This document shows, in pieces, positions 1 to 47,962 of a DNA stretch of 47,962 bases. Location of the stretch: NCBI RefSeq assembly GCF_002198735.1, contig NZ_MWLO01000160.1, positions 1-47,962 of the forward strand, in the 5' to 3' direction. Numbering within the stretch: the first letter of the stretch is position 1; the number at the start of each line of letters is the position of its first letter. Under the pieces are notes generated by a model. It was given only the letters and a program-made list of their open reading frames with translations. It was not told where the DNA came from and did not search any database. The position numbers and the translations under genes were made by a program. The stretch is from Ideonella sp. A 288 (GTDB lineage: Bacteria > Pseudomonadota > Gammaproteobacteria > Burkholderiales > Burkholderiaceae_C).

Positions 1-152
1 CCGCCGGAGGTCGCGTGCTGCGGCCTGCCCGGCCGCGGCTTTGCCGCCTCAGCGCCCAAAGGTCGGGACACGGTCCAGCCCCACTGCACGCAGAACGTCC
101 GTTACGAGCCCCTTCCCAACTGCAGGGCTCCCCCATGGACGGTACCGACGCA
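1..152. other. Left edge, no supportable gene
   Basis: This stretch follows the soxA stop codon at the window edge. On the minus strand a short open frame exists, but it shows no recognisable sox or other protein signature. A small GCGGC/GCCGC inverted repeat with an AAA loop lies at about 35-50 and has no T-run. The next sox gene (soxB is common here) would lie beyond the edge, but nothing in these bases shows it. Confidence 0.5.
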
Positions 153-983
153 TCAGGGGCGCACCGCGGGCCCCTCGAGCGGCATGCCGGCGGCGCGGCG
201 GGCCAGGTGCAGTTCGATCGCCAGGCCATCGTCGGAATCGGCCGCGAACGGTTCGGCGCGCACCCCGGCCAGGCAGCTGCGCACACGCCGTGGCAGTGAG
301 CCAAGACCCTGCCATTCCAGGCGGTAGGTGGGATAGCCGGTGGGGTGGGCCTGCGGGATCGGCGCGCCGCCCAGGCGTTGGCCGGCGTGCTGGTCGTGGC
401 AGGACGCGCAGGCCAGGTTGAGCTGGCCCAGGCGCAGCTGCCACAGCCGCTCGCCGCGGGCGGCCCAGGGCGCCAGGCGGGGGTGGTCGGGCGGTGCCAG
501 CGGCAGGCCTCGCGAGGCCTGTGCCAGCCAGGCGGCCAGGGCCAGCAGCTCGGGGCCGTCGGCGCCCTGGGGCGCGGCCTGCTGGTGGCGCTGGCGGCAG
601 GCGTCGATGCGGCCGGCCAGCGTGACCGGCCGGCCAAGGGACGCGTCGTATGCGGGGTAGCGGCTGGCCATGCCGCGCTCGCTGCCCGCGGCGTGGCAGC
701 CGCTGCAGGCTCGGCCGTTGGCGGGCGGCCGCGACCACAGCGCCTCGCCTTCCTTCACCCACAGCTGCGCCGGGTTCAGGCTGTCGTCGGCCTGCATCGC
801 CTGCAGCGCCGGCGACATGAACGCCGACCCGGGGCGGCGGGCGTCGTCGGCGGCGTGCGCGGCGGCCACCGCCAGGGCGGCCGCGGCTGCAGCCGTGCAG
901 GCCATCGTTGCGCGGCGGCTGGCGCGACGGCCCTCCGGGAGACGCGCACAAGGGATCGCGCCTGGCGGTCCGTGGCTGCTCAT
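153..983 (-). CDS. soxA: SoxA, diheme-type c cytochrome of the SoxAX complex
   Basis: SoxA is the periplasmic cytochrome subunit that, with SoxX, couples thiosulfate oxidatively to the cysteine of SoxY. The 276-residue product has an N-terminal hydrophobic export segment (about residues 25-45) and two CxxCH haem sites, CSGCH at 93-97 and CASCH at 191-195. Near the C-terminus SCLAGVRAEP carries Cys236 in the context of the SoxA active-site cysteine that ligates haem 2. Two haem motifs mark the diheme form rather than the form that has lost the first haem. Its start overlaps the soxZ stop in an ATGA junction, so translation is probably coupled. It is the last sox gene inside the window. The next ATG (residue 27) could be the true start, but the first fits the overlap. 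Confidence 0.93.
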   Translation of the reverse strand: MSSHGPPGAIPCARLPEGRRASRRATMACTAAAAAALAVAAAHAADDARRPGSAFMSPALQAMQADDSLNPAQLWVKEGEALWSRPPANGRACSGCHAAGSERGMASRYPAYDASLGRPVTLAGRIDACRQRHQQAAPQGADGPELLALAAWLAQASRGLPLAPPDHPRLAPWAARGERLWQLRLGQLNLACASCHDQHAGQRLGGAPIPQAHPTGYPTYRLEWQGLGSLPRRVRSCLAGVRAEPFAADSDDGLAIELHLARRAAGMPLEGPAVRP

Positions 984-1300
984 GCCACGTTCAGCGCCAC
1001 CGTCTCGGTCTGCCGGAAGCCGTGGTCGCCCTCCCAGGTGAAGGTGAGGGTGCCACTGGCTTCGACGCGCAGGAAGAACGCGACGAAGGGGTTGGCCGCC
1101 ACGGCCGGGTACAGGCGGGCGCTGAACACCGTGCGCTCGCCGTAGCGGCAGTCGAACTGGGTGACGATGTTGCGCGGCAGCGGCCGGCCGAGGTCGTCGG
1201 ATCGGTAGCCGGTTTCCATCGGGTGGGCGAGCGTCACGCGCACCTCGATGACGTCGCCGCGGCGCGGCGTCGGGGGCAGGTGGATCAGGCTGCGGGCCAT
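980..1300 (-). CDS. soxZ: SoxZ, sulfur-carrier complex subunit
   Basis: SoxZ pairs with SoxY in the periplasm to form the SoxYZ carrier on which sulfur intermediates ride. The 106-residue length is typical. The family pattern is visible as HPMETGYR near residue 26, then NIVTQF, a YPAVAANPF stretch, and the closing FTWEGDHG segment of the immunoglobulin-like fold. There is no signal peptide, as expected for a subunit exported together with SoxY. It lies 16 bases after soxY and overlaps soxA by four bases (ATGA), so the four genes form one operon. Confidence 0.93.
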   Translation of the reverse strand: MARSLIHLPPTPRRGDVIEVRVTLAHPMETGYRSDDLGRPLPRNIVTQFDCRYGERTVFSARLYPAVAANPFVAFFLRVEASGTLTFTWEGDHGFRQTETVALNVA

Positions 1301-1316
1301 GGCGCGTGCGAAGGGG

Positions 1317-1769
1317 CTATTCGATGCAGGCGGCCAGGGTCACGATGACTTCGACCTGCTGCTGCCAGACGCTGTGGTCGCTCATCCGCGCCAACGCCAC
1401 CAGGCGCTGCGTGGTGGCCAGGCGGATGCGGGTGGACACCTCGGCGCGGCCGTTGGCCGGCCCCAGCGTGAACTGTGCGACGTCGCGCTGCGGGTTGCGC
1501 TCGTTGAAGATCACCAGCTCGCGCACGTGGTCGGCCTCGGTCATCGGGCTGTCGACGCGCACCGTCACCGGCACGGTGTTGCCGTTGTCGACCAGTGGCG
1601 CGATGTCGAGCGTGACGCGGCCGTCGCGCGGGGTGACCGTGCCGGACCAGGCACGGATGGCCTCGCGCAGGCCGGGTTCGAGCGGCAACTCGGCGGCCCG
1701 CAGCGGCCGCAGCGTCACCGAGGCGAGCAGCCCGGCGACGACCACCTGGCGGCGCGATGCCTGGCTCAT
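1317..1769 (-). CDS. soxY: SoxY, sulfur-carrier subunit with atypical C-terminus
   Basis: SoxY carries the sulfur substrate on a cysteine in a flexible C-terminal arm. The 150-residue protein begins with a short basic segment and hydrophobic export sequence (about residues 5-26). The core matches SoxY: a DNGNTVPVTV block near 61-70 and LVIFNERNPQ near 85-94. The family's usual ending is GGCGG. This protein ends LAACIE, so the cysteine is still third from the end but its glycine neighbours are gone. The start at 1769 is fixed by an ATGA overlap with the soxX stop. A longer upstream frame exists but lies inside soxX. Confidence 0.9.
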   Translation of the reverse strand: MSQASRRQVVVAGLLASVTLRPLRAAELPLEPGLREAIRAWSGTVTPRDGRVTLDIAPLVDNGNTVPVTVRVDSPMTEADHVRELVIFNERNPQRDVAQFTLGPANGRAEVSTRIRLATTQRLVALARMSDHSVWQQQVEVIVTLAACIE

Positions 1770-2167
1770 TTGAGCGTGGCGAGGTAGGCCACCACGTCTT
1801 CCAGCTGTTGTGCATCGAACAGCGGCCGGCCCTGCCGCGCCGGTGCCACGCGTTGCAGGCCGTCGGTGCGCCGGTACGAGGGCATCAGCGAGCCGGGGTT
1901 GAGGCGCTCGGGGTCGACCAGCCGCTCGCGCAACTGCGCGGCGGACCAGCGCGCGCCGGCCCCCGCCAGGTCGGGTGCCAGCGTGCCCTGCTGTGACGCC
2001 GGCACCCCAGGCACCGCATGGCACAGCACGCACAAGCCCTGGCTGCGGCTGGCCACCAGCGCCGCGCCGCGGGTGGCGTCGCCGGTCGGTGCGTCGGCGG
2101 CCGCCGACGTGGTGGCGGCGAGCCAGGCACCCACGACCATCGCAGCCAGCCCGCCGGGCTGCGGCAT
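1766..2167 (-). CDS. soxX: SoxX, monohaem c cytochrome of SoxAX
   Basis: SoxX is the small cytochrome partner of SoxA in the periplasmic SoxAX complex. The 133-residue protein has an N-terminal signal (about 1-24, ending near SAAADA), one CVLCH haem-binding site at 46-50 and the segment NPGSLMPSY near 90-97 that supplies the distal methionine. It is the first gene of the sox operon in the window and overlaps soxY by four bases. Upstream, 2168-2247 holds a GC-rich inverted repeat and no obvious operator. The ribosome-binding site is weak (GAG just before ATG). Confidence 0.92.
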   Translation of the reverse strand: MPQPGGLAAMVVGAWLAATTSAAADAPTGDATRGAALVASRSQGLCVLCHAVPGVPASQQGTLAPDLAGAGARWSAAQLRERLVDPERLNPGSLMPSYRRTDGLQRVAPARQGRPLFDAQQLEDVVAYLATLK

Positions 2168-2202
2168 CTCAGTACCGCCCGGCCGTTCCGAAGGGACTGA
2201 GA

Positions 2203-2241
2203 GCCCCCTCGGGGGGCAGCGAACGCAGTGAGCGTGGGGGC
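2203..2241. repeat. GC-rich intergenic repeat, copy 1
   Basis: The segment starts GCCCCCTCGGGGGGC and ends GTGGGGGC, so its 5' end can pair either with the adjacent G-run or with the distal one. A related copy lies at 13830-13871. Similar C-run/TCG/G-run elements are common between genes in Burkholderiales. It sits between the hydroxylase large subunit and soxX and may end transcription without a T-run. Confidence 0.55.
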
Positions 2242-2247
2242 GTCATT

Positions 2248-4452
2248 TCAGGCCTTCCGCAGGTTCTGGTCCTTCAGCGGCAGGTCGCGGATGCGCCGGC
2301 CGGTGGCGGCGAAGATGGCATTGAGCACCGCCGGGGCGGCCACCGCGATGGTGGGTTCGCCGACACCGCCCCAGAAGCCGCCCGAGGGCATCACGATGGT
2401 CTCGACCTTGGGCATCTGGGCCATCCGCACCACCGGGTAGGTGTGGAAGTTGTCCTGCTCGATGCGGCCGTTCTTGACGGTGCATTCGCCGTACAGCGCC
2501 GCCGACAGGCCGTAGGCGAACGAGCCCTCGACCTGGGCCTCGATCTGCTGCGGGTTGACGGCGTGGCCGCAGTCGGTGGCGGCGACGATGCGGTGCACGG
2601 TGAGCGCGCCCTCCGCGCTGACCGAGACCTCGGCGCAGGCCGCCACGTAGCTGCCGAAGCCCATGGTCTGGGCCAGGCCGCGGAACACCTTCTGCCCGTT
2701 CACGTCGGGGGCCGGCGTGCCCCAGCCGGCGCGGCGCGCGGCGGCTTCCAGCACGGCCAGGTGCTTGGGATGGTTGGCCATCAGCTCGCGCCGCAGGGCC
2801 AGCGGGTCGCGTCCGGCGGCATGCGCCACCTCGTCGAGGAAGCATTCCAGGTAGATGGCGTTCTGGTTGAGGTTGACGCCGCGCCAGAAGCCCGGCGGCA
2901 CATGCGGGTTGCGCATGGCGTGGTCGATCAGCAGGTTGGGCACCGTGTAGCCGATGCCGGCCTCGGGCCCGCTGGGGTTCAGGCCCTGGAAGACCACCGG
3001 GTCGAGCCCGTTCTTGACGTTCTGCGGGAACACCGCCGACAGGATCGATTGCCCGGCCAGCCGCATGTGCAGCGCGGTGAGCTTGCCCTGGGCATCCAAC
3101 CCGGCCTGCAGCTTGCACTGGGTGATGGGGTGGAAACGCCCATGCAGCATGTCCTCCTCGCGCGACCAGATCAGCTTGACCGGCGTGCCGGGCATCTGCT
3201 TGGCGATGAGCACCGCCTGGCGCACGTAGTCGCTCATGCCGCGGCGGCCGAAGCCGCCGCCGAGGTGGATCTTGTGCACGTCGCACTGTGCCGCCGGCAG
3301 GCCCGAGGCCTCGGCGGTGGCGGCCAGCGCGGCCTCGCCGTTCTGGGTGGGGCACCACACCTCGCAGCGCTCGGCGGTGTAGCGCGCGGTGGCGTTCATC
3401 GTCTCCATGCAGGCGTGGTTCTGGTGCGGGTACGAGTACACCGCCTCCACCTTGCGCGCGGCCTGCGCCAGCGCGCCACGGGCGTCGCCCACGGTGTTGG
3501 CGGCGGCGGCCTCGGGCGCGTCCAGCGCGGCCTTCAGGGTGGCGGCGAAGGCCGCGCTCGAGGCATTGGCGTGGGCGCCTTCGTCCCACTTCACCGGCAG
3601 GGCGTCGAGCGCGGTCTTGGCGTGCCACCAGGTGTCGGCCACCACGGCGACGGCACTGTCGCCCACGCGCAGCACCTGCTTGACGCCGGGCCTGCCCTGG
3701 ATGGCGGCGGCGTCGAACGATGCGAGCTTGCCGCCGAACACCGGGCAGTCCTTGATGGCGGCGTTGAGCATGCCCGGCAGCTTGAAGTCCATGCCGTAGA
3801 CCTGCTTGCCGTTGAGCTTGTCGGCGGTGTCCAGCCGCTTGACGGGCTTGCCGGCGATGGTCCAGTCCTTCGGGTCTTTCAGCTTGACGTCGGTGGGCGC
3901 TGCCACCTTGGCCGCGGCCGCGGCCACCTGGCCATAGGTGGTGCGCCGGCCGCTGCCCGGGTGGGTGATCACGCCGGCGGCGGTGCGGCACTCGGCGGCA
4001 GGCACCTTCCACTCGGCGGCGGCGGCCTGCACCAGCATCAGCCGCGCGGCGGCGCCGCCCTTGCGCACGTAGTCGTGCGAATCGCGCACGCCGCGGCTGC
4101 CGCCGGTGCCGAAGTTGCCCCACACGCGTTGCCGGGCCAGGTTCTGCCCCGGCGTGGGGTATTCGGTGCGCACGCGGGCCCAGTCGCATTCCAGCTCTTC
4201 GGCCACCAGCTGCGACAGCCCGGTGAGCGTGCCCTGCCCCATCTCGCTGCGGGCGATGCGCACGACCACGGTCTCGTCGGGGTGGATCATCACCCAGGCG
4301 TTGACCTCGGCGCCCTGGGCGGCCCCTTGGGCGTGGGCCTCGGGCTGCAGGCCGGGGATGTGGAAGGCCAGCACCAGCCCGCCACCGGCGGCCGAGCTGC
4401 TGGCCAGGAAGCGCCGGCGGGCGGGGGACGTGGGATGAGCGGTGAGTGCCAT
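2248..4452 (-). CDS. Molybdopterin-binding large subunit, xanthine dehydrogenase/isoquinoline 1-oxidoreductase (IorB) family
   Basis: This is the catalytic molybdenum subunit of a two-subunit aromatic or aldehyde hydroxylase. The 734-residue protein opens with a twin-arginine type leader (ARRRFLASSS at about 11-20, then a hydrophobic stretch), so a folded cofactor-loaded enzyme is probably exported. Family signatures are visible: SEMGQGTLTGL near 69, HLGGGFGRRG in the middle, and FWGGVGEP near the C-terminus with the catalytic glutamate. The start at 4452 is chosen for the leader, 11 bases after the iron-sulfur gene. No FAD subunit is encoded nearby, consistent with the IorAB type, which passes electrons to a cytochrome or quinone. 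The substrate cannot be read from sequence. Confidence 0.88.
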   Translation of the reverse strand: MALTAHPTSPARRRFLASSSAAGGGLVLAFHIPGLQPEAHAQGAAQGAEVNAWVMIHPDETVVVRIARSEMGQGTLTGLSQLVAEELECDWARVRTEYPTPGQNLARQRVWGNFGTGGSRGVRDSHDYVRKGGAAARLMLVQAAAAEWKVPAAECRTAAGVITHPGSGRRTTYGQVAAAAAKVAAPTDVKLKDPKDWTIAGKPVKRLDTADKLNGKQVYGMDFKLPGMLNAAIKDCPVFGGKLASFDAAAIQGRPGVKQVLRVGDSAVAVVADTWWHAKTALDALPVKWDEGAHANASSAAFAATLKAALDAPEAAAANTVGDARGALAQAARKVEAVYSYPHQNHACMETMNATARYTAERCEVWCPTQNGEAALAATAEASGLPAAQCDVHKIHLGGGFGRRGMSDYVRQAVLIAKQMPGTPVKLIWSREEDMLHGRFHPITQCKLQAGLDAQGKLTALHMRLAGQSILSAVFPQNVKNGLDPVVFQGLNPSGPEAGIGYTVPNLLIDHAMRNPHVPPGFWRGVNLNQNAIYLECFLDEVAHAAGRDPLALRRELMANHPKHLAVLEAAARRAGWGTPAPDVNGQKVFRGLAQTMGFGSYVAACAEVSVSAEGALTVHRIVAATDCGHAVNPQQIEAQVEGSFAYGLSAALYGECTVKNGRIEQDNFHTYPVVRMAQMPKVETIVMPSGGFWGGVGEPTIAVAAPAVLNAIFAATGRRIRDLPLKDQNLRKA

Positions 4453-4463
4453 CGTCGTCTCCC

Positions 4464-4913
4464 TCAGGCCTTGGCGGCCAGCTTGATGGCCGCGCGCACC
4501 CGGTTGTAGGTGCCGCAGCGGCAGATGTTGGTGACCGTGGCGTCGATGTCGGCGTCGGTGGGCTGAGGCTTGCTCTTCAGCAGCGCGGCCGCGGTCATCA
4601 GCATGCCGCTCTGGCAGAAGCCGCATTGCGGCACGTCGAGCTGGGCCCAGGCCTTCTGCACCGGGTGCGAGCTGTCGGGCGACAGGCCCTCGATGGTGGT
4701 GACCTTCTCGCCGGCACCGACCGACGACACCGGCCGCGCGCAGCTGCGCACCGCCTGGCCGTCGATGTGCACCGTGCAGGCGCCGCACTGGGCGATGCCG
4801 CAGCCGTATTTGGTGCCGGTGAGGCCGAGCTGCTCGCGCAGCACCCACAGCAGCGGGGTGTCGGGCTCGGCGTCGTGCGTCAGCACCTTGCCATTGACGT
4901 TGAGCGTGGCCAT
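4464..4913 (-). CDS. [2Fe-2S] small subunit of molybdenum hydroxylase (IorA/CoxS type)
   Basis: This 149-residue electron-transfer subunit carries two [2Fe-2S] clusters. The plant-type ferredoxin cluster uses C38, C43, C46 and C58 (CGIAQCGAC...C). The C-terminal four-helix cluster uses C97, C100, C131 and C133 (CGFCQSG and CRCGTY). All eight cysteines are present. It is the first gene of the pair and ends 11 bases before the molybdenum subunit. It has no leader of its own, which fits co-export with the Tat-leader partner. The 130-base gap upstream holds no clear promoter. Confidence 0.9.
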
Positions 4914-5043
4914 CCTGCGGTCTCCCCTGGTCGGAAGGCGCGATCATCCTCCGGGACCGGAAGACCCTGCATCGGTGTAGACGAGCACGCGTGCGACGCG
5001 CGGCAGGCGTGCTCGCCCGGTGCGCCGGGCGGCCGGCCGGGCC

Positions 5044-5718
5044 TCAGGCCCAGGCGCGCAGCAGCCAGCGGTTCAGTGCGGTGATCTCTTCCAGGCACAC
5101 CGAGTGGGCCATCGGGTAGGCGTGCCAGTCGACGGCGTAGCCCAGGGCCTTCAAGGCCTCGCGGGCGGCCTCGCCGCGGGCCGGCACCACCACGTCGTCG
5201 TCGCGGCCGTGGGCCAGGAACACCGGCACGTCGGCGTTGGCGGCGTGGCGCTCGGCGGCGGTGGTGGTGGCCAGCGGCAGGTAGCCCGACAGGCCGGCGA
5301 TGCCAGCCAGGCGCTGTGGGTAGCGCAGGCCGGCCAGCAGGGCCATCGCGCAGCCCTGCGAGAAGCCCGACAGCACGATGCGCCGGGCCGGGATGCCGCG
5401 CACCACCTCGCGGTCGATCAGCGCGTGCACCTGCTGCAGCGAATCGCGCAGGCCGGCCTCGTCCTCCGGCCGACCGGCGCCCGCACCGCCCAGCGGCGCC
5501 AGGATGTCGTACCAGGCGCGCATGCGGTAGCCGTTGTTGATCGTCACCGGCCGCACCGCGGCCCGCGGCATCACGCAGCGCACCGGGCCGACGGCCGACA
5601 GATCCAGCTCGTCGCACATCGGCAGGAAATCGGTGCCGTCGGCGCCCAGGCCGTGCAGGACGATCAACGAGGCCACCGGTTCGGCGGCGGGGCACAGTTC
5701 GATGGTGTCCAAGGGCAT
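5044..5718 (-). CDS. Carboxylesterase / lysophospholipase-like alpha/beta hydrolase
   Basis: The 224-residue cytoplasmic hydrolase belongs to the phospholipase/carboxylesterase (PF02230) family of short-chain ester or thioester cleaving enzymes. The oxyanion strand LIVLHGLGADGTDF lies near 18-31. The nucleophile is Ser120 in GFSQG, the acid is in the RDDDVV turn (about 172-177), and the base is His205 in PMAHS. It carries no signal peptide. It is transcribed away from the Tim44-like gene, so 5719-5945 is a divergent promoter region. The physiological substrate is unknown. Confidence 0.85.
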   Translation of the reverse strand: MPLDTIELCPAAEPVASLIVLHGLGADGTDFLPMCDELDLSAVGPVRCVMPRAAVRPVTINNGYRMRAWYDILAPLGGAGAGRPEDEAGLRDSLQQVHALIDREVVRGIPARRIVLSGFSQGCAMALLAGLRYPQRLAGIAGLSGYLPLATTTAAERHAANADVPVFLAHGRDDDVVVPARGEAAREALKALGYAVDWHAYPMAHSVCLEEITALNRWLLRAWA

Positions 5719-5945
5719 GTTGGCCTCGATGCGGCTGCGGGGATGCGATCATCGTATGCGCTGCGGGCCCAGGCATGGCAGCATCCGGTGCTGTCGGGGC
5801 TTGCATTCCGGGCCGGGAACCCCACCTGCCGATCCGCCGGGATCGGGCGTTTGGCGGAACCTTCACGGAACCAATCGGCCCGTCAGTGATCCGAGGGCAT
5901 GGCCGCAACCCACGGGCGTGCATGCGAATTGAACAGGAGACTCAC

Positions 5946-6914
5946 TTGAAGACCTTGCTGGTGGCACTTTCGATGGCGGTGGCCGGGCTCACGCTGAGCC
6001 TGGCGCCGATGGAATCCGAGGCCAAGCGCCTGGGCAGTGGCAAGGCGGCCGGCATGCAGCGGCAGACGCCTGCCCAGTCGCCCAACGCCACGCCGGCCAC
6101 GCCGGCCGCCACGCCCGGGGCCAACGCGGCCGTGCCCGCCGCCGCTGCGGCACCGGCCGCTGCGGCGGCCGCCGGCAAGCGCTCGTGGATGGGTCCGCTG
6201 GCCGGTCTGGCCGCGGGCATCGGCCTGGCCGCGCTGTTCAGCCACCTGGGCATGGGCGAAGGCCTGGCCAATGTGGTGATGATGGTGCTGCTGGCGCTGG
6301 CCGCCTTCATGGTGATCCGCTGGGCGATGGGCCGCTTCGGCGGCGGTGCGCGCCGCAGCATGGGTGGCCCGCAGCTGGCCGGCGCAGGCGCGCCGATCGG
6401 CGCCGCCACCGGCATGCCGGATCATCGGCAGGAGCCCGCGATGGCGCGCAGCAGCCTGGCCCCTGCGGCCACCCCGGCCATGGGTGCGGGTGCGGCCGCC
6501 TCGACGCCGTCCGTGGGTGCTGCATCGGCCGCCGTGGCCCTGCCCGACGGCATGCCGGCCGCCGAGTTCGAGCGCGTGGCCAAGCTGGTGTTCATCCGCC
6601 TGCAGGCCGCCAACGACGCGGCCAACGTGGACGACTTGCGCCGCTTCACCACGCCCGAGCTGTTCGCGTCGCTGAAGGCCGATCTGCTGGAGCGCGGCAG
6701 CGCCACCCAGAAGACCGACGTGGTGCAACTCGACGCCAAGGTCGTCGACACCGCCACCGAGGCCGGCCAGCACATCGTCACGGTGCGCTTCCAGGGCCTG
6801 ATCCGCGAAGCCGCCGATGCCGGCGCCGAGCCCTTCGACGAGCTCTGGCATCTGGTTCGCCCGGTCGACGCCAGCGGCGACTGGGCCATTGCCGGCATCG
6901 CGCCGACCCAGTGA
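5946..6914 (+). CDS. Tim44-like domain membrane protein, TTG start
   Basis: The C-terminal 110 residues match the Tim44/TIM44-like domain (LVFIRLQAANDAANVDDL, then FTTPELF and a WAIAGI ending). The N-terminus is a signal segment, followed by an Ala/Pro/Thr-rich low-complexity stretch (about residues 35-75), a hydrophobic pair near 85-125 and a second Ala/Gly-rich linker. I place the start at TTG 5946 because CAGGAGA lies five bases before it and the leader LKTLLVALS begins there. An in-frame ATG at 5922 is the alternative. Length is 322 residues. Bacterial Tim44-like proteins are usually membrane or periplasmic proteins of unknown function. A strong terminator follows. Confidence 0.82.
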   Translation: MKTLLVALSMAVAGLTLSLAPMESEAKRLGSGKAAGMQRQTPAQSPNATPATPAATPGANAAVPAAAAAPAAAAAAGKRSWMGPLAGLAAGIGLAALFSHLGMGEGLANVVMMVLLALAAFMVIRWAMGRFGGGARRSMGGPQLAGAGAPIGAATGMPDHRQEPAMARSSLAPAATPAMGAGAAASTPSVGAASAAVALPDGMPAAEFERVAKLVFIRLQAANDAANVDDLRRFTTPELFASLKADLLERGSATQKTDVVQLDAKVVDTATEAGQHIVTVRFQGLIREAADAGAEPFDELWHLVRPVDASGDWAIAGIAPTQ

Positions 6915-6934
6915 CGGCCTGAACACCGGTTTCC

Positions 6935-6959
6935 AACGGCGGCTTCGGCCGCCGTTTTG
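6935..6959 (+). terminator. Rho-independent terminator after Tim44-like gene
   Basis: A nine-base perfect stem (AACGGCGGC / GCCGCCGTT) closes a TTCG tetraloop and runs into TTTTGC. It begins 20 bases after the stop codon of the Tim44-like gene and has the classic form of an intrinsic terminator. Confidence 0.85.
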
Positions 6960-7047
6960 CATTCCGTGGGGGCTGCACGGCGCCACTGCGGCGCCGGGTG
7001 CCGCCACCCCTACACTCCCGCTTCCCGCCACCCAGCCCCAACGAGCC

Positions 7048-8331
7048 GTGAACCGACACCACCCCTTCCGTCTCGCGCTGCGGCGCCCCCTGGCCGTGCT
7101 GCTGCTGGCAGCCTTCACCGCCACCGCGGGTGCCCAGCCGGCGCCGGCCGCCCCGGCCGCCAGCGCACCCGCCGGGCCCACCGTCAGGGTCGAAGTGGGC
7201 AAGCCCCTGCAGGAGGCACAGGCGCTGCTGAAGGCCAAGGACGGCAAGGGCGCCCTGGCCCAGGTGGCGCTGGCCGAGGCAGTGCCAGCGCTGACCTCGT
7301 ACGAGGCCTATGCCATCCAGCGCATCAAGGGCGTGGCGGCGCTCGAGGCGGGCGACACGGCGATGGCCTCGGCCAGCCTGGAGGCCTCGCTCGCCTCCCA
7401 GCATCTGCCCGCCACCGACAAGCTGCCGCTGACCGATGTGATCGTCCGTCTGGCCATCCAGGCCAAGGACTATCCGCGTGCGATCACCTGGCTCGGCCGC
7501 TACAAGGACCTGGGCGGGGCCGATGCCGCGCTCCGCCGGGCCCTGCCGCAGTTGCTGGCCGAGACCGGCGACTTCGCCGGCTCGGTGCGCGAGGCCCGGG
7601 CCATCGTCGCGGCCGATGAGGCCGCCGGCCTCGGCAGCCCCGAGACGCTGCTGCGCAACCTGGCCTTCGCGCAGAACAAGCTCGGCGACAACGACGGCTA
7701 CGTGGCCACCCTGGAGCGCCTGGCCCAGCAGCATCCGAAGGTCGACTACTGGGCCGACCTGATCTCGCGCGTGGAGCGCAAGCCCGGCTTCGACGGCAAC
7801 CGGCTGCGGCTGGACGCCTACCGCCTGATGCGCGCGGTGGGCCTGGTGCTCGAACCCGACGAGCTGGCCGACATGGCGGCGCGCGCGCAGCAGGTGGGCC
7901 TGCCGGCCGAGGCCCAGGCGCTTCTGGACGAGGGCTTTGGCGCCGGTGCGCTGGGCAAGGGCAAGGAAGGGCCGGCCCACGTGAAGCTGCGCGAGCAGGC
8001 CACCAAGGCGGCGGCGGTGGACCGCGCCGGCCTGGCCGAGAGCGAGAAGGCCGCGCTGGCGGGCAAGGACGGCAATGCGCTGGTGAGCCTCGGTTTCGCG
8101 ATGTCGGGCGCCGGCCTGCACGACAAGGCCGTGTCGCTGACCGAGCAAGGCATCGCCAAGGGCGGCCTGCGCCGGCCCGACGAGGCACTGCTGCACCAGG
8201 GCATCGTGCAATGGCGCGCCGGCCGCAAGGACGACGCGGTGAAGGCGTTCGCCGCCGTCAAGGGTGGCGACGGTGCGGCCGACCTGGCGCGGGTGTGGTC
8301 GCTGTTCGTGACGAGCGCGAAGAAGCCCTGA
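7048..8331 (+). CDS. Exported TPR-like repeat protein of unknown function
   Basis: The GTG start at 7048 gives a 427-residue protein that begins with a basic segment and a hydrophobic leader (about 5-28, ending near TAGAQ), followed by an Ala/Pro linker. The rest is almost wholly helical, with repeated A-x-x-x-L/A-G patterns of tetratricopeptide-like pairs (for example ALEAGDTAMASASL, AQAKDYPRAITWL, LAFAQNKLGDNDGY and WRAGRKDDAVKAF). No catalytic motif is visible. It is probably a periplasmic scaffold or interaction protein. Start choice rests on the leader, since no strong ribosome-binding site precedes the GTG. The frame stays open upstream through the terminator region, which is not credible as coding. 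Confidence 0.75.
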   Translation: MNRHHPFRLALRRPLAVLLLAAFTATAGAQPAPAAPAASAPAGPTVRVEVGKPLQEAQALLKAKDGKGALAQVALAEAVPALTSYEAYAIQRIKGVAALEAGDTAMASASLEASLASQHLPATDKLPLTDVIVRLAIQAKDYPRAITWLGRYKDLGGADAALRRALPQLLAETGDFAGSVREARAIVAADEAAGLGSPETLLRNLAFAQNKLGDNDGYVATLERLAQQHPKVDYWADLISRVERKPGFDGNRLRLDAYRLMRAVGLVLEPDELADMAARAQQVGLPAEAQALLDEGFGAGALGKGKEGPAHVKLREQATKAAAVDRAGLAESEKAALAGKDGNALVSLGFAMSGAGLHDKAVSLTEQGIAKGGLRRPDEALLHQGIVQWRAGRKDDAVKAFAAVKGGDGAADLARVWSLFVTSAKKP

Positions 8332-8359
8332 CGCGCCGCCCCGGCCCGGGCCCGCACGC

Positions 8360-8830
8360 TCAGGGGCCTGGCTGCCGCCGGAACATCCCCCAGCCCTGCA
8401 TCGAAAGCACGGCCTGGTCGTGCTGGTTGAACACCTCCCAGCGCGACTGCACCAGGCCCACGCCGGGCCGGCTGGCCATGGGGCGGGCGTCGAGCACCGT
8501 CAGGCGCACGCGCAGCGTGTCGCCGGGGCCCACGGGCTGAAGCCAGCGCAGCTGGTCCATGCCGGGGCTGCCGAGGCTGGCGCTGTCGAGCAGGTGGTCG
8601 TCGCAGATCATGCGCATGGCCATGGCGCAGGTGTGCCAGCCGCTGGCCGTCAGCCGGCCGAACAGCGAGGCCTCGGCGGCTGCGTCGTCGAGGTGGAAGG
8701 GCTGCGGGTCGAAGGCCGCGGCGAAGGCGATGGTGGCCTCGCGGGTGACCTCCGTGTGGCCGAACTCGCGCACCAGGCCGGGCGGGAAGTCTTCCCAGTG
8801 CAGGCGTGGCGTGGGGCTGTTGTCGCTCAT
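8360..8830 (-). CDS. MaoC-like hotdog-fold dehydratase
   Basis: The 156-residue protein matches the MaoC/(R)-specific enoyl-CoA hydratase family. The N-terminal block has FGHTEVTREATIAFAAAFDPQPFH (residues about 23-46, containing the hydratase D-x-x-P-x-H motif), then FGRLTASGWHTCAM and a closing VFNQHDQAVLSMQ strand. It may act on a short acyl-CoA. Its substrate is not evident, and no fatty-acid operon surrounds it. It converges with the TPR-like gene (28-base gap) and diverges from the NnrU-like gene. Confidence 0.85.
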   Translation of the reverse strand: MSDNSPTPRLHWEDFPPGLVREFGHTEVTREATIAFAAAFDPQPFHLDDAAAEASLFGRLTASGWHTCAMAMRMICDDHLLDSASLGSPGMDQLRWLQPVGPGDTLRVRLTVLDARPMASRPGVGLVQSRWEVFNQHDQAVLSMQGWGMFRRQPGP

Positions 8831-8899
8831 GGCGGACCAGCATAGCCGGTGGCGGCGAGAATCTTCTCCGATGCCACCGCGGCGAACGAGAGGAAGACA

Positions 8900-9487
8900 A
8901 TGAGCGTGTTGATCCTGGGCCTGGTGCTGTTCCTCGGCATGCATTCGGTGCGCATCGTGGCCGACGGCGCGCGCGGCCGCTTCATCGCGCAGCGCGGCGA
9001 AGGGGCGTGGAAGGGGCTCTACACCCTGGTCTCGATCGCGGGCTTCGCGCTGATCGTGTGGGGCTACGGCCAGGCGCGGCAGCAGCCGGTGGTGCTGTGG
9101 CCGTCGCCGGTGTGGGCGCGCCACCTGGCCAGCCTGCTGACGCTGGTGGCCTTCGTGCTGCTGGTGGCCGCCTACGTGCCGCGCAATGGCCTGAAGGCGC
9201 GGCTGCACCACCCGATGGTGTTGGGCGTCAAGGTGTGGGCACTGGCGCACCTGCTGGCCAACAACACGCTGGCAGACCTGCTGCTGTTCGGCGGTTTCCT
9301 GGTGTGGGCGGCACTGAGCTTCCGCGCCGCCCGCGGCCGCGACCGCACGGCGCAGACGGTCTACCCGGCCGGCACGCTGGCGGGCACCCTGATCACCGTG
9401 GTGGCGGGCGTGGTGGGCTGGGCGGTCTTTGCGTTCTGGGCCCACCGCGCCTGGATCGGCGTGCGGCCGTTCGGTGGCGCGGCCTGA
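8900..9487 (+). CDS. NnrU family integral membrane protein
   Basis: The 195-residue protein has five or six hydrophobic segments and the NnrU pattern: HSVRIVADGARGRF near 15-28, LYTLVSIAGFALIVWGYG near 42-59, HHPMVLGVKVWALAHLLANNT near 107-127, and a C-terminal transmembrane helix. NnrU proteins were first noted beside denitrification genes and resemble methyltransferase-like isoprenoid-modifying membrane proteins. Their biochemical role is uncertain. No nitrite or nitric oxide reductase gene is in this window. GAGAGGAAG lies six bases before the ATG. Confidence 0.85.
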   Translation: MSVLILGLVLFLGMHSVRIVADGARGRFIAQRGEGAWKGLYTLVSIAGFALIVWGYGQARQQPVVLWPSPVWARHLASLLTLVAFVLLVAAYVPRNGLKARLHHPMVLGVKVWALAHLLANNTLADLLLFGGFLVWAALSFRAARGRDRTAQTVYPAGTLAGTLITVVAGVVGWAVFAFWAHRAWIGVRPFGGAA

Positions 9488-9520
9488 GCGCCGCTGCCTG
9501 AGCGCCCCCGAACGGGCGGC

Positions 9521-10258
9521 TCACGAACGGTCGGGGGCGGGCGATCCGGCCTGCGGCTCGGCGCCCGGCAGCGGCTCGATGAGCTGCGGGCCCTGGGCGC
9601 TGGAGCGGCCGACGGCGCGGTCCACCGGCCAGGCCTGCATCTGGCCGTCGGGCAGGCCCTGCATCAACGGCGGCAGTGCGGCCGGGTCCTGCTGTCCGCG
9701 CGACAGCCAGGCGGCCCAGTGCTCTGGTGGCACCATCACCGGCATGCGGTCGTGGATGGGCGACATCACCGCGTTGGGCGCGGTGGTGACGACGCAGCAG
9801 GTGAGCAGCCAGGGTGTGTCCTCGGCCGCGTCCTTCGGGCGCCAGGCTTCGAACAGGCCGGCCATCGGGAAGAAGGGCGCGCCGCGCGGGCTGATGTACC
9901 AGGGCTGCTTGAGGGGCTTGGCGCCGACCGGCGCCACGGCCTGCCACTCGTAGAAGCCGCTGGCCGGCAGCAGGCAGCGGCGGCGCCGCACGGCCTGGCG
10001 GAACGAGGGCTTGTCGGCCATGCCCTCGCTGCGGGCATTGTTGAGCTTGGCGCCGATCGACGGGTCGGCGGCCCAGTGCGGCACCAGGCCCCAGCGCATC
10101 AGCTCGCCGACGCGCTCGCCGGCCTTGCTCTCGTAGACCACCGGCACCAGCGCCTGCGGGGCCAGGTTCCAGTGCCGGTCGAAGGGCTGGATGCGCGTGA
10201 GGCTGAAGCCCGAGACCAGGGTCTCGGGGTCATAGGCCACGACATAACGACCGCACAT
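9521..10258 (-). CDS. yedK: SRAP domain DNA-protein crosslink protein YedK/HMCES
   Basis: YedK forms a covalent thiazolidine link with abasic sites in single-stranded DNA through the cysteine exposed after Met removal. The 245-residue protein starts MCGRY, so the catalytic Cys2 is present. The other conserved residues are also visible: Asn in NARSE (about 72), Glu in SGFYEW (about 104) and His in PIHDRMP (about 165). The C-terminal 35 residues are Pro/Gly-rich and beyond the usual fold. The gene is alone, converging with the NnrU-like gene. Confidence 0.93.
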   Translation of the reverse strand: MCGRYVVAYDPETLVSGFSLTRIQPFDRHWNLAPQALVPVVYESKAGERVGELMRWGLVPHWAADPSIGAKLNNARSEGMADKPSFRQAVRRRRCLLPASGFYEWQAVAPVGAKPLKQPWYISPRGAPFFPMAGLFEAWRPKDAAEDTPWLLTCCVVTTAPNAVMSPIHDRMPVMVPPEHWAAWLSRGQQDPAALPPLMQGLPDGQMQAWPVDRAVGRSSAQGPQLIEPLPGAEPQAGSPAPDRS

Positions 10259-10304
10259 GGCGGCATCGTCGCACAGCGACGCGGCCGCGTCGCCGGGGCG
10301 GCTG

Positions 10305-12371
10305 TCAGAAGGTCACGCGCACCCCCGCACCCAGGGCCCGGCCGCCCAGCGGCGACAGCTCGCGCGCGGTGCGCAAGGCCGTGGCGTTGTAGGCCAGCGT
10401 GTCGCCCAGGTTGTCCAGCCTGACGTACCACAGCGCCGTGCCGACCGGCAGGCGCTGCTGCCAGCTGGCGCGCAGGTGCAGCAGCGTGTGGCCGGCGGTG
10501 GACACGTCGGTGTCGGGCACGCGGCGCTGGGCGGCGGCGTGGGTGAGCTGCAGGCCCACCTGCCAGGCGCCCTGCGCGGCGTCGAGCGCCAGCTGCACCC
10601 GCACCGGCGCCAGGCGCGGCAGCGGTTCGCCGGTGGCGCGGTTGGTGCCGCGCACCAGGTCGAGGCCGGCACTGGCGTCCAGCGTCCAGGGCCGCTCGGC
10701 CAGCCGCAGCCGGCCTTCGAGCTCCAGGCCGTGCAGGCGCGCCGGCACGCCGATGAAGGCGTATTCGGGCACCGCGTCGAGGCCGCCGTCCTCGTTCGGC
10801 ACCTCGATGTCGCGGCCGGTCGCGTCCAGGGCCAGGTAGTTGGCGAAGCGCGTCGCGAACACGTTGGCCTTGAACTGCGCCGCGCCCTGCTGCCACTGCA
10901 GGCCCAGGTCGAGGTGGCGGCTGCGCTCCTTGTCCAGGCCGGGGTCGCCGCGCTCGTAGGCGCCGGTGGCCACGTGCACGCCATTGGCGTAGAGCTCGTA
11001 GTAGGCCGGCGCGCGCTCGGTGTGGCCGGCCGTGGCGCTGGCGCGCCAGCCGCCGGCCAGCGGCCATTGCGCACCGAACGACAGGCTGCGCGGTGCGAAG
11101 CGGCGCTCGTGGGCGCTGCCGAAGCGGGGCCCATCGGGCAACTCGGCGTCGGCAGCGTCGCCCTCGGACGCCACCCGCGCGCGCTCCACCCGCAGGCCGG
11201 CGCTCAGGCGCAGCGGGCCGGCCGACCACTCCTCGATCGCGAACAGCGCCTGGCTGCGCGTGCGGGTGGCGGGCACGAAGGCCTCCTCGCCGAGGGCCGA
11301 GAAGTCGAGCTGCTCGGCCTGCAGGCCGACCATGCCCTGCAGCGGGCCGATCGGGGCATGGCGGGCCTGCAGGCGCAGCTCGCGGCCGGTGCTGCGGAAG
11401 GTGGTGCCGACCTCGCCGGTGCCTTCGACCTCTTCGTGGCGGTAGCGCGTGTGGCTGGCCTGGAACTCCACCTGCTCGAACGGCCCGGCCAGGCGGCGTC
11501 GCTCACCGGCCAACTGCACCCGTTCGCGGCGCATGCGGATGCTCACGTCGGGTTCGACCGTGACGCCGTAGTCGTTGCGGTGGCTGTCGACGGCGGCCCC
11601 GACGAAGCCATCGGCATCGGCCCAGCCGAGGCCCAGCGCACCGGCGCGGCTGCGGCCGGCGCTGTTGACCACGCGGGTGCTGTCGGGCAGGGCCTCGCCG
11701 TCGGCCTGCGGGGTGAAGCGCGGCACGCGCAGGTCGTCGCTACGGCGGCCGGCCACGTCGGCGTGCCAGTTCAGGCCGCCGGCGCCACCTTCCACCACCG
11801 CGGCGGCGGCCCGCTCGGCCGCGGCACCGCCCAGGCGCACTTCGGCACGGCCCCCCACGCGGTCGAGGGCGAAGCGCGGGATGCGGTTGTCCAGCGTGTT
11901 GACCACGCCGCCGGTGGCGTTGCCGCCGTACAGCAGCGCGGCTGGGCCGCGCAGCACCTCGATGCGCTCGGCCACCAGGGGGTCGAGCGCCACCGCGTGG
12001 TCGAAGCTCAGGTTCGACGCGTCGGCCGAGGCGCCGCCGTTGTCGAGCAGGCGGATGCGGTCGCCGTCCAGGCCGCGGATGACCGGCCGGCTGCTCTGCG
12101 GGCCGAAACCGGTGGCGCTGACGCCGGGCAGGCCGGCCAGCGTGTCGCCGAGCGTGCCGCCGCGGCGCAGCACCAGCTCGGGGCCGGTGAGCACGCTGGT
12201 GGGTTGGGTCAGCACGTCGCGGCCCAGCGGGTTGCCGGTGATGACGACGCTCTGGGGCGGAGGTGCGTCGGCCGCGTGGGCCGGCGAGACGGCGTGGAGC
12301 AGGACGAGGGCGACGGCGCAGGCCACCGGGGAGCGGCGCAGCGCCGCCCGGATCGGGAAAGGATGGGGCAT
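10305..12371 (-). CDS. TonB-dependent outer membrane receptor (ZnuD-like)
   Basis: The 688-residue protein has a signal peptide (about 1-34, ending PAHAAD), a plug domain (residues about 40-150, with VVITGNPLGRDVL at the front, then GVSATGFGPQSSRPVIRGLDG and IEVLRGPAALLYGGNATGGVVN) and a beta-barrel ending in the terminal aromatic TF. It should import a metal or metal chelate using TonB energy. The closest described group, from the plug and barrel style, is ZnuD-like zinc receptors. Its long histidine-rich loops are not obvious here, so the metal is inferred from context. AGGAA lies eight bases before the ATG. It follows a His/Cys-bearing membrane protein gene transcribed in the same direction. 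Confidence 0.88.
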   Translation of the reverse strand: MPHPFPIRAALRRSPVACAVALVLLHAVSPAHAADAPPPQSVVITGNPLGRDVLTQPTSVLTGPELVLRRGGTLGDTLAGLPGVSATGFGPQSSRPVIRGLDGDRIRLLDNGGASADASNLSFDHAVALDPLVAERIEVLRGPAALLYGGNATGGVVNTLDNRIPRFALDRVGGRAEVRLGGAAAERAAAAVVEGGAGGLNWHADVAGRRSDDLRVPRFTPQADGEALPDSTRVVNSAGRSRAGALGLGWADADGFVGAAVDSHRNDYGVTVEPDVSIRMRRERVQLAGERRRLAGPFEQVEFQASHTRYRHEEVEGTGEVGTTFRSTGRELRLQARHAPIGPLQGMVGLQAEQLDFSALGEEAFVPATRTRSQALFAIEEWSAGPLRLSAGLRVERARVASEGDAADAELPDGPRFGSAHERRFAPRSLSFGAQWPLAGGWRASATAGHTERAPAYYELYANGVHVATGAYERGDPGLDKERSRHLDLGLQWQQGAAQFKANVFATRFANYLALDATGRDIEVPNEDGGLDAVPEYAFIGVPARLHGLELEGRLRLAERPWTLDASAGLDLVRGTNRATGEPLPRLAPVRVQLALDAAQGAWQVGLQLTHAAAQRRVPDTDVSTAGHTLLHLRASWQQRLPVGTALWYVRLDNLGDTLAYNATALRTARELSPLGGRALGAGVRVTF

Positions 12372-12450
12372 GGGGCAATTCCTGTGGAAAACACGGCAAT
12401 GGGCCTGCCGGTCCGGCACGGGGCCGGGCCGGTGAGGCCAGCGGGTGGAT

Positions 12451-12846
12451 TCAGCGCAGGAAGGCGGGCGGTCCGCGGGCCGACGGCCCCTGGTGGGGCG
12501 TGGCGCGGGCGGCCCAGGCGGCGGACCGGGGCGGGGCCTGGTCGCCGGTCGGGGCAAGGGCGATGGCCAGGGCGGCCGGCAGTGCAAACGCCAGCGCGGC
12601 GTGGGCCAGGCACAGGCCGCAGGCGTGTGCGGCGTGGGGGTCGCCGTCGTGATCGTCCGAGGCGGTGTCGGACGGCACGCCCGCCGTGCTCGACACCGTC
12701 CCCGGAAGGCCCTCGCTTGCCAGGTGCGTCAGGCCATGCTGCAGCCCGAGCTGCTGCATGAGCAGCAGCACCAGCGCCAGCAGCGCGACCAGAAAGACCT
12801 GGTGGCCGGGGCGCGGGCGACGGTGGGCGGGGCGCGGGGTCGTCAC
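12451..12846 (-). CDS. Small DUF2946-like membrane protein with His/Cys cluster
   Basis: The predicted 131-residue product (GTG start at 12846) has a basic front, a transmembrane segment near residues 17-33 (VFLVALLALVLLLMQQLGL), a Asp/His-rich loop (DDHDGDPHAAHACGLC near 75-90) and a second hydrophobic segment. The C-x-x-C next to histidines looks like a metal site. Small DUF2946-type proteins with this plan are often found beside TonB receptors and metal transport genes. The family call is by pattern and is not certain. The start is uncertain: no good ribosome-binding site precedes GTG, and an ATG lies near 12943. It ends 79 bases before the receptor. Confidence 0.62.
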   Translation of the reverse strand: MTTPRPAHRRPRPGHQVFLVALLALVLLLMQQLGLQHGLTHLASEGLPGTVSSTAGVPSDTASDDHDGDPHAAHACGLCLAHAALAFALPAALAIALAPTGDQAPPRSAAWAARATPHQGPSARGPPAFLR

Positions 12847-12989
12847 GCCGGGAAGTATGGCAGCGTGGCCGCGGGGGGCCCCCTTCCGGGGGGAGCCGGG
12901 TCCCCACCCCGGGCGATGGTGCGCGCCCCGGGTGCGGCCGATCATGCCGACACCGGCCCGCGGGGGGTCGGCCCGCAACGGAGACGACG

Positions 12990-13223
12990 ATGGCAAGCTG
13001 GTGGCACGCACGAACTCAATCGGCCGGATCGCTGGACCGCGACAGCCGCCTGCCGGCCCCGGCGGGCCACGATGCCTTGGCGGCACCGGCCGCGGGCGGC
13101 TGGCACGAGTCGAGCTGGGACCTGATGCGCGGCCTGTCGGTGATCGAGGGGCCGCTGCCCGACGACCTGCCGCTGGTGTGGCTGGGCGGGTTCGCCGAGG
13201 GTCAGCGCGCCGGCGCGGTGTAG
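12990..13223 (+). CDS. Small hypothetical protein
   Basis: A 77-residue frame starts at ATG 12990, with GGAGA six bases upstream. It is Trp- and Ala-rich (MASWWHART at the front, GWHESSWDL near 37-45, PLVWLGGFAEG near 61-71) and has no membrane segment or catalytic motif. It reads opposite to its neighbours, and its last 22 bases overlap the end of the DUF3299 gene. I do not recognise a family. The frame has a good start signal and balanced composition, so it is probably real. Confidence 0.55.
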   Translation: MASWWHARTQSAGSLDRDSRLPAPAGHDALAAPAAGGWHESSWDLMRGLSVIEGPLPDDLPLVWLGGFAEGQRAGAV

Positions 13224-13792
13224 CGGTCGACCAGCGCGGCCTCGATGCGGTAGCCGCTGGTGCCCATCGGCGAGCCGGCGCGCGCGGTGCGCAGCGTGCC
13301 GCGCACCCACACCGTGTCCATCGCGCGGTAGCCCTGCAGCGGCTTGGTCGGCACGACCATGACGATCTGGTTGGCCGGCGGCGGTGGCGTGTGGATGCAG
13401 GCACCGAAGTAGGGCACCAGCAGGAACTCGCTGAGGCCGGCCTTGGTCTCGTCCAGCGGCACCAGGTAGCCGGGCAGCTTGATCGAGGCACCGTCCAGCG
13501 CGGCCACGGTGGGCGCGTTGTCCCAGGCTTCGCGCAGCTTGTTCAGCATGTCCTGCGCCTTGGGGTCGCCGTCGTTGAGCAGGCCGATGTTGCCGCCGCC
13601 GGGCAGGTCTTTCATCGGGTCCCAGTTCTTGGGCACGAGGTCGTCCCACTTGATCTCGACGTGCGTGCCGGCGGCCGGCTTGGCGCCGGCCTGGGCCAGG
13701 GCCAGCCCTGGGGCCAGCAGGGCGGACGACAGGGCACCCAGCGCCAGGGTGAGGCAGCTGCGGCGGTCGAGGCGGGGGGTGGGGCGTGTCAT
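13202..13792 (-). CDS. DUF3299 periplasmic protein
   Basis: The 196-residue protein has a Tat-like or Sec leader (RLDRRSCLTLALGALSSALLA, about 7-27) and a DUF3299 core: IKWDDLVPKNWDP near 45, KLPGYLVPLD, then FLLVPYFGACIHTPPPP, whose cysteine and histidine are conserved in the family. DUF3299 proteins occur next to FtsX/MacB-like ABC transporters and DUF2796 zinc-binding proteins in zinc-starvation regulons of gammaproteobacteria. Here it follows the ABC pair on the same strand with an 81-base gap that holds a GC-rich repeat. ATG 13792 is preferred to an in-frame TTG at 13801. Confidence 0.85.
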   Translation of the reverse strand: MTRPTPRLDRRSCLTLALGALSSALLAPGLALAQAGAKPAAGTHVEIKWDDLVPKNWDPMKDLPGGGNIGLLNDGDPKAQDMLNKLREAWDNAPTVAALDGASIKLPGYLVPLDETKAGLSEFLLVPYFGACIHTPPPPANQIVMVVPTKPLQGYRAMDTVWVRGTLRTARAGSPMGTSGYRIEAALVDRYTAPAR

Positions 13793-13829
13793 GGCTCTCA
13801 AGAGTATGTGGCTCTGCCACTTGGCTTGA

Positions 13830-13871
13830 CCCCCTCGGGGGGCGGGTTGGGCGCAGCCCGGCCCTGGGGGT
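13830..13871. repeat. GC-rich intergenic repeat, copy 2
   Basis: The element begins CCCCCTCGGGGGGC and ends CTGGGGGT, matching the outline of the copy at 2203-2241 although the middle differs. It lies between the permease stop and the DUF3299 start, so transcripts from the ABC genes must pass through it to reach DUF3299. Confidence 0.5.
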
Positions 13872-13873
13872 GG

Positions 13874-15136
13874 TCAGATTCTCGGCGACAAACCGTCGGC
13901 CAGCGAGAGCCGGTAGGCGCGCCAGCCCGGCACCAGGCTGGCCAGCCAGCCACCGGCCAGCAGCGCGCCGATCAGCCGCCACTCGGCCACCGAGGGCAGC
14001 CCGGTGCTGAGGGCGATGCCGAAACGCGCCTGCACCCAGTCGGCACCGAGCAGCAGCGCCAGCGCGCCGGCGGCGATGCCCAGCAGCACGCCACCGAGGG
14101 TGACCAGCGCGCCTTCCAGGGCCAGCAGCAGCAGCACCTGGCGCGGCCCGGCGCCCACGGCGCGCAGGATGGCCAGCTCGCGGCGGCGCTCGTTCAGGCC
14201 GGCCAGGATCACCGCCACCAGGCCGGCCAGGCTGACCACCGACACCAGCGCGCTCACGGCCAGCAGGCCGCGCTCGCCGACGCCAACCACCTCCCACAGC
14301 TCGTCCAGGGCCACGCCGGGCAGGATGGCCAGCAGCGGTTCGTCGCGGAAGGCGGCCACGTCGCGCTGCAGCGCAAACACTGCGGTGCGGCTCTTCAGTC
14401 CGACGAGCATGGCGGTGATGTTGCGCGGCGTCAGGTCGCGCTGCGCGGCCTGCTCGGCGCTGAGCTTCTGGCCGGGGATCGGTGCGCCGGCCATCCAGTC
14501 GAGGTGGATGGCCTCCAGCCCCTGCAGGCCGATGTGCACCGTGCGGTCGACCGGCGTGCCGGTGGGCGCCAGGATGCCGACCACGGTGAAGGGCTTGTCG
14601 GCGTGGTCGTTGGCGGCGAAGGCGCCGTCGCCGTGGCTCAGCACGATCTTCCGGCCCAGCGTGTAGCCCAGGCGCTGCGCGACCTCGGCGCCGAGCACCG
14701 CATCGAACACGCCCGAGAAGGGCTGGCCCTGCGCCATCCGCAGGGGCTCGCGCGCGCCGTGGCGGAAGTGCACGAAGTAGTCGCCGGTGGTGCCCATCAC
14801 CGCGAAGCCGCGGTGGCTGTCGCCCAGCGACAGCGGCACCGTCCAGGCCACCGCCCGGTGCTGCGCCAGCGCCTGCGCGCTGGTCCAGCGGATGTTGTTG
14901 GTGGCGTTGCCGATGCGGAACACCGAGTACAGCAGCAGTTGCACCGGCCCCGTACGGGCGCCGACGATCAGGTCGGTGCCGGACACCGCCTGCGAAAAGT
15001 TGTCGCGCACGTCCTGCCGCAGGCGTTCGATGCCCAGCAGCAGCAGCGTCGACAGCCCGATCGACAGCGCCACCAGCGCCAGCACGAAGCGGCGGTTCCT
15101 GGCGCTGCGCAGCGCCAGGGCCAGCAGCGCCTTCAC
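13874..15136 (-). CDS. FtsX/MacB-like ABC transporter permease
   Basis: The protein of about 420 residues has one N-terminal transmembrane helix (about 18-38), a large periplasmic domain of roughly 230 residues (with SGTDLIVGARTGPVQLLLY at its start) and three C-terminal helices around ELAILRAVGAGPRQVLLLL. This is the type VII (MacB/LolC) layout, used for mechanotransmission or extraction of periplasmic or lipid-linked cargo rather than uptake through the bilayer. The start is GTG 15136, with AGGGG upstream. GTG 15163 in frame is possible. It lies 43 bases after the ATPase gene. Homologous gene sets are Zur-regulated in Pseudomonas (PA4063-PA4066 type). Confidence 0.86.
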   Translation of the reverse strand: MKALLALALRSARNRRFVLALVALSIGLSTLLLLGIERLRQDVRDNFSQAVSGTDLIVGARTGPVQLLLYSVFRIGNATNNIRWTSAQALAQHRAVAWTVPLSLGDSHRGFAVMGTTGDYFVHFRHGAREPLRMAQGQPFSGVFDAVLGAEVAQRLGYTLGRKIVLSHGDGAFAANDHADKPFTVVGILAPTGTPVDRTVHIGLQGLEAIHLDWMAGAPIPGQKLSAEQAAQRDLTPRNITAMLVGLKSRTAVFALQRDVAAFRDEPLLAILPGVALDELWEVVGVGERGLLAVSALVSVVSLAGLVAVILAGLNERRRELAILRAVGAGPRQVLLLLALEGALVTLGGVLLGIAAGALALLLGADWVQARFGIALSTGLPSVAEWRLIGALLAGGWLASLVPGWRAYRLSLADGLSPRI

Positions 15137-15179
15137 CGGCGCACCCCTGTGCCTCGCGCCCACACGCCGGGCAACACGG

Positions 15180-15881
15180 TCATGCCACCACCGCCGCCCG
15201 GTTGAGCGTGGGCAGGTCGACCACGCGCTCGAAGCGCTCGGCCAGCCGCGCGTCGTGGCTGACGAAGACCAGCGTGCTGCCGGCTTCGGCGCAGGCGCCG
15301 AGCAGCAGGTCCATGAAGGCTTCGCGCAGCGGCTCGTCGAGCGCCGAGGTGGGCTCGTCGGCGATGACGATCTCGGGCTGGCCGATCAGGGCGCGCGCCG
15401 CGGCCACGCGCTGTTGCTGGCCGATCGACAACTCGCCGGCGCTGCGGCGCCAGTGGCGCTCGGGCAGGCCGGTGCGGGACAGCAGCGATTCGGCGGCGCC
15501 GGCCGCCGTGCGCGCGGCGCGGCGCGGCGAGAAGCGACAGGGCAATCGCACGTTGTCCAGCACCGACAGGTAGGGCAGCAGGTTGAACTGCTGGAAGATG
15601 TAGCCCAGGTGGTCGGCGCGGAAGCGGTCGCGCCGCGACGGCGACAGCGCCGACCACGACTGGCCCAGCGCCTGCACCTGGCCGTCGCGCGCCACCAGCA
15701 CGCCGGCCAGCAGCGACAGCAGCGTGCTCTTGCCGCAACCGCTGGGCCCGCGCACGAACAGTGTCTGGCCGCGCGGCACCTGCAGGGCCTCGATGTCCAG
15801 CACCTCGTGGTCGGTGCCAGGCCAGCGGAAGCGCAGGCCGTTCAGCGCCAGGGCGAGGCCGGGGTCGGAGGTCGTGCTCAT
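15180..15881 (-). CDS. ABC transporter ATP-binding protein (LolD/MacB-like)
   Basis: The 233-residue ATPase shows Walker A GPSGCGKST near residues 39-47, a Q-loop in YIFQQFN, an LSIGQQQR signature, Walker B IVIADEPTSALD and the switch histidine in FVSHD. It pairs with the permease immediately downstream to form one type VII ABC machine. It is the first gene of the leftward set. The 204-base region upstream is shared with a rightward small gene and holds no recognisable Zur box. Confidence 0.92.
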   Translation of the reverse strand: MSTTSDPGLALALNGLRFRWPGTDHEVLDIEALQVPRGQTLFVRGPSGCGKSTLLSLLAGVLVARDGQVQALGQSWSALSPSRRDRFRADHLGYIFQQFNLLPYLSVLDNVRLPCRFSPRRAARTAAGAAESLLSRTGLPERHWRRSAGELSIGQQQRVAAARALIGQPEIVIADEPTSALDEPLREAFMDLLLGACAEAGSTLVFVSHDARLAERFERVVDLPTLNRAAVVA

Positions 15882-16085
15882 CGGTGGCTGGGTGTGGGCA
15901 AGGAGCGCGCGGCGTTGGCTGCAAGGCGCCGGCAGCTTAGCAGCGCCCTCGGCGTCTGCCGTTCATCGGCCGTTGCCACGGTTCGTCGCGCACGGCCGCG
16001 GCTTCGTCGCAATCCGCTCGCCGGGCCCGGCGGCGGTGCCTAGAGTGCACCCATCGACCACCCCACCCGCCACCAGGAGCCCACC

Positions 16086-16238
16086 ATGTCCACCGTCCGC
16101 ACCGCCCAGCAAGCCGTCTCGTTCGCCCTCGCGGCCATCGTCACGTTCAGCGTGATGCTGGGCTTGAACGGCCTGGCTTCGCCCGACAGCGCCGCGGTGA
16201 CGGAACTGGTGGCCGCCGCCTCGGCTCCCAAGGCCTGA
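16086..16238 (+). CDS. Small single-pass membrane protein, 50 residues
   Basis: ATG at 16086 follows AGGAGCCC by about five bases and opens a 50-residue frame. The product has an amphipathic start (MSTVRTAQQAV), one hydrophobic segment (SFALAAIVTFSVMLGLNGLA, about 12-31) and an Ala-rich tail. TAGAGT at about 16040 could serve as a -10 element. A strong terminator follows 84 bases after the stop, so this small gene is a complete monocistronic unit. I know of no named family, and the function is unknown. Confidence 0.68.
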   Translation: MSTVRTAQQAVSFALAAIVTFSVMLGLNGLASPDSAAVTELVAAASAPKA

Positions 16239-16321
16239 GCGGTCGGACGCGCCGCTGGCGCATCGCCGGTTTCACCCGCCCCTGCCTCCTCTGAACCGTC
16301 CTGACGCGCAGGGGTCTTTGC

Positions 16322-16354
16322 AGCCCGCCGGCCTGTGGCCGAGCGGGCTTTTTT
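16322..16354 (+). terminator. Strong Rho-independent terminator
   Basis: AGCCCGC plus CGGCC pair with GGCCG plus GCGGGCT around a TGT loop, giving a twelve-base stem with one bulged A, followed by six T residues. It ends the small membrane protein transcript before the DUF427 gene. Confidence 0.9.
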
Positions 16355-16406
16355 CCATCGCGGCCCGACGCAGGTACGATGCCTGACAGCACAGCAGGAG
16401 CCTGCC

Positions 16407-16685
16407 ATGAAAGCCATCTGGAACGGCGCGGTCATCGCCGAGAGCGACGACACGGTGGTGGTTGAAGGCAACCACTACTTTCCCGAATCGTCGCTGAACC
16501 GCCAGTACCTCACCTTCAGCAACCACCGCACCAGCTGCGTGTGGAAGGGCCAGGCGCATTACCACAGCCTGTTCGTCAACGGCGAGATGAACCCCGACGC
16601 CGTCTGGTACTACCCCGAACCCAGCGAGGCCGCGGCGCAGATCAAGGGCCGCGTCGCCTTCTGGAAGGGCGTGCAGGTGGTGTGA
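16407..16685 (+). CDS. DUF427 domain protein
   Basis: The 92-residue protein is a complete DUF427 (PF04248) domain: MKAIWNGAVIAES at the start, VVVEGNHYFPESSL near 17-30, then SNHRTSCVWKGQAHYHSL near 38-55 and AVWYYPEPSEAA near 65-76. The fold is small and mostly beta. No enzymatic role is established. AGCAGGAG lies five bases before ATG. It stands alone just after a terminator. Confidence 0.9.
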   Translation: MKAIWNGAVIAESDDTVVVEGNHYFPESSLNRQYLTFSNHRTSCVWKGQAHYHSLFVNGEMNPDAVWYYPEPSEAAAQIKGRVAFWKGVQVV

Positions 16686-16768
16686 GCCACGGCGCGGCGC
16701 CCTCGGGCGCGGGCCGCACGCCGAAGGCCGCGCGCACGGTGGCGCCTCGCCTGAAGGCCGGGTCGGGC

Positions 16769-16894
16769 TCATGCGCAGCCGAGCACCAGCAGCAGCACCA
16801 GCACGGCGGTGACGGCGCCGATGCGTCGCAGCGCGCGGTGCATCAGGTGCACGGGGCATTCACGCAGGCGGAGATCGAGGTACAGGGTGGCCAT
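16769..16894 (-). CDS. Small membrane protein, 41 residues
   Basis: AAGGAG lies seven bases before ATG 16894, a better start than the upstream in-frame ATGs at 16933 and 16963. The 41-residue product has a charged front (MATLYLDLRLRECPVHLMHR) and one C-terminal transmembrane segment (about 25-40) ending LGCA. I do not recognise a family. The upstream 311 bases (16895-17205) hold three TGAAC repeats and no other gene, and this gene is divergent from the Crp/Fnr regulator. Confidence 0.6.
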   Translation of the reverse strand: MATLYLDLRLRECPVHLMHRALRRIGAVTAVLVLLLVLGCA

Positions 16895-16980
16895 GGGGAG
16901 GCTCCTTCGCGAGGGGTCGATGGGGTGGGTAGACATGACGCCATCGTGCGGCGACGGCGCCATGCCCGCCAGGCGCGCGG

Positions 16981-17040
16981 TGAACGCTGCCGCTGTTCAA
17001 CAGTGAACGGAAATCCGTCCCGGAGTGAACGCGGCGCCGC
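16981..17040. promoter_or_regulatory. TGAAC repeats, candidate operator in divergent region
   Basis: TGAAC occurs at 16981, 17004 and 17036 on the plus strand. The middle copy forms an inverted repeat GTTCA-ACAG-TGAAC at 16995-17008. The region lies between the 41-residue membrane protein gene and the Crp/Fnr gene. A binding protein is not identified. The symmetry would suit a dimeric regulator. Confidence 0.35.
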
Positions 17041-17205
17041 GCCATCGATCGCGCCAGGTGCCGCGATCCGGCCACCGCGGCGGCGGCCGTGGTGTGCAGG
17101 TGCCGCCGCGGTGGCGGGCCTTGCGGCATCATGTGGCCGCATGACGCTGCACACCCCACCCGGCCCGCGGCCGGTGCCGCCGGGCCTGGGTCGGAGCCCT
17201 GGCGA

Positions 17206-17862
17206 GTGATCGATCCTGCCGTGGCCGGTTCGCCCGCGTCGGCGAACGCCCTGCCCGCCCCGCTGCTGGAGGCGTTGGCGCTGCATGGCATGACGCGGGT
17301 GCATGCCAAGGGCACGCTGGTGGTTGCCGAGGGCGAGCCGGCGTTGTCGATGTACCTGGTGCACGAGGGCCAGTTGCGGGTGTTCGTGTCCGACGAGGAC
17401 GGCCGCGAGGTGCAGCTCAACACGCTGGGCCCGGGTGAGTACTTCGGCGAACTGATGCTGGGAAGCCAGGTGCGCACGGCCACCGTGCAGACGCTGACGC
17501 GCGCGCGCCTGACGATGATCACCCGGCCCGAGTTCGAGCGCGCGCTGGCCGAGCGGCCTGACCTGGCCTTCCACGTCATCCAGCACCTGATCGAGCGCGT
17601 GCGCGTGCTCAGCCGCAACGTGCAGGGGCTGGTCTCGATGGACGTCTACGGCCGCGTGGTGCGGCTGTTCAACGAGCTGGCGGTGGACCTGGACGGCCAG
17701 CGCGCCGTGCCCGGCCCCTTGAGCCAGCAGAAGATCGCCGACCGCGTGGGCGCCTCGCGCAGCATGGTCAACCGCATCCTGCAGGAGCTGGCCGGGGGCG
17801 GCTACATCGAGGTCGGCCGCGACCGCATCCTGCTGAAGAGGGCGCTGCCCAAGCGTTGGTGA
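17206..17862 (+). CDS. Crp/Fnr family transcription regulator
   Basis: The 218-residue protein has a cyclic-nucleotide-binding-like domain (residues about 20-130; GTLVVAEGEPALSMYLVHEGQLRVF and the GPGEYFGELML turn, with R-T-A-x-V six residues on) and a C-terminal winged helix (LSQQKIADRVGASRSMVNRIL, about 175-195). The GELML-x(6)-RTA pattern resembles the phosphate-binding cassette of cAMP receptors, while the N-terminal Fnr iron-sulfur cysteines are absent, so an oxygen-sensing Fnr role is unlikely. GTG 17206 with GGAG upstream is my start; ATG 17131 is possible. The next gene starts eight bases after the stop. Confidence 0.85.
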   Translation: MIDPAVAGSPASANALPAPLLEALALHGMTRVHAKGTLVVAEGEPALSMYLVHEGQLRVFVSDEDGREVQLNTLGPGEYFGELMLGSQVRTATVQTLTRARLTMITRPEFERALAERPDLAFHVIQHLIERVRVLSRNVQGLVSMDVYGRVVRLFNELAVDLDGQRAVPGPLSQQKIADRVGASRSMVNRILQELAGGGYIEVGRDRILLKRALPKRW

Positions 17863-17870
17863 GGGTGGTG

Positions 17871-18665
17871 ATGGCCGGATCCGATCCCGCGCCCCTGGGG
17901 ACAGTGCACCAGCGCCGGCTGCGCGAGGTCTGGCGCTCGGCGGGGTGGCCGTACCAGGACCTGGTGGAGGTGGAGTTGCTCGACGCCGGGTGGCTCGAAC
18001 GGGTGCGCGACGGGAACGGCCGCGAGACGCTGCGCGTCACCGACGCCGGCGTGGCCGTGCTGGCGCAGACCTTGCGCCGCAATCGTGCCGCCCGCGACGC
18101 GCACGAGGCGCTGGTGGCCCGCGTGGCGCGCGAGATGCAGCGCGCCGGGCGGGTGGTGTGGCGCGGCCTGGCGCTGCGCGCGCGCGTCGGCGCCGAGGCG
18201 GGCGATGCCGATGCCGCCGGGTGGACGATGGCCATGCCCGATGTCTATTCGATCCGCCACACCACGGTGGAGGACTACGTCGAGCCGATCGTCCACGAGA
18301 TCAAGGTGCGGCGTGCCGACCTGCTGTCGGACCTGCGGCGGCCCACCAAGGGTGAGGCGTACCGCTGGCTCGGCGGCGAGTGCTGGTACGTGATCCGCGC
18401 CGGCATCGCCCTGCCGGAGGAGATTCCCCCGTGCTACGGCGTGATGCTGGCCGATGATGCCGGCGCCCTCGACGTGGCCCGCCCGGCCCCCCGGCGGGCG
18501 ATGCGCCTGCCATTCGCGGTGTGGATGGCGCTGGCCCGCGCGACGCCCGAGCCGCTGGACGACGCGCCCCAGCCCGGCCTCGGCGGCGCCAACGACGCGT
18601 TGCCGGGCGACGAACACGTCGACCCCTCGGGCGGAGGCCTGCCACCACCAGACGACGGCGCCTGA
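17871..18665 (+). CDS. MmcB-like PD-(D/E)xK nuclease-fold protein
   Basis: The 264-residue protein has an N-terminal helical part (about 10-95, winged-helix-like, with LRVTDAGVAVLAQTL) and a central region with MPDVYSI near 123, VHEIKVRRADLLSDLRRP near 144-160 and a following ECWYVI strand. Asp...Glu-x-Lys followed by a helix with Arg/Lys is the PD-(D/E)xK nuclease core. The spacing and the ADLLSD helix resemble MmcB-type DNA repair proteins. The C-terminal 35 residues are acidic and Gly/Pro-rich. GAGG precedes ATG 17871, eight bases after the Crp/Fnr stop, suggesting one operon. The family assignment is a motif-level inference. Confidence 0.65.
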   Translation: MAGSDPAPLGTVHQRRLREVWRSAGWPYQDLVEVELLDAGWLERVRDGNGRETLRVTDAGVAVLAQTLRRNRAARDAHEALVARVAREMQRAGRVVWRGLALRARVGAEAGDADAAGWTMAMPDVYSIRHTTVEDYVEPIVHEIKVRRADLLSDLRRPTKGEAYRWLGGECWYVIRAGIALPEEIPPCYGVMLADDAGALDVARPAPRRAMRLPFAVWMALARATPEPLDDAPQPGLGGANDALPGDEHVDPSGGGLPPPDDGA

Positions 18666-18703
18666 CCGCACAATATCGGTCGTCTTGCCAAGGAGCCGTC
18701 CCG

Positions 18704-20278
18704 ATGCGCCGAATCCCCCTGGTTTCCGCCCGCACCGTGCCCGCGATCGCGCTGGCGGTGCTGCTGGCCCTGTCCCCGCCGACATTGCATGCGGCGGGTG
18801 TGGCCTGGTCGTATGCCGCCGAGGACAGCGACATCGAGCGCGTCTTTGCCCAGGCGCGCAGCGAGAAGAAGCCGGTGCTGCTGTACTGGGGCGCCAAGTG
18901 GTGCCCGCCGTGCAACCAGCTGAAGGCGACGCTGTTCAACCGCCAGGATTTCATCGAGCGCTCGAAGGCCGTGGTGCCCGTCAACATCGACGGCGACCTG
19001 CCGGGCGCACAGAAGCTGGGCGCGCGCTTCAAGGTGCGCGGCTACCCGACGATGATCCTGCTGACGCCCGAGGGCACCGAGATCACCCGGCTGCCTGGCG
19101 AGGCCGACGCACCGCAGGTCATCGCGATGCTGCAGCGGGCCCAGTCCGGCGGCAGGCCGGTGAAGACGCTGCTGGCCGAGGCCCAGGCGGGCAAGCCGCT
19201 GTCCGGCAGTGACTGGCGCGCGCTGGCGCTGTATGCGTGGGACACCGACCAGGACCAGCTGGTGCCCGGGCCCGAGCGGGCCGGCCTGCTGGCGCAGCTG
19301 TCGGCCGCCTGCCCGCCGGCCGAAACCGAGTCGGCCACGCGACTGCTGTTCAAGGCCCTGGCCGCCAGCAACGAGAGCACGGGCCTGAAGCCCGACGCCG
19401 CGCTGCGCGAGAAGGTGCGCAAGCTGCTGGCGCAGCCCGCCGTGGCGCGGGCGCAGATGGACACGCTGGTCAATTTCGCGCCCGACATCACGCGGGCCCT
19501 GGCGCCGGAGCCGGGCGCCGAACGCCGCCGCGTCGCCGCGGCCTTCGACACCGCGCTTCAGCGGCTGGAGGCCGACGCCACGATGTCGCGGGCGGACCGC
19601 CTGTCGGCCCTGGTGGGCCGCGTCGAGCTGGCCCGGCTGGACGGACCGAAGGACGCGCTGAACCCCAAGCTCGACGCCCGCTTGCTGAAGCAGGTGCGGG
19701 CCCATGCGGCCCGCGTCGACCGCGAGATCACCGACAGCTTTGAGCGCCAGGCGGTGGTCACCGGTGCGGGCCACATGCTGGCCCAGGCCGGGCTGTGGAC
19801 CGACAGCGACGCGCTGCTGAAGGCCAATCTGGCGAAGAGCCATTCGCCGTACTACCTGATGAGCCAGCTGGCCGGCAACGCACGCAAGCTCGGCCGCAAG
19901 GACGAGGCGCTGACCTGGTACCAGCAGGCCTTCGACGGCGCCGAGGGACCGGCGACGCGCCTGCAGTGGGGGGCCAGCTACATCAGTGCGCTGGTCGAGC
20001 TGGCGCCGCAGGACGCAGAACGCATCGAGCGCACCGTGCGCCAGCTGTTCATCGAGGCGGGACAGGACAAGTCGGCGTTCTACGAGCGCAGCGCGCGGTC
20101 GTTGCAACGCGTCGGCTCCAAGCTCGCAGGCTGGAGCGGCGACGGCTCGCAGGCGGCCCTGGAGCGCCTTCGCACCCAACTGGACGACGTGTGCAAGGGC
20201 CTCGACGCCGCCGATGCGCAACGCGCCACCTGTGAATCGGTGGCGCGGACGCTGTCGCCGAAGCCCGCGCTTACTTGA
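18704..20278 (+). CDS. Exported thioredoxin-domain protein with helical C-terminal region
   Basis: The 524-residue protein has a signal peptide (about 1-30, ending LHAAG), a thioredoxin domain (residues 35-145) with redox site WCPPC at 66-70 and cis-proline segment GYPTMI near 107-112, and a C-terminal 370 residues that are helical and TPR-like (ARKLGRKDEALTWYQQAF near 395). This is the layout of periplasmic thioredoxin-fold proteins that reduce or scaffold client proteins. The client is unknown. AAGGAG lies nine bases before ATG. The last eight bases overlap the convergent GST gene. Confidence 0.86.
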   Translation: MRRIPLVSARTVPAIALAVLLALSPPTLHAAGVAWSYAAEDSDIERVFAQARSEKKPVLLYWGAKWCPPCNQLKATLFNRQDFIERSKAVVPVNIDGDLPGAQKLGARFKVRGYPTMILLTPEGTEITRLPGEADAPQVIAMLQRAQSGGRPVKTLLAEAQAGKPLSGSDWRALALYAWDTDQDQLVPGPERAGLLAQLSAACPPAETESATRLLFKALAASNESTGLKPDAALREKVRKLLAQPAVARAQMDTLVNFAPDITRALAPEPGAERRRVAAAFDTALQRLEADATMSRADRLSALVGRVELARLDGPKDALNPKLDARLLKQVRAHAARVDREITDSFERQAVVTGAGHMLAQAGLWTDSDALLKANLAKSHSPYYLMSQLAGNARKLGRKDEALTWYQQAFDGAEGPATRLQWGASYISALVELAPQDAERIERTVRQLFIEAGQDKSAFYERSARSLQRVGSKLAGWSGDGSQAALERLRTQLDDVCKGLDAADAQRATCESVARTLSPKPALT

Positions 20279-20879
20279 TAAGGCCTTCGGCCTTCAGCGC
20301 GGCCTGCACGGCCGGGCGAGCGGCCATGCGGCCCATGAAGGCCTGCAGGTTGGCAAACCCGCTGGCGTCCACGCCCACGTACTGGCACCAGTTGGTCACG
20401 GTGAACAGGTAGGCGTCGGCCACCGTGAAGGTGTCGCCGGTGAGGTAGGCCTTGCCTTCGAGCTGCTCGTTGACGTACTTGAAGCGGGCGGCCAGCTTGT
20501 CGCGGAACATCGCCTTGGCCTCGTCGGGCATGCCCGGCGTGAACAGCGGCGAGAAGGTCTTGTGCAGTTCGGTGGAGATGAAGTTCAGCCACTCGACCAG
20601 GCGGTAGCGGGCCATCGTGCCGTTGGCGGGCGCCAGCCCCTTGGCGGGCACCAGGTCGGCCAGGTACTGCACGATCGCCGGCCCTTCGGACAGGCGCTGG
20701 CCGTCGTCGAGCTCGAGCAGCGGCACGTAGCCCTTCGGGTTGATCGTGTAGTAGTCGGTGCCGTCGTTCAGCTTGTGGGTCTTGGTGCTGGCCAGCACCG
20801 CCTCGAACGGCAGGCCGGTTTCCTGCAGCACGATGTGCGGGCTGAGCGAACAGGCGCCGGGGCTGTAGTAGAGCTTCAT
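20271..20879 (-). CDS. gstA: Beta-class glutathione S-transferase
   Basis: The 202-residue enzyme conjugates glutathione to electrophiles. It opens MKLYYSPGACSL, so Cys10, the hallmark of bacterial beta-class GSTs, is present. The glutathione-site pattern follows: NPKGYVPLLELDDG near 47-60 and EGPAIVQYLAD near 64-74. The C-terminal helical domain includes GDTFTVADAYLF near 147-158, the conserved N-capping segment. A clear GGAGA lies a few bases before ATG. It converges on the thioredoxin-domain gene. Confidence 0.92.
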   Translation of the reverse strand: MKLYYSPGACSLSPHIVLQETGLPFEAVLASTKTHKLNDGTDYYTINPKGYVPLLELDDGQRLSEGPAIVQYLADLVPAKGLAPANGTMARYRLVEWLNFISTELHKTFSPLFTPGMPDEAKAMFRDKLAARFKYVNEQLEGKAYLTGDTFTVADAYLFTVTNWCQYVGVDASGFANLQAFMGRMAARPAVQAALKAEGLIK

Positions 20880-20956
20880 GGACGATCTCCTCTTTGGTGT
20901 ATTAGACGGGGGACCCGGACGATACCCTGGCCACCTTGCCCCTGTGCCACGCTGCG

Positions 20957-21628
20957 CTATCGCGCGCCAGCGCCGCGCAGCAGGCCCACGATGGCCCGCT
21001 GGCCGCGCCGTTCGGCGTGCTGCAGCGCGGTGACGCCGTCGCGGTCGGCGAGGTCGAGCCGGGCGCCGCGGGCCACCAGCAGCCGCACGATCTCGGTGTG
21101 CGCCGGGCCGCCGTCGCCCAGGATCACCGCCTCGAGCAGGGCCGTCCAGCCCAGGCGGTTGACGTGGTCGACGTCGATGGCGCTGGCCAGCAGCACGCGC
21201 ACCGTGTCGACATGGCCGTGGTGGCAGGCCGGGATCAGCGCCGTGCCGCCATAGCGGTTGGTGCGGCGGAAGTCGGCGCGGGGCAGGGCCAGCCGCACGA
21301 TCTCGGTCAGGCCGCCGGCGCCGGCCAGCAGGAACGCGCTGTCCTGGATGTCGTCCTGCGCGTTGACGTCGGCGCCCTGGGCGATGAGCAGCCGGGCGAC
21401 CTCGGTGTGGCCGCCCTGGGTGGCGGCGAGCACCGCGTTGCGGCCCCGGCCGTCGGCGTCGTTGACAGCGGCCCCGTCGCGCAGCAGGCGCTGCACGGCG
21501 GCGAGGTCGCCGCGGGCCGCGGCGTCGACCAGCGCGGGGGCCGGCCCGGCCGCCAGGGCGCCGGAGGCCAGCGCCCCTGCCAGGGCGACAACGAGTCGGC
21601 GGTCAGCGCGCACGCGGCGGCCCGGCAT
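20957..21628 (-). CDS. Exported ankyrin repeat protein
   Basis: The 223-residue product starts MPGRRVRADRRLVVALAGALASGALAA, an export leader, then carries about five ankyrin repeats: ALVDAAARGDLAAVQRLLRDGA, NAVLAATQGGHTEVARLLIAQGADV, a degenerate third, ALIPACHHGHVDTVRVLL and TALLEAVILGDGGPAHTEIVRLLVARGA. Ankyrin repeats mediate protein contacts. Its first 26 bases lie within the end of the deaminase gene, so the two are co-transcribed. Bacterial secreted ankyrin proteins are often found beside an enzyme they bind; this is an inference for this pair. Confidence 0.85.
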   Translation of the reverse strand: MPGRRVRADRRLVVALAGALASGALAAGPAPALVDAAARGDLAAVQRLLRDGAAVNDADGRGRNAVLAATQGGHTEVARLLIAQGADVNAQDDIQDSAFLLAGAGGLTEIVRLALPRADFRRTNRYGGTALIPACHHGHVDTVRVLLASAIDVDHVNRLGWTALLEAVILGDGGPAHTEIVRLLVARGARLDLADRDGVTALQHAERRGQRAIVGLLRGAGAR

Positions 21629-22028
21629 CGGTGCCTTCGCCGTGGAACATGCGGGCGATGCCGGCACGTGCGGCGGCGGCCTCGCACAGGTGGCAGGGTC
21701 GCGAGCTCGACACCAGCAGCAGGCCGCCGAGGTCGTTGCGGCCCAAACGGTGGGCGGCATCGCGCAGGGCCTCGCGCTCGGCGTGGGCGTCGAGGTTCTG
21801 GCGGGTGACGACGCGGCTGGGGGCCTCGCCGACGATGCGCCAGGTGGCGTCGACGACGACCGCGCCGTAGGGCTGGTCGCCGCTCAGCACCGCGGCGTCG
21901 CGCAGTGCCCGCGCGCGGGCCAGGGCCGCGACCAGGCCCGGCGGCAGGGCGGGCGAGGCCTGGCCGAGCACGGCCCAAGGCCATGCGACGCCGCAGGCCA
22001 GCCACGCGAGTCGGCGTTGTCCGTCCAT
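21603..22028 (-). CDS. Nucleoside deaminase-fold protein with signal peptide
   Basis: The 141-residue protein carries the cytidine/deoxycytidylate deaminase zinc motif: HAERE near residues 79-83 (zinc His and catalytic Glu) and PCHLCE near 109-114 (two zinc Cys). The N-terminus, MDGQRRLAWLACGVAWPW and on to LGQASP, reads as a signal peptide, unusual for guanine or tRNA-adenosine deaminases, which are cytoplasmic. At 141 residues it is slightly short but holds the complete motif pair. The start is 21 bases from the oppositely directed glutaredoxin-like gene. The substrate is unknown. Confidence 0.8.
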   Translation of the reverse strand: MDGQRRLAWLACGVAWPWAVLGQASPALPPGLVAALARARALRDAAVLSGDQPYGAVVVDATWRIVGEAPSRVVTRQNLDAHAEREALRDAAHRLGRNDLGGLLLVSSSRPCHLCEAAAARAGIARMFHGEGTDAGPPRAR

Positions 22029-22049
22029 CGGCGCAGTATGCTGGGCTGC

Positions 22050-22439
22050 ATGGCCACTGTCACCCCCACCATGCCCCGACCCATCCTTGCCGACGACCAG
22101 ATCCACCCCGCCATCCGCACCCAGGTCGCCACGCTGCACGCCGATGTGGTGCGGTCGGTCCAGGAGGCCGCGGCCACGCACCCGGTGGTGGTGGTCGGCA
22201 TGGGCGGCAACCCGTTCGTGCGCAAGGCCCGCCGTGCGCTCGACGCGGCCGGCGTGGCCCACAAGGATCTGGACTTCGGCAACTACTTCACCGACTGGCG
22301 CCGGCGCAACGCGCTGAAGCTGTGGACCGGCTGGCCGACCTTTCCGATGGTCTTCGTGCGCGGCATGCTGGTGGGGGGCGCCACCGATGTGCAGAAACTG
22401 ATCGACAGTGGCGAACTGGCCCGCATGCTGGCCGCCTGA
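22050..22439 (+). CDS. Glutaredoxin-like protein lacking the active-site cysteine
   Basis: The 129-residue protein follows monothiol glutaredoxins in outline: a central VVVVGMGGNPFVRKARRAL block (residues about 46-64) and WTGWPTFPMVFVRGMLVGGATDV near 92-114, matching the cis-proline and glutathione-binding part of Grx4-type proteins. Where these have CGFS, this protein reads GGNP, so there is no catalytic cysteine. In-frame ATG 22038 is an alternative start. The gene diverges from the deaminase with a 21-base gap, too short for two separate full promoters. It may bind rather than reduce. Confidence 0.78.
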   Translation: MATVTPTMPRPILADDQIHPAIRTQVATLHADVVRSVQEAAATHPVVVVGMGGNPFVRKARRALDAAGVAHKDLDFGNYFTDWRRRNALKLWTGWPTFPMVFVRGMLVGGATDVQKLIDSGELARMLAA

Positions 22440-22592
22440 TCGTCGGGCCGGGCGCGGTGTTGCGTCTGGCGGCGCTGCCCGGGAGCCCGCAGACCGGCCA
22501 GCACGGTGGCAACGGATCAGCCGTCGAATCGCGGCAAGTCGTCACTGAAGTGCGACTGCGCTGACGTCGGTGGAAGGTGGCGGACGCACACA

Positions 22593-24122
22593 ATGCGGGC
22601 CATGGCGATTCGAGGCTTGCGGCGCACCTGGTGCGACGGTGGTGGCGGGCGCGTCACCAGGGTGCTGGCGGCGGCGGCGGTGCTGATGGCGTCGGCCACC
22701 GTGCGCCCACAGGGCCTGTCGCTCGTCCCCTGCAAGCTCGACGGCGTGGAGCACGAGGCCCGGTGCGGCGTCGTGCGGCGGGCGCTGGACCCTTCGCGAC
22801 CCCAAGGGACGGCCATCGACGTGCATGTGGCGGTGCTGCCGGCCGTGGCGCGGCGCAAGGCGTCCGACCCGGTGTTCTTCTTCGCCGGCGGCCCGGGCCA
22901 GAGTGCCATCGACCTGGCCGGCCCGCTGTCCAGGCGCTTCGCGCGACTGTCCAATCGGCGCGACCTGGTCTTCGTCGACCAGCGCGGCACCGGCCGCAGC
23001 GCCCCGCTGAAATGCGCCGACGACGACCTGCGGTCCGTGTTGCGTCCGATGGCCGAGACGGCCGACGAGGCCCGTCGCCTGCAGCGCCTGCGCGAGTGCG
23101 CGGCCATGCTGCAGGCCCTGCCGCACGGCGACCTGCGCCGGTACACCACCGCCATCGCGATGGCCGACGTGGACGCGGTGCGTGCCGCGCTCGGGGTCGA
23201 GCGGCTCAACGCCATCGGCGCGTCCTACGGCACCCGCGCGGTGCTGGAGTACCAGCGGCAGTTTCCGCAACGCGTGCGGCGTGCAGTGCTGGACGGCGTG
23301 GCGCCGGCCGACATGGTGCTGCCGGCCTCGTTCTCGCCGGACAACCAGGCCGCGCTCGAGGCGGTGTTTGCCGCGTGCGAGCAGGAGGACGCGTGCAAGC
23401 GGCGTTATCCGATGCTGCGCCAGCGTTGGCAGGCCCTGCTGGCGCGGCTGCCGATGCCGGCCGTGGTGCCGCACCCGGTGAGCGGCCGCGAGGAGCGCGT
23501 CACCGTGACGCGCGAACTGCTGCTGTCCGCGGTGCGCACGCCGCTGTACGTGCCGCTGCTGGCATCGGCGCTGCCGGCGGCACTGGACGAGGCGGCCGAC
23601 GGGCGCTTCGCGGCGCTGGTCGGCCTGGGCCAGGCCATGAGCGGCAGCGGCCGGGGGGCGGGCCTGGCCACCGGCATGCATTTCTCGGTGGTCTGTGCCG
23701 AGGACGTGCCGCGCCTGGCCGGCGACATCGATCGGCCCGGGGCCGATTTCGGCCAGACATTCGCGGCGCTGTACCGGCAGGTCTGCGAGGCCTGGCCGAA
23801 GGCGTCGGTGCCGCCGGCCTTCTTCCAACCCGTGCCGGCGCTTGCGGCCACGCTGTTGCTGTCGGGCGGCGCCGACCCGGCCACACCGCCGCGGCATGGC
23901 GATCGGGTGGCGACGGCGCTGGGCCCGAAGGCCCGGCACGTGGTGGTGCCGCAGGCCGGCCATGGCGTGCTGGCACTGGGCTGCGTGCGCGACGCGGTGC
24001 AGCGCTTCATCGACGCCGACACCGACGACGCGGCCCTGGCAGTGGATGTGTCGTGCGCGGCGGCGATGCCGCGTCCGCCGGCCTTCATCGGCTGGCCGGC
24101 CCCGGACGAGGCCGCCCGATGA
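22593..24122 (+). CDS. Exported S33-family alpha/beta hydrolase (tripeptidyl aminopeptidase-like)
   Basis: The 509-residue protein has a leader (about 20-38), an oxyanion strand VFFFAGGPGQSAIDLAG near 85-101, DQRGTGRSAPL, a nucleophile Ser in IGASYGTRAV (about 212), an acid in SGGADPATP (about 427) and a base in AGHGVLALGC (about 453). The C-terminal cap with paired Cys matches TAP-like peptidases (PF08386). It may cleave N-terminal peptides or hydrolyse esters in the periplasm. Its stop overlaps the natA-like ATG (ATGA). The start could also be ATG 22602. No strong ribosome-binding site is close to either. Confidence 0.83.
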   Translation: MRAMAIRGLRRTWCDGGGGRVTRVLAAAAVLMASATVRPQGLSLVPCKLDGVEHEARCGVVRRALDPSRPQGTAIDVHVAVLPAVARRKASDPVFFFAGGPGQSAIDLAGPLSRRFARLSNRRDLVFVDQRGTGRSAPLKCADDDLRSVLRPMAETADEARRLQRLRECAAMLQALPHGDLRRYTTAIAMADVDAVRAALGVERLNAIGASYGTRAVLEYQRQFPQRVRRAVLDGVAPADMVLPASFSPDNQAALEAVFAACEQEDACKRRYPMLRQRWQALLARLPMPAVVPHPVSGREERVTVTRELLLSAVRTPLYVPLLASALPAALDEAADGRFAALVGLGQAMSGSGRGAGLATGMHFSVVCAEDVPRLAGDIDRPGADFGQTFAALYRQVCEAWPKASVPPAFFQPVPALAATLLLSGGADPATPPRHGDRVATALGPKARHVVVPQAGHGVLALGCVRDAVQRFIDADTDDAALAVDVSCAAAMPRPPAFIGWPAPDEAAR

Positions 24123-24910
24123 TCGAGATCGACGGTCTGGTCAAGCGCTTCGTGCAGGGCCGTGGCCGCACGGCGCGGGTGGTGGACGCCGTGGCCGGGC
24201 TGAGCCTGCGCGCCGCCGATGGCTGCATCACCGGCCTGCTCGGCCCCAACGGCGCCGGCAAGACGACCACGCTGCGCATGGTGGCGGCGCTGCTGGAGCC
24301 CGATGCCGGGCGCATCACCGTGGACGGCATCGACGTGGCCGCGCGGCCGCGGCAGGCGCTGGCGCGGATGGGCGTGCTGTCGGATGCCCGCGGGCTGTAC
24401 CCGCGGCTGACCGCGCGCGAGAACATCGTCTACTACGGCCGCCTGCAGGGCCTGTCGGCCGAGGCGGCGTCGGCCCGCGCCGACACCCTGGCGCAGATGC
24501 TCGACATGGTGCCCCTGCTCGACCGTCGCACCGAAGGCTTCAGCCAGGGCGAGCGCATGAAGACAGCGCTGGCGCGGGCGCTGGTGCACGACCCCTCGCA
24601 CATCATCCTGGACGAACCGACCAACGGGCTGGACGTGCTGGCCACCCGCTCGCTGCGCGAGGCGCTGCGGCACCTGCGCGACGAGCAGCACAAGTGCATC
24701 GTCTTCTCGACGCACATCATGCAGGAGGTGGAGCGGCTGTGCGACCAGGTGGTCGTCGTCGCGGGGGGCCGCACGGTGGCCTCCGGCACCGTCGGCGAAC
24801 TGCTGGCGCGCACCGGCCACCAGGATTTCGAGGCCTGCTTCGTGCAGCTGGCCTTCGGGGCCGAGGCGGCCGGCGCAGGTGCAGGTGCAGGTGCAGGAGG
24901 GACGGCATGA
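24119..24910 (+). CDS. natA: ABC transporter ATP-binding protein, NatA type
   Basis: The 263-residue ATPase shows Walker A GPNGAGKTT near residues 42-50, FSQGERMK as the ABC signature, Walker B HIILDEPTNGLD and the switch His in FSTHIM. With NatB it forms a sodium-extrusion type exporter in Bacillus; NatA-like calls in proteobacteria are often of unknown substrate. It overlaps the hydrolase stop and the natB start by four bases each, so three products are coupled. The C-terminus is a low-complexity Ala/Gly run from a hexamer repeat at 24875-24898. Confidence 0.85.
   Translation: MIEIDGLVKRFVQGRGRTARVVDAVAGLSLRAADGCITGLLGPNGAGKTTTLRMVAALLEPDAGRITVDGIDVAARPRQALARMGVLSDARGLYPRLTARENIVYYGRLQGLSAEAASARADTLAQMLDMVPLLDRRTEGFSQGERMKTALARALVHDPSHIILDEPTNGLDVLATRSLREALRHLRDEQHKCIVFSTHIMQEVERLCDQVVVVAGGRTVASGTVGELLARTGHQDFEACFVQLAFGAEAAGAGAGAGAGGTA
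24875..24898 (+). repeat. Hexamer tandem repeat at the natA-natB junction
   Basis: GCAGGT occurs three times in tandem followed by GCAGGA, encoding Ala-Gly pairs at the NatA C-terminus. The last unit joins AGGAGG (24895-24900), the ribosome-binding site of the next gene, six bases before its ATG. Copy-number change would alter the NatA tail by two residues per unit without a frameshift. Confidence 0.75.
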
Positions 24911-26070
24911 GCCTGGCCTGGATCGTCTTCGTCAAGGAGCTCGTCGATGCGCTGCGCGACCGCCGCACGCTGATGATGGTGGTGCTGTCCTCGGTGGCGG
25001 TCGGTCCGCTGGTGCTGGTGGCGCTGTCGGTGCTGGTGGCGGGCATCGAGGAGCGGGCCGAGTCGCGCCAGGTGCATGCGGTGGGCATGGAGCATGCGCC
25101 CACGCTGCGCAACTACTTCGAGCGGCAGACCCACATGGTGCTGCCGGCACCGGCCGACTTCCAGCGCCAACTGGTGTCGCGCCAGTTCGGCGATCCGGTG
25201 CTGGTGGTGCCGGCCGATTTCGAGCGCGACCTGGCGGCAGGGCTGGCGCCCATCGTCGAAGTGTTCAGCGCCAGCGCCAACACGCGGGCCCAGGGCGGCG
25301 TGGGCCGTGTGGTGCGGCTGCTGCAGGGGTTCAACCAGGAGCAGGGCACCCTGCGACTGGCGCTGCGGGGTGTGTCACCCACCCTGCTGCAGGCGGTGCA
25401 GGTGGAAGAGCGCGACCTGGCCGATCCGCGCGCGCGCGCCGCCCAGCTGACCGCGATGGTGCCCTTCTTCGTGCTGATGGCCGTGCTGTACGGCGCCTTG
25501 AATGCCGCGCTGGACACCACCGCCGGCGAGCGCGAACGCGGCTCGCTCGAACCCTTGCTGATGAACCCGGCCGCACGCTCTGCATTGGTGTTGGGAAAAT
25601 GGGGTGCTGTGGCGTGCGTGGGCATGCTGATCGCGCTGCTGTCGTGCCTGAGCTTCCTGCCCGCGCAGTGGTTGTTGCGCAGCGAGACGCTGGCGGCGAT
25701 GTTCCAGTTCGGCCTGCGCGAGGCGGCGCTGTTCCTGGCGCTGCTGCTGCCCCTGGCGGCAGCCCTGTCGGGCGTGCTGATGGCCGTGGCGATCCGCTGC
25801 AAGAGCTTCAAGGAAGCCCAGGCAAACAGCACCCTGGTCATCCTGGCGGTGTCGCTGCTGCCGATGGTGACCCTGTTCAACCAGGAGGGCGAAAAGCCCT
25901 GGCACCTGTGGCTGCCTGCCTTGGCCCAGATCACGCTGATGGGTCGGGTGCTGAAGGGCGAGGCCATCGGCACCATGGACTTGCTGGTGCCGCTGGGCGC
26001 GGCGGCGCTGCTGACCCTGGTGTGCGTGGCCTACGTGGCGCGGCAGTTGCGGACGGCGGCCTTGCGGTGA
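24907..26070 (+). CDS. natB: ABC transporter permease, NatB type
   Basis: The 387-residue membrane protein follows the ABC-2 plan: a transmembrane helix near 23-45, a periplasmic domain of about 150 residues, then five hydrophobic segments from about residue 180. The TTAGERERGSLEPLLMNPA segment near 205-222 is the cytoplasmic coupling loop of NatB/ABC-2 permeases. It overlaps natA by four bases (ATGA) and has AGGAGG for its own initiation. What is exported is unknown. The hydrolase upstream could act on the same substrate. Confidence 0.86.
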   Translation: MSLAWIVFVKELVDALRDRRTLMMVVLSSVAVGPLVLVALSVLVAGIEERAESRQVHAVGMEHAPTLRNYFERQTHMVLPAPADFQRQLVSRQFGDPVLVVPADFERDLAAGLAPIVEVFSASANTRAQGGVGRVVRLLQGFNQEQGTLRLALRGVSPTLLQAVQVEERDLADPRARAAQLTAMVPFFVLMAVLYGALNAALDTTAGERERGSLEPLLMNPAARSALVLGKWGAVACVGMLIALLSCLSFLPAQWLLRSETLAAMFQFGLREAALFLALLLPLAAALSGVLMAVAIRCKSFKEAQANSTLVILAVSLLPMVTLFNQEGEKPWHLWLPALAQITLMGRVLKGEAIGTMDLLVPLGAAALLTLVCVAYVARQLRTAALR

Positions 26071-26184
26071 GGGCGCTCGCCGGGCCGGCCTGCGCCGGGC
26101 CCACTGTTGCGAGGCGTTGATCCGGCTGGCACGACCGCTGTGACCCTGGGTGGTGCCCGGAGTGGGCCGCCATGGCGTGCAACC

Positions 26185-26211
26185 GACCTGACCCGCTTGG
26201 CGGGTGAGGTT
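26185..26211. other. Stem-loop between convergent genes
   Basis: GACCTGACCCGC and GCGGGTGAGGTT pair in 10 of 12 positions, with one mismatch and a G-T end, around a TTG loop. It sits between the natB stop and the end of the leftward unknown gene. There is no T-run on either strand, so termination is possible but unproven. The rest of 26071-26235 shows nothing. Confidence 0.4.
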
Positions 26212-26235
26212 GATGCTGGCCGGCAGGGGTCGAGC

Positions 26236-26631
26236 TCAGTTCGGTGCCGAGGCCAGCGCTCGCTCGACCTCCGATTGCCAGGGCAGCGCATGCACGATCT
26301 GGTTGAGGTGGCGGGCGGATTCGACCGCCGTCAGGAGTTCGCCTTCGGGGCCCACCAGCCGCAGGTTGGTGATCACCGACAGTGGATCGGCCATGGCGAC
26401 GATGCCCCGTGACAGCTGAACCCAGTCCCAGGCCATCCCGGCTTCGCCTTCGTCGGAGGTGCCGGCCCACACCGTCTGGCCCGTCACGCGGTTGACCTGG
26501 TCGCCCAGGTGCGTGATCTGGGTGCCCATGTGCTGCAGCAGCATGAGAGGTCGGCCCCCAAGCTGCCACAATACTGGAGGCCAGGCGTGCAAGGTCCACG
26601 AGGGGCAATTTTGGTGTGAGGCGATCGCCAT
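26236..26631 (-). CDS. Unknown protein divergent from luxR
   Basis: The 131-residue frame starts at ATG 26631. A TTG upstream at 26673 and an ATG at 26544 are in frame, and none has a clear ribosome-binding site. The product has several Trp residues near the front (CPSWTLHAWPPVLWQLG), a central LGDQVNRVTGQTVWAG and VGPEGELLTAVESARHLNQ near the end. There is no leader or membrane helix, and I do not recognise a family. It is divergent from the LuxR gene, and the lux-box-like site at 26690-26709 lies 59 bases before its start, so it may be under LuxR control. Confidence 0.6.
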   Translation of the reverse strand: MAIASHQNCPSWTLHAWPPVLWQLGGRPLMLLQHMGTQITHLGDQVNRVTGQTVWAGTSDEGEAGMAWDWVQLSRGIVAMADPLSVITNLRLVGPEGELLTAVESARHLNQIVHALPWQSEVERALASAPN

Positions 26632-26689
26632 GGGAGTGTTTCTATGGTTCGAGGAATGCCGAGTGTTCGACAAGATGAGCCGTTGCGAT

Positions 26690-26709
26690 ATCTGTAAACC
26701 TTGTCAGGT
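26690..26709 (+). promoter_or_regulatory. Lux-box-like operator, upstream copy
   Basis: ATCTGTAAACCTTGTCAGGT matches the NNCTG-N10-CAGNN pattern of lux/las/rhl boxes. It lies in the 115-base divergent region, 37 bases before the luxR ATG (26747) and 59 before the leftward gene start. A related sequence occurs at 27490-27507 after luxR. Confidence 0.6.
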
Positions 26710-26746
26710 CATGGCGACGACGGCCTGGATCCGCTGAGCAGTGCCT

Positions 26747-27460
26747 ATGCTGCAAGGCGGTTATTCATCGGTGCTCGACGCACGGAGTCTGGAGGAGTTC
26801 CGGGGCGAGGTCATCCGGTTCGCGCAGGACATCGGCTTCCGCACCGTCGGGGCGTTCGTCCTGGTCGACCAACGCATAGGCAGGTCTGAGTATGTGGCCG
26901 TGCACAACGCGCCGCAGGGCTACGAAGAGGCCATGCACGACCAATCCTGCGCCAAGCGCGACCCGGTGATCCAGCATTGCCTCAAGCAGACCATGCCGAT
27001 CATCTGGGACCAGGCGACCTACACGGCACGCGGCGTCGGTGACCTGTGGGAGGAGCAAGCCCACTTCGGCTACATGACGGGCATCGCCATGGCGCTTCAC
27101 CTGCCCGAGGGCCGGCATTTCGTGTTCGGGGTCGACCGTGACCAGGCGCTTCCGCGCGACCCCGCCGAACTGACCAGGTTGGTGGCGGATGTTCAACTGT
27201 TCGCCGTGTGTGCCCAGGAAGCGGCCGTTCGAGTGCTGACGCCGGCCACCGCAGACGGTGCGGTGCCACGGCTGACGCCTCGCGAGGCCGAAGTGCTGAG
27301 CTGGACCATGGAAGGCAAGACGGCCTGGGAGGTGGGTGCCATCCTGGGCATCACCGAGCGCACCGTGTCGCTGCACGTGGCCAATGCGATGCAGAAGCTC
27401 GGGGCGGCCAACAAGCACCAGGCGGTGCTCAAGGCGCTTCGCCTGGGATTGATCCACTGA
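26747..27460 (+). CDS. LuxR-family autoinducer-binding-type regulator
   Basis: The 237-residue protein has an autoinducer-binding domain (about 10-165) and a LuxR helix-turn-helix (LTPREAEVLSWTMEGKTAWEVGAIL through RTVSLHVANAMQKLGAANKHQA, about 173-220). By hand alignment with TraR, Asp70-Pro71 (RDPV) and Trp85 (PIIWDQ) are kept, but the Trp57 position is Tyr and the Tyr61 position is Met (NAPQGYEEAM). No luxI-type synthase is in the window, so it may be a LuxR solo. ATG 26747 or GTG 26741 is the start; the ribosome-binding site is weak. Downstream come a second lux-like box, a 20-codon ORF and two hairpins. Confidence 0.85.
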   Translation: MLQGGYSSVLDARSLEEFRGEVIRFAQDIGFRTVGAFVLVDQRIGRSEYVAVHNAPQGYEEAMHDQSCAKRDPVIQHCLKQTMPIIWDQATYTARGVGDLWEEQAHFGYMTGIAMALHLPEGRHFVFGVDRDQALPRDPAELTRLVADVQLFAVCAQEAAVRVLTPATADGAVPRLTPREAEVLSWTMEGKTAWEVGAILGITERTVSLHVANAMQKLGAANKHQAVLKALRLGLIH

Positions 27461-27489
27461 CGGGCGGCGCGCGCCAGTTTGTGTTCACC

Positions 27490-27507
27490 CTGTAAGACTT
27501 GACACTA
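27490..27507 (+). promoter_or_regulatory. Lux-box-like operator, downstream copy, overlapping TTGACA
   Basis: CTGTAAGACTTGACACTA shares CTGTAAnnCTTGnCA with the upstream box (12 of 18 bases identical). TTGACA at 27499-27504 is a perfect -35 hexamer within it. I see no convincing -10 at 17 bases. It lies 77 bases before the 20-codon peptide ORF. Confidence 0.45.
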
Positions 27508-27583
27508 CCGTGAAGTGGGACTCGCTGGTCGAATGAGGTTCATGCGCTGCTCATGGCGCTTTGTTCCCAGACCAGGAGACCCC

Positions 27584-27646
27584 CATGCAAGCCATCAAGT
27601 CGCACACCCAGAACCAGACCTGCCTGCCCCGCGTCGGAGGTGGTTG
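27584..27646 (+). CDS. 20-residue peptide ORF after luxR
   Basis: ATG at 27584 follows CAGGAGA at a normal distance (about six bases) and opens a 20-codon frame ending TGA. The peptide begins MQAIKSHTQNQTC and ends PRVGGG: one Cys, basic, no hydrophobic segment. The strong initiation signal and the promoter-like element upstream make translation plausible, but a frame this short can arise by chance. It could be a signalling or modified-peptide precursor, a leader peptide or part of a small RNA. No maturation enzyme is adjacent. Confidence 0.4.
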
Positions 27647-27674
27647 AGCGGCTTTCCGGTCCCATGACGAACAT

Positions 27675-27711
27675 GAGCCCGGAGGCGCCAGCAGGTGGCG
27701 CGTCCGGGCTC
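27675..27711 (+). other. Strong stem-loop after the peptide ORF
   Basis: GAGCCCGGA pairs perfectly with TCCGGGCTC, and inside it GCGCCA pairs with TGGCGC around a GCAGG loop, with a single G-G mismatch between the two helices, for about 15 paired bases. No T-run follows, so a structured RNA is as likely as a terminator. Confidence 0.6.
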
Positions 27712-27718
27712 ACGGGGC

Positions 27719-27749
27719 AAGGGCTGCGATCGAGACGATCGCAGCCCTT
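27719..27749. terminator. Perfect 14-base stem, likely bidirectional terminator
   Basis: AAGGGCTGCGATCG and CGATCGCAGCCCTT pair perfectly around AGA, followed on the plus strand by CGTTCAATT and preceded by the first stem-loop. It lies 22 bases past the end of the leftward DUF2892 gene and after the luxR/peptide unit, so it could stop transcription from both sides. The T-tract is weak. Confidence 0.6.
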
Positions 27750-27770
27750 CGTTCAATTGGGTCGGCTGGT

Positions 27771-27965
27771 TCAGGCCTTCTTCATGGGGCAGGTGTTCAG
27801 CCCCAGCAGCGGGTAGACCGGGCAGAACCCGACCAGGCCCGTGGCGAGCGGCACAACGCCGATCCAGCCCCAGACGCCAACCGTGCCGGTGGCGGCCAGG
27901 CCGATGAGGGCCACGCCGCCGACGATGCGAAGGATGCGGTCGATGCCGCCAACGTTGAGTTTCAT
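27771..27965 (-). CDS. DUF2892 membrane protein (YgaP transmembrane-domain type)
   Basis: The 64-residue protein is a whole DUF2892 domain: MKLNVGGIDRILRIVGG, two hydrophobic segments (about 14-30 and 32-50), and CPVYPLLGLNTCPMKK at the end with the two conserved cysteines. Such domains form a helix pair attached to rhodanese in YgaP and occur alone in many bacteria, often under Crp/Fnr-type control. It follows the Crp/Fnr gene by 82 bases, with a CRP-type palindrome between. Confidence 0.88.
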   Translation of the reverse strand: MKLNVGGIDRILRIVGGVALIGLAATGTVGVWGWIGVVPLATGLVGFCPVYPLLGLNTCPMKKA

Positions 27966-28036
27966 GCTGTGCTCCGATGGGTGAGATCGGCACCTTGCCG
28001 ACGGCGTGACTGTGCGCTTCCCAGGCGGGTGCCGTC

Positions 28037-28052
28037 TGTGACTGCGGTCACC
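28037..28052. promoter_or_regulatory. CRP/FNR-type palindrome before the DUF2892 gene
   Basis: TGTGACTGCGGTCACC contains TGTGA-N6-TCAC, a near-perfect CRP-type dyad (GTGAC/GTCAC core). It overlaps the stop codon of the neighbouring Crp/Fnr gene and lies about 72 bases before the DUF2892 start, a typical activator distance. Confidence 0.5.
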
Positions 28053-28728
28053 GAGGACCGTCGCCGGCCGCCAGCGTGCGCAGCGCCTGGGCGTCGACGA
28101 TGTCCACCCGCTCGCGGCCCAGCGCGATCCAGCCGTCGCGCTCGAAGCGCTTGAGCAGGCGGGTGACGATCTCGCGCACCGTGCCCAGTTCATCCGCCAG
28201 CGACTGGTGCGTGCGCAGCACCTGGGCGCCGTGCCCCAGCAGCGCCGCGGCCAGGCGCTGGTCGAGCCGCTGGAAGGCCACGGCCTCGGCCAGCGCCATC
28301 AGGTCGGCCAGGCGGTCGGCGAAGATGCCGAAGACGTAGCGGCGGAAGGGCTCGTGCGCCGTCCAGCGGCCGAAGGCCTCGGGCGTCAGCACGACCAGTT
28401 CGGTGTCGGCCACGGTGGCCCCGTGGGCCACCAGCGCGGTGTGGCCGAACAGGCAGGAGGTGGACGCCACGCACAGCTCGCCGGGCGTGACCCGGTACAG
28501 CTCGAGCGACCGGCCCTTGGGCGTGCCGCGGGCCACCCGCACCTCGCCCGACAGCACCATGGGGAAGCCCCGGCAGGGCGCCCCCTGCTCGAACAGCAAC
28601 TGACCCACCGGCACCCGAAGGGTGGTGGCGTGGTGCTGAAGCACTTCGTCGCGCAGCGCTGTCGGCAGATCGTCGAGCACAGGGTACAGCGGGGTCAGGC
28701 GGTCGGCGAGGGGGGCGGTCGGGATCAT
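28048..28728 (-). CDS. Crp/Fnr family regulator
   Basis: The 226-residue protein has a cupin-type sensor domain (about 20-140; VGQLLFEQGAPCRGFPMVLSGEVRVAR near 40-66) and a winged-helix domain (LADELGTVREIVTRLLKRFERDGWI near 178-202). There is no Fnr four-cysteine cluster; C52 and the pair near SCLFG are the visible cysteines, so the ligand is unclear. The set YkgJ-Crp/Fnr-DUF2892 lies in one direction, 11 bases separating the first two genes. A redox or sulfur/metal stress role is an inference from the small cysteine-bearing neighbours. Confidence 0.87.
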   Translation of the reverse strand: MIPTAPLADRLTPLYPVLDDLPTALRDEVLQHHATTLRVPVGQLLFEQGAPCRGFPMVLSGEVRVARGTPKGRSLELYRVTPGELCVASTSCLFGHTALVAHGATVADTELVVLTPEAFGRWTAHEPFRRYVFGIFADRLADLMALAEAVAFQRLDQRLAAALLGHGAQVLRTHQSLADELGTVREIVTRLLKRFERDGWIALGRERVDIVDAQALRTLAAGDGPR

Positions 28729-28739
28729 GGAGGGATCGC

Positions 28740-28994
28740 TCAGGGGGCGGTGAGTCGGTCGAGCGTGGACAGCCAGCGGAGTGCGTGCTCGCGTTCTTGA
28801 CCGCACATCTCGACCGAGGGCTGCAAGGACCCGCACACCGCCGGGCGCTCGGGCCGTCCGAACAGCCGGCACCGAAGGTGCTCGTCCAATTGGCTGCAGG
28901 GCACGCCGGCAGGTTTGCCCGCCGGCATGTCGGGCAGAGAGGAGCTGATCGAGGGGGCGATGCAGCAGGCGGCGCAGGCAGGGCGGCAATCCAT
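28740..28994 (-). CDS. YkgJ family cysteine cluster protein
   Basis: The 84-residue protein carries the YkgJ/CxxCxxCC pattern: CRPACAACC near residues 3-11 (C3, C7, C10, C11), PAGVPCSQL near 28-36 and [13 protein letters not shown] near 42-54. These cysteines are thought to bind zinc or an iron-sulfur cluster. It is first in the leftward YkgJ-Crp/Fnr-DUF2892 set and diverges from mnmG. At 84 residues it is near the short end for the family but has all the cysteines of the core. Confidence 0.87.
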
Positions 28995-29055
28995 CGCAGG
29001 ACCATGATAGCGGGGGCATCGCCAACGCGGCCGCGCCGAATCGCCCCGTGGTTTT

Positions 29056-29061
29056 TACAAT
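29056..29061 (+). promoter_or_regulatory. Candidate -10 element of mnmG
   Basis: TACAAT follows a T-run 49 bases before the chosen mnmG start, in an otherwise GC-rich divergent region. No good -35 hexamer stands 17 bases upstream. Confidence 0.4.
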
Positions 29062-29110
29062 CGACGCTTCCTTCCCTGCCGCCGGATGCGTGAATCGCCG
29101 GCCCACTGCC

Positions 29111-31093
29111 GTGCAACACCCTCAGGAGTTCGATGTCATCGTCGTTGGCGGCGGCCATGCCGGCACCGAGGCCGCGCTGGCCGCGGCGCGCATGGGCTGC
29201 GCGACGCTGCTGCTCACCCACAACATCGAGACGCTGGGGCAGATGAGCTGCAACCCGTCGATCGGCGGCATCGGCAAGGGCCACCTGGTGAAGGAGGTCG
29301 ATGCGCTGGGCGGCGCGATGGCCGCCGCCACCGACGAGGCCGGCATCCAGTTCCGCATCCTCAATTCGTCGAAGGGCCCGGCGGTGCGGGCGACACGGGC
29401 GCAGGCCGATCGCGTGCTCTACAAGGCCGCCGTCCGCCATCGGCTGGAGAACCAGCCCAACCTGTGGCTGTTCCAGCAGGCGGTGGACGACCTGATGGTC
29501 GAGGGCGACCGGGTGGTGGGGGCGGTGACGCAGGTGGGCATCCGCTTTCGGGGCCGCACCGTGGTGTTGACCGCGGGCACCTTCCTCGATGGCCGGGTGC
29601 ACGTGGGGCTGCAGAACCATCCGGCTGGCCGCGCCGGCGACCCGCCGGCGGTGAGCCTGTCGGCGCGGCTGAAGGAGTTGAAGCTGCCGCAGGGGCGGTT
29701 GAAGACCGGCACGCCGCCGCGGCTGGACGGCCGCAGCATCGACTACGCGCGACTGACCGAGCAACCGGGCGATGCCGATCCGGTGCCGGTGTTCAGCTTC
29801 CTGGGGCACGCCGGACAGCACCCGCGGCAGGTGCCGTGCTGGATCACGCACACCAACGCGCGCACGCACGACATCATCCGGTCGGGCTTCGATCGCAGCC
29901 CGATGTTCACCGGCGTCATCGAAGGGGTGGGGCCGCGCTACTGTCCGAGCATCGAGGACAAGGTCAACCGGTTCGCCGACAAGGCCTCGCACCAGATCTT
30001 TCTGGAACCCGAGGGCCTGAGCACCCACGAGGTGTACCCGAACGGCATCTCCACGTCCTTGCCCTTCGATGTGCAGCTGGCGGCGGTGCAGTCGATGGTC
30101 GGGCTGGAGCGGGCGCACATCCTGCGGCCAGGCTATGCCATCGAGTACGACTACTTCGACCCGCGCGAGCTGAAGACCAGCTTCGAGACCCGATCGATCG
30201 GCGGCCTGTTCTTCGCCGGCCAGATCAACGGCACCACCGGCTACGAAGAGGCGGCGGCGCAGGGCTTGTACGCGGGTGCCAATGCGGCCCTGCAGGCCAA
30301 GGGCCTGCCGCCACTGACGCTGGGCCGCGACCAGGCCTACCTGGGCGTGCTGGTCGATGATCTGGTGACCAAGGGGGTCAGCGAGCCCTACCGGATGTTC
30401 ACCAGCCGGGCCGAGTTCCGGCTGCAGCTGCGTGAGGACAACGCCGATGCCCGCCTGACCGAGCTGGGCCGCTCGGTGGGCCTGGTCGACGACCTGCGCT
30501 GGGCGGTCTTCAATCGCAAGCGGGACGCGGTGGCCCGCGAGACCCAGCGCTTGAAGTCCACCTGGGTGCACCCAGGCAAGCTGCCGGTGGCAGTGGCAGA
30601 GCGGCTGCTGGGCAAGCCGATCGAGCGCGAGCACACCTTGGCCGACCTGCTGCGGCGACCGGGCGTCGGCTTCGACGCGACGGCAGAGATCGATCGGCAG
30701 GCCCATGCCGACGCGCGTGTTTCACGTGAAACACTGCGCGATGAACTGGGTGGATTGGTGGCCGATGCCGTGATCGAGCAGGTGGAGATCGCCGTGAAGT
30801 ACGCGGGCTACATCGGCAAGCAGGTCGACGAGGTGGCGCGCGCGGCGCACTTCGAGCACCTGCGCCTGCCGGATGAACTCGACTACGCGCAGGTGACGGC
30901 ACTGAGCTACGAGGTGCGCCAGAAGCTCGGCCGGCATCGTCCGGAGACGCTGGGCCAGGCCTCGCGCATTTCCGGCGTCACCCCCGCGGCCATTTCGCTG
31001 CTGCTGGTGCACTTGAAGAAGCGGCGGTTCACCGGGTTCGCGACACCCGGCGCACCCGAAGGGCAGGACACCGCCGACCGGGACGCGGCCTGA
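29111..31093 (+). CDS. mnmG: MnmG (GidA), tRNA uridine-34 modification enzyme
   Basis: MnmG with MnmE adds (carboxymethyl)aminomethyl to uridine 34 of certain tRNAs, using FAD and methylene-THF. The protein (about 660 residues) has the FAD-binding [17 protein letters not shown] near 13-29, [21 protein letters not shown] near 49-69, and the C-terminal helical MnmE-binding part with [42 protein letters not shown] 29111 is chosen since [15 protein letters not shown] aligns with family starts; GTG 29090 is possible. A perfect parS lies inside the gene at 30718. rsmG starts at its last stop base. Confidence 0.95.
30718..30733. other. parS: parS centromere site in mnmG
   Basis: TGTTTCACGTGAAACA is the exact 16-base ParB-binding palindrome of chromosomal Par systems, and the flanking G and C extend the symmetry to 18. 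It is read in frame as Val-Ser-Arg-Glu-Thr codons in mnmG. ParB is encoded 4.3 kb downstream. Confidence 0.93.
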
Positions 31094-31776
31094 TGGCCTC
31101 TGCGAACGGCGGTGCCGTCGTGCCACGGGATGCGCGTTGGCAACAGGTTGCGCAGGCCGCGATGACCCTTGGCCTGGACCTGGCGGACGCCGACATCGAT
31201 CGCTTGCTGGCCCACCTGGGCCTGATGGAGCGCTGGGGACGCGTCTACAACCTCAGTGCGGTGCGCGGCGCGCAGGAGATGCTCAGCCACCACCTGCTCG
31301 ATTGTCTGGCCGTGGTGCCGGCGCTGCGGCGCCACGCGGCCGACCGGCCGCTGCGGGTGCTGGACGTCGGCAGCGGCGGGGGCCTGCCCGGCGTGGTGCT
31401 GGCCGTGTTGCACCCCAGCTGGCAGGTGACCTGCGTCGATGCGGTCGCCAAGAAGGCGGCCTTCATTCGCCAGGTCGGGCTCGAACTCGGCCTGGGCAAC
31501 CTGGTCTCGGCGCACGCCCGGGTCGAGGACCTTCCGGCATCGGCCCCGTTTGACCTGATCACGTCCCGCGCCTTCGCGTCGCTGGCGGATTTCGTCAGCT
31601 TGACGGCGCCTTTGCTGGCGGCCGGCGGCGTGTGGGCCGCCATGAAGGGCAGGGTGTCGCTGGACGAACTGAGCGCTTGCGGGCCCACGGCCGAGGTGTT
31701 CCACGTGGAACATCTGGAGGTGCCGGGGCTGGACGCCCAGCGCTGCATCGTCTGGATGCGGCCCCGCACGGGCTGA
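31093..31776 (+). CDS. rsmG: RsmG (GidB), 16S rRNA m7G527 methyltransferase
   Basis: RsmG methylates N7 of G527 in 16S rRNA using SAM. The 227-residue protein has MERWGRVYNLSAVR near 47-60, HHLLDCLAVVPAL near 69-81, the SAM motif LDVGSGGGLPGVVLA near 94-108 and TSRAFASLADFV near 157-168. Its ATG overlaps the mnmG stop by one base, so translation is coupled. A second parS lies at 31697 in its 3' part. The C-terminus ends with VWMRPRTG. Confidence 0.95.
   Translation: MASANGGAVVPRDARWQQVAQAAMTLGLDLADADIDRLLAHLGLMERWGRVYNLSAVRGAQEMLSHHLLDCLAVVPALRRHAADRPLRVLDVGSGGGLPGVVLAVLHPSWQVTCVDAVAKKAAFIRQVGLELGLGNLVSAHARVEDLPASAPFDLITSRAFASLADFVSLTAPLLAAGGVWAAMKGRVSLDELSACGPTAEVFHVEHLEVPGLDAQRCIVWMRPRTG
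31697..31712. other. parS: Second parS centromere site, in rsmG
   Basis: TGTTCCACGTGGAACA is a perfect 16-base palindrome and the form of parS known from Pseudomonas. It differs from the mnmG site at two symmetric positions and lies 979 bases from it. It is embedded in codons for Val-Phe-His-Val-Glu-His. Confidence 0.88.
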
Positions 31777-31782
31777 GCGGCA

Positions 31783-31814
31783 GATTCAGGCGGGGCGGCG
31801 CGGCCGCCTGAATC
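31783..31814. other. Perfect 11-base inverted repeat between rsmG and parA
   Basis: GATTCAGGCGG and CCGCCTGAATC pair perfectly around a 10-base GC loop. It starts seven bases after the rsmG stop and lacks a T-run, so it could be a weak terminator, a processing hairpin or an operator for parA. Confidence 0.6.
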
Positions 31815-31886
31815 GAGGGCCGCCGCCATCGCCGGGTCGATCGGCGGGCAGAAAACCGGCCCGGTCAGCGGCGATACTTCCGACCC

Positions 31887-32663
31887 ATGGCCAACGTCTT
31901 TTGCATCGCGAACCAGAAGGGTGGGGTCGGCAAGACCACGACCACGGTCAACCTGGCGGCGGGGCTGGCGCGCGTCGGCCAGCGCGTGCTGGTGGTCGAC
32001 CTCGACCCGCAGGGCAACGCCACGATGGGCTCGGGCATCGACAAGCGGGCGATGCCGCTGTCGGTGTACGACGTGCTGCTCGAATCGGCGTCGATCGCCG
32101 AGTCGCGCCAGCGCTCCACCGCGGGGGGCTACGACGTGCTCGGTGCCAACCGCGAGCTGGCCGGCGCCGAGGTCGAACTGGTCGGGCTGGAGCATCGCAA
32201 CGAGCGCCTGCGCCAGGCCCTGGCCTTGGCGCTGGACGACTACGACTTCGTGCTCATCGACTGCCCGCCGTCGCTGAGCCTGCTCACGCTCAATGGCCTG
32301 TGCAGCGCGCACGGCGTGATCGTGCCGATGCAGTGCGAGTACTTCGCCCTCGAAGGCCTGTCCGACCTGGTCAACACGATCAAGCAGGTGCATGCCAACC
32401 TCAACCGCGAGCTGCAGGTCATCGGTCTGCTGCGCGTCATGTTCGATCCGCGCATCACCCTGCAGCAACAGGTCAGCGACCAGCTCAAGGGCCACTTCGG
32501 CGACAAGGTGTTCCAGGCCGTGATCCCGCGCAACGTGCGCCTGGCCGAGGCGCCCAGCTATGGCCAGCCGGGCGTGGTGTTCGACCCGGCCTCGAAGGGC
32601 GCGCAGGCCTACATCGAGTTCGCGCGCGAACTGGTCGAACGCGTCAAGGCCTTGGGGCGGTGA
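31887..32663 (+). CDS. parA: ParA, chromosome partitioning ATPase
   Basis: The 258-residue protein is a Soj/ParA-type Walker ATPase: deviant Walker A KGGVGKTTT near 10-18, VLVVDLDPQGNATMG (Walker A' Asp) near 33-47, DYDFVLIDCPPSLSLLTLN (Walker B) near 116-134, and PRNVRLAEAPSYGQP near 213-227. It moves ParB-parS complexes on the nucleoid. The N-terminal helix-turn-helix of plasmid ParA is absent, as in chromosomal forms. ATG 31887 is fixed by the family start. The following GNAT gene overlaps its stop. Confidence 0.95.
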   Translation: MANVFCIANQKGGVGKTTTTVNLAAGLARVGQRVLVVDLDPQGNATMGSGIDKRAMPLSVYDVLLESASIAESRQRSTAGGYDVLGANRELAGAEVELVGLEHRNERLRQALALALDDYDFVLIDCPPSLSLLTLNGLCSAHGVIVPMQCEYFALEGLSDLVNTIKQVHANLNRELQVIGLLRVMFDPRITLQQQVSDQLKGHFGDKVFQAVIPRNVRLAEAPSYGQPGVVFDPASKGAQAYIEFARELVERVKALGR

Positions 32664-33442
32664 ACCGCATGGGCCTGCCGGCCACCCTGCTGTCGCGCAT
32701 CGAGGATGCCGGCATCAACGCGTCGGCGCCTCCGCAGCAGCGTTGGCTCGATGGGTGGCTGGTGCGGTTTTCACCCGGCAAGGCCAAGCGGGCGCGCTGC
32801 ATCCAGGCCGTGGCGGATGGCCGACTGCCGATCGACGTGCGCTTCGAGGCCTGCGAGGCAATCTACCGCGAGGCCGGCCTGCCGGTGTTCGTCCGCGTCA
32901 CGCCGTTCAGCCTGCCCCAGGGGCTGGACGACTGGCTGGCCCGCCGTGGCCACCATGCGGTCGACGACACCCGGGTGATGGTCGCCACGCGCCTGCCCGA
33001 GCGTGCCGAGGCATTGCCCGACGGCCTCGAACTGCGCCGCCTCGACCACGCGGCGTTTGCCGAGCAGGTGGGTGCGTTGCGCGACTCCCCGATGATTCAG
33101 CGCCGCGCGCATGCCGAGCGGCTGCAAGGCTCGCCGGTGCCCTACCAGGGCTGGGTGCTGCAGCGCCGCGACGACGGTGCGGTGGCCGCCTGCGGCCAGA
33201 TGGCCACCGAGGGCGACCTGGTCGGGATCTACGATGTCTTCACCCGGCCGGACCAGCGTGGCCAGGGCCTGGCCCGGCGCCTGTGCAGCGCCTTGCTGGC
33301 CCAGGCGGCGGCCGCCGGTGCGCGGGTGTCTTATTTGCAGGTGGACGCGGTCAACGCGCCGGCGCGGGCGATCTACTGGGGCCTGGGCTTCGACGACGCC
33401 TACGCCTACCACTACCGGTCGCCACAGGCCGACGCGCACTGA
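32660..33442 (+). CDS. GNAT-family N-acetyltransferase between parA and parB
   Basis: The product (260 residues from GTG 32660, 257 from ATG 32669) has a GNAT domain in its C-terminal half: GIYDVFTRPDQRGQGLARRLCSALL (motif A, acetyl-CoA loop) followed by YLQVDAVNAPARAIYWGLGFDDAY (motif B). The N-terminal half (WLDGWLVRFSPGKAKRARCIQA) looks like a second, degenerate GNAT unit, as in two-domain GNATs. GTG overlaps the parA stop (GTGA), implying coupling. The acceptor is unknown; a Par role is possible only by position. Confidence 0.82.
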   Translation: MNRMGLPATLLSRIEDAGINASAPPQQRWLDGWLVRFSPGKAKRARCIQAVADGRLPIDVRFEACEAIYREAGLPVFVRVTPFSLPQGLDDWLARRGHHAVDDTRVMVATRLPERAEALPDGLELRRLDHAAFAEQVGALRDSPMIQRRAHAERLQGSPVPYQGWVLQRRDDGAVAACGQMATEGDLVGIYDVFTRPDQRGQGLARRLCSALLAQAAAAGARVSYLQVDAVNAPARAIYWGLGFDDAYAYHYRSPQADAH

Positions 33443-33504
33443 CGATCAATGGCGCGGCAGCGCCATCCACCGGCGGGCCCGACCAGCGCCGGGCCGCAGA
33501 ACCG

Positions 33505-34446
33505 CTACAGCCCCAGCGCCTCGTCCACGCCCAGGTGCACGTTCATCGACTGCACCGCCGCGCCGCTGGCGCCCTTGCCCAGATTGTCCAGCCGCGACAT
33601 CAGCAGCGCCTGGCGGTCGTTGGCGAAGACGAAGAGGTCGCAGCGGTTGGTGTCGTTGCAGGCCTGAACGTCGAAGAAGCCGTCTTCCAGCGTGGCCGGA
33701 TCGGACAGCGGCATGACGCGGATGAAGGGTTCGCCGGCATAGTGCGCCGCCAGCGCCCGCTGCAGGGCAGCGCCGTCGGTGCCGGGCGCCAGCTGCGAGA
33801 AATGCAAGGGCACACTCACCGCCAAACCCTTGTAGAAGCTGGCGACGATCGGCTGGAACACGGGCGCCGACTGCAGCCCCGTGTGGTTCATCATCTCGGG
33901 GATGTGCTTGTGCGCCAGCGTCAGCCCGTAGGGCCGGGGTGATTCCAGCCGTGCGTCGCCGCCCGCCTGGTACTGCTCGATCATCTTCTTGCCGCCACCG
34001 GAGTAGCCGGTGATGGAGGTGGCCGACACCGGCAGGCCGGCCGGCACCAGCCCGGCGTCGACCAGCGGGCGCAGCAGCAGGATGAAGGCGCTGGCGTGGC
34101 AGCCCGGGTTGGCGATGCGCTTGCTGGCGCGGATCTTCTCGCGCTGGCCGGGCGCCAGTTCGGGCAGGCCGAAGGCCCAGTCGGCCGAGGTGCGGTGGGC
34201 CGTGCTGGCGTCGATCAGGCAGGTGCGCGGGTTGGTCACCAGCGCAGCGGCCTCACGCGCGGCGGCGTCGGGCAGGCACAGGAAGGCCACGTCGGCGGCG
34301 TTGAGCAGGCGCGCCCGCTCGGCGCTGTCCTTGCGGCGGTCGGCGTCGATGCGCAGCACCTCGATGTCGCTGCGGCGGGCCAACATCTCGTGGATGCGGA
34401 GTCCGGTGGTGCCTTCCTGGCCGTCGACGAAGATGCGGTAGCTCAT
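33505..34446 (-). CDS. argC: ArgC, N-acetyl-gamma-glutamyl-phosphate reductase (type 2)
   Basis: ArgC reduces N-acetylglutamyl phosphate to the semialdehyde with NADPH in arginine synthesis. The 313-residue length fits the short type 2 form. Visible features: dinucleotide site [13 protein letters not shown] near 6-18, the catalytic Cys116 in [24 protein letters not shown] near 144-159 and a His in LAHKHIPEM. It is on the opposite strand to its neighbours, so it splits the parA-GNAT and hydrolase-parB stretch. Its 53-base divergent gap to the hydrolase gene is short for two promoters. Confidence 0.93.
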
Positions 34447-34499
34447 GAGGGGGGCCTGATCGTTACGATGCGAGAAGGCCCAGAGGATAAGGCAGGACG

Positions 34500-35048
34500 A
34501 TGACCGACACACGATGGCTGCTGTTGCCGGGCTGGCTCGATTCCGGCCCCGACCACTGGCAGTCGCGCTGGGAGCGCCTGCACGGCTGGCAGCGCGTGGT
34601 GCAGGACGACTGGCAGTGGCCCCGCCGCGGCGACTGGATGGCGCGGCTGGAAGACACGCTGCTGCAGGACGAGCGCCCTGCGGTGCTGCTGGCCCACAGC
34701 CTGGGGTGCCACCTGGTGGCGGCCTGGGCGGCGCACAGCAGCCACACGCGCCGGGTCGTCGGTGCGCTGCTGGTGGCCCCGCCCGACACCGAGCGTGCCG
34801 ACATGCCGCCGCAGTTGTTCAACTGGCGGCCCATGGTGCGACAGCCGCTGCCATTCACGGCGCGGGTGGTCCACAGCAGCGACGACCCGTTCTGCCATCC
34901 CGACACGGGGCGCGCGCTGGCGGCCGCCTGGCGGGCCGCGGTCACCGACCTCGGCCCGCGAGGGCACGTCAACGCCGAATCGGGCCTGGGCGACTGGCCC
35001 GAGGGCGAGGCCCTCGCGCGCGCATTGGCGGCGCCGCCCGGCGGCTGA
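34500..35048 (+). CDS. RBBP9/YdeN family alpha/beta hydrolase
   Basis: The 182-residue hydrolase belongs to the RBBP9/YdeN group (PF06821). It opens [18 protein letters not shown], the family's G-W-x-x-S/G-P-D-H-W signature, then has the nucleophile Ser67 in [10 protein letters not shown], an acid in [10 protein letters not shown] near 122-131 and the base in [13 protein letters not shown] near 154-166. It is probably a serine hydrolase of unknown substrate. It lies 22 bases before parB and is probably co-transcribed with it. Confidence 0.88.
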
Positions 35049-35070
35049 TCGTCGGCGAGAATCGCCCCCC

Positions 35071-35964
35071 ATGGTCACCAAGAAACCCAAGGGCCTCGGC
35101 CTCGGCCTCGAAGCCCTGCTGGGCCCCAAGGTCAGCGATGCGGCGCCGGTCGATGCCTCGCGCCCCAGCAGCCTCAAGCTCGGCCAGTTGCGCCCCGGCA
35201 AGTACCAGCCGCGCACCCGCATGGACGAGGGCTCGCTGTACGAACTGGCCGAGAGTATCAAGAGCCAGGGCGTGATGCAGCCGATCCTGGTGCGCCCGGT
35301 GGGGGCCAGTGGCTACGAGATCATCGCGGGCGAGCGGCGCTTCCGTGCCGCCAAGCTGGCCGGGCTCGACGAGGTGCCGGTGCTCGTGCGGGACGTGCCC
35401 GACGAGGCCGCCGCCGTGATGGCGCTGATCGAGAACATCCAGCGCGAAGACCTGAACCCGCTCGAGGAAGCCCAGGGCCTGCAGCGCCTGATCACCGAAT
35501 TCAAGCTCACGCACGAGCAGGCCGCGCAGGCCGTGGGCCGCTCGCGCAGCGCCGCCAGCAACCTGCTGCGGCTGCTCAACCTCACGCCGCCGGTGCAGCA
35601 GATGCTGGTGGCCGGCGACCTGGACATGGGCCATGCCCGCGCGCTGCTGGCGCTCGAATCTGCGCAGCAGGTGCTGTGCGCCAACGAGATCGCCGCCAAG
35701 AAGCTGTCGGTGCGCGAGGCCGAGAAGCTGGTGACGCGCGCGCAGGGCAACGGCCGGCAGGCGCCGCTGCTGCGCGTCAAGAAGGACAAGTCGCGCGACA
35801 TCGTGCGCCTCGAGGAACAGCTCGCCGATGCGCTGACCGCCCAGGTCGAGATCCGCATCCACCGCAAGACCAAGCGCGGCGAGCAGGGCGAGGTCGCCAT
35901 TGCCTTCGGCTCGCTCGACGAGCTGAACGGCCTGCTCGACAAGCTCGGCATCACCGAGCGCTGA
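35071..35964 (+). CDS. parB: ParB, chromosome partitioning CTPase
   Basis: ParB binds parS, loads as a CTP-gated clamp and spreads. The 297-residue protein has the N-terminal ParA-activating segment (KKPKGLGLGLEALLG near 4-18), a CTP-binding domain with GERRFR at 87-92 and ENIQRED near 121-127, a helix-turn-helix (THEQAAQAVGRSRSAASNLLRL near 147-168) and a C-terminal dimer domain. All ParB-CTPase motifs are present, so it should act on the two parS sites found in mnmG and rsmG. parB is separated from parA by 2.4 kb with argC on the other strand. Confidence 0.95.
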   Translation: MVTKKPKGLGLGLEALLGPKVSDAAPVDASRPSSLKLGQLRPGKYQPRTRMDEGSLYELAESIKSQGVMQPILVRPVGASGYEIIAGERRFRAAKLAGLDEVPVLVRDVPDEAAAVMALIENIQREDLNPLEEAQGLQRLITEFKLTHEQAAQAVGRSRSAASNLLRLLNLTPPVQQMLVAGDLDMGHARALLALESAQQVLCANEIAAKKLSVREAEKLVTRAQGNGRQAPLLRVKKDKSRDIVRLEEQLADALTAQVEIRIHRKTKRGEQGEVAIAFGSLDELNGLLDKLGITER

Positions 35965-36079
35965 CCGGCCTGCGCTGCCGCCCTGCGGCAGCCCCCTCGA
36001 TCGCGGGGGCGGCGCGTGGAGGCCGTCCACACACCGCGTCAGGCCTTGCACTCCATCGAGGCGCACTATGTATTCAATT

Positions 36080-36096
36080 TGCGTGACACTGGTGCA
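36080..36096 (+). promoter_or_regulatory. NtrC-like enhancer site before prkA
   Basis: TGCGTGACACTGGTGCA matches the NtrC consensus TGCACYA-N3-TGGTGCA in its outer three bases, the central A and the full right half-site. It lies about 60 bases upstream of the sigma-54 element, a standard enhancer distance. The left half is imperfect. Confidence 0.4.
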
Positions 36097-36157
36097 TGCC
36101 TGTCAACGCAATGTCAGGCCCGACACGTTGTTGCCTCATGAGGGTGCGTGTATCGAC

Positions 36158-36173
36158 TGGCCCGGCGCTTGCT
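36158..36173 (+). promoter_or_regulatory. Sigma-54 (RpoN) promoter of the prkA operon
   Basis: TGGCCCGGCGCTTGCT matches the consensus TGGCACG-N4-TTGCW with one difference (C for A at the fifth base) and exact GG-to-GC spacing. Transcription would begin near 36184, giving a leader of about 210 bases. The 432-base gap 35965-36396 otherwise holds only a low-quality open frame near 36068, which I do not accept as a gene. Confidence 0.72.
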
Positions 36174-36290
36174 CAGTTGTCGGTGAAATGCGCCGGATTG
36201 CCGCCATTGCTCAATCGATCGACACTGCCTCCTTCCAACGAAGCTCACGCTGCCTGATCATCGCCAAGAACTCCAGATGACCGGAAAGCT

Positions 36291-36329
36291 CTGATGGAGC
36301 CCGGGTCCGTACAGCCGGGACTCCATCAG
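36291..36329 (+). promoter_or_regulatory. Long hairpin in the prkA leader
   Basis: CTGATGGAG plus CCCGG pair with CCGGG plus CTCCATCAG, 14 base pairs with one bulged A, around a 10-base loop. It ends 67 bases before the prkA ATG, has no T-run, and would stand in the 5' leader made from the sigma-54 promoter. Confidence 0.65.
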
Positions 36330-36396
36330 AACTTCCCCAAGACACCGTCGCCGCACCCGCGGGCTGTCGGTGTCGTGTCCGCCTCAGGAGGTCCGA

Positions 36397-38319
36397 ATGG
36401 ACGTGATCACGAGCTTCGCCGCACGCTACGAGCGCACCCGCGAAGAGGAAATTTCGCTCGAGGACTACCTCGCCGAGTGCAAGCGCAACCCGCTGGCCTA
36501 TGCCACCGCCGCCGAGCGCATGCTCAAGGCGATCGGCGAACCCCAGATGGTGGACACGCGCAACGATCCGCGCATGTCGCGCATCTTCGCCAACAAGGTC
36601 ATCAAGATCTACCCGGCCTTCGCCGAGTTCTACGGCATGGAAGACGCCATCGAGCAGGTGGTGTCCTACTTCCGGCATGCGGCTCAGGGCCTGGAAGAAA
36701 AGAAGCAGATCCTCTACCTGCTGGGCCCGGTGGGCGGTGGCAAGAGCTCCATCGCCGAGCGGCTGAAGTCGCTGATGCAGGACGTGCCGTTCTACGCCAT
36801 CAAGGGCTCGCCGGTGAACGAGTCGCCGCTCGGGCTGTTCGACCTCATCGAGGACGGCCCGATCCTCGAAAGCGAGTACGGCATCCCGCGCCGCTACCTC
36901 AACCGCATCCTCAGCCCCTGGGCGGTGAAGCGGCTCGAGGAGTACGGGGGCGACATCCGCAAGTTCAAGGTCGTCAAGCGCCACCCCAGCGTGCTCAAGC
37001 AGGTGGGCATCGCCAAGACCGAGCCGGGTGACGAGAACAACCAGGACATCAGCTCGCTGGTCGGCAAGGTCGACATCCGCAAGCTCGAGACCTACGCCCA
37101 GGACGACCCGGACGCCTACAGCTTCTCCGGTGGCCTGTGCCTGGCCAACCAGGGCCTGCTCGAGTTCGTCGAGATGTTCAAGGCGCCGATCAAGGTGCTC
37201 CACCCGCTGCTCACCGCCACGCAGGAAGGCAACTTCAAGGGCACCGAAGGCTTCGGCGCCATCCCCTTCGACGGTGTCGTGCTCGCGCACAGCAACGAGA
37301 GCGAGTGGAAGGCCTTCCGCAACAACAAGAACAACGAGGCCTTCCTCGACCGCATCTACATCGTCAAGGTGCCTTACTGCCTTCGCGTGAGCGAAGAGAT
37401 CAAGATCTACGAGAAGCTGATCAACGGCAGCTCGCTGGCGCAGGCCAAGTGCGCCCCCGGCACGCTGAAGATGATGAGCCAGTTCGCCATCCTGACGCGC
37501 CTGAAGGAGCCCGAGAACTCGTCGCTGTTCAGCAAGATGCAGGTCTACGACGGCGAGAGCCTGAAGGACACCGACCCGCGCGCCAAGAGCTACCAGGAGT
37601 ACCGCGACTACGCCGGCGTCGACGAGGGCATGAGCGGCATCTCCACGCGCTTTGCCTACAAGATCCTCAGCAAGGTCTTCAACTTCGACAGCCAGGAGGT
37701 GGCCGCCAACCCGGTGCACCTGATGTACGTGCTCGAGCAGCAGATCGAGCGCGAGCAGTTCGCGCAGGATCTCGAGCAGAAGTACGTCGGCTACATCAAG
37801 GAGCAGCTCGCGCCGCGCTATGCCGAGTTCATCGGCAAGGAAATCCAGACTGCGTACCTCGAAAGTTATTCCGAGTACGGGCAGAACATCTTCGACCGTT
37901 ACGTCACCTACGCCGACTACTGGATCCAGGACCAGGAGTACCGCGACACCGACACGGGCGAGGTCTTCGACCGCGGTGCCCTCAACGCCGAGCTCGAGAA
38001 GATCGAGAAGCCGGCCGGCATCGCCAACCCGAAGGACTTCCGCAACGAGATCGTCAACTTCGTGCTGCGGGCGCGCGCCAACAACCAGGGCAACAACCCG
38101 GTCTGGACGAGCTACGAGAAGCTGCGCACGGTGATCGAGAAGAAGATGTTCTCGAACACCGAGGAACTGCTGCCGGTGATCAGCTTCAATGCCAAGGCCA
38201 GCGCCGACGAGGCCAAGAAGCACGAGGACTTCGTCGCCCGCATGGTGGCCAAGGGCTACACGTCCAAGCAGGTGCGCCTGCTGTGCGAGTGGTACCTGCG
38301 CGTGCGCAAGTCCAGTTGA
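36397..38319 (+). CDS. prkA: PrkA (YeaG) serine protein kinase
   Basis: PrkA is a AAA+ ATPase-type protein kinase/unfoldase-like protein induced in starvation. The 640-residue protein has an N-terminal helical part, Walker A GPVGGGKSS at 110-118, PVNESPLGLFDLIE near 137-150, GAIPFDGVVLAHSNESEW as the sensor region near 287-304, and a C-terminal domain with two acidic helical blocks. AGGAGG lies seven bases before ATG. It heads prkA-yeaH-spoVR, and the region before it carries a sigma-54 promoter, as described for yeaGH in Escherichia coli. Its substrates are unknown. Confidence 0.95.
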   Translation: MDVITSFAARYERTREEEISLEDYLAECKRNPLAYATAAERMLKAIGEPQMVDTRNDPRMSRIFANKVIKIYPAFAEFYGMEDAIEQVVSYFRHAAQGLEEKKQILYLLGPVGGGKSSIAERLKSLMQDVPFYAIKGSPVNESPLGLFDLIEDGPILESEYGIPRRYLNRILSPWAVKRLEEYGGDIRKFKVVKRHPSVLKQVGIAKTEPGDENNQDISSLVGKVDIRKLETYAQDDPDAYSFSGGLCLANQGLLEFVEMFKAPIKVLHPLLTATQEGNFKGTEGFGAIPFDGVVLAHSNESEWKAFRNNKNNEAFLDRIYIVKVPYCLRVSEEIKIYEKLINGSSLAQAKCAPGTLKMMSQFAILTRLKEPENSSLFSKMQVYDGESLKDTDPRAKSYQEYRDYAGVDEGMSGISTRFAYKILSKVFNFDSQEVAANPVHLMYVLEQQIEREQFAQDLEQKYVGYIKEQLAPRYAEFIGKEIQTAYLESYSEYGQNIFDRYVTYADYWIQDQEYRDTDTGEVFDRGALNAELEKIEKPAGIANPKDFRNEIVNFVLRARANNQGNNPVWTSYEKLRTVIEKKMFSNTEELLPVISFNAKASADEAKKHEDFVARMVAKGYTSKQVRLLCEWYLRVRKSS

Positions 38320-38351
38320 GCCAGGGGCACCCGATCATTCCAAGGACCGTC

Positions 38352-39644
38352 ATGCTGCAGCAGATCATCGATCGCAGGTTGGCCGGCAAGAACAAGTCGA
38401 TCGGCAACCGCGAGCGCTTCCTGCGGCGCTACAAGGACCAGATCCGCGAGGCGGTCAAGCGCGCGGTCGACGGTCGCGGCATCCGCGACCTCGAGCGCGG
38501 CGAGGAAGTGCGCATCCCCAAGAAGGACCTGTCCGAGCCGGTGTTCCACCATGGCCAGGGCGGCGTGCGCGACATCGTGCACCCGGGCAACAAGCAGTAC
38601 ATCCGCGGCGACCGCATCGAGCGGCCCAAGGGCGGGCAGGGCGGCGGCGCGGGCAAGGGGCAGGCCAGCGATTCGGGCGACGGCGAGGACGACTTCACCT
38701 TTGCGCTCAGCAAGGAAGAGTTCATGCAGGTCTTCTTCGAGGACCTGGCGCTGCCTCACCTGGTGCGCACCCAACTGGCCGAGACACCGGAGTACAAGAC
38801 CCACCGCGCCGGCTACTCCAGCGATGGCACGCCCAACAACCTGCACGTGGTGCGCTCGCTGCGCGGCGCCATCGGCCGGCGCATCGCCATCGGCTCGATC
38901 TCCCGGCGCGAACTGCACGAGCTGGAAGAACGCCTGCTCGAACTGCAGCGTGCCGCCACCCGCGGCGACGTGGCCGCCGAACTCGAGATCCCGGGCATCA
39001 AGCTGCAGATCGAGGCCTTGCGCGCCCGCGTGTCCCGCATCCCCTTCCTCGACCCGATCGACCTGCGCTACCGCAGCCGCGTGCGCGTGCCGGTGCCCAC
39101 CAGCAAGGCTGTGATGTTCTGCCTGATGGACGTGTCGGGCTCGATGGACGAATCGCGCAAGGAACTGTCCAAGCGCTTCTTCATCCTGCTGTACCTGTTC
39201 CTCACCCGGCACTACGAGAAGATCGACATCGTCTTCATCCGCCACCACACCCAGGCCCAGGAGGTGGACGAGGAAAACTTCTTCCATGCCCGCGAGACCG
39301 GCGGTACCGTGGTGTCGAGCGCCCTGGTGCTGATGGAAGAGATCATCCGCGCCCGCTACTCGCCCACCGAATGGAACATCTACGGCGCGCAGGCCAGCGA
39401 CGGCGACAACTGGCACCACGACAGCGGCCGCTGCCGCGAGCTGTTGAGCGAGAAGATCCTGCCGCTGTGCCGATACTTCGCCTACGTGCAGGTGGCCGAG
39501 GAAGAGCAGAACCTGTGGGAAGAGTACGCCCAGCTGACCGAGGTGCACCGCCACTTCGCGATGCGCAAGGCCACCGAGGCCTCGCAGATCTACCCGGTGT
39601 TCCGCGACCTCTTCAAGAAGGAGGGCGCCGCCGCGGCGGCATGA
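38352..39644 (+). CDS. yeaH: YeaH/YhbH family DUF444 protein with von Willebrand A-like fold
   Basis: The 430-residue protein opens MLQQIIDRRLAGKNKSIGNR and matches DUF444 along its length. FCLMDVSGSMDES near 256-268 is a metal-dependent adhesion site (D-x-S-x-S) of a von Willebrand A domain. A Gly-rich linker lies near 100-115 (GGQGGGAGKGQA). YeaH works with PrkA in a kinase/adaptor pair in nutrient stress. AAGGA lies seven bases before ATG, 32 bases after prkA. The gene ends one base before spoVR. The role as a PrkA partner is known for the family and is inferred here. Confidence 0.93.
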   Translation: MLQQIIDRRLAGKNKSIGNRERFLRRYKDQIREAVKRAVDGRGIRDLERGEEVRIPKKDLSEPVFHHGQGGVRDIVHPGNKQYIRGDRIERPKGGQGGGAGKGQASDSGDGEDDFTFALSKEEFMQVFFEDLALPHLVRTQLAETPEYKTHRAGYSSDGTPNNLHVVRSLRGAIGRRIAIGSISRRELHELEERLLELQRAATRGDVAAELEIPGIKLQIEALRARVSRIPFLDPIDLRYRSRVRVPVPTSKAVMFCLMDVSGSMDESRKELSKRFFILLYLFLTRHYEKIDIVFIRHHTQAQEVDEENFFHARETGGTVVSSALVLMEEIIRARYSPTEWNIYGAQASDGDNWHHDSGRCRELLSEKILPLCRYFAYVQVAEEEQNLWEEYAQLTEVHRHFAMRKATEASQIYPVFRDLFKKEGAAAAA

Positions 39645-39645
39645 C

Positions 39646-41211
39646 ATGGCCGCCGACATCGACCCCCTCGCCGCCAAGCCCCTGAACGGCCCGATCCCGG
39701 GCGCGCACGCCACCGAGCGCCTGCCCGGCCCGAGCGACTGGACCTTCGAGCTGATCGAGCGCTACCACGCCGTGATCCGCAAGACGGCCCAGCGCTTCGG
39801 CCTGGACACCTACCCGAACCAGCTCGAGATCATCACCGCCGAGCAGATGATGGACGCCTACGCCAGCGTGGGCATGCCGGTGAACTACCGCCACTGGAGC
39901 TACGGCAAGGAGTTCATCTCCACCGAGAAGAACTACAAGCGTGGCGCCATGGGCCTGGCCTACGAGATCGTCATCAACAGCAACCCCTGCATCAGCTACC
40001 TGATGGAGGAGAACACGATGGCGATGCAGGCGCTCGTCATCGCCCATGCGGCCTACGGCCACAACAGCTTCTTCAAGGGCAACTACCTGTTCCGCATGTG
40101 GACCGACGCGTCGTCGATCATCGACTACCTGGTCTATGCCAAGAACTACGTGGCCGACTGCGAAGAGCGCCACGGACTGCAGGCGGTGGAAGAGTTCCTC
40201 GATTCCTGCCACGCGCTGCAGAACCATGGCGTCGACCGCTACCGCCGGCCCAGCCGCAAGTCGCTGGCGCAAGAGCTGGCCGAGGCGCGCGACCGAGAGC
40301 ATCACGCCCAGCAGCAGATCAACGACCTCTGGCGCACCCTGCCCAAGCGCGTCGAGAAGGCCGACGGGCCGGCCGAGGTGCGGCGCTTTCCCGACGAGCC
40401 GCAGGAGAACCTGCTGTACTTCGTCGAGAAGAACGCGCCGCTGCTCGAGCCCTGGCAGCGTGAGCTGGTGCGCATCGTGCGCAAGGTGGCGCAGTACTTC
40501 TACCCGCAGCGCCAGACGCAGGTGATGAACGAAGGCTGGGCCACCTTCTGGCACCACCGCCTGCTCAACACCATGTACGACGAGGGCTGGCTCACCGACG
40601 GCGTGATGATCGAGTGGCTCAAGTCGCACACCAACGTGGTCTACCAGCCGCTGGTGGGCGAGCGCGGCTACTCGGGTCTGAACCCCTACGCGCTCGGCTT
40701 TGCGATGTACACCGACCTGAAGCGCATCTGCGAGAAGCCCACCGACGAAGACCGCCACTGGTTCCCCGACATCGCCGGCACGCCTTGGGTGCCCGCGCTC
40801 GACGCGGCGATGCGCAACTACAAGGACGAGAGCTTCATCGGCCAGTTCCTCAGCCCCAAGCTGATGCGCGACTTCCGCCTCTTCGCGATCACCGACGACG
40901 AGAAGCAGAGCGAGCTCGAGGTCAGCGCCATCCACGACGAGTCGGGCTACAAGCGCGTGCGCGAGGCGCTGTCACACCAGTACGACCTGGGTTCGCGCGA
41001 ACCCAACATCCAGGTCTGGAACGTCAACCTGCGCGGCGATCGGTCACTCACCCTGCGCCACTTCCAGCACAACGACCGCCCGCTCGATGTCGGTGCCCAG
41101 GAGGTGCTGAAGCACGTGGCGCGGCTGTGGGGCTTCGGCGTGCACCTCGAAAGCACCAACGCCCGCGGCGACGTGACGAACCGCTGGTCGGTGGTGGCGC
41201 CGGCGCACTGA
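39646..41211 (+). CDS. ycgB: SpoVR family protein (YcgB)
   Basis: The 521-residue protein matches the whole SpoVR family: DWTFELIERYHAVIRKTAQ near 23-41, NYRHWSYGKEFISTEKNYKRGAMGLAYEIVIN near 79-110 and MNEGWATFWHHRLLNTMYDEG near 293-313. The name comes from a Bacillus spore-cortex gene. Non-sporulating bacteria keep it with prkA-yeaH in a stress operon. The histidines in the FWHHRL stretch may bind metal. It starts one base after the yeaH stop, so coupling is likely. Confidence 0.93.
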   Translation: MAADIDPLAAKPLNGPIPGAHATERLPGPSDWTFELIERYHAVIRKTAQRFGLDTYPNQLEIITAEQMMDAYASVGMPVNYRHWSYGKEFISTEKNYKRGAMGLAYEIVINSNPCISYLMEENTMAMQALVIAHAAYGHNSFFKGNYLFRMWTDASSIIDYLVYAKNYVADCEERHGLQAVEEFLDSCHALQNHGVDRYRRPSRKSLAQELAEARDREHHAQQQINDLWRTLPKRVEKADGPAEVRRFPDEPQENLLYFVEKNAPLLEPWQRELVRIVRKVAQYFYPQRQTQVMNEGWATFWHHRLLNTMYDEGWLTDGVMIEWLKSHTNVVYQPLVGERGYSGLNPYALGFAMYTDLKRICEKPTDEDRHWFPDIAGTPWVPALDAAMRNYKDESFIGQFLSPKLMRDFRLFAITDDEKQSELEVSAIHDESGYKRVREALSHQYDLGSREPNIQVWNVNLRGDRSLTLRHFQHNDRPLDVGAQEVLKHVARLWGFGVHLESTNARGDVTNRWSVVAPAH

Positions 41212-41289
41212 CCGGCGCCGTCCCGCCGATCCTGCCGGCCGGCCGGCCCGGCGGGGCGACGCCACTGCGGCGCCGTCGCAGGGCCGGGC

Positions 41290-42711
41290 CTACAGCGCGA
41301 AGATCTTGCCCGGGTTCAGGATGTTCTTCGGGTCGAGCGCGCGCTTGAGCAGCCGCATCATCTCCACCGTGCCGGCGCCGGTCTCGTCGACCAGGAAGCC
41401 CTGCTTGTGCAGGCCGATGCCGTGCTCGCCGGTGCAGGTGCCGCCGCAGGCGATGGCACGCTGCACCACGCGCTCGTTCAGCGCCTCGGCGCGGTCGCGC
41501 TCCTCGGGCCGGTCGGGGTTCACCAGGTAGGCGATGTGGAAGTTGCCGTCGCCGACGTGGCCGACGATGTAGTGCGGCAACCCGGCCTCCTGGGCCTCGC
41601 GCTTGGCCGCGACCACGCAATCGGCCAGCTGCGAGATCGGCACGCAGGTGTCGGTGGTCACGGTGCGGCAGCCCGGGTGCATGGTCATCGCGGCGAAGTA
41701 GGCCTGGTGGCGCGCCGCCCACAGCTTGCTGCGCTCTTCAGGCGTGGTGGCCCACTCGAAGTCCTCGCCGCCGTGCTCGCTGGCGATCTCCTGCACCGTC
41801 TGCGCCTGCTCGGCCACGCTGGCCGGCGAACCGTGGAACTCCATCAGCAGCATCGTCGCCTCGCGCAGCGCCAGCTTGGCGTGGCGGTTGACGGCGGTCA
41901 CCGCGTTGGCATCGAGCAGCTCGCAGCGGGCGATGGGCACGCCGAGCTGGATCAGCTGGATGGTGGTGGCCACCGCGGCGCCCTCGTCGGGAAAGTGGCA
42001 GATGGCCGCGCTCACCGCCTCGGGCAGCGGGTAGAGCTTCAGCGTCACTTCCGTGATCACACCCAGCGTGCCCTCGCTGCCCACCATCAACCGGGTGAGG
42101 TCGTAGCCGGCGCTGGACTTGCGTGCGCGGGTGCCGGTGCGGATGACCTCGCCGCTGGCCGTCACCACCTCGAGCGCCAGCACGTTCTCGCGCATGGTGC
42201 CGTAGCGCACGGCGTTGGTGCCGCTGGCGCGGGTGGCCGCCATGCCGCCGAGCGAGGCGTTGGCGCCGGGGTCGATCGGGAAGAACAGGCCCGTGTCGCG
42301 GATCTCGCGGTTCAGCTGCTCGCGCGTGACGCCGGGCTGCACGGTGACCAGCAGGTCCTCGGGGCTGACCTTCAGGATCTTGTCCATGCGGCTCACATCG
42401 AGGCTGATGCCGCCCTGCACGGCCAGCAGGTGGCCTTCGAGCGACGAGCCGGTGCCGTAGGCGATCACCGGCACCGCATGCTCCGCCGCCAGCCGCACGG
42501 CGTCGGACACGTCGGTCGTGGACTCGCAGAACACCACGGCGTCGGGCGGCCGCACCGCGAACGGCGATTCGTCGCGGCCATGCTGCTCGCGCACGGCCGC
42601 GGCCAGCGACAGCCGGTCGCCGAAGCGCACGCGCAGGCCGTCGATCAGCGACGCCGGCACCGGCCGCGGGTCGACGTGGGGCATCAGGTGGGTGGGCAGC
42701 GCTGCGTTCAT
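41290..42711 (-). CDS. FAD-binding oxidase, D-lactate dehydrogenase/GlcD type
   Basis: The 473-residue enzyme oxidises a 2-hydroxy acid, probably D-lactate or a relative, passing electrons to a quinone or cytochrome. FAD-domain motifs are PVIAYGTGSSLEGHLLAV near 82-99, GANASLGGMAATRASGTNAVRYGTMRENVLALEVV near 143-177 and SAGYDLTRLMVGSEGTLGVITEVTLKL near 193-219. The metal-binding HVGDGNFHIAY near 388-398 is typical of GlcD and DLD. It diverges from the adenosyltransferase gene with a 96-base gap. The substrate is not fixed by sequence. Confidence 0.87.
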   Translation of the reverse strand: MNAALPTHLMPHVDPRPVPASLIDGLRVRFGDRLSLAAAVREQHGRDESPFAVRPPDAVVFCESTTDVSDAVRLAAEHAVPVIAYGTGSSLEGHLLAVQGGISLDVSRMDKILKVSPEDLLVTVQPGVTREQLNREIRDTGLFFPIDPGANASLGGMAATRASGTNAVRYGTMRENVLALEVVTASGEVIRTGTRARKSSAGYDLTRLMVGSEGTLGVITEVTLKLYPLPEAVSAAICHFPDEGAAVATTIQLIQLGVPIARCELLDANAVTAVNRHAKLALREATMLLMEFHGSPASVAEQAQTVQEIASEHGGEDFEWATTPEERSKLWAARHQAYFAAMTMHPGCRTVTTDTCVPISQLADCVVAAKREAQEAGLPHYIVGHVGDGNFHIAYLVNPDRPEERDRAEALNERVVQRAIACGGTCTGEHGIGLHKQGFLVDETGAGTVEMMRLLKRALDPKNILNPGKIFAL

Positions 42712-42807
42712 CGGATGCTCCAGGGGCGAAGGGCGGATTCTAGGAGTCGGCCGTCGGGGCGGGCGGCTTGGGGCAAGATGTCGGCCTTTGCACAAGGGCA
42801 CCAGCGC

Positions 42808-43407
42808 ATGGCCAACCGACTCACGCAGATCGCCACCCGCACCGGCGACGATGGCACCACCGGGCTGGGCGACGGCACCCGCGTGGCCAAGGACCACCTG
42901 CGCGTGCAGGCCATGGGCGATGTCGACGAGCTCAACTCGGGCCTGGGCGTGCTGCTGGCCGAGCCGCTGCCCGACGACGTGCGCTCGCTGCTGGTGACCA
43001 TCCAGCATGAGCTGTTCAACCTCGGCGGCGAGCTGTCGATCCCGGGCTACTCGCTGCTGAAGGACGAGGCGGTGGCCGCGCTCGATGCCGCGTTGGCCAC
43101 GCACAACGCCGCGCTGCCGCGGCTGGCCGAGTTCATCCTGCCGGCGGGCACGCGCAGCGCCGCGCTGGCGCATGTCAGCCGCAGCGTGGCCCGCCGCGCC
43201 GAGCGTGCGGTGGTCACGCTGGCCGCGCACGAGGCGGTGAACGACGCGCCGCGGCAGTACCTGAACCGCCTGTCCGACCTGCTGTTCGTGCTGGCCCGGG
43301 TGCTCAACCGCGCCAACCTCGACGGGCTGGGCGGCGACGACGTGTACTGGCGCAGCGAGCGGCTGGCCGCCCAGGCGGGCGGCAGCGGCGACGACGCTGG
43401 CGCCTGA
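42808..43407 (+). CDS. Cob(I)alamin adenosyltransferase, PduO/ATR type
   Basis: The 199-residue enzyme transfers the adenosyl group of ATP to cob(I)alamin to make coenzyme B12. It matches the PduO family: TRTGDDGTTGLGDGTRV near 10-26 (ATP loop), GDVDELNSGLG near 37-47, and the C-terminal SRSVARRAERAVV near 127-139, which carries catalytic-site Arg. The N-terminus is the family start MANRLTQI. The gene is on its own; cobalamin-dependent enzymes are not in the window. Confidence 0.92.
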   Translation: MANRLTQIATRTGDDGTTGLGDGTRVAKDHLRVQAMGDVDELNSGLGVLLAEPLPDDVRSLLVTIQHELFNLGGELSIPGYSLLKDEAVAALDAALATHNAALPRLAEFILPAGTRSAALAHVSRSVARRAERAVVTLAAHEAVNDAPRQYLNRLSDLLFVLARVLNRANLDGLGGDDVYWRSERLAAQAGGSGDDAGA

Positions 43408-43468
43408 GCGGCCGGGCGCGCGCCCGCGCTGGCATTCCCTTGGCGCCAGGGCGCGCCGCCCATCGGCG

Positions 43469-44047
43469 CTACCAGGTGCGCACCCGCCCCGTGTCGACGT
43501 GCACGAACTGCTCCTGCGCGTAGAGCCCGACGCCGCCGGCGCGCAGCGACCGGGCCGCATCGCGCAGGTCGGCCAGCGCGACGCCCGGCAGCCGCAGATC
43601 CAGCGCGCGGCCTTCGAGGTGCAGGCTGTGGCGCGCCACGCCGCCACCGCCGGTGCGGCGCAGGCGTGCGTTGGTGACCTCGCCGCGATAGCCCGAGATG
43701 ATCTCGAAGGCACCGCGGTGGCCGACCGCCTGCTGCAACTGGTGCAGCAGGTCGAACAGGCGCGGGTCGATGCGGCCGACCTCGCCGGAGTAGTGGTCGC
43801 GCAGGAAGCGGTCGAGCGTGCCCAGCGCCGCGGGCACGTACCGGCCGTCGACGGCGTAGGCCAGTTCCACCCGCTCACCGGTGTGGGTGTGCACCAGCGA
43901 CAGCACGCGCGGCCTGTCGGCCGGGCCCGCGGCGGCCCGCGCCGGGGTGGCGATCATGGGCAGGGCGGCCGTGGCCGCAGCGCCGGTGCCGAGCCGCGAG
44001 ACACGGCGCAGGAACAGCCGGCGGGCGGGGGCGTTGGGGTGGCTCAT
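43469..44047 (-). CDS. DUF882 (YcbK-type) peptidase M15-like protein
   Basis: The 192-residue protein has a twin-arginine type leader (RRLFLRRVSRLGTGAAATAALPM near 9-31), then the DUF882/peptidase M15 core: SLVHTHTGERVELAY near 50-64, DHYSGEVGRIDPRLFDLL near 85-102, ISGYRGEVTNARLR near 117-130, HSLHLEGRALDLRLPG near 140-155 and FVHVDTG near 182-188. The two His-and-Asp motifs are the zinc ligands of M15 enzymes, which cleave peptidoglycan stem peptides or are related. It follows the L,D-transpeptidase gene by 10 bases on the same strand. Confidence 0.9.
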   Translation of the reverse strand: MSHPNAPARRLFLRRVSRLGTGAAATAALPMIATPARAAAGPADRPRVLSLVHTHTGERVELAYAVDGRYVPAALGTLDRFLRDHYSGEVGRIDPRLFDLLHQLQQAVGHRGAFEIISGYRGEVTNARLRRTGGGGVARHSLHLEGRALDLRLPGVALADLRDAARSLRAGGVGLYAQEQFVHVDTGRVRTW

Positions 44048-44057
44048 GGCGGTGGTC

Positions 44058-45626
44058 TCACGGCAGATCGAGGGCGATGGATGCCCGCACGCGCCGACGC
44101 AGCGCGGCCTCGAGCGCCCGATCATGCCCGTACAGGTCGTCGAAGAAGTGGACGCGCCCGTCCTTGACGAGCGCCGTGCCATAGGTGATGAGCACGGCCA
44201 CCGGCGGGTCCACCCTCACCGCCGTGGATGGGCCTTGCGCCATCGCCTGGCGGATGCGCTCCTCGGTCCACCCCGGCTGGCCGTGCAGCGCGAAGGCGGC
44301 CAGCGCCGCCGGTTGCTCGACGCGGATGCAGCCGTGGCTGAAATCGCGGCGTGCCCGCTCGAACAACTGCACCGACGGCGTGTGGTGCAGGTAGATCGCG
44401 CTGCGGTTGGGGAACACGAACTTGATGTCGCCGAGGGCGTTGCGCGGCCCCGGCCGCTGGCGGATGCGCAACTGCCCGGCCAGCACGGCCTGCAGCTTGG
44501 CCTCTCCCAACACCTGATCGGCGCGTCCATCGGTACCGACGAATTCGAAGCCCTCGTGCGCCCAATGGCCGGGCTCGCGCCGCAGCCGCGGCACCAGTTC
44601 GTGGCGGGCGATCGAGGCGGGCACGTTCCAGAACGGCTTGAACTCGATCGAACGCAGCCACTCGTCGATCAGCGGGGTGCGCTTGTCCATCGCCTGGCCG
44701 ACGATGACCTTCATCTCGGCCGCGACCCGGATGCGGTCGCCCTGCACCTCGTAGGCGCGCAGCACGAACTCGGGGAGGTTCACCACGATCATGCGGGGCC
44801 CCTGGCGCCATGGCGTCCAGCGCAGCCGTTCGAGCGACAGTTCCAGCTGGCGCGCGCGCTGCCCGGGCGTCACCTGCAGCGCCGCCCAGGTGCTGCGGCC
44901 GATGACGCCATCGGCCTGCAGGCCGTGCCGCTGCTGGAAGGACTGCACGGCAGCGACCAGCCGGCCGTCGTGGACCGGCGCTGGGGGCGCCGATGCGGTG
45001 GCCTGGGGCTCGCGGGCGTCGAGGTCGCCCAGGGCAGCGAGCCGAGCCTCCAGCGCCGGCAGCCCGTCCCACGCCATGCCGGGTTCGAGCGCGCGGACGC
45101 GCTTGCCGGGTGGCAGGGGCAGTGCGGGCCAGCGCAGCGCCCAGGCCGGGTGGCCTTCGAGGGCGCGGTAGCGTGCCAGGGCCTCGCGCAGGCGGCCGTA
45201 CTGCGGCAAGGCCGGCTCGGCCTGCCGCACCGCCTGGGACAGGTCCTGCAAGGCCAGCGCGGCGCGCAGCGCTGCCGCCGGGTCGAAAGGTGACTGCCCG
45301 CGCGGGGCATCCGCCGGGGGCGCGCGCCCCACGTGCAGGTCGCTCAGGTAGCGCAGCATGGCCAGGGTGAGCGCCTGCTGCAGCCGGTCGGCCGCCGCAG
45401 GCCGCGGCGGCACGGCGGAGGACTGCTCCACCGCCCGACGCAGCGCTGCCACACTGTAGTCGCGCGGGTCCAGGCCGTGGCTGGCGGCGTCCGCCAGCAG
45501 CGCCACGGCGGCCGACGCCTGCGCGCCGGGCCGCGCGCCGTCGAACCACGCCAGAGGTGCCTGCGCCTGTGCCGCCCACGTGCCCAGGCCGAGCAGGATC
45601 AGCAGTGCACCACGCGCGCGGATCAC
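44058..45626 (-). CDS. YcbB/LdtD-type L,D-transpeptidase
   Basis: The 522-residue periplasmic enzyme makes or rearranges 3-3 peptidoglycan cross-links. After a leader (GALLILLGLGTWAAQAQAP, about 4-23) comes a helical scaffold, a PG_binding_1 domain (DGRLVAAVQSFQQRHGLQADGVIGRSTWAAL near 210-240) and the YkuD domain with the catalytic Cys in SHGCIRV (about 430). GTG 45626 is fixed by a GTGA overlap with the nitroreductase stop. The order nitroreductase, L,D-transpeptidase and DUF882 suggests one operon for the cell wall. Confidence 0.92.
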   Translation of the reverse strand: MIRARGALLILLGLGTWAAQAQAPLAWFDGARPGAQASAAVALLADAASHGLDPRDYSVAALRRAVEQSSAVPPRPAAADRLQQALTLAMLRYLSDLHVGRAPPADAPRGQSPFDPAAALRAALALQDLSQAVRQAEPALPQYGRLREALARYRALEGHPAWALRWPALPLPPGKRVRALEPGMAWDGLPALEARLAALGDLDAREPQATASAPPAPVHDGRLVAAVQSFQQRHGLQADGVIGRSTWAALQVTPGQRARQLELSLERLRWTPWRQGPRMIVVNLPEFVLRAYEVQGDRIRVAAEMKVIVGQAMDKRTPLIDEWLRSIEFKPFWNVPASIARHELVPRLRREPGHWAHEGFEFVGTDGRADQVLGEAKLQAVLAGQLRIRQRPGPRNALGDIKFVFPNRSAIYLHHTPSVQLFERARRDFSHGCIRVEQPAALAAFALHGQPGWTEERIRQAMAQGPSTAVRVDPPVAVLITYGTALVKDGRVHFFDDLYGHDRALEAALRRRVRASIALDLP

Positions 45627-46297
45627 GGGGCCGACGATGCCGTCGCCGCGGCGGCGCCGGGCCGGCCGACGGTCTGCGCCAGCAGCACCTCGTGATCGGG
45701 CCCGAGCGCCATCGCGCGGGTCAGTGCGTCGCCGTCGAACCAGCCCCGGATCACCGTGGACAGGCCGAGCGACGCGCAGGTGAGGTACACGTTCTGCGCC
45801 ATCGCGCCGGCGGCGGCGAAGGCATAGCCCTGGCGCCGCGCCGGCGGCACCAGCGTCATGCGGTCGTGGTCGGCGACGTAGATCAGGTCGAGTGGCGCGG
45901 TGTCGACGAAATCCTGGTAGCCGCTGACGCGCCGCACGTCGGTGGCGGCGGCCAGCCGCAACTGGTGAGCGGCGGGGTCGTAGACGTACAGGCCCTCGGC
46001 CAGCGCCGCATAGACCAGCACCTCCTGCGCGTTCATCGCGCTCGGCGCGGTGCGGCCGCCGAGCTCGGGGCGGTTGATGCCGGTGGCGGCCCACAGCACG
46101 TCGGCCAACTGCTGCGCCGTCAAGGGCTTCGGCGAGAACGCACGCTGCGACTGGCGCCGCCGCAAGGCGTCGACCAGCCGCGTGCCGCCACGGTGGCGCG
46201 CTGGCGGCAGCGCCTTCGCAGGCGCGCTGTCGCCCACCGGCGGGGCGGGCCGCAGCTGGCCCATCAGGCCCATCGCGAGCTTGGTGAGCGTGTTCAT
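45623..46297 (-). CDS. Nitroreductase family protein (SagB/ThcOx-like)
   Basis: The 224-residue protein has the flavin-binding nitroreductase pattern: LVDALRRRQSQRAFSPKPLTAQQLADVLWAATGINRP near 41-77 and MAQNVYLTCASLGLSTVIRGWFDGDALTRAM near 166-196. The first 35 residues (MNTLTKLAMGLMGQLRP) are an extra, mildly hydrophobic front. FMN-dependent nitroreductases reduce quinones or nitro groups; the SagB-like subset oxidises peptides. A link to the cell-wall genes that follow in the same operon is not obvious. GCCTG-GGAGG-like bases lie near the start. Confidence 0.84.
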   Translation of the reverse strand: MNTLTKLAMGLMGQLRPAPPVGDSAPAKALPPARHRGGTRLVDALRRRQSQRAFSPKPLTAQQLADVLWAATGINRPELGGRTAPSAMNAQEVLVYAALAEGLYVYDPAAHQLRLAAATDVRRVSGYQDFVDTAPLDLIYVADHDRMTLVPPARRQGYAFAAAGAMAQNVYLTCASLGLSTVIRGWFDGDALTRAMALGPDHEVLLAQTVGRPGAAAATASSAP

Positions 46298-46424
46298 CGG
46301 CAGGCCTCCGGGTCGCTTCGACGCACCGCAGCGTAGGCCAGCGCGCCGCCCGCCGATTGAGGCGGCGCAATCACGCCGGATCGGCGGCGCGGCTGGCGCG
46401 CGAATGCCCAGGCGGCAGGTCGGT

Positions 46425-46742
46425 TCAGTAGGCGATCGAGTTCGTCTCGACGTCGACCCGCACCACCGGCTTGCCAAGGGCGCCCGAGGCGGCGCGGGCG
46501 AAGCCGACGCGAAACTCGGCGTCGGTCTCGAAGCGCTTGGCGCCCACCGTGGTGGCGATGGCCAGCAGCTTGTCGGCCGTGAGCACCTTGCCGCTGGCGC
46601 GCAGCGGCTCGCAGTCGTTGGCGATGAACTGCTCGTCCAGCCACCGGCGCGCCTGTTCCGGGGGCAGGGCGTCACTCGCGCCCAGCGGCACGGCGGTTTC
46701 CTGGTCGGCGCTGAAGCGGATGAAAACTTCGTGACGCATCAT
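46425..46742 (-). CDS. Hypothetical cytoplasmic protein
   Basis: The 105-residue frame starts at ATG 46742 (or 46739), with AGGAGAACC before it, a strong start. The protein has MMRHEVFIRFSADQETAVPLG at the front, PPEQARRWLDEQFIANDCEPL near 27-47 and a C-terminal VRVDVETNSIAY, with no leader or membrane helix. I do not recognise its family. It lies 127 bases before the nitroreductase, in the same direction, and follows DAHP synthase with a hairpin between. Confidence 0.72.
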   Translation of the reverse strand: MMRHEVFIRFSADQETAVPLGASDALPPEQARRWLDEQFIANDCEPLRASGKVLTADKLLAIATTVGAKRFETDAEFRVGFARAASGALGKPVVRVDVETNSIAY

Positions 46743-46810
46743 GGTTCTCCTGCGGTGGAACGGACCGGCCCCTGTCGGCGACCGGCCCTGACATCCGTCA
46801 GCTTACGCCC

Positions 46811-46833
46811 AACGGCCGGCCGTGCAGGCCGTT
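46811..46833 (-). terminator. Possible weak terminator after DAHP synthase
   Basis: AACGGCC and GGCCGTT pair over seven bases around a nine-base loop, five bases past the DAHP synthase stop. There is no T-run on the minus strand, so this is a possible Rho-dependent or structural stop only. Confidence 0.35.
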
Positions 46834-46837
46834 TGGA

Positions 46838-47962
46838 TCAAGACTTGCGGCGGGCCGCCACGGCGTCGCTCAGCACCTGCAGCACGGTGAGCGAGTCGTC
46901 CCAGCCGATGCAGGCGTCGGTGATGCTCTGGCCATAGGTCAGCTTGGCGGGGTCGTCCTTGCCGGGCGTGAACTTCTGCGCGCCAGCGTGCAGGTGGCTC
47001 TCGACCATCGCGCCGACGATGCAGCGGTTGCCGGCGGCCATCTGGGCGGCCACGTCGCGGGCCACGTCCACCTGGCGCTCGTGCTGCTTGCTGCTGTTGG
47101 CGTGGCTGAAGTCGATCATCAGCTGGCAGGGCAGCTTGGCGGCGGTCAGTTCCTTGCAGGCCGCAGCCACGCTGGCGGCGTCGTAGTTGGGCGTCTTGCC
47201 GCCGCGCAGGATGACGTGGCAGTCCTTGTTGCCATTGGTCTGCACGATGGCCACCTGGCCGTTCTTGTGCACCGACAGGAAGTGGTGCGGCCGCGACGCC
47301 GCCTGGATGGCGTCGGTGGCGATCTTCAGGTTGCCGTCGGTGCCGTTCTTGAAGCCGATGGGCGCGGACAGGCCCGAGGCCAGCTCGCGGTGCACCTGGC
47401 TCTCGGTGGTGCGCGCGCCGATGGCGCCCCAGGCGATCAGGTCACCGATGTATTGCGGGCTGATCACGTCGAGGAACTCCACACCGGCCGGCACGCCCAG
47501 GCGGTTGATGTCCACCAGCAATTGGCGCGCGATGCGCAGCCCTTCGTGGATGCGGTAGCTCTCGTCGAGGTAGGGGTCGTTGATCAGGCCCTTCCAGCCG
47601 ACGGTGGTGCGCGGCTTCTCGAAGTACACGCGCATCACGATCTCCAGCGTGCCGGCGAACTTCTCGCGCTGGGCCTTCAGCTTGCGCGCGTACTCCAGCG
47701 CGGCGGCGGGGTCGTGGATCGAGCAGGGGCCGATCACCACCAGCAGGCGGTCGTCCTGGCCGTCGAGGATCTGGCGCACGTTGCGGCGCGTGTCGCCGAC
47801 GAGCTTCTCCACCGGCGTGCCGGCGATCGGGAAGAAGCGGATCAGGTGCTCGGGCGGCGGCAAGGGGGTCACCTCCTTGATGCGCTGGTCGTCGGTCTGG
47901 CTGGTCTTCTCGCTGAGCACGTAGCCATGGATGCCGTCGACCGGGGTGGCGGGGCTGCTGGG
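46838..47962 (-). CDS. aroG: Class I DAHP synthase (partial, runs off the right edge)
   Basis: DAHP synthase joins phosphoenolpyruvate and erythrose 4-phosphate, the first step of the shikimate pathway. The sequence matches the AroFGH class: RIKEVTPLPPPEHLIRFFPI near its front, VVIGPCSIHDPAAALEYARKL, RVYFEKPRTTVGWKGLINDP, GARTTESQVHREL, IGFKNGTDGN and MIDFSHANSSKQ, with the metal Cys (GPCS) and His. A GTG codon stands at 47920, but the frame stays open to the edge with credible residues (VDGIHGYVLSEK), so the true start probably lies outside. Allosteric type (Phe/Tyr/Trp) cannot be set here. Confidence 0.93.
   Translation of the reverse strand, partial: PSSPATPVDGIHGYVLSEKTSQTDDQRIKEVTPLPPPEHLIRFFPIAGTPVEKLVGDTRRNVRQILDGQDDRLLVVIGPCSIHDPAAALEYARKLKAQREKFAGTLEIVMRVYFEKPRTTVGWKGLINDPYLDESYRIHEGLRIARQLLVDINRLGVPAGVEFLDVISPQYIGDLIAWGAIGARTTESQVHRELASGLSAPIGFKNGTDGNLKIATDAIQAASRPHHFLSVHKNGQVAIVQTNGNKDCHVILRGGKTPNYDAASVAAACKELTAAKLPCQLMIDFSHANSSKQHERQVDVARDVAAQMAAGNRCIVGAMVESHLHAGAQKFTPGKDDPAKLTYGQSITDACIGWDDSLTVLQVLSDAVAARRKS

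Follow-up and report, generated by a model that had tools for sequence, protein, structure and literature searches.

A LuxR solo of Ideonella sp. A 288 between two lux boxes, an rsaM-like gene and a short peptide gene: a proposed peptide-sensing circuit in Burkholderiales

Main finding

The luxR gene studied here lies in a stretch of 47,962 nucleotides (the window) from the 7.0-Mb genome of Ideonella sp. A 288, with an rsaM-like gene on one side and a gene for a short peptide on the other. We consider it likely that these genes form a self-contained circuit in which the LuxR protein would sense a ribosomally made hexapeptide and activate both the peptide gene and rsaM; LuxR probably has this peptide as its ligand. 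From the comparison of this locus with its relatives we infer that the ligand pocket, which in other LuxR proteins binds acyl-homoserine lactones (AHLs), would bind the hexapeptide encoded next door, that the LuxR-peptide complex on the downstream box would turn on the peptide gene from a promoter of the class II type (positive feedback), that the same complex on the upstream box would turn on rsaM (negative feedback via RsaM, known for restraining AHL quorum sensing), and that the circuit would hold for the window's own copy. In most relatives, a double-glycine precursor would be cut and exported by an HlyD protein and a C39-ABC exporter encoded right after it, and the mature peptide would have to get back into the cell. 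In the branch of the window, leader and exporter are gone and the shortest precursors have 10-20 residues, so that the peptide would use another export route, if any, or act inside the cell.

The features of the locus are the following:

26236..26631, minus strand: rsaM-like gene, 131 aa (weak PF16245 match, homologues, profile against the PDB)
26662..26667, minus strand: -10-like AACACT for rsaM, with TG three bases ahead (one-sided conservation)
26690..26709, no strand given: upstream lux box CTGTAAACCTTGTCAG, core 26692-26707 (matrix score, conservation)
26747..27460, plus strand: luxR solo, 237 aa, predicted to sense the peptide and to act as activator (domain matches)
27488..27507, plus strand: downstream lux box CTGTAAGACTTGACAC, core 27490-27505 (next in score after the upstream box, homologous boxes)
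27526..27534, plus strand: extended -10 TGGTCGAAT, 20 bases past the box (same offset in relatives)
27574..27578, plus strand: AGGAG ribosome-binding site (sequence)
27585..27647, plus strand: short peptide gene MQAIKSHTQNQTCLPRVGGG, leaderless family member of the LPRV subgroup, without the usual Trp (family comparison)
27674..27712, plus strand: stable hairpin past the peptide gene (z -5.7)
27719..27749, plus strand: hairpin of 14 bp that resembles a terminator, its U tract being weak, located between the peptide gene and a convergent YgaP-like gene (-25.5 kcal/mol, z -6.8)

The luxR gene and the search for luxI

The luxR gene probably starts at the ATG at 26747, where the alignment of its relatives begins, and its product matches Autoind_bind with 71.1 bits (cut-off 23) and GerE with 68.7 bits (cut-off 23.5), both above the Pfam cut-offs. 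The nearest relatives are from Burkholderiales, with Aquabacterium, Rubrivivax, Ideonella, Leptothrix and Roseateles among the best 80 listed. At E<=1e-45 this LuxR is present in 102 of 399 family genomes, copies that lack the peptide being counted as well, and within the genus the RsaM and LuxR matches co-occur in the same 16 of 21 genomes.

An earlier note on this DNA had claimed that luxI is absent, and a profile search with PF00765 likewise found none in the window's genome or in any other of the 21 genus genomes. The 14 controls of that run also gave no match; we judge the search to be working because 45 of 397 family genomes, which serve as the positive control, pass the cut-off. Among the genomes of the 80 relative loci, 50 were searched, of which 46 gave no luxI match and four gave a LuxI match, one of them partial. 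The LuxR of the window, in a genome where no luxI was found, is a solo. Six residues, W57, Y61, D70, P71, W85 and G113 (TraR numbering), are those that we take to contact AHLs. The first two are mostly replaced (at W57, Y in 52, F in 26 and W in 3 of 81 loci), and the four others are invariant across the 81 loci. The window LuxR has Tyr at W57 and Met at Y61, keeps D70, P71, W85 and G113, and does not have the complete set of six expected of an AHL sensor.

The divergent gene is RsaM-like

For the divergent gene, the longer open reading frame of the earlier note begins at a TTG at 26673; we place the start, probably, at the ATG at 26631. The protein of the window matches PF16245 with 15.6 bits, below the cut-off of 25, and the same model is matched by 24 of 30 homologues at E<=0.1 (best 4.6e-6). 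When a profile of the protein was run against the PDB, the sole match up to E=10 was 4o2h (E=0.035), the structure of BCAM1869, which we take to be an RsaM. The gene also adjoins luxR, as is expected of an rsaM gene. By these sequence comparisons the divergent gene, which had been described as coding for an unknown protein, is RsaM-like. According to the part of the published account used here, RsaM regulates quorum sensing for the most part negatively, and it does not bind DNA or AHLs (PMC10710839).

Two lux boxes and the promoters that they face

The upstream site, ATCTGTAAACCTTGTCAGGT at 26690-26709, has the NNCTG-N10-CAGNN pattern that had been attributed to it, and the second site (27490-27507) indeed agrees with it at 12 of 18 bases and contains a TTGACA -35 at 27499-27504. 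A matrix was built from 37 distinct upstream sites, all from other genomes, and run over the 48-kb window, where the upstream site scored 34 bits, the downstream site came second with 8.7 bits and the third site reached 3.8. A score of 8.7 bits is modest alone (one would expect about 0.45 sites in a window, and a site this good turns up in 35% of random windows); among random 150-bp stretches it was reached in 6 of 3000. The upstream site exceeds 15 bits in 79 of the 81 loci, a count that is partly circular, 66 of the 80 relative loci having trained the matrix, to which the window did not contribute. By pattern search, the downstream box was found 14-148 bp past luxR in 79 of the 80 relative loci, the sole locus without it (L068) having a sequence that stops 140 bases past luxR, and because the box is conserved at the same place in these 79 loci we judge the downstream site to be more than chance. 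Over the 788 kb of the 80 relative loci, 187 sites reach at least 8 bits: 92 are found in the 300 bp ahead of luxR, 83, from 78 loci, in the 150 bp that follow it, and the remaining 12 in other places. In the alignment of 80 downstream boxes, window included, 7 of 16 positions are identical and 7 more agree in at least 74 sequences. The outcome that the earlier note had named as refuting, neither box being conserved, was therefore not observed, since both boxes are conserved in the relatives.

The extended -10 of the form TGnnnnAAT stands exactly 20 bases past the downstream box in 75 of the 80 sequences, window included, which is the fixed spacing of a class II promoter. This offset places the centre of the box about 43 bp ahead of a start set 7 bases past the -10, a centre-to-start distance as in LuxR-type class II promoters. 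At the upstream box, conservation is seen at positions 20 and 23-30, counted from the box towards rsaM; on the luxR side, nothing comparable to the -10-like stretch is conserved. Since a -10-like stretch faces rsaM and none faces luxR, the genes driven by the two boxes are most likely rsaM and the downstream gene. The upstream box had been thought to face both luxR and the divergent gene; activation of luxR by its own product may occur but is unsupported, no conserved -10 facing luxR at this box.

The downstream box of the window is itself degenerate, with CAC in place of CAG, which is the sole case among the 80 aligned sequences, although L215 from a second set of loci shares it. This would fit a copy in decay, in which the system works in the relatives and no longer does so in this genome. 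We regard such a decay as unlikely, given that the -10, the ribosome-binding site and the distance to the start are all kept.

A wider regulon was looked for with the strict box pattern CTGTAANNNYTGWCAG, which gave 34 sites in 15 genomes (1-5 per genome), 23 of them at the locus. Ten of the 11 sites off the locus are without the -10, and no output gene common to these 11 was found. At one off-locus site (L265) a looser form of the extended -10, spaced as at the locus, precedes a protein-kinase-like open reading frame; the site of L269 may belong to a locus with a luxR array and be its box on the rsaM side. With one mismatch allowed, the looser pattern was uninformative, with 112 sites in the window's genome and 115 in the reversed control.

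The peptide gene of the window and its family

The 20-codon open reading frame that had been noticed past the downstream box is present at 27585-27647. Its product, of 20 aa, ends in LPRVGGG and has no double-glycine leader; no Peptidase_C39 domain was found in the window's genome in a search where 8 of 14 control genomes gave matches, and HlyD had no match within the 48 kb of the window. The window thus has neither the GG leader nor the C39 exporter of double-glycine export. The two very stable hairpins claimed for the region after the frame are both there, with z -5.7 and -6.8. In the relatives the hairpins after the frame are poorly conserved, z being below -2 in only 19 of 79 loci, and for this reason a small RNA was rejected as the conserved product. 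Of the peptide or small RNA proposed by the earlier note, it is therefore the peptide that is retained; its compact two-box regulon without luxI agrees in layout with our data, and what it missed is the peptide as the probable ligand.

In 78 of the 80 relative loci an open reading frame preceded by a ribosome-binding site starts, with ATG in 75 and GTG in 3, at 82-111 nt from the downstream box. The leader of these 78 frames is of the double-glycine type in 62 and a Gly-Ala or similar variant in 7, and 9 frames have no leader; L083, read by eye, has the core in frame but no ATG. As a rule the core is a hexapeptide of the form xPxxxW, present once or several times per precursor, P-x-x-x-W occurring in 118 of the 128 distinct precursors of both locus sets. 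Multiple copies are found in 46 of the 128, and in 42 of these the copies are identical in amino acids, with 146 synonymous against 7 nonsynonymous codon differences between copies. Across loci, 68 distinct hexapeptides were counted. Cores that are identical within a precursor and change between species make the pattern expected of a specific signal. Between near precursor pairs (13, non-independent), 54, 49 and 126 changes fall at codon positions 1, 2 and 3.

Loci of the second set in which the automated reading had missed the peptide were read by eye, for LuxR copies of at least 53% identity. Peptide and core are present in L205, L206, L207, L208, L211, L212, L215, L220 and L223, nine loci that stayed outside the covariation tests described below. 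In L113 the core has no ATG, and in L159 box and core were not seen over the 330 bases that were read, which contain a start-like ATG at their very end only. The sequence of L179 stops after 140 bases, and L228 has a box and a leader-like start of a frame, the core not being seen in the stretch read.

Linkage to an exporter

Downstream of the peptide, 63 of the 80 relative loci have an HlyD gene and 62 of the 80 have a gene for an ABC exporter of the C39 type, the domains having been checked in one locus; four further exporter matches sit upstream and belong to another ABC gene. None of the ten leaderless loci (the nine above and L083) has the HlyD gene, compared with 63 of the 69 other loci with a peptide, and two of the remaining six, L079 and L058, are a contig end and a degenerate leader. 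The leaderless loci are related, so this association between leader and HlyD is not made of independent events. The window groups with the leaderless, HlyD-free branch, in which the genus relative L110 encodes only MQVLLPRNAW, of 10 residues. A hydrolase-ABC-ABC gene set at 22506-26070 was considered as the export partner in the window and set aside as not specific to the leaderless branch, since it is syntenic in many relatives that also have the leader.

Such an exporter could also belong to a microcin or bacteriocin operon, controlled by a LuxR solo that senses another molecule, for example the AHLs of neighbours. The exporter does resemble those of the bacteriocin type, with scores below the curated cut-offs of those models, and the invariance of the AHL-pocket residues D70, P71, W85 and G113 in the 81 loci would agree with it. 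We hold such an operon to be quite improbable, since six-residue cores kept identical within precursors and forms of 10-20 aa without leader or exporter speak against it, and it gives no reason for the covariation of core and pocket.

The peptide might otherwise be the precursor of a RiPP, the modified molecule rather than the plain hexapeptide being the ligand of LuxR or the effector. Pro and Trp are conserved in most cores, one of four precursors scanned gave a weak RaxX_RiPP match (E=0.0058, 16.9 bits, cut-off 40), and the repeated cores resemble those that occur in some RiPPs. The genes that come after the peptide are, on the other hand, those of HlyD (63/80) and of the C39 ABC exporter (62/80), and no modification enzyme is among the two downstream genes annotated in one locus, which makes a RiPP very unlikely in our view. 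Both the bacteriocin and the RiPP explanations account for the exporter and leave the pocket covariation aside, and we keep the plain hexapeptide as the probable ligand.

Covariation of the peptide core with the LuxR pocket

In a first look at 72 loci, the top covarying pairs were core 1 with LuxR116 (LasR T115), core 5 with LuxR71 (LasR A70) and core 4 with LuxR65 (LasR Y64), three LuxR positions that we take to lie in the ligand pocket. The second set consists of further loci fetched after this first look. In all, 121 LuxR-peptide pairs were assembled, 79 from the first set and 42 from the second; 12 without an xPxxxW core were dropped, among them L110 and L214, lost only because a wrong frame had been assigned to them, and the window, which stands outside the tests because it lacks such a core. 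Two further pairs without a usable RsaM were also dropped, leaving 107. The pocket positions were taken from the docking-contact table for 2UV0 in the part of PMC12061423 used here, the numbers being shifted by one to the LuxR alignment and the entries Tyr54, Tyr58 and Ser110 left out as likely misprints. This list and a slightly different, alternative one were drawn up when the top covarying pairs were already known.

Given the non-pocket LBD, the DBD and RsaM, the distance between cores correlates with the distance between pockets at r=0.346 (n=107), a value reached in 0 of 1000 permutations; the first set (r=0.303, n=70) and the second set only (r=0.307, n=37) gave the same 0 of 1000, all these permutation tests leaving some shared ancestry in the correlations. 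For the other parts, the correlation with core distance over all 107 pairs was -0.065 for the DBD (p=0.92), 0.072 for the non-pocket LBD (p=0.04) and 0.054 for RsaM (p=0.08), the latter being 0.130 (p=0.006) in the first set alone. When the alternative list was used, the observed value was reached by 0 of 1000 sets of LBD columns matched in entropy.

Co-change on trees gave a mixed result, strong with the alternative list and weaker with the published one. With the alternative list and a tree of the non-pocket columns, the 8 best pairs out of 628 (p<=0.005) include 7 that involve the pocket. With the published list and a tree of RsaM and DBD, the pocket accounts for 1 of 4 pairs at p<=0.005 (Fisher p=0.31) and for 5 of 18 at p<=0.02 (p=0.016), and the z-scores with the published list are 0.65 for the pocket against 0.07 (Mann-Whitney p=0.0005). 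The best pairs on that tree join core 5 with 71 and core 3 with 64, 77, 70 and 61; among these LuxR positions, the published list includes 77 and 61. A fit in size is seen at one pair: where LuxR71 is Gly, core 5 is Thr in 38 of 45 cases, and where it is Met, Trp, Tyr or Gln, core 5 is Gly in 37 of 37. Taken together, these comparisons indicate that the LuxR pocket appears to have co-evolved with the peptide core in the relatives.

The pocket also bears on the decay of the window's copy, for which the peptide ending in LPRVGGG without Trp and the lack of any C39 domain in the genome could be cited. Cores of the LPRV or LPRA type are however found in eight other loci (LPRVGGL, LPRVS, LPRVGGW), several of them without Trp. 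At LuxR77 (LasR V76), Leu or Ile is found in 9 of 9 LPRV/LPRA loci, window included, against 5 of 112 others, and at LuxR41 (LasR L40), Met or Leu is found in 7 of 9, window included, against 0 of 112 others, both counts being uncorrected for ancestry. In this the window differs from most of its branch-mates, which have Val41 and, except L047, Met77. Because these changes at LuxR77 and LuxR41 are common to the LPRV/LPRA loci, we argue that the peptide of the window diverged alongside its receptor rather than decayed.

Comparison with known systems

In the Rgg/RRNPP systems of Gram-positive bacteria, a cytoplasmic receptor is encoded adjacent to a short exported peptide and positive feedback operates. 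The circuit proposed here is similar in having a receptor beside a short-peptide gene and, as proposed, feedback; it differs in that the receptor there has TPR repeats, whereas here it belongs to the LuxR family and the host is Gram-negative. Class II microcins, NHLP and RaxX-type secretion use a double-glycine leader, an HlyD adaptor and a C39-peptidase ABC exporter. Leader, HlyD and C39 exporter are shared with most relatives of the window, but here the cores are tiny, often repeated hexapeptides, a lux box of the adjacent LuxR is present, and the branch of the window is without leader or exporter.

The divergent rsaM-luxR solo pair corresponds to the published topology type 6a, with the same layout as the window and with Pelomonas, Kinneretia and Albitalea among its genera (Venturi et al. 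2023, PMC10710839); the part of that account used here makes no mention of lux boxes at the loci, of a downstream peptide gene or of an exporter. In the LuxI/LuxR systems with RsaM of Burkholderia, Acinetobacter and Pseudomonas fuscovaginae, rsaM adjoins luxR as it does here (same part of PMC10710839), whereas here no luxI was found, and the window has a peptide gene at the locus and belongs to a group with W57 and Y61 mostly replaced. A precedent for a peptide-responsive LuxR solo is PipR of Pseudomonas sp. GM79, which is AHL-unresponsive, responds to protein hydrolysates and to Ser-His-Ser at high concentration, and needs a peptide ABC importer, whereas no importer was noticed at the locus studied here; it is unlike the window in that its signal comes from plants, and the part of the source used here describes no signal-peptide gene of its own (PMC4981722). 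For the OryR subgroup of LuxR solos, an ethanolamine derivative is given as the ligand in the part of PMC10134790 used here.

Our literature search, which covered the top papers listed, with few subscription papers and no preprints in its scope, found no prior account of these bacteria in which a LuxR is paired with a peptide gene of its own. We think it fairly likely that these loci represent a separate class of quorum sensing in Burkholderiales, in which hexapeptides would be read by co-diversified LuxR pockets, with RsaM as a brake and with a branch of almost bare peptides, which would point to a form of communication between bacteria that has not been described. In textbooks, LuxR receptors sense diffusible acyl-homoserine lactones, and for many LuxR solos no ligand is, to our knowledge, known. 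If a large LuxR group does read gene-encoded hexapeptides, it would amount to a Gram-negative peptide language built on the LuxR frame. The ligands would then be deducible straight from the genome and usable at once as synthetic peptides, and the locus would offer a minimal system for RsaM, a quorum-sensing regulator of unknown mechanism. The matched pairs of pocket and core, such as LuxR71 with core 5, would be a natural experiment in ligand specificity.

Additional boxes and neighbouring genes of the rsaM-luxR locus

In six of the compared rsaM-luxR loci (L038, L054, L060, L062, L078 and L079), a pair of lux boxes with a spacing of 18 bp lies upstream of luxR, and these paired sites perhaps constitute a double operator for rsaM. 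Another five loci (L028, L031, L033, L039 and L044) carry a box-like sequence, CTGGTGTCATTGTCAG, as a second site on the rsaM side, approximately 100 bp further upstream. Positions 22506-26070 of the window are occupied by an alpha/beta-hydrolase-like gene and a putative two-gene ABC exporter, both identities being assigned by eye. The synteny of these genes upstream of rsaM is kept in many relatives; they might take part in peptide processing or export, or else be bystanders.

Precursors and luxR arrays in relatives

Among the peptides encoded after the downstream box, those of L047 and L088 are leaderless, and core repeats make up most of the precursor, with five copies of the TPRGG(G/S)W type in the former and seven copies of GPRGTW in the latter. 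The L052 precursor gave a weak match, below the cut-off (E=0.0058), to the RaxX_RiPP family, which is likewise an exported double-glycine peptide. Loci L233-L258 form a second rsaM-luxR subfamily within the same bacterial family, with a LuxR identity of 41-50%, and an automated scan found neither a downstream box nor a peptide in them.

At five other loci (L201, L227, L209, L198 and L200), 3-5 luxR copies stand in tandem, and the automated scan placed a box and a peptide after just one copy per array. The extra copies are possibly receptors for the peptides of other strains.
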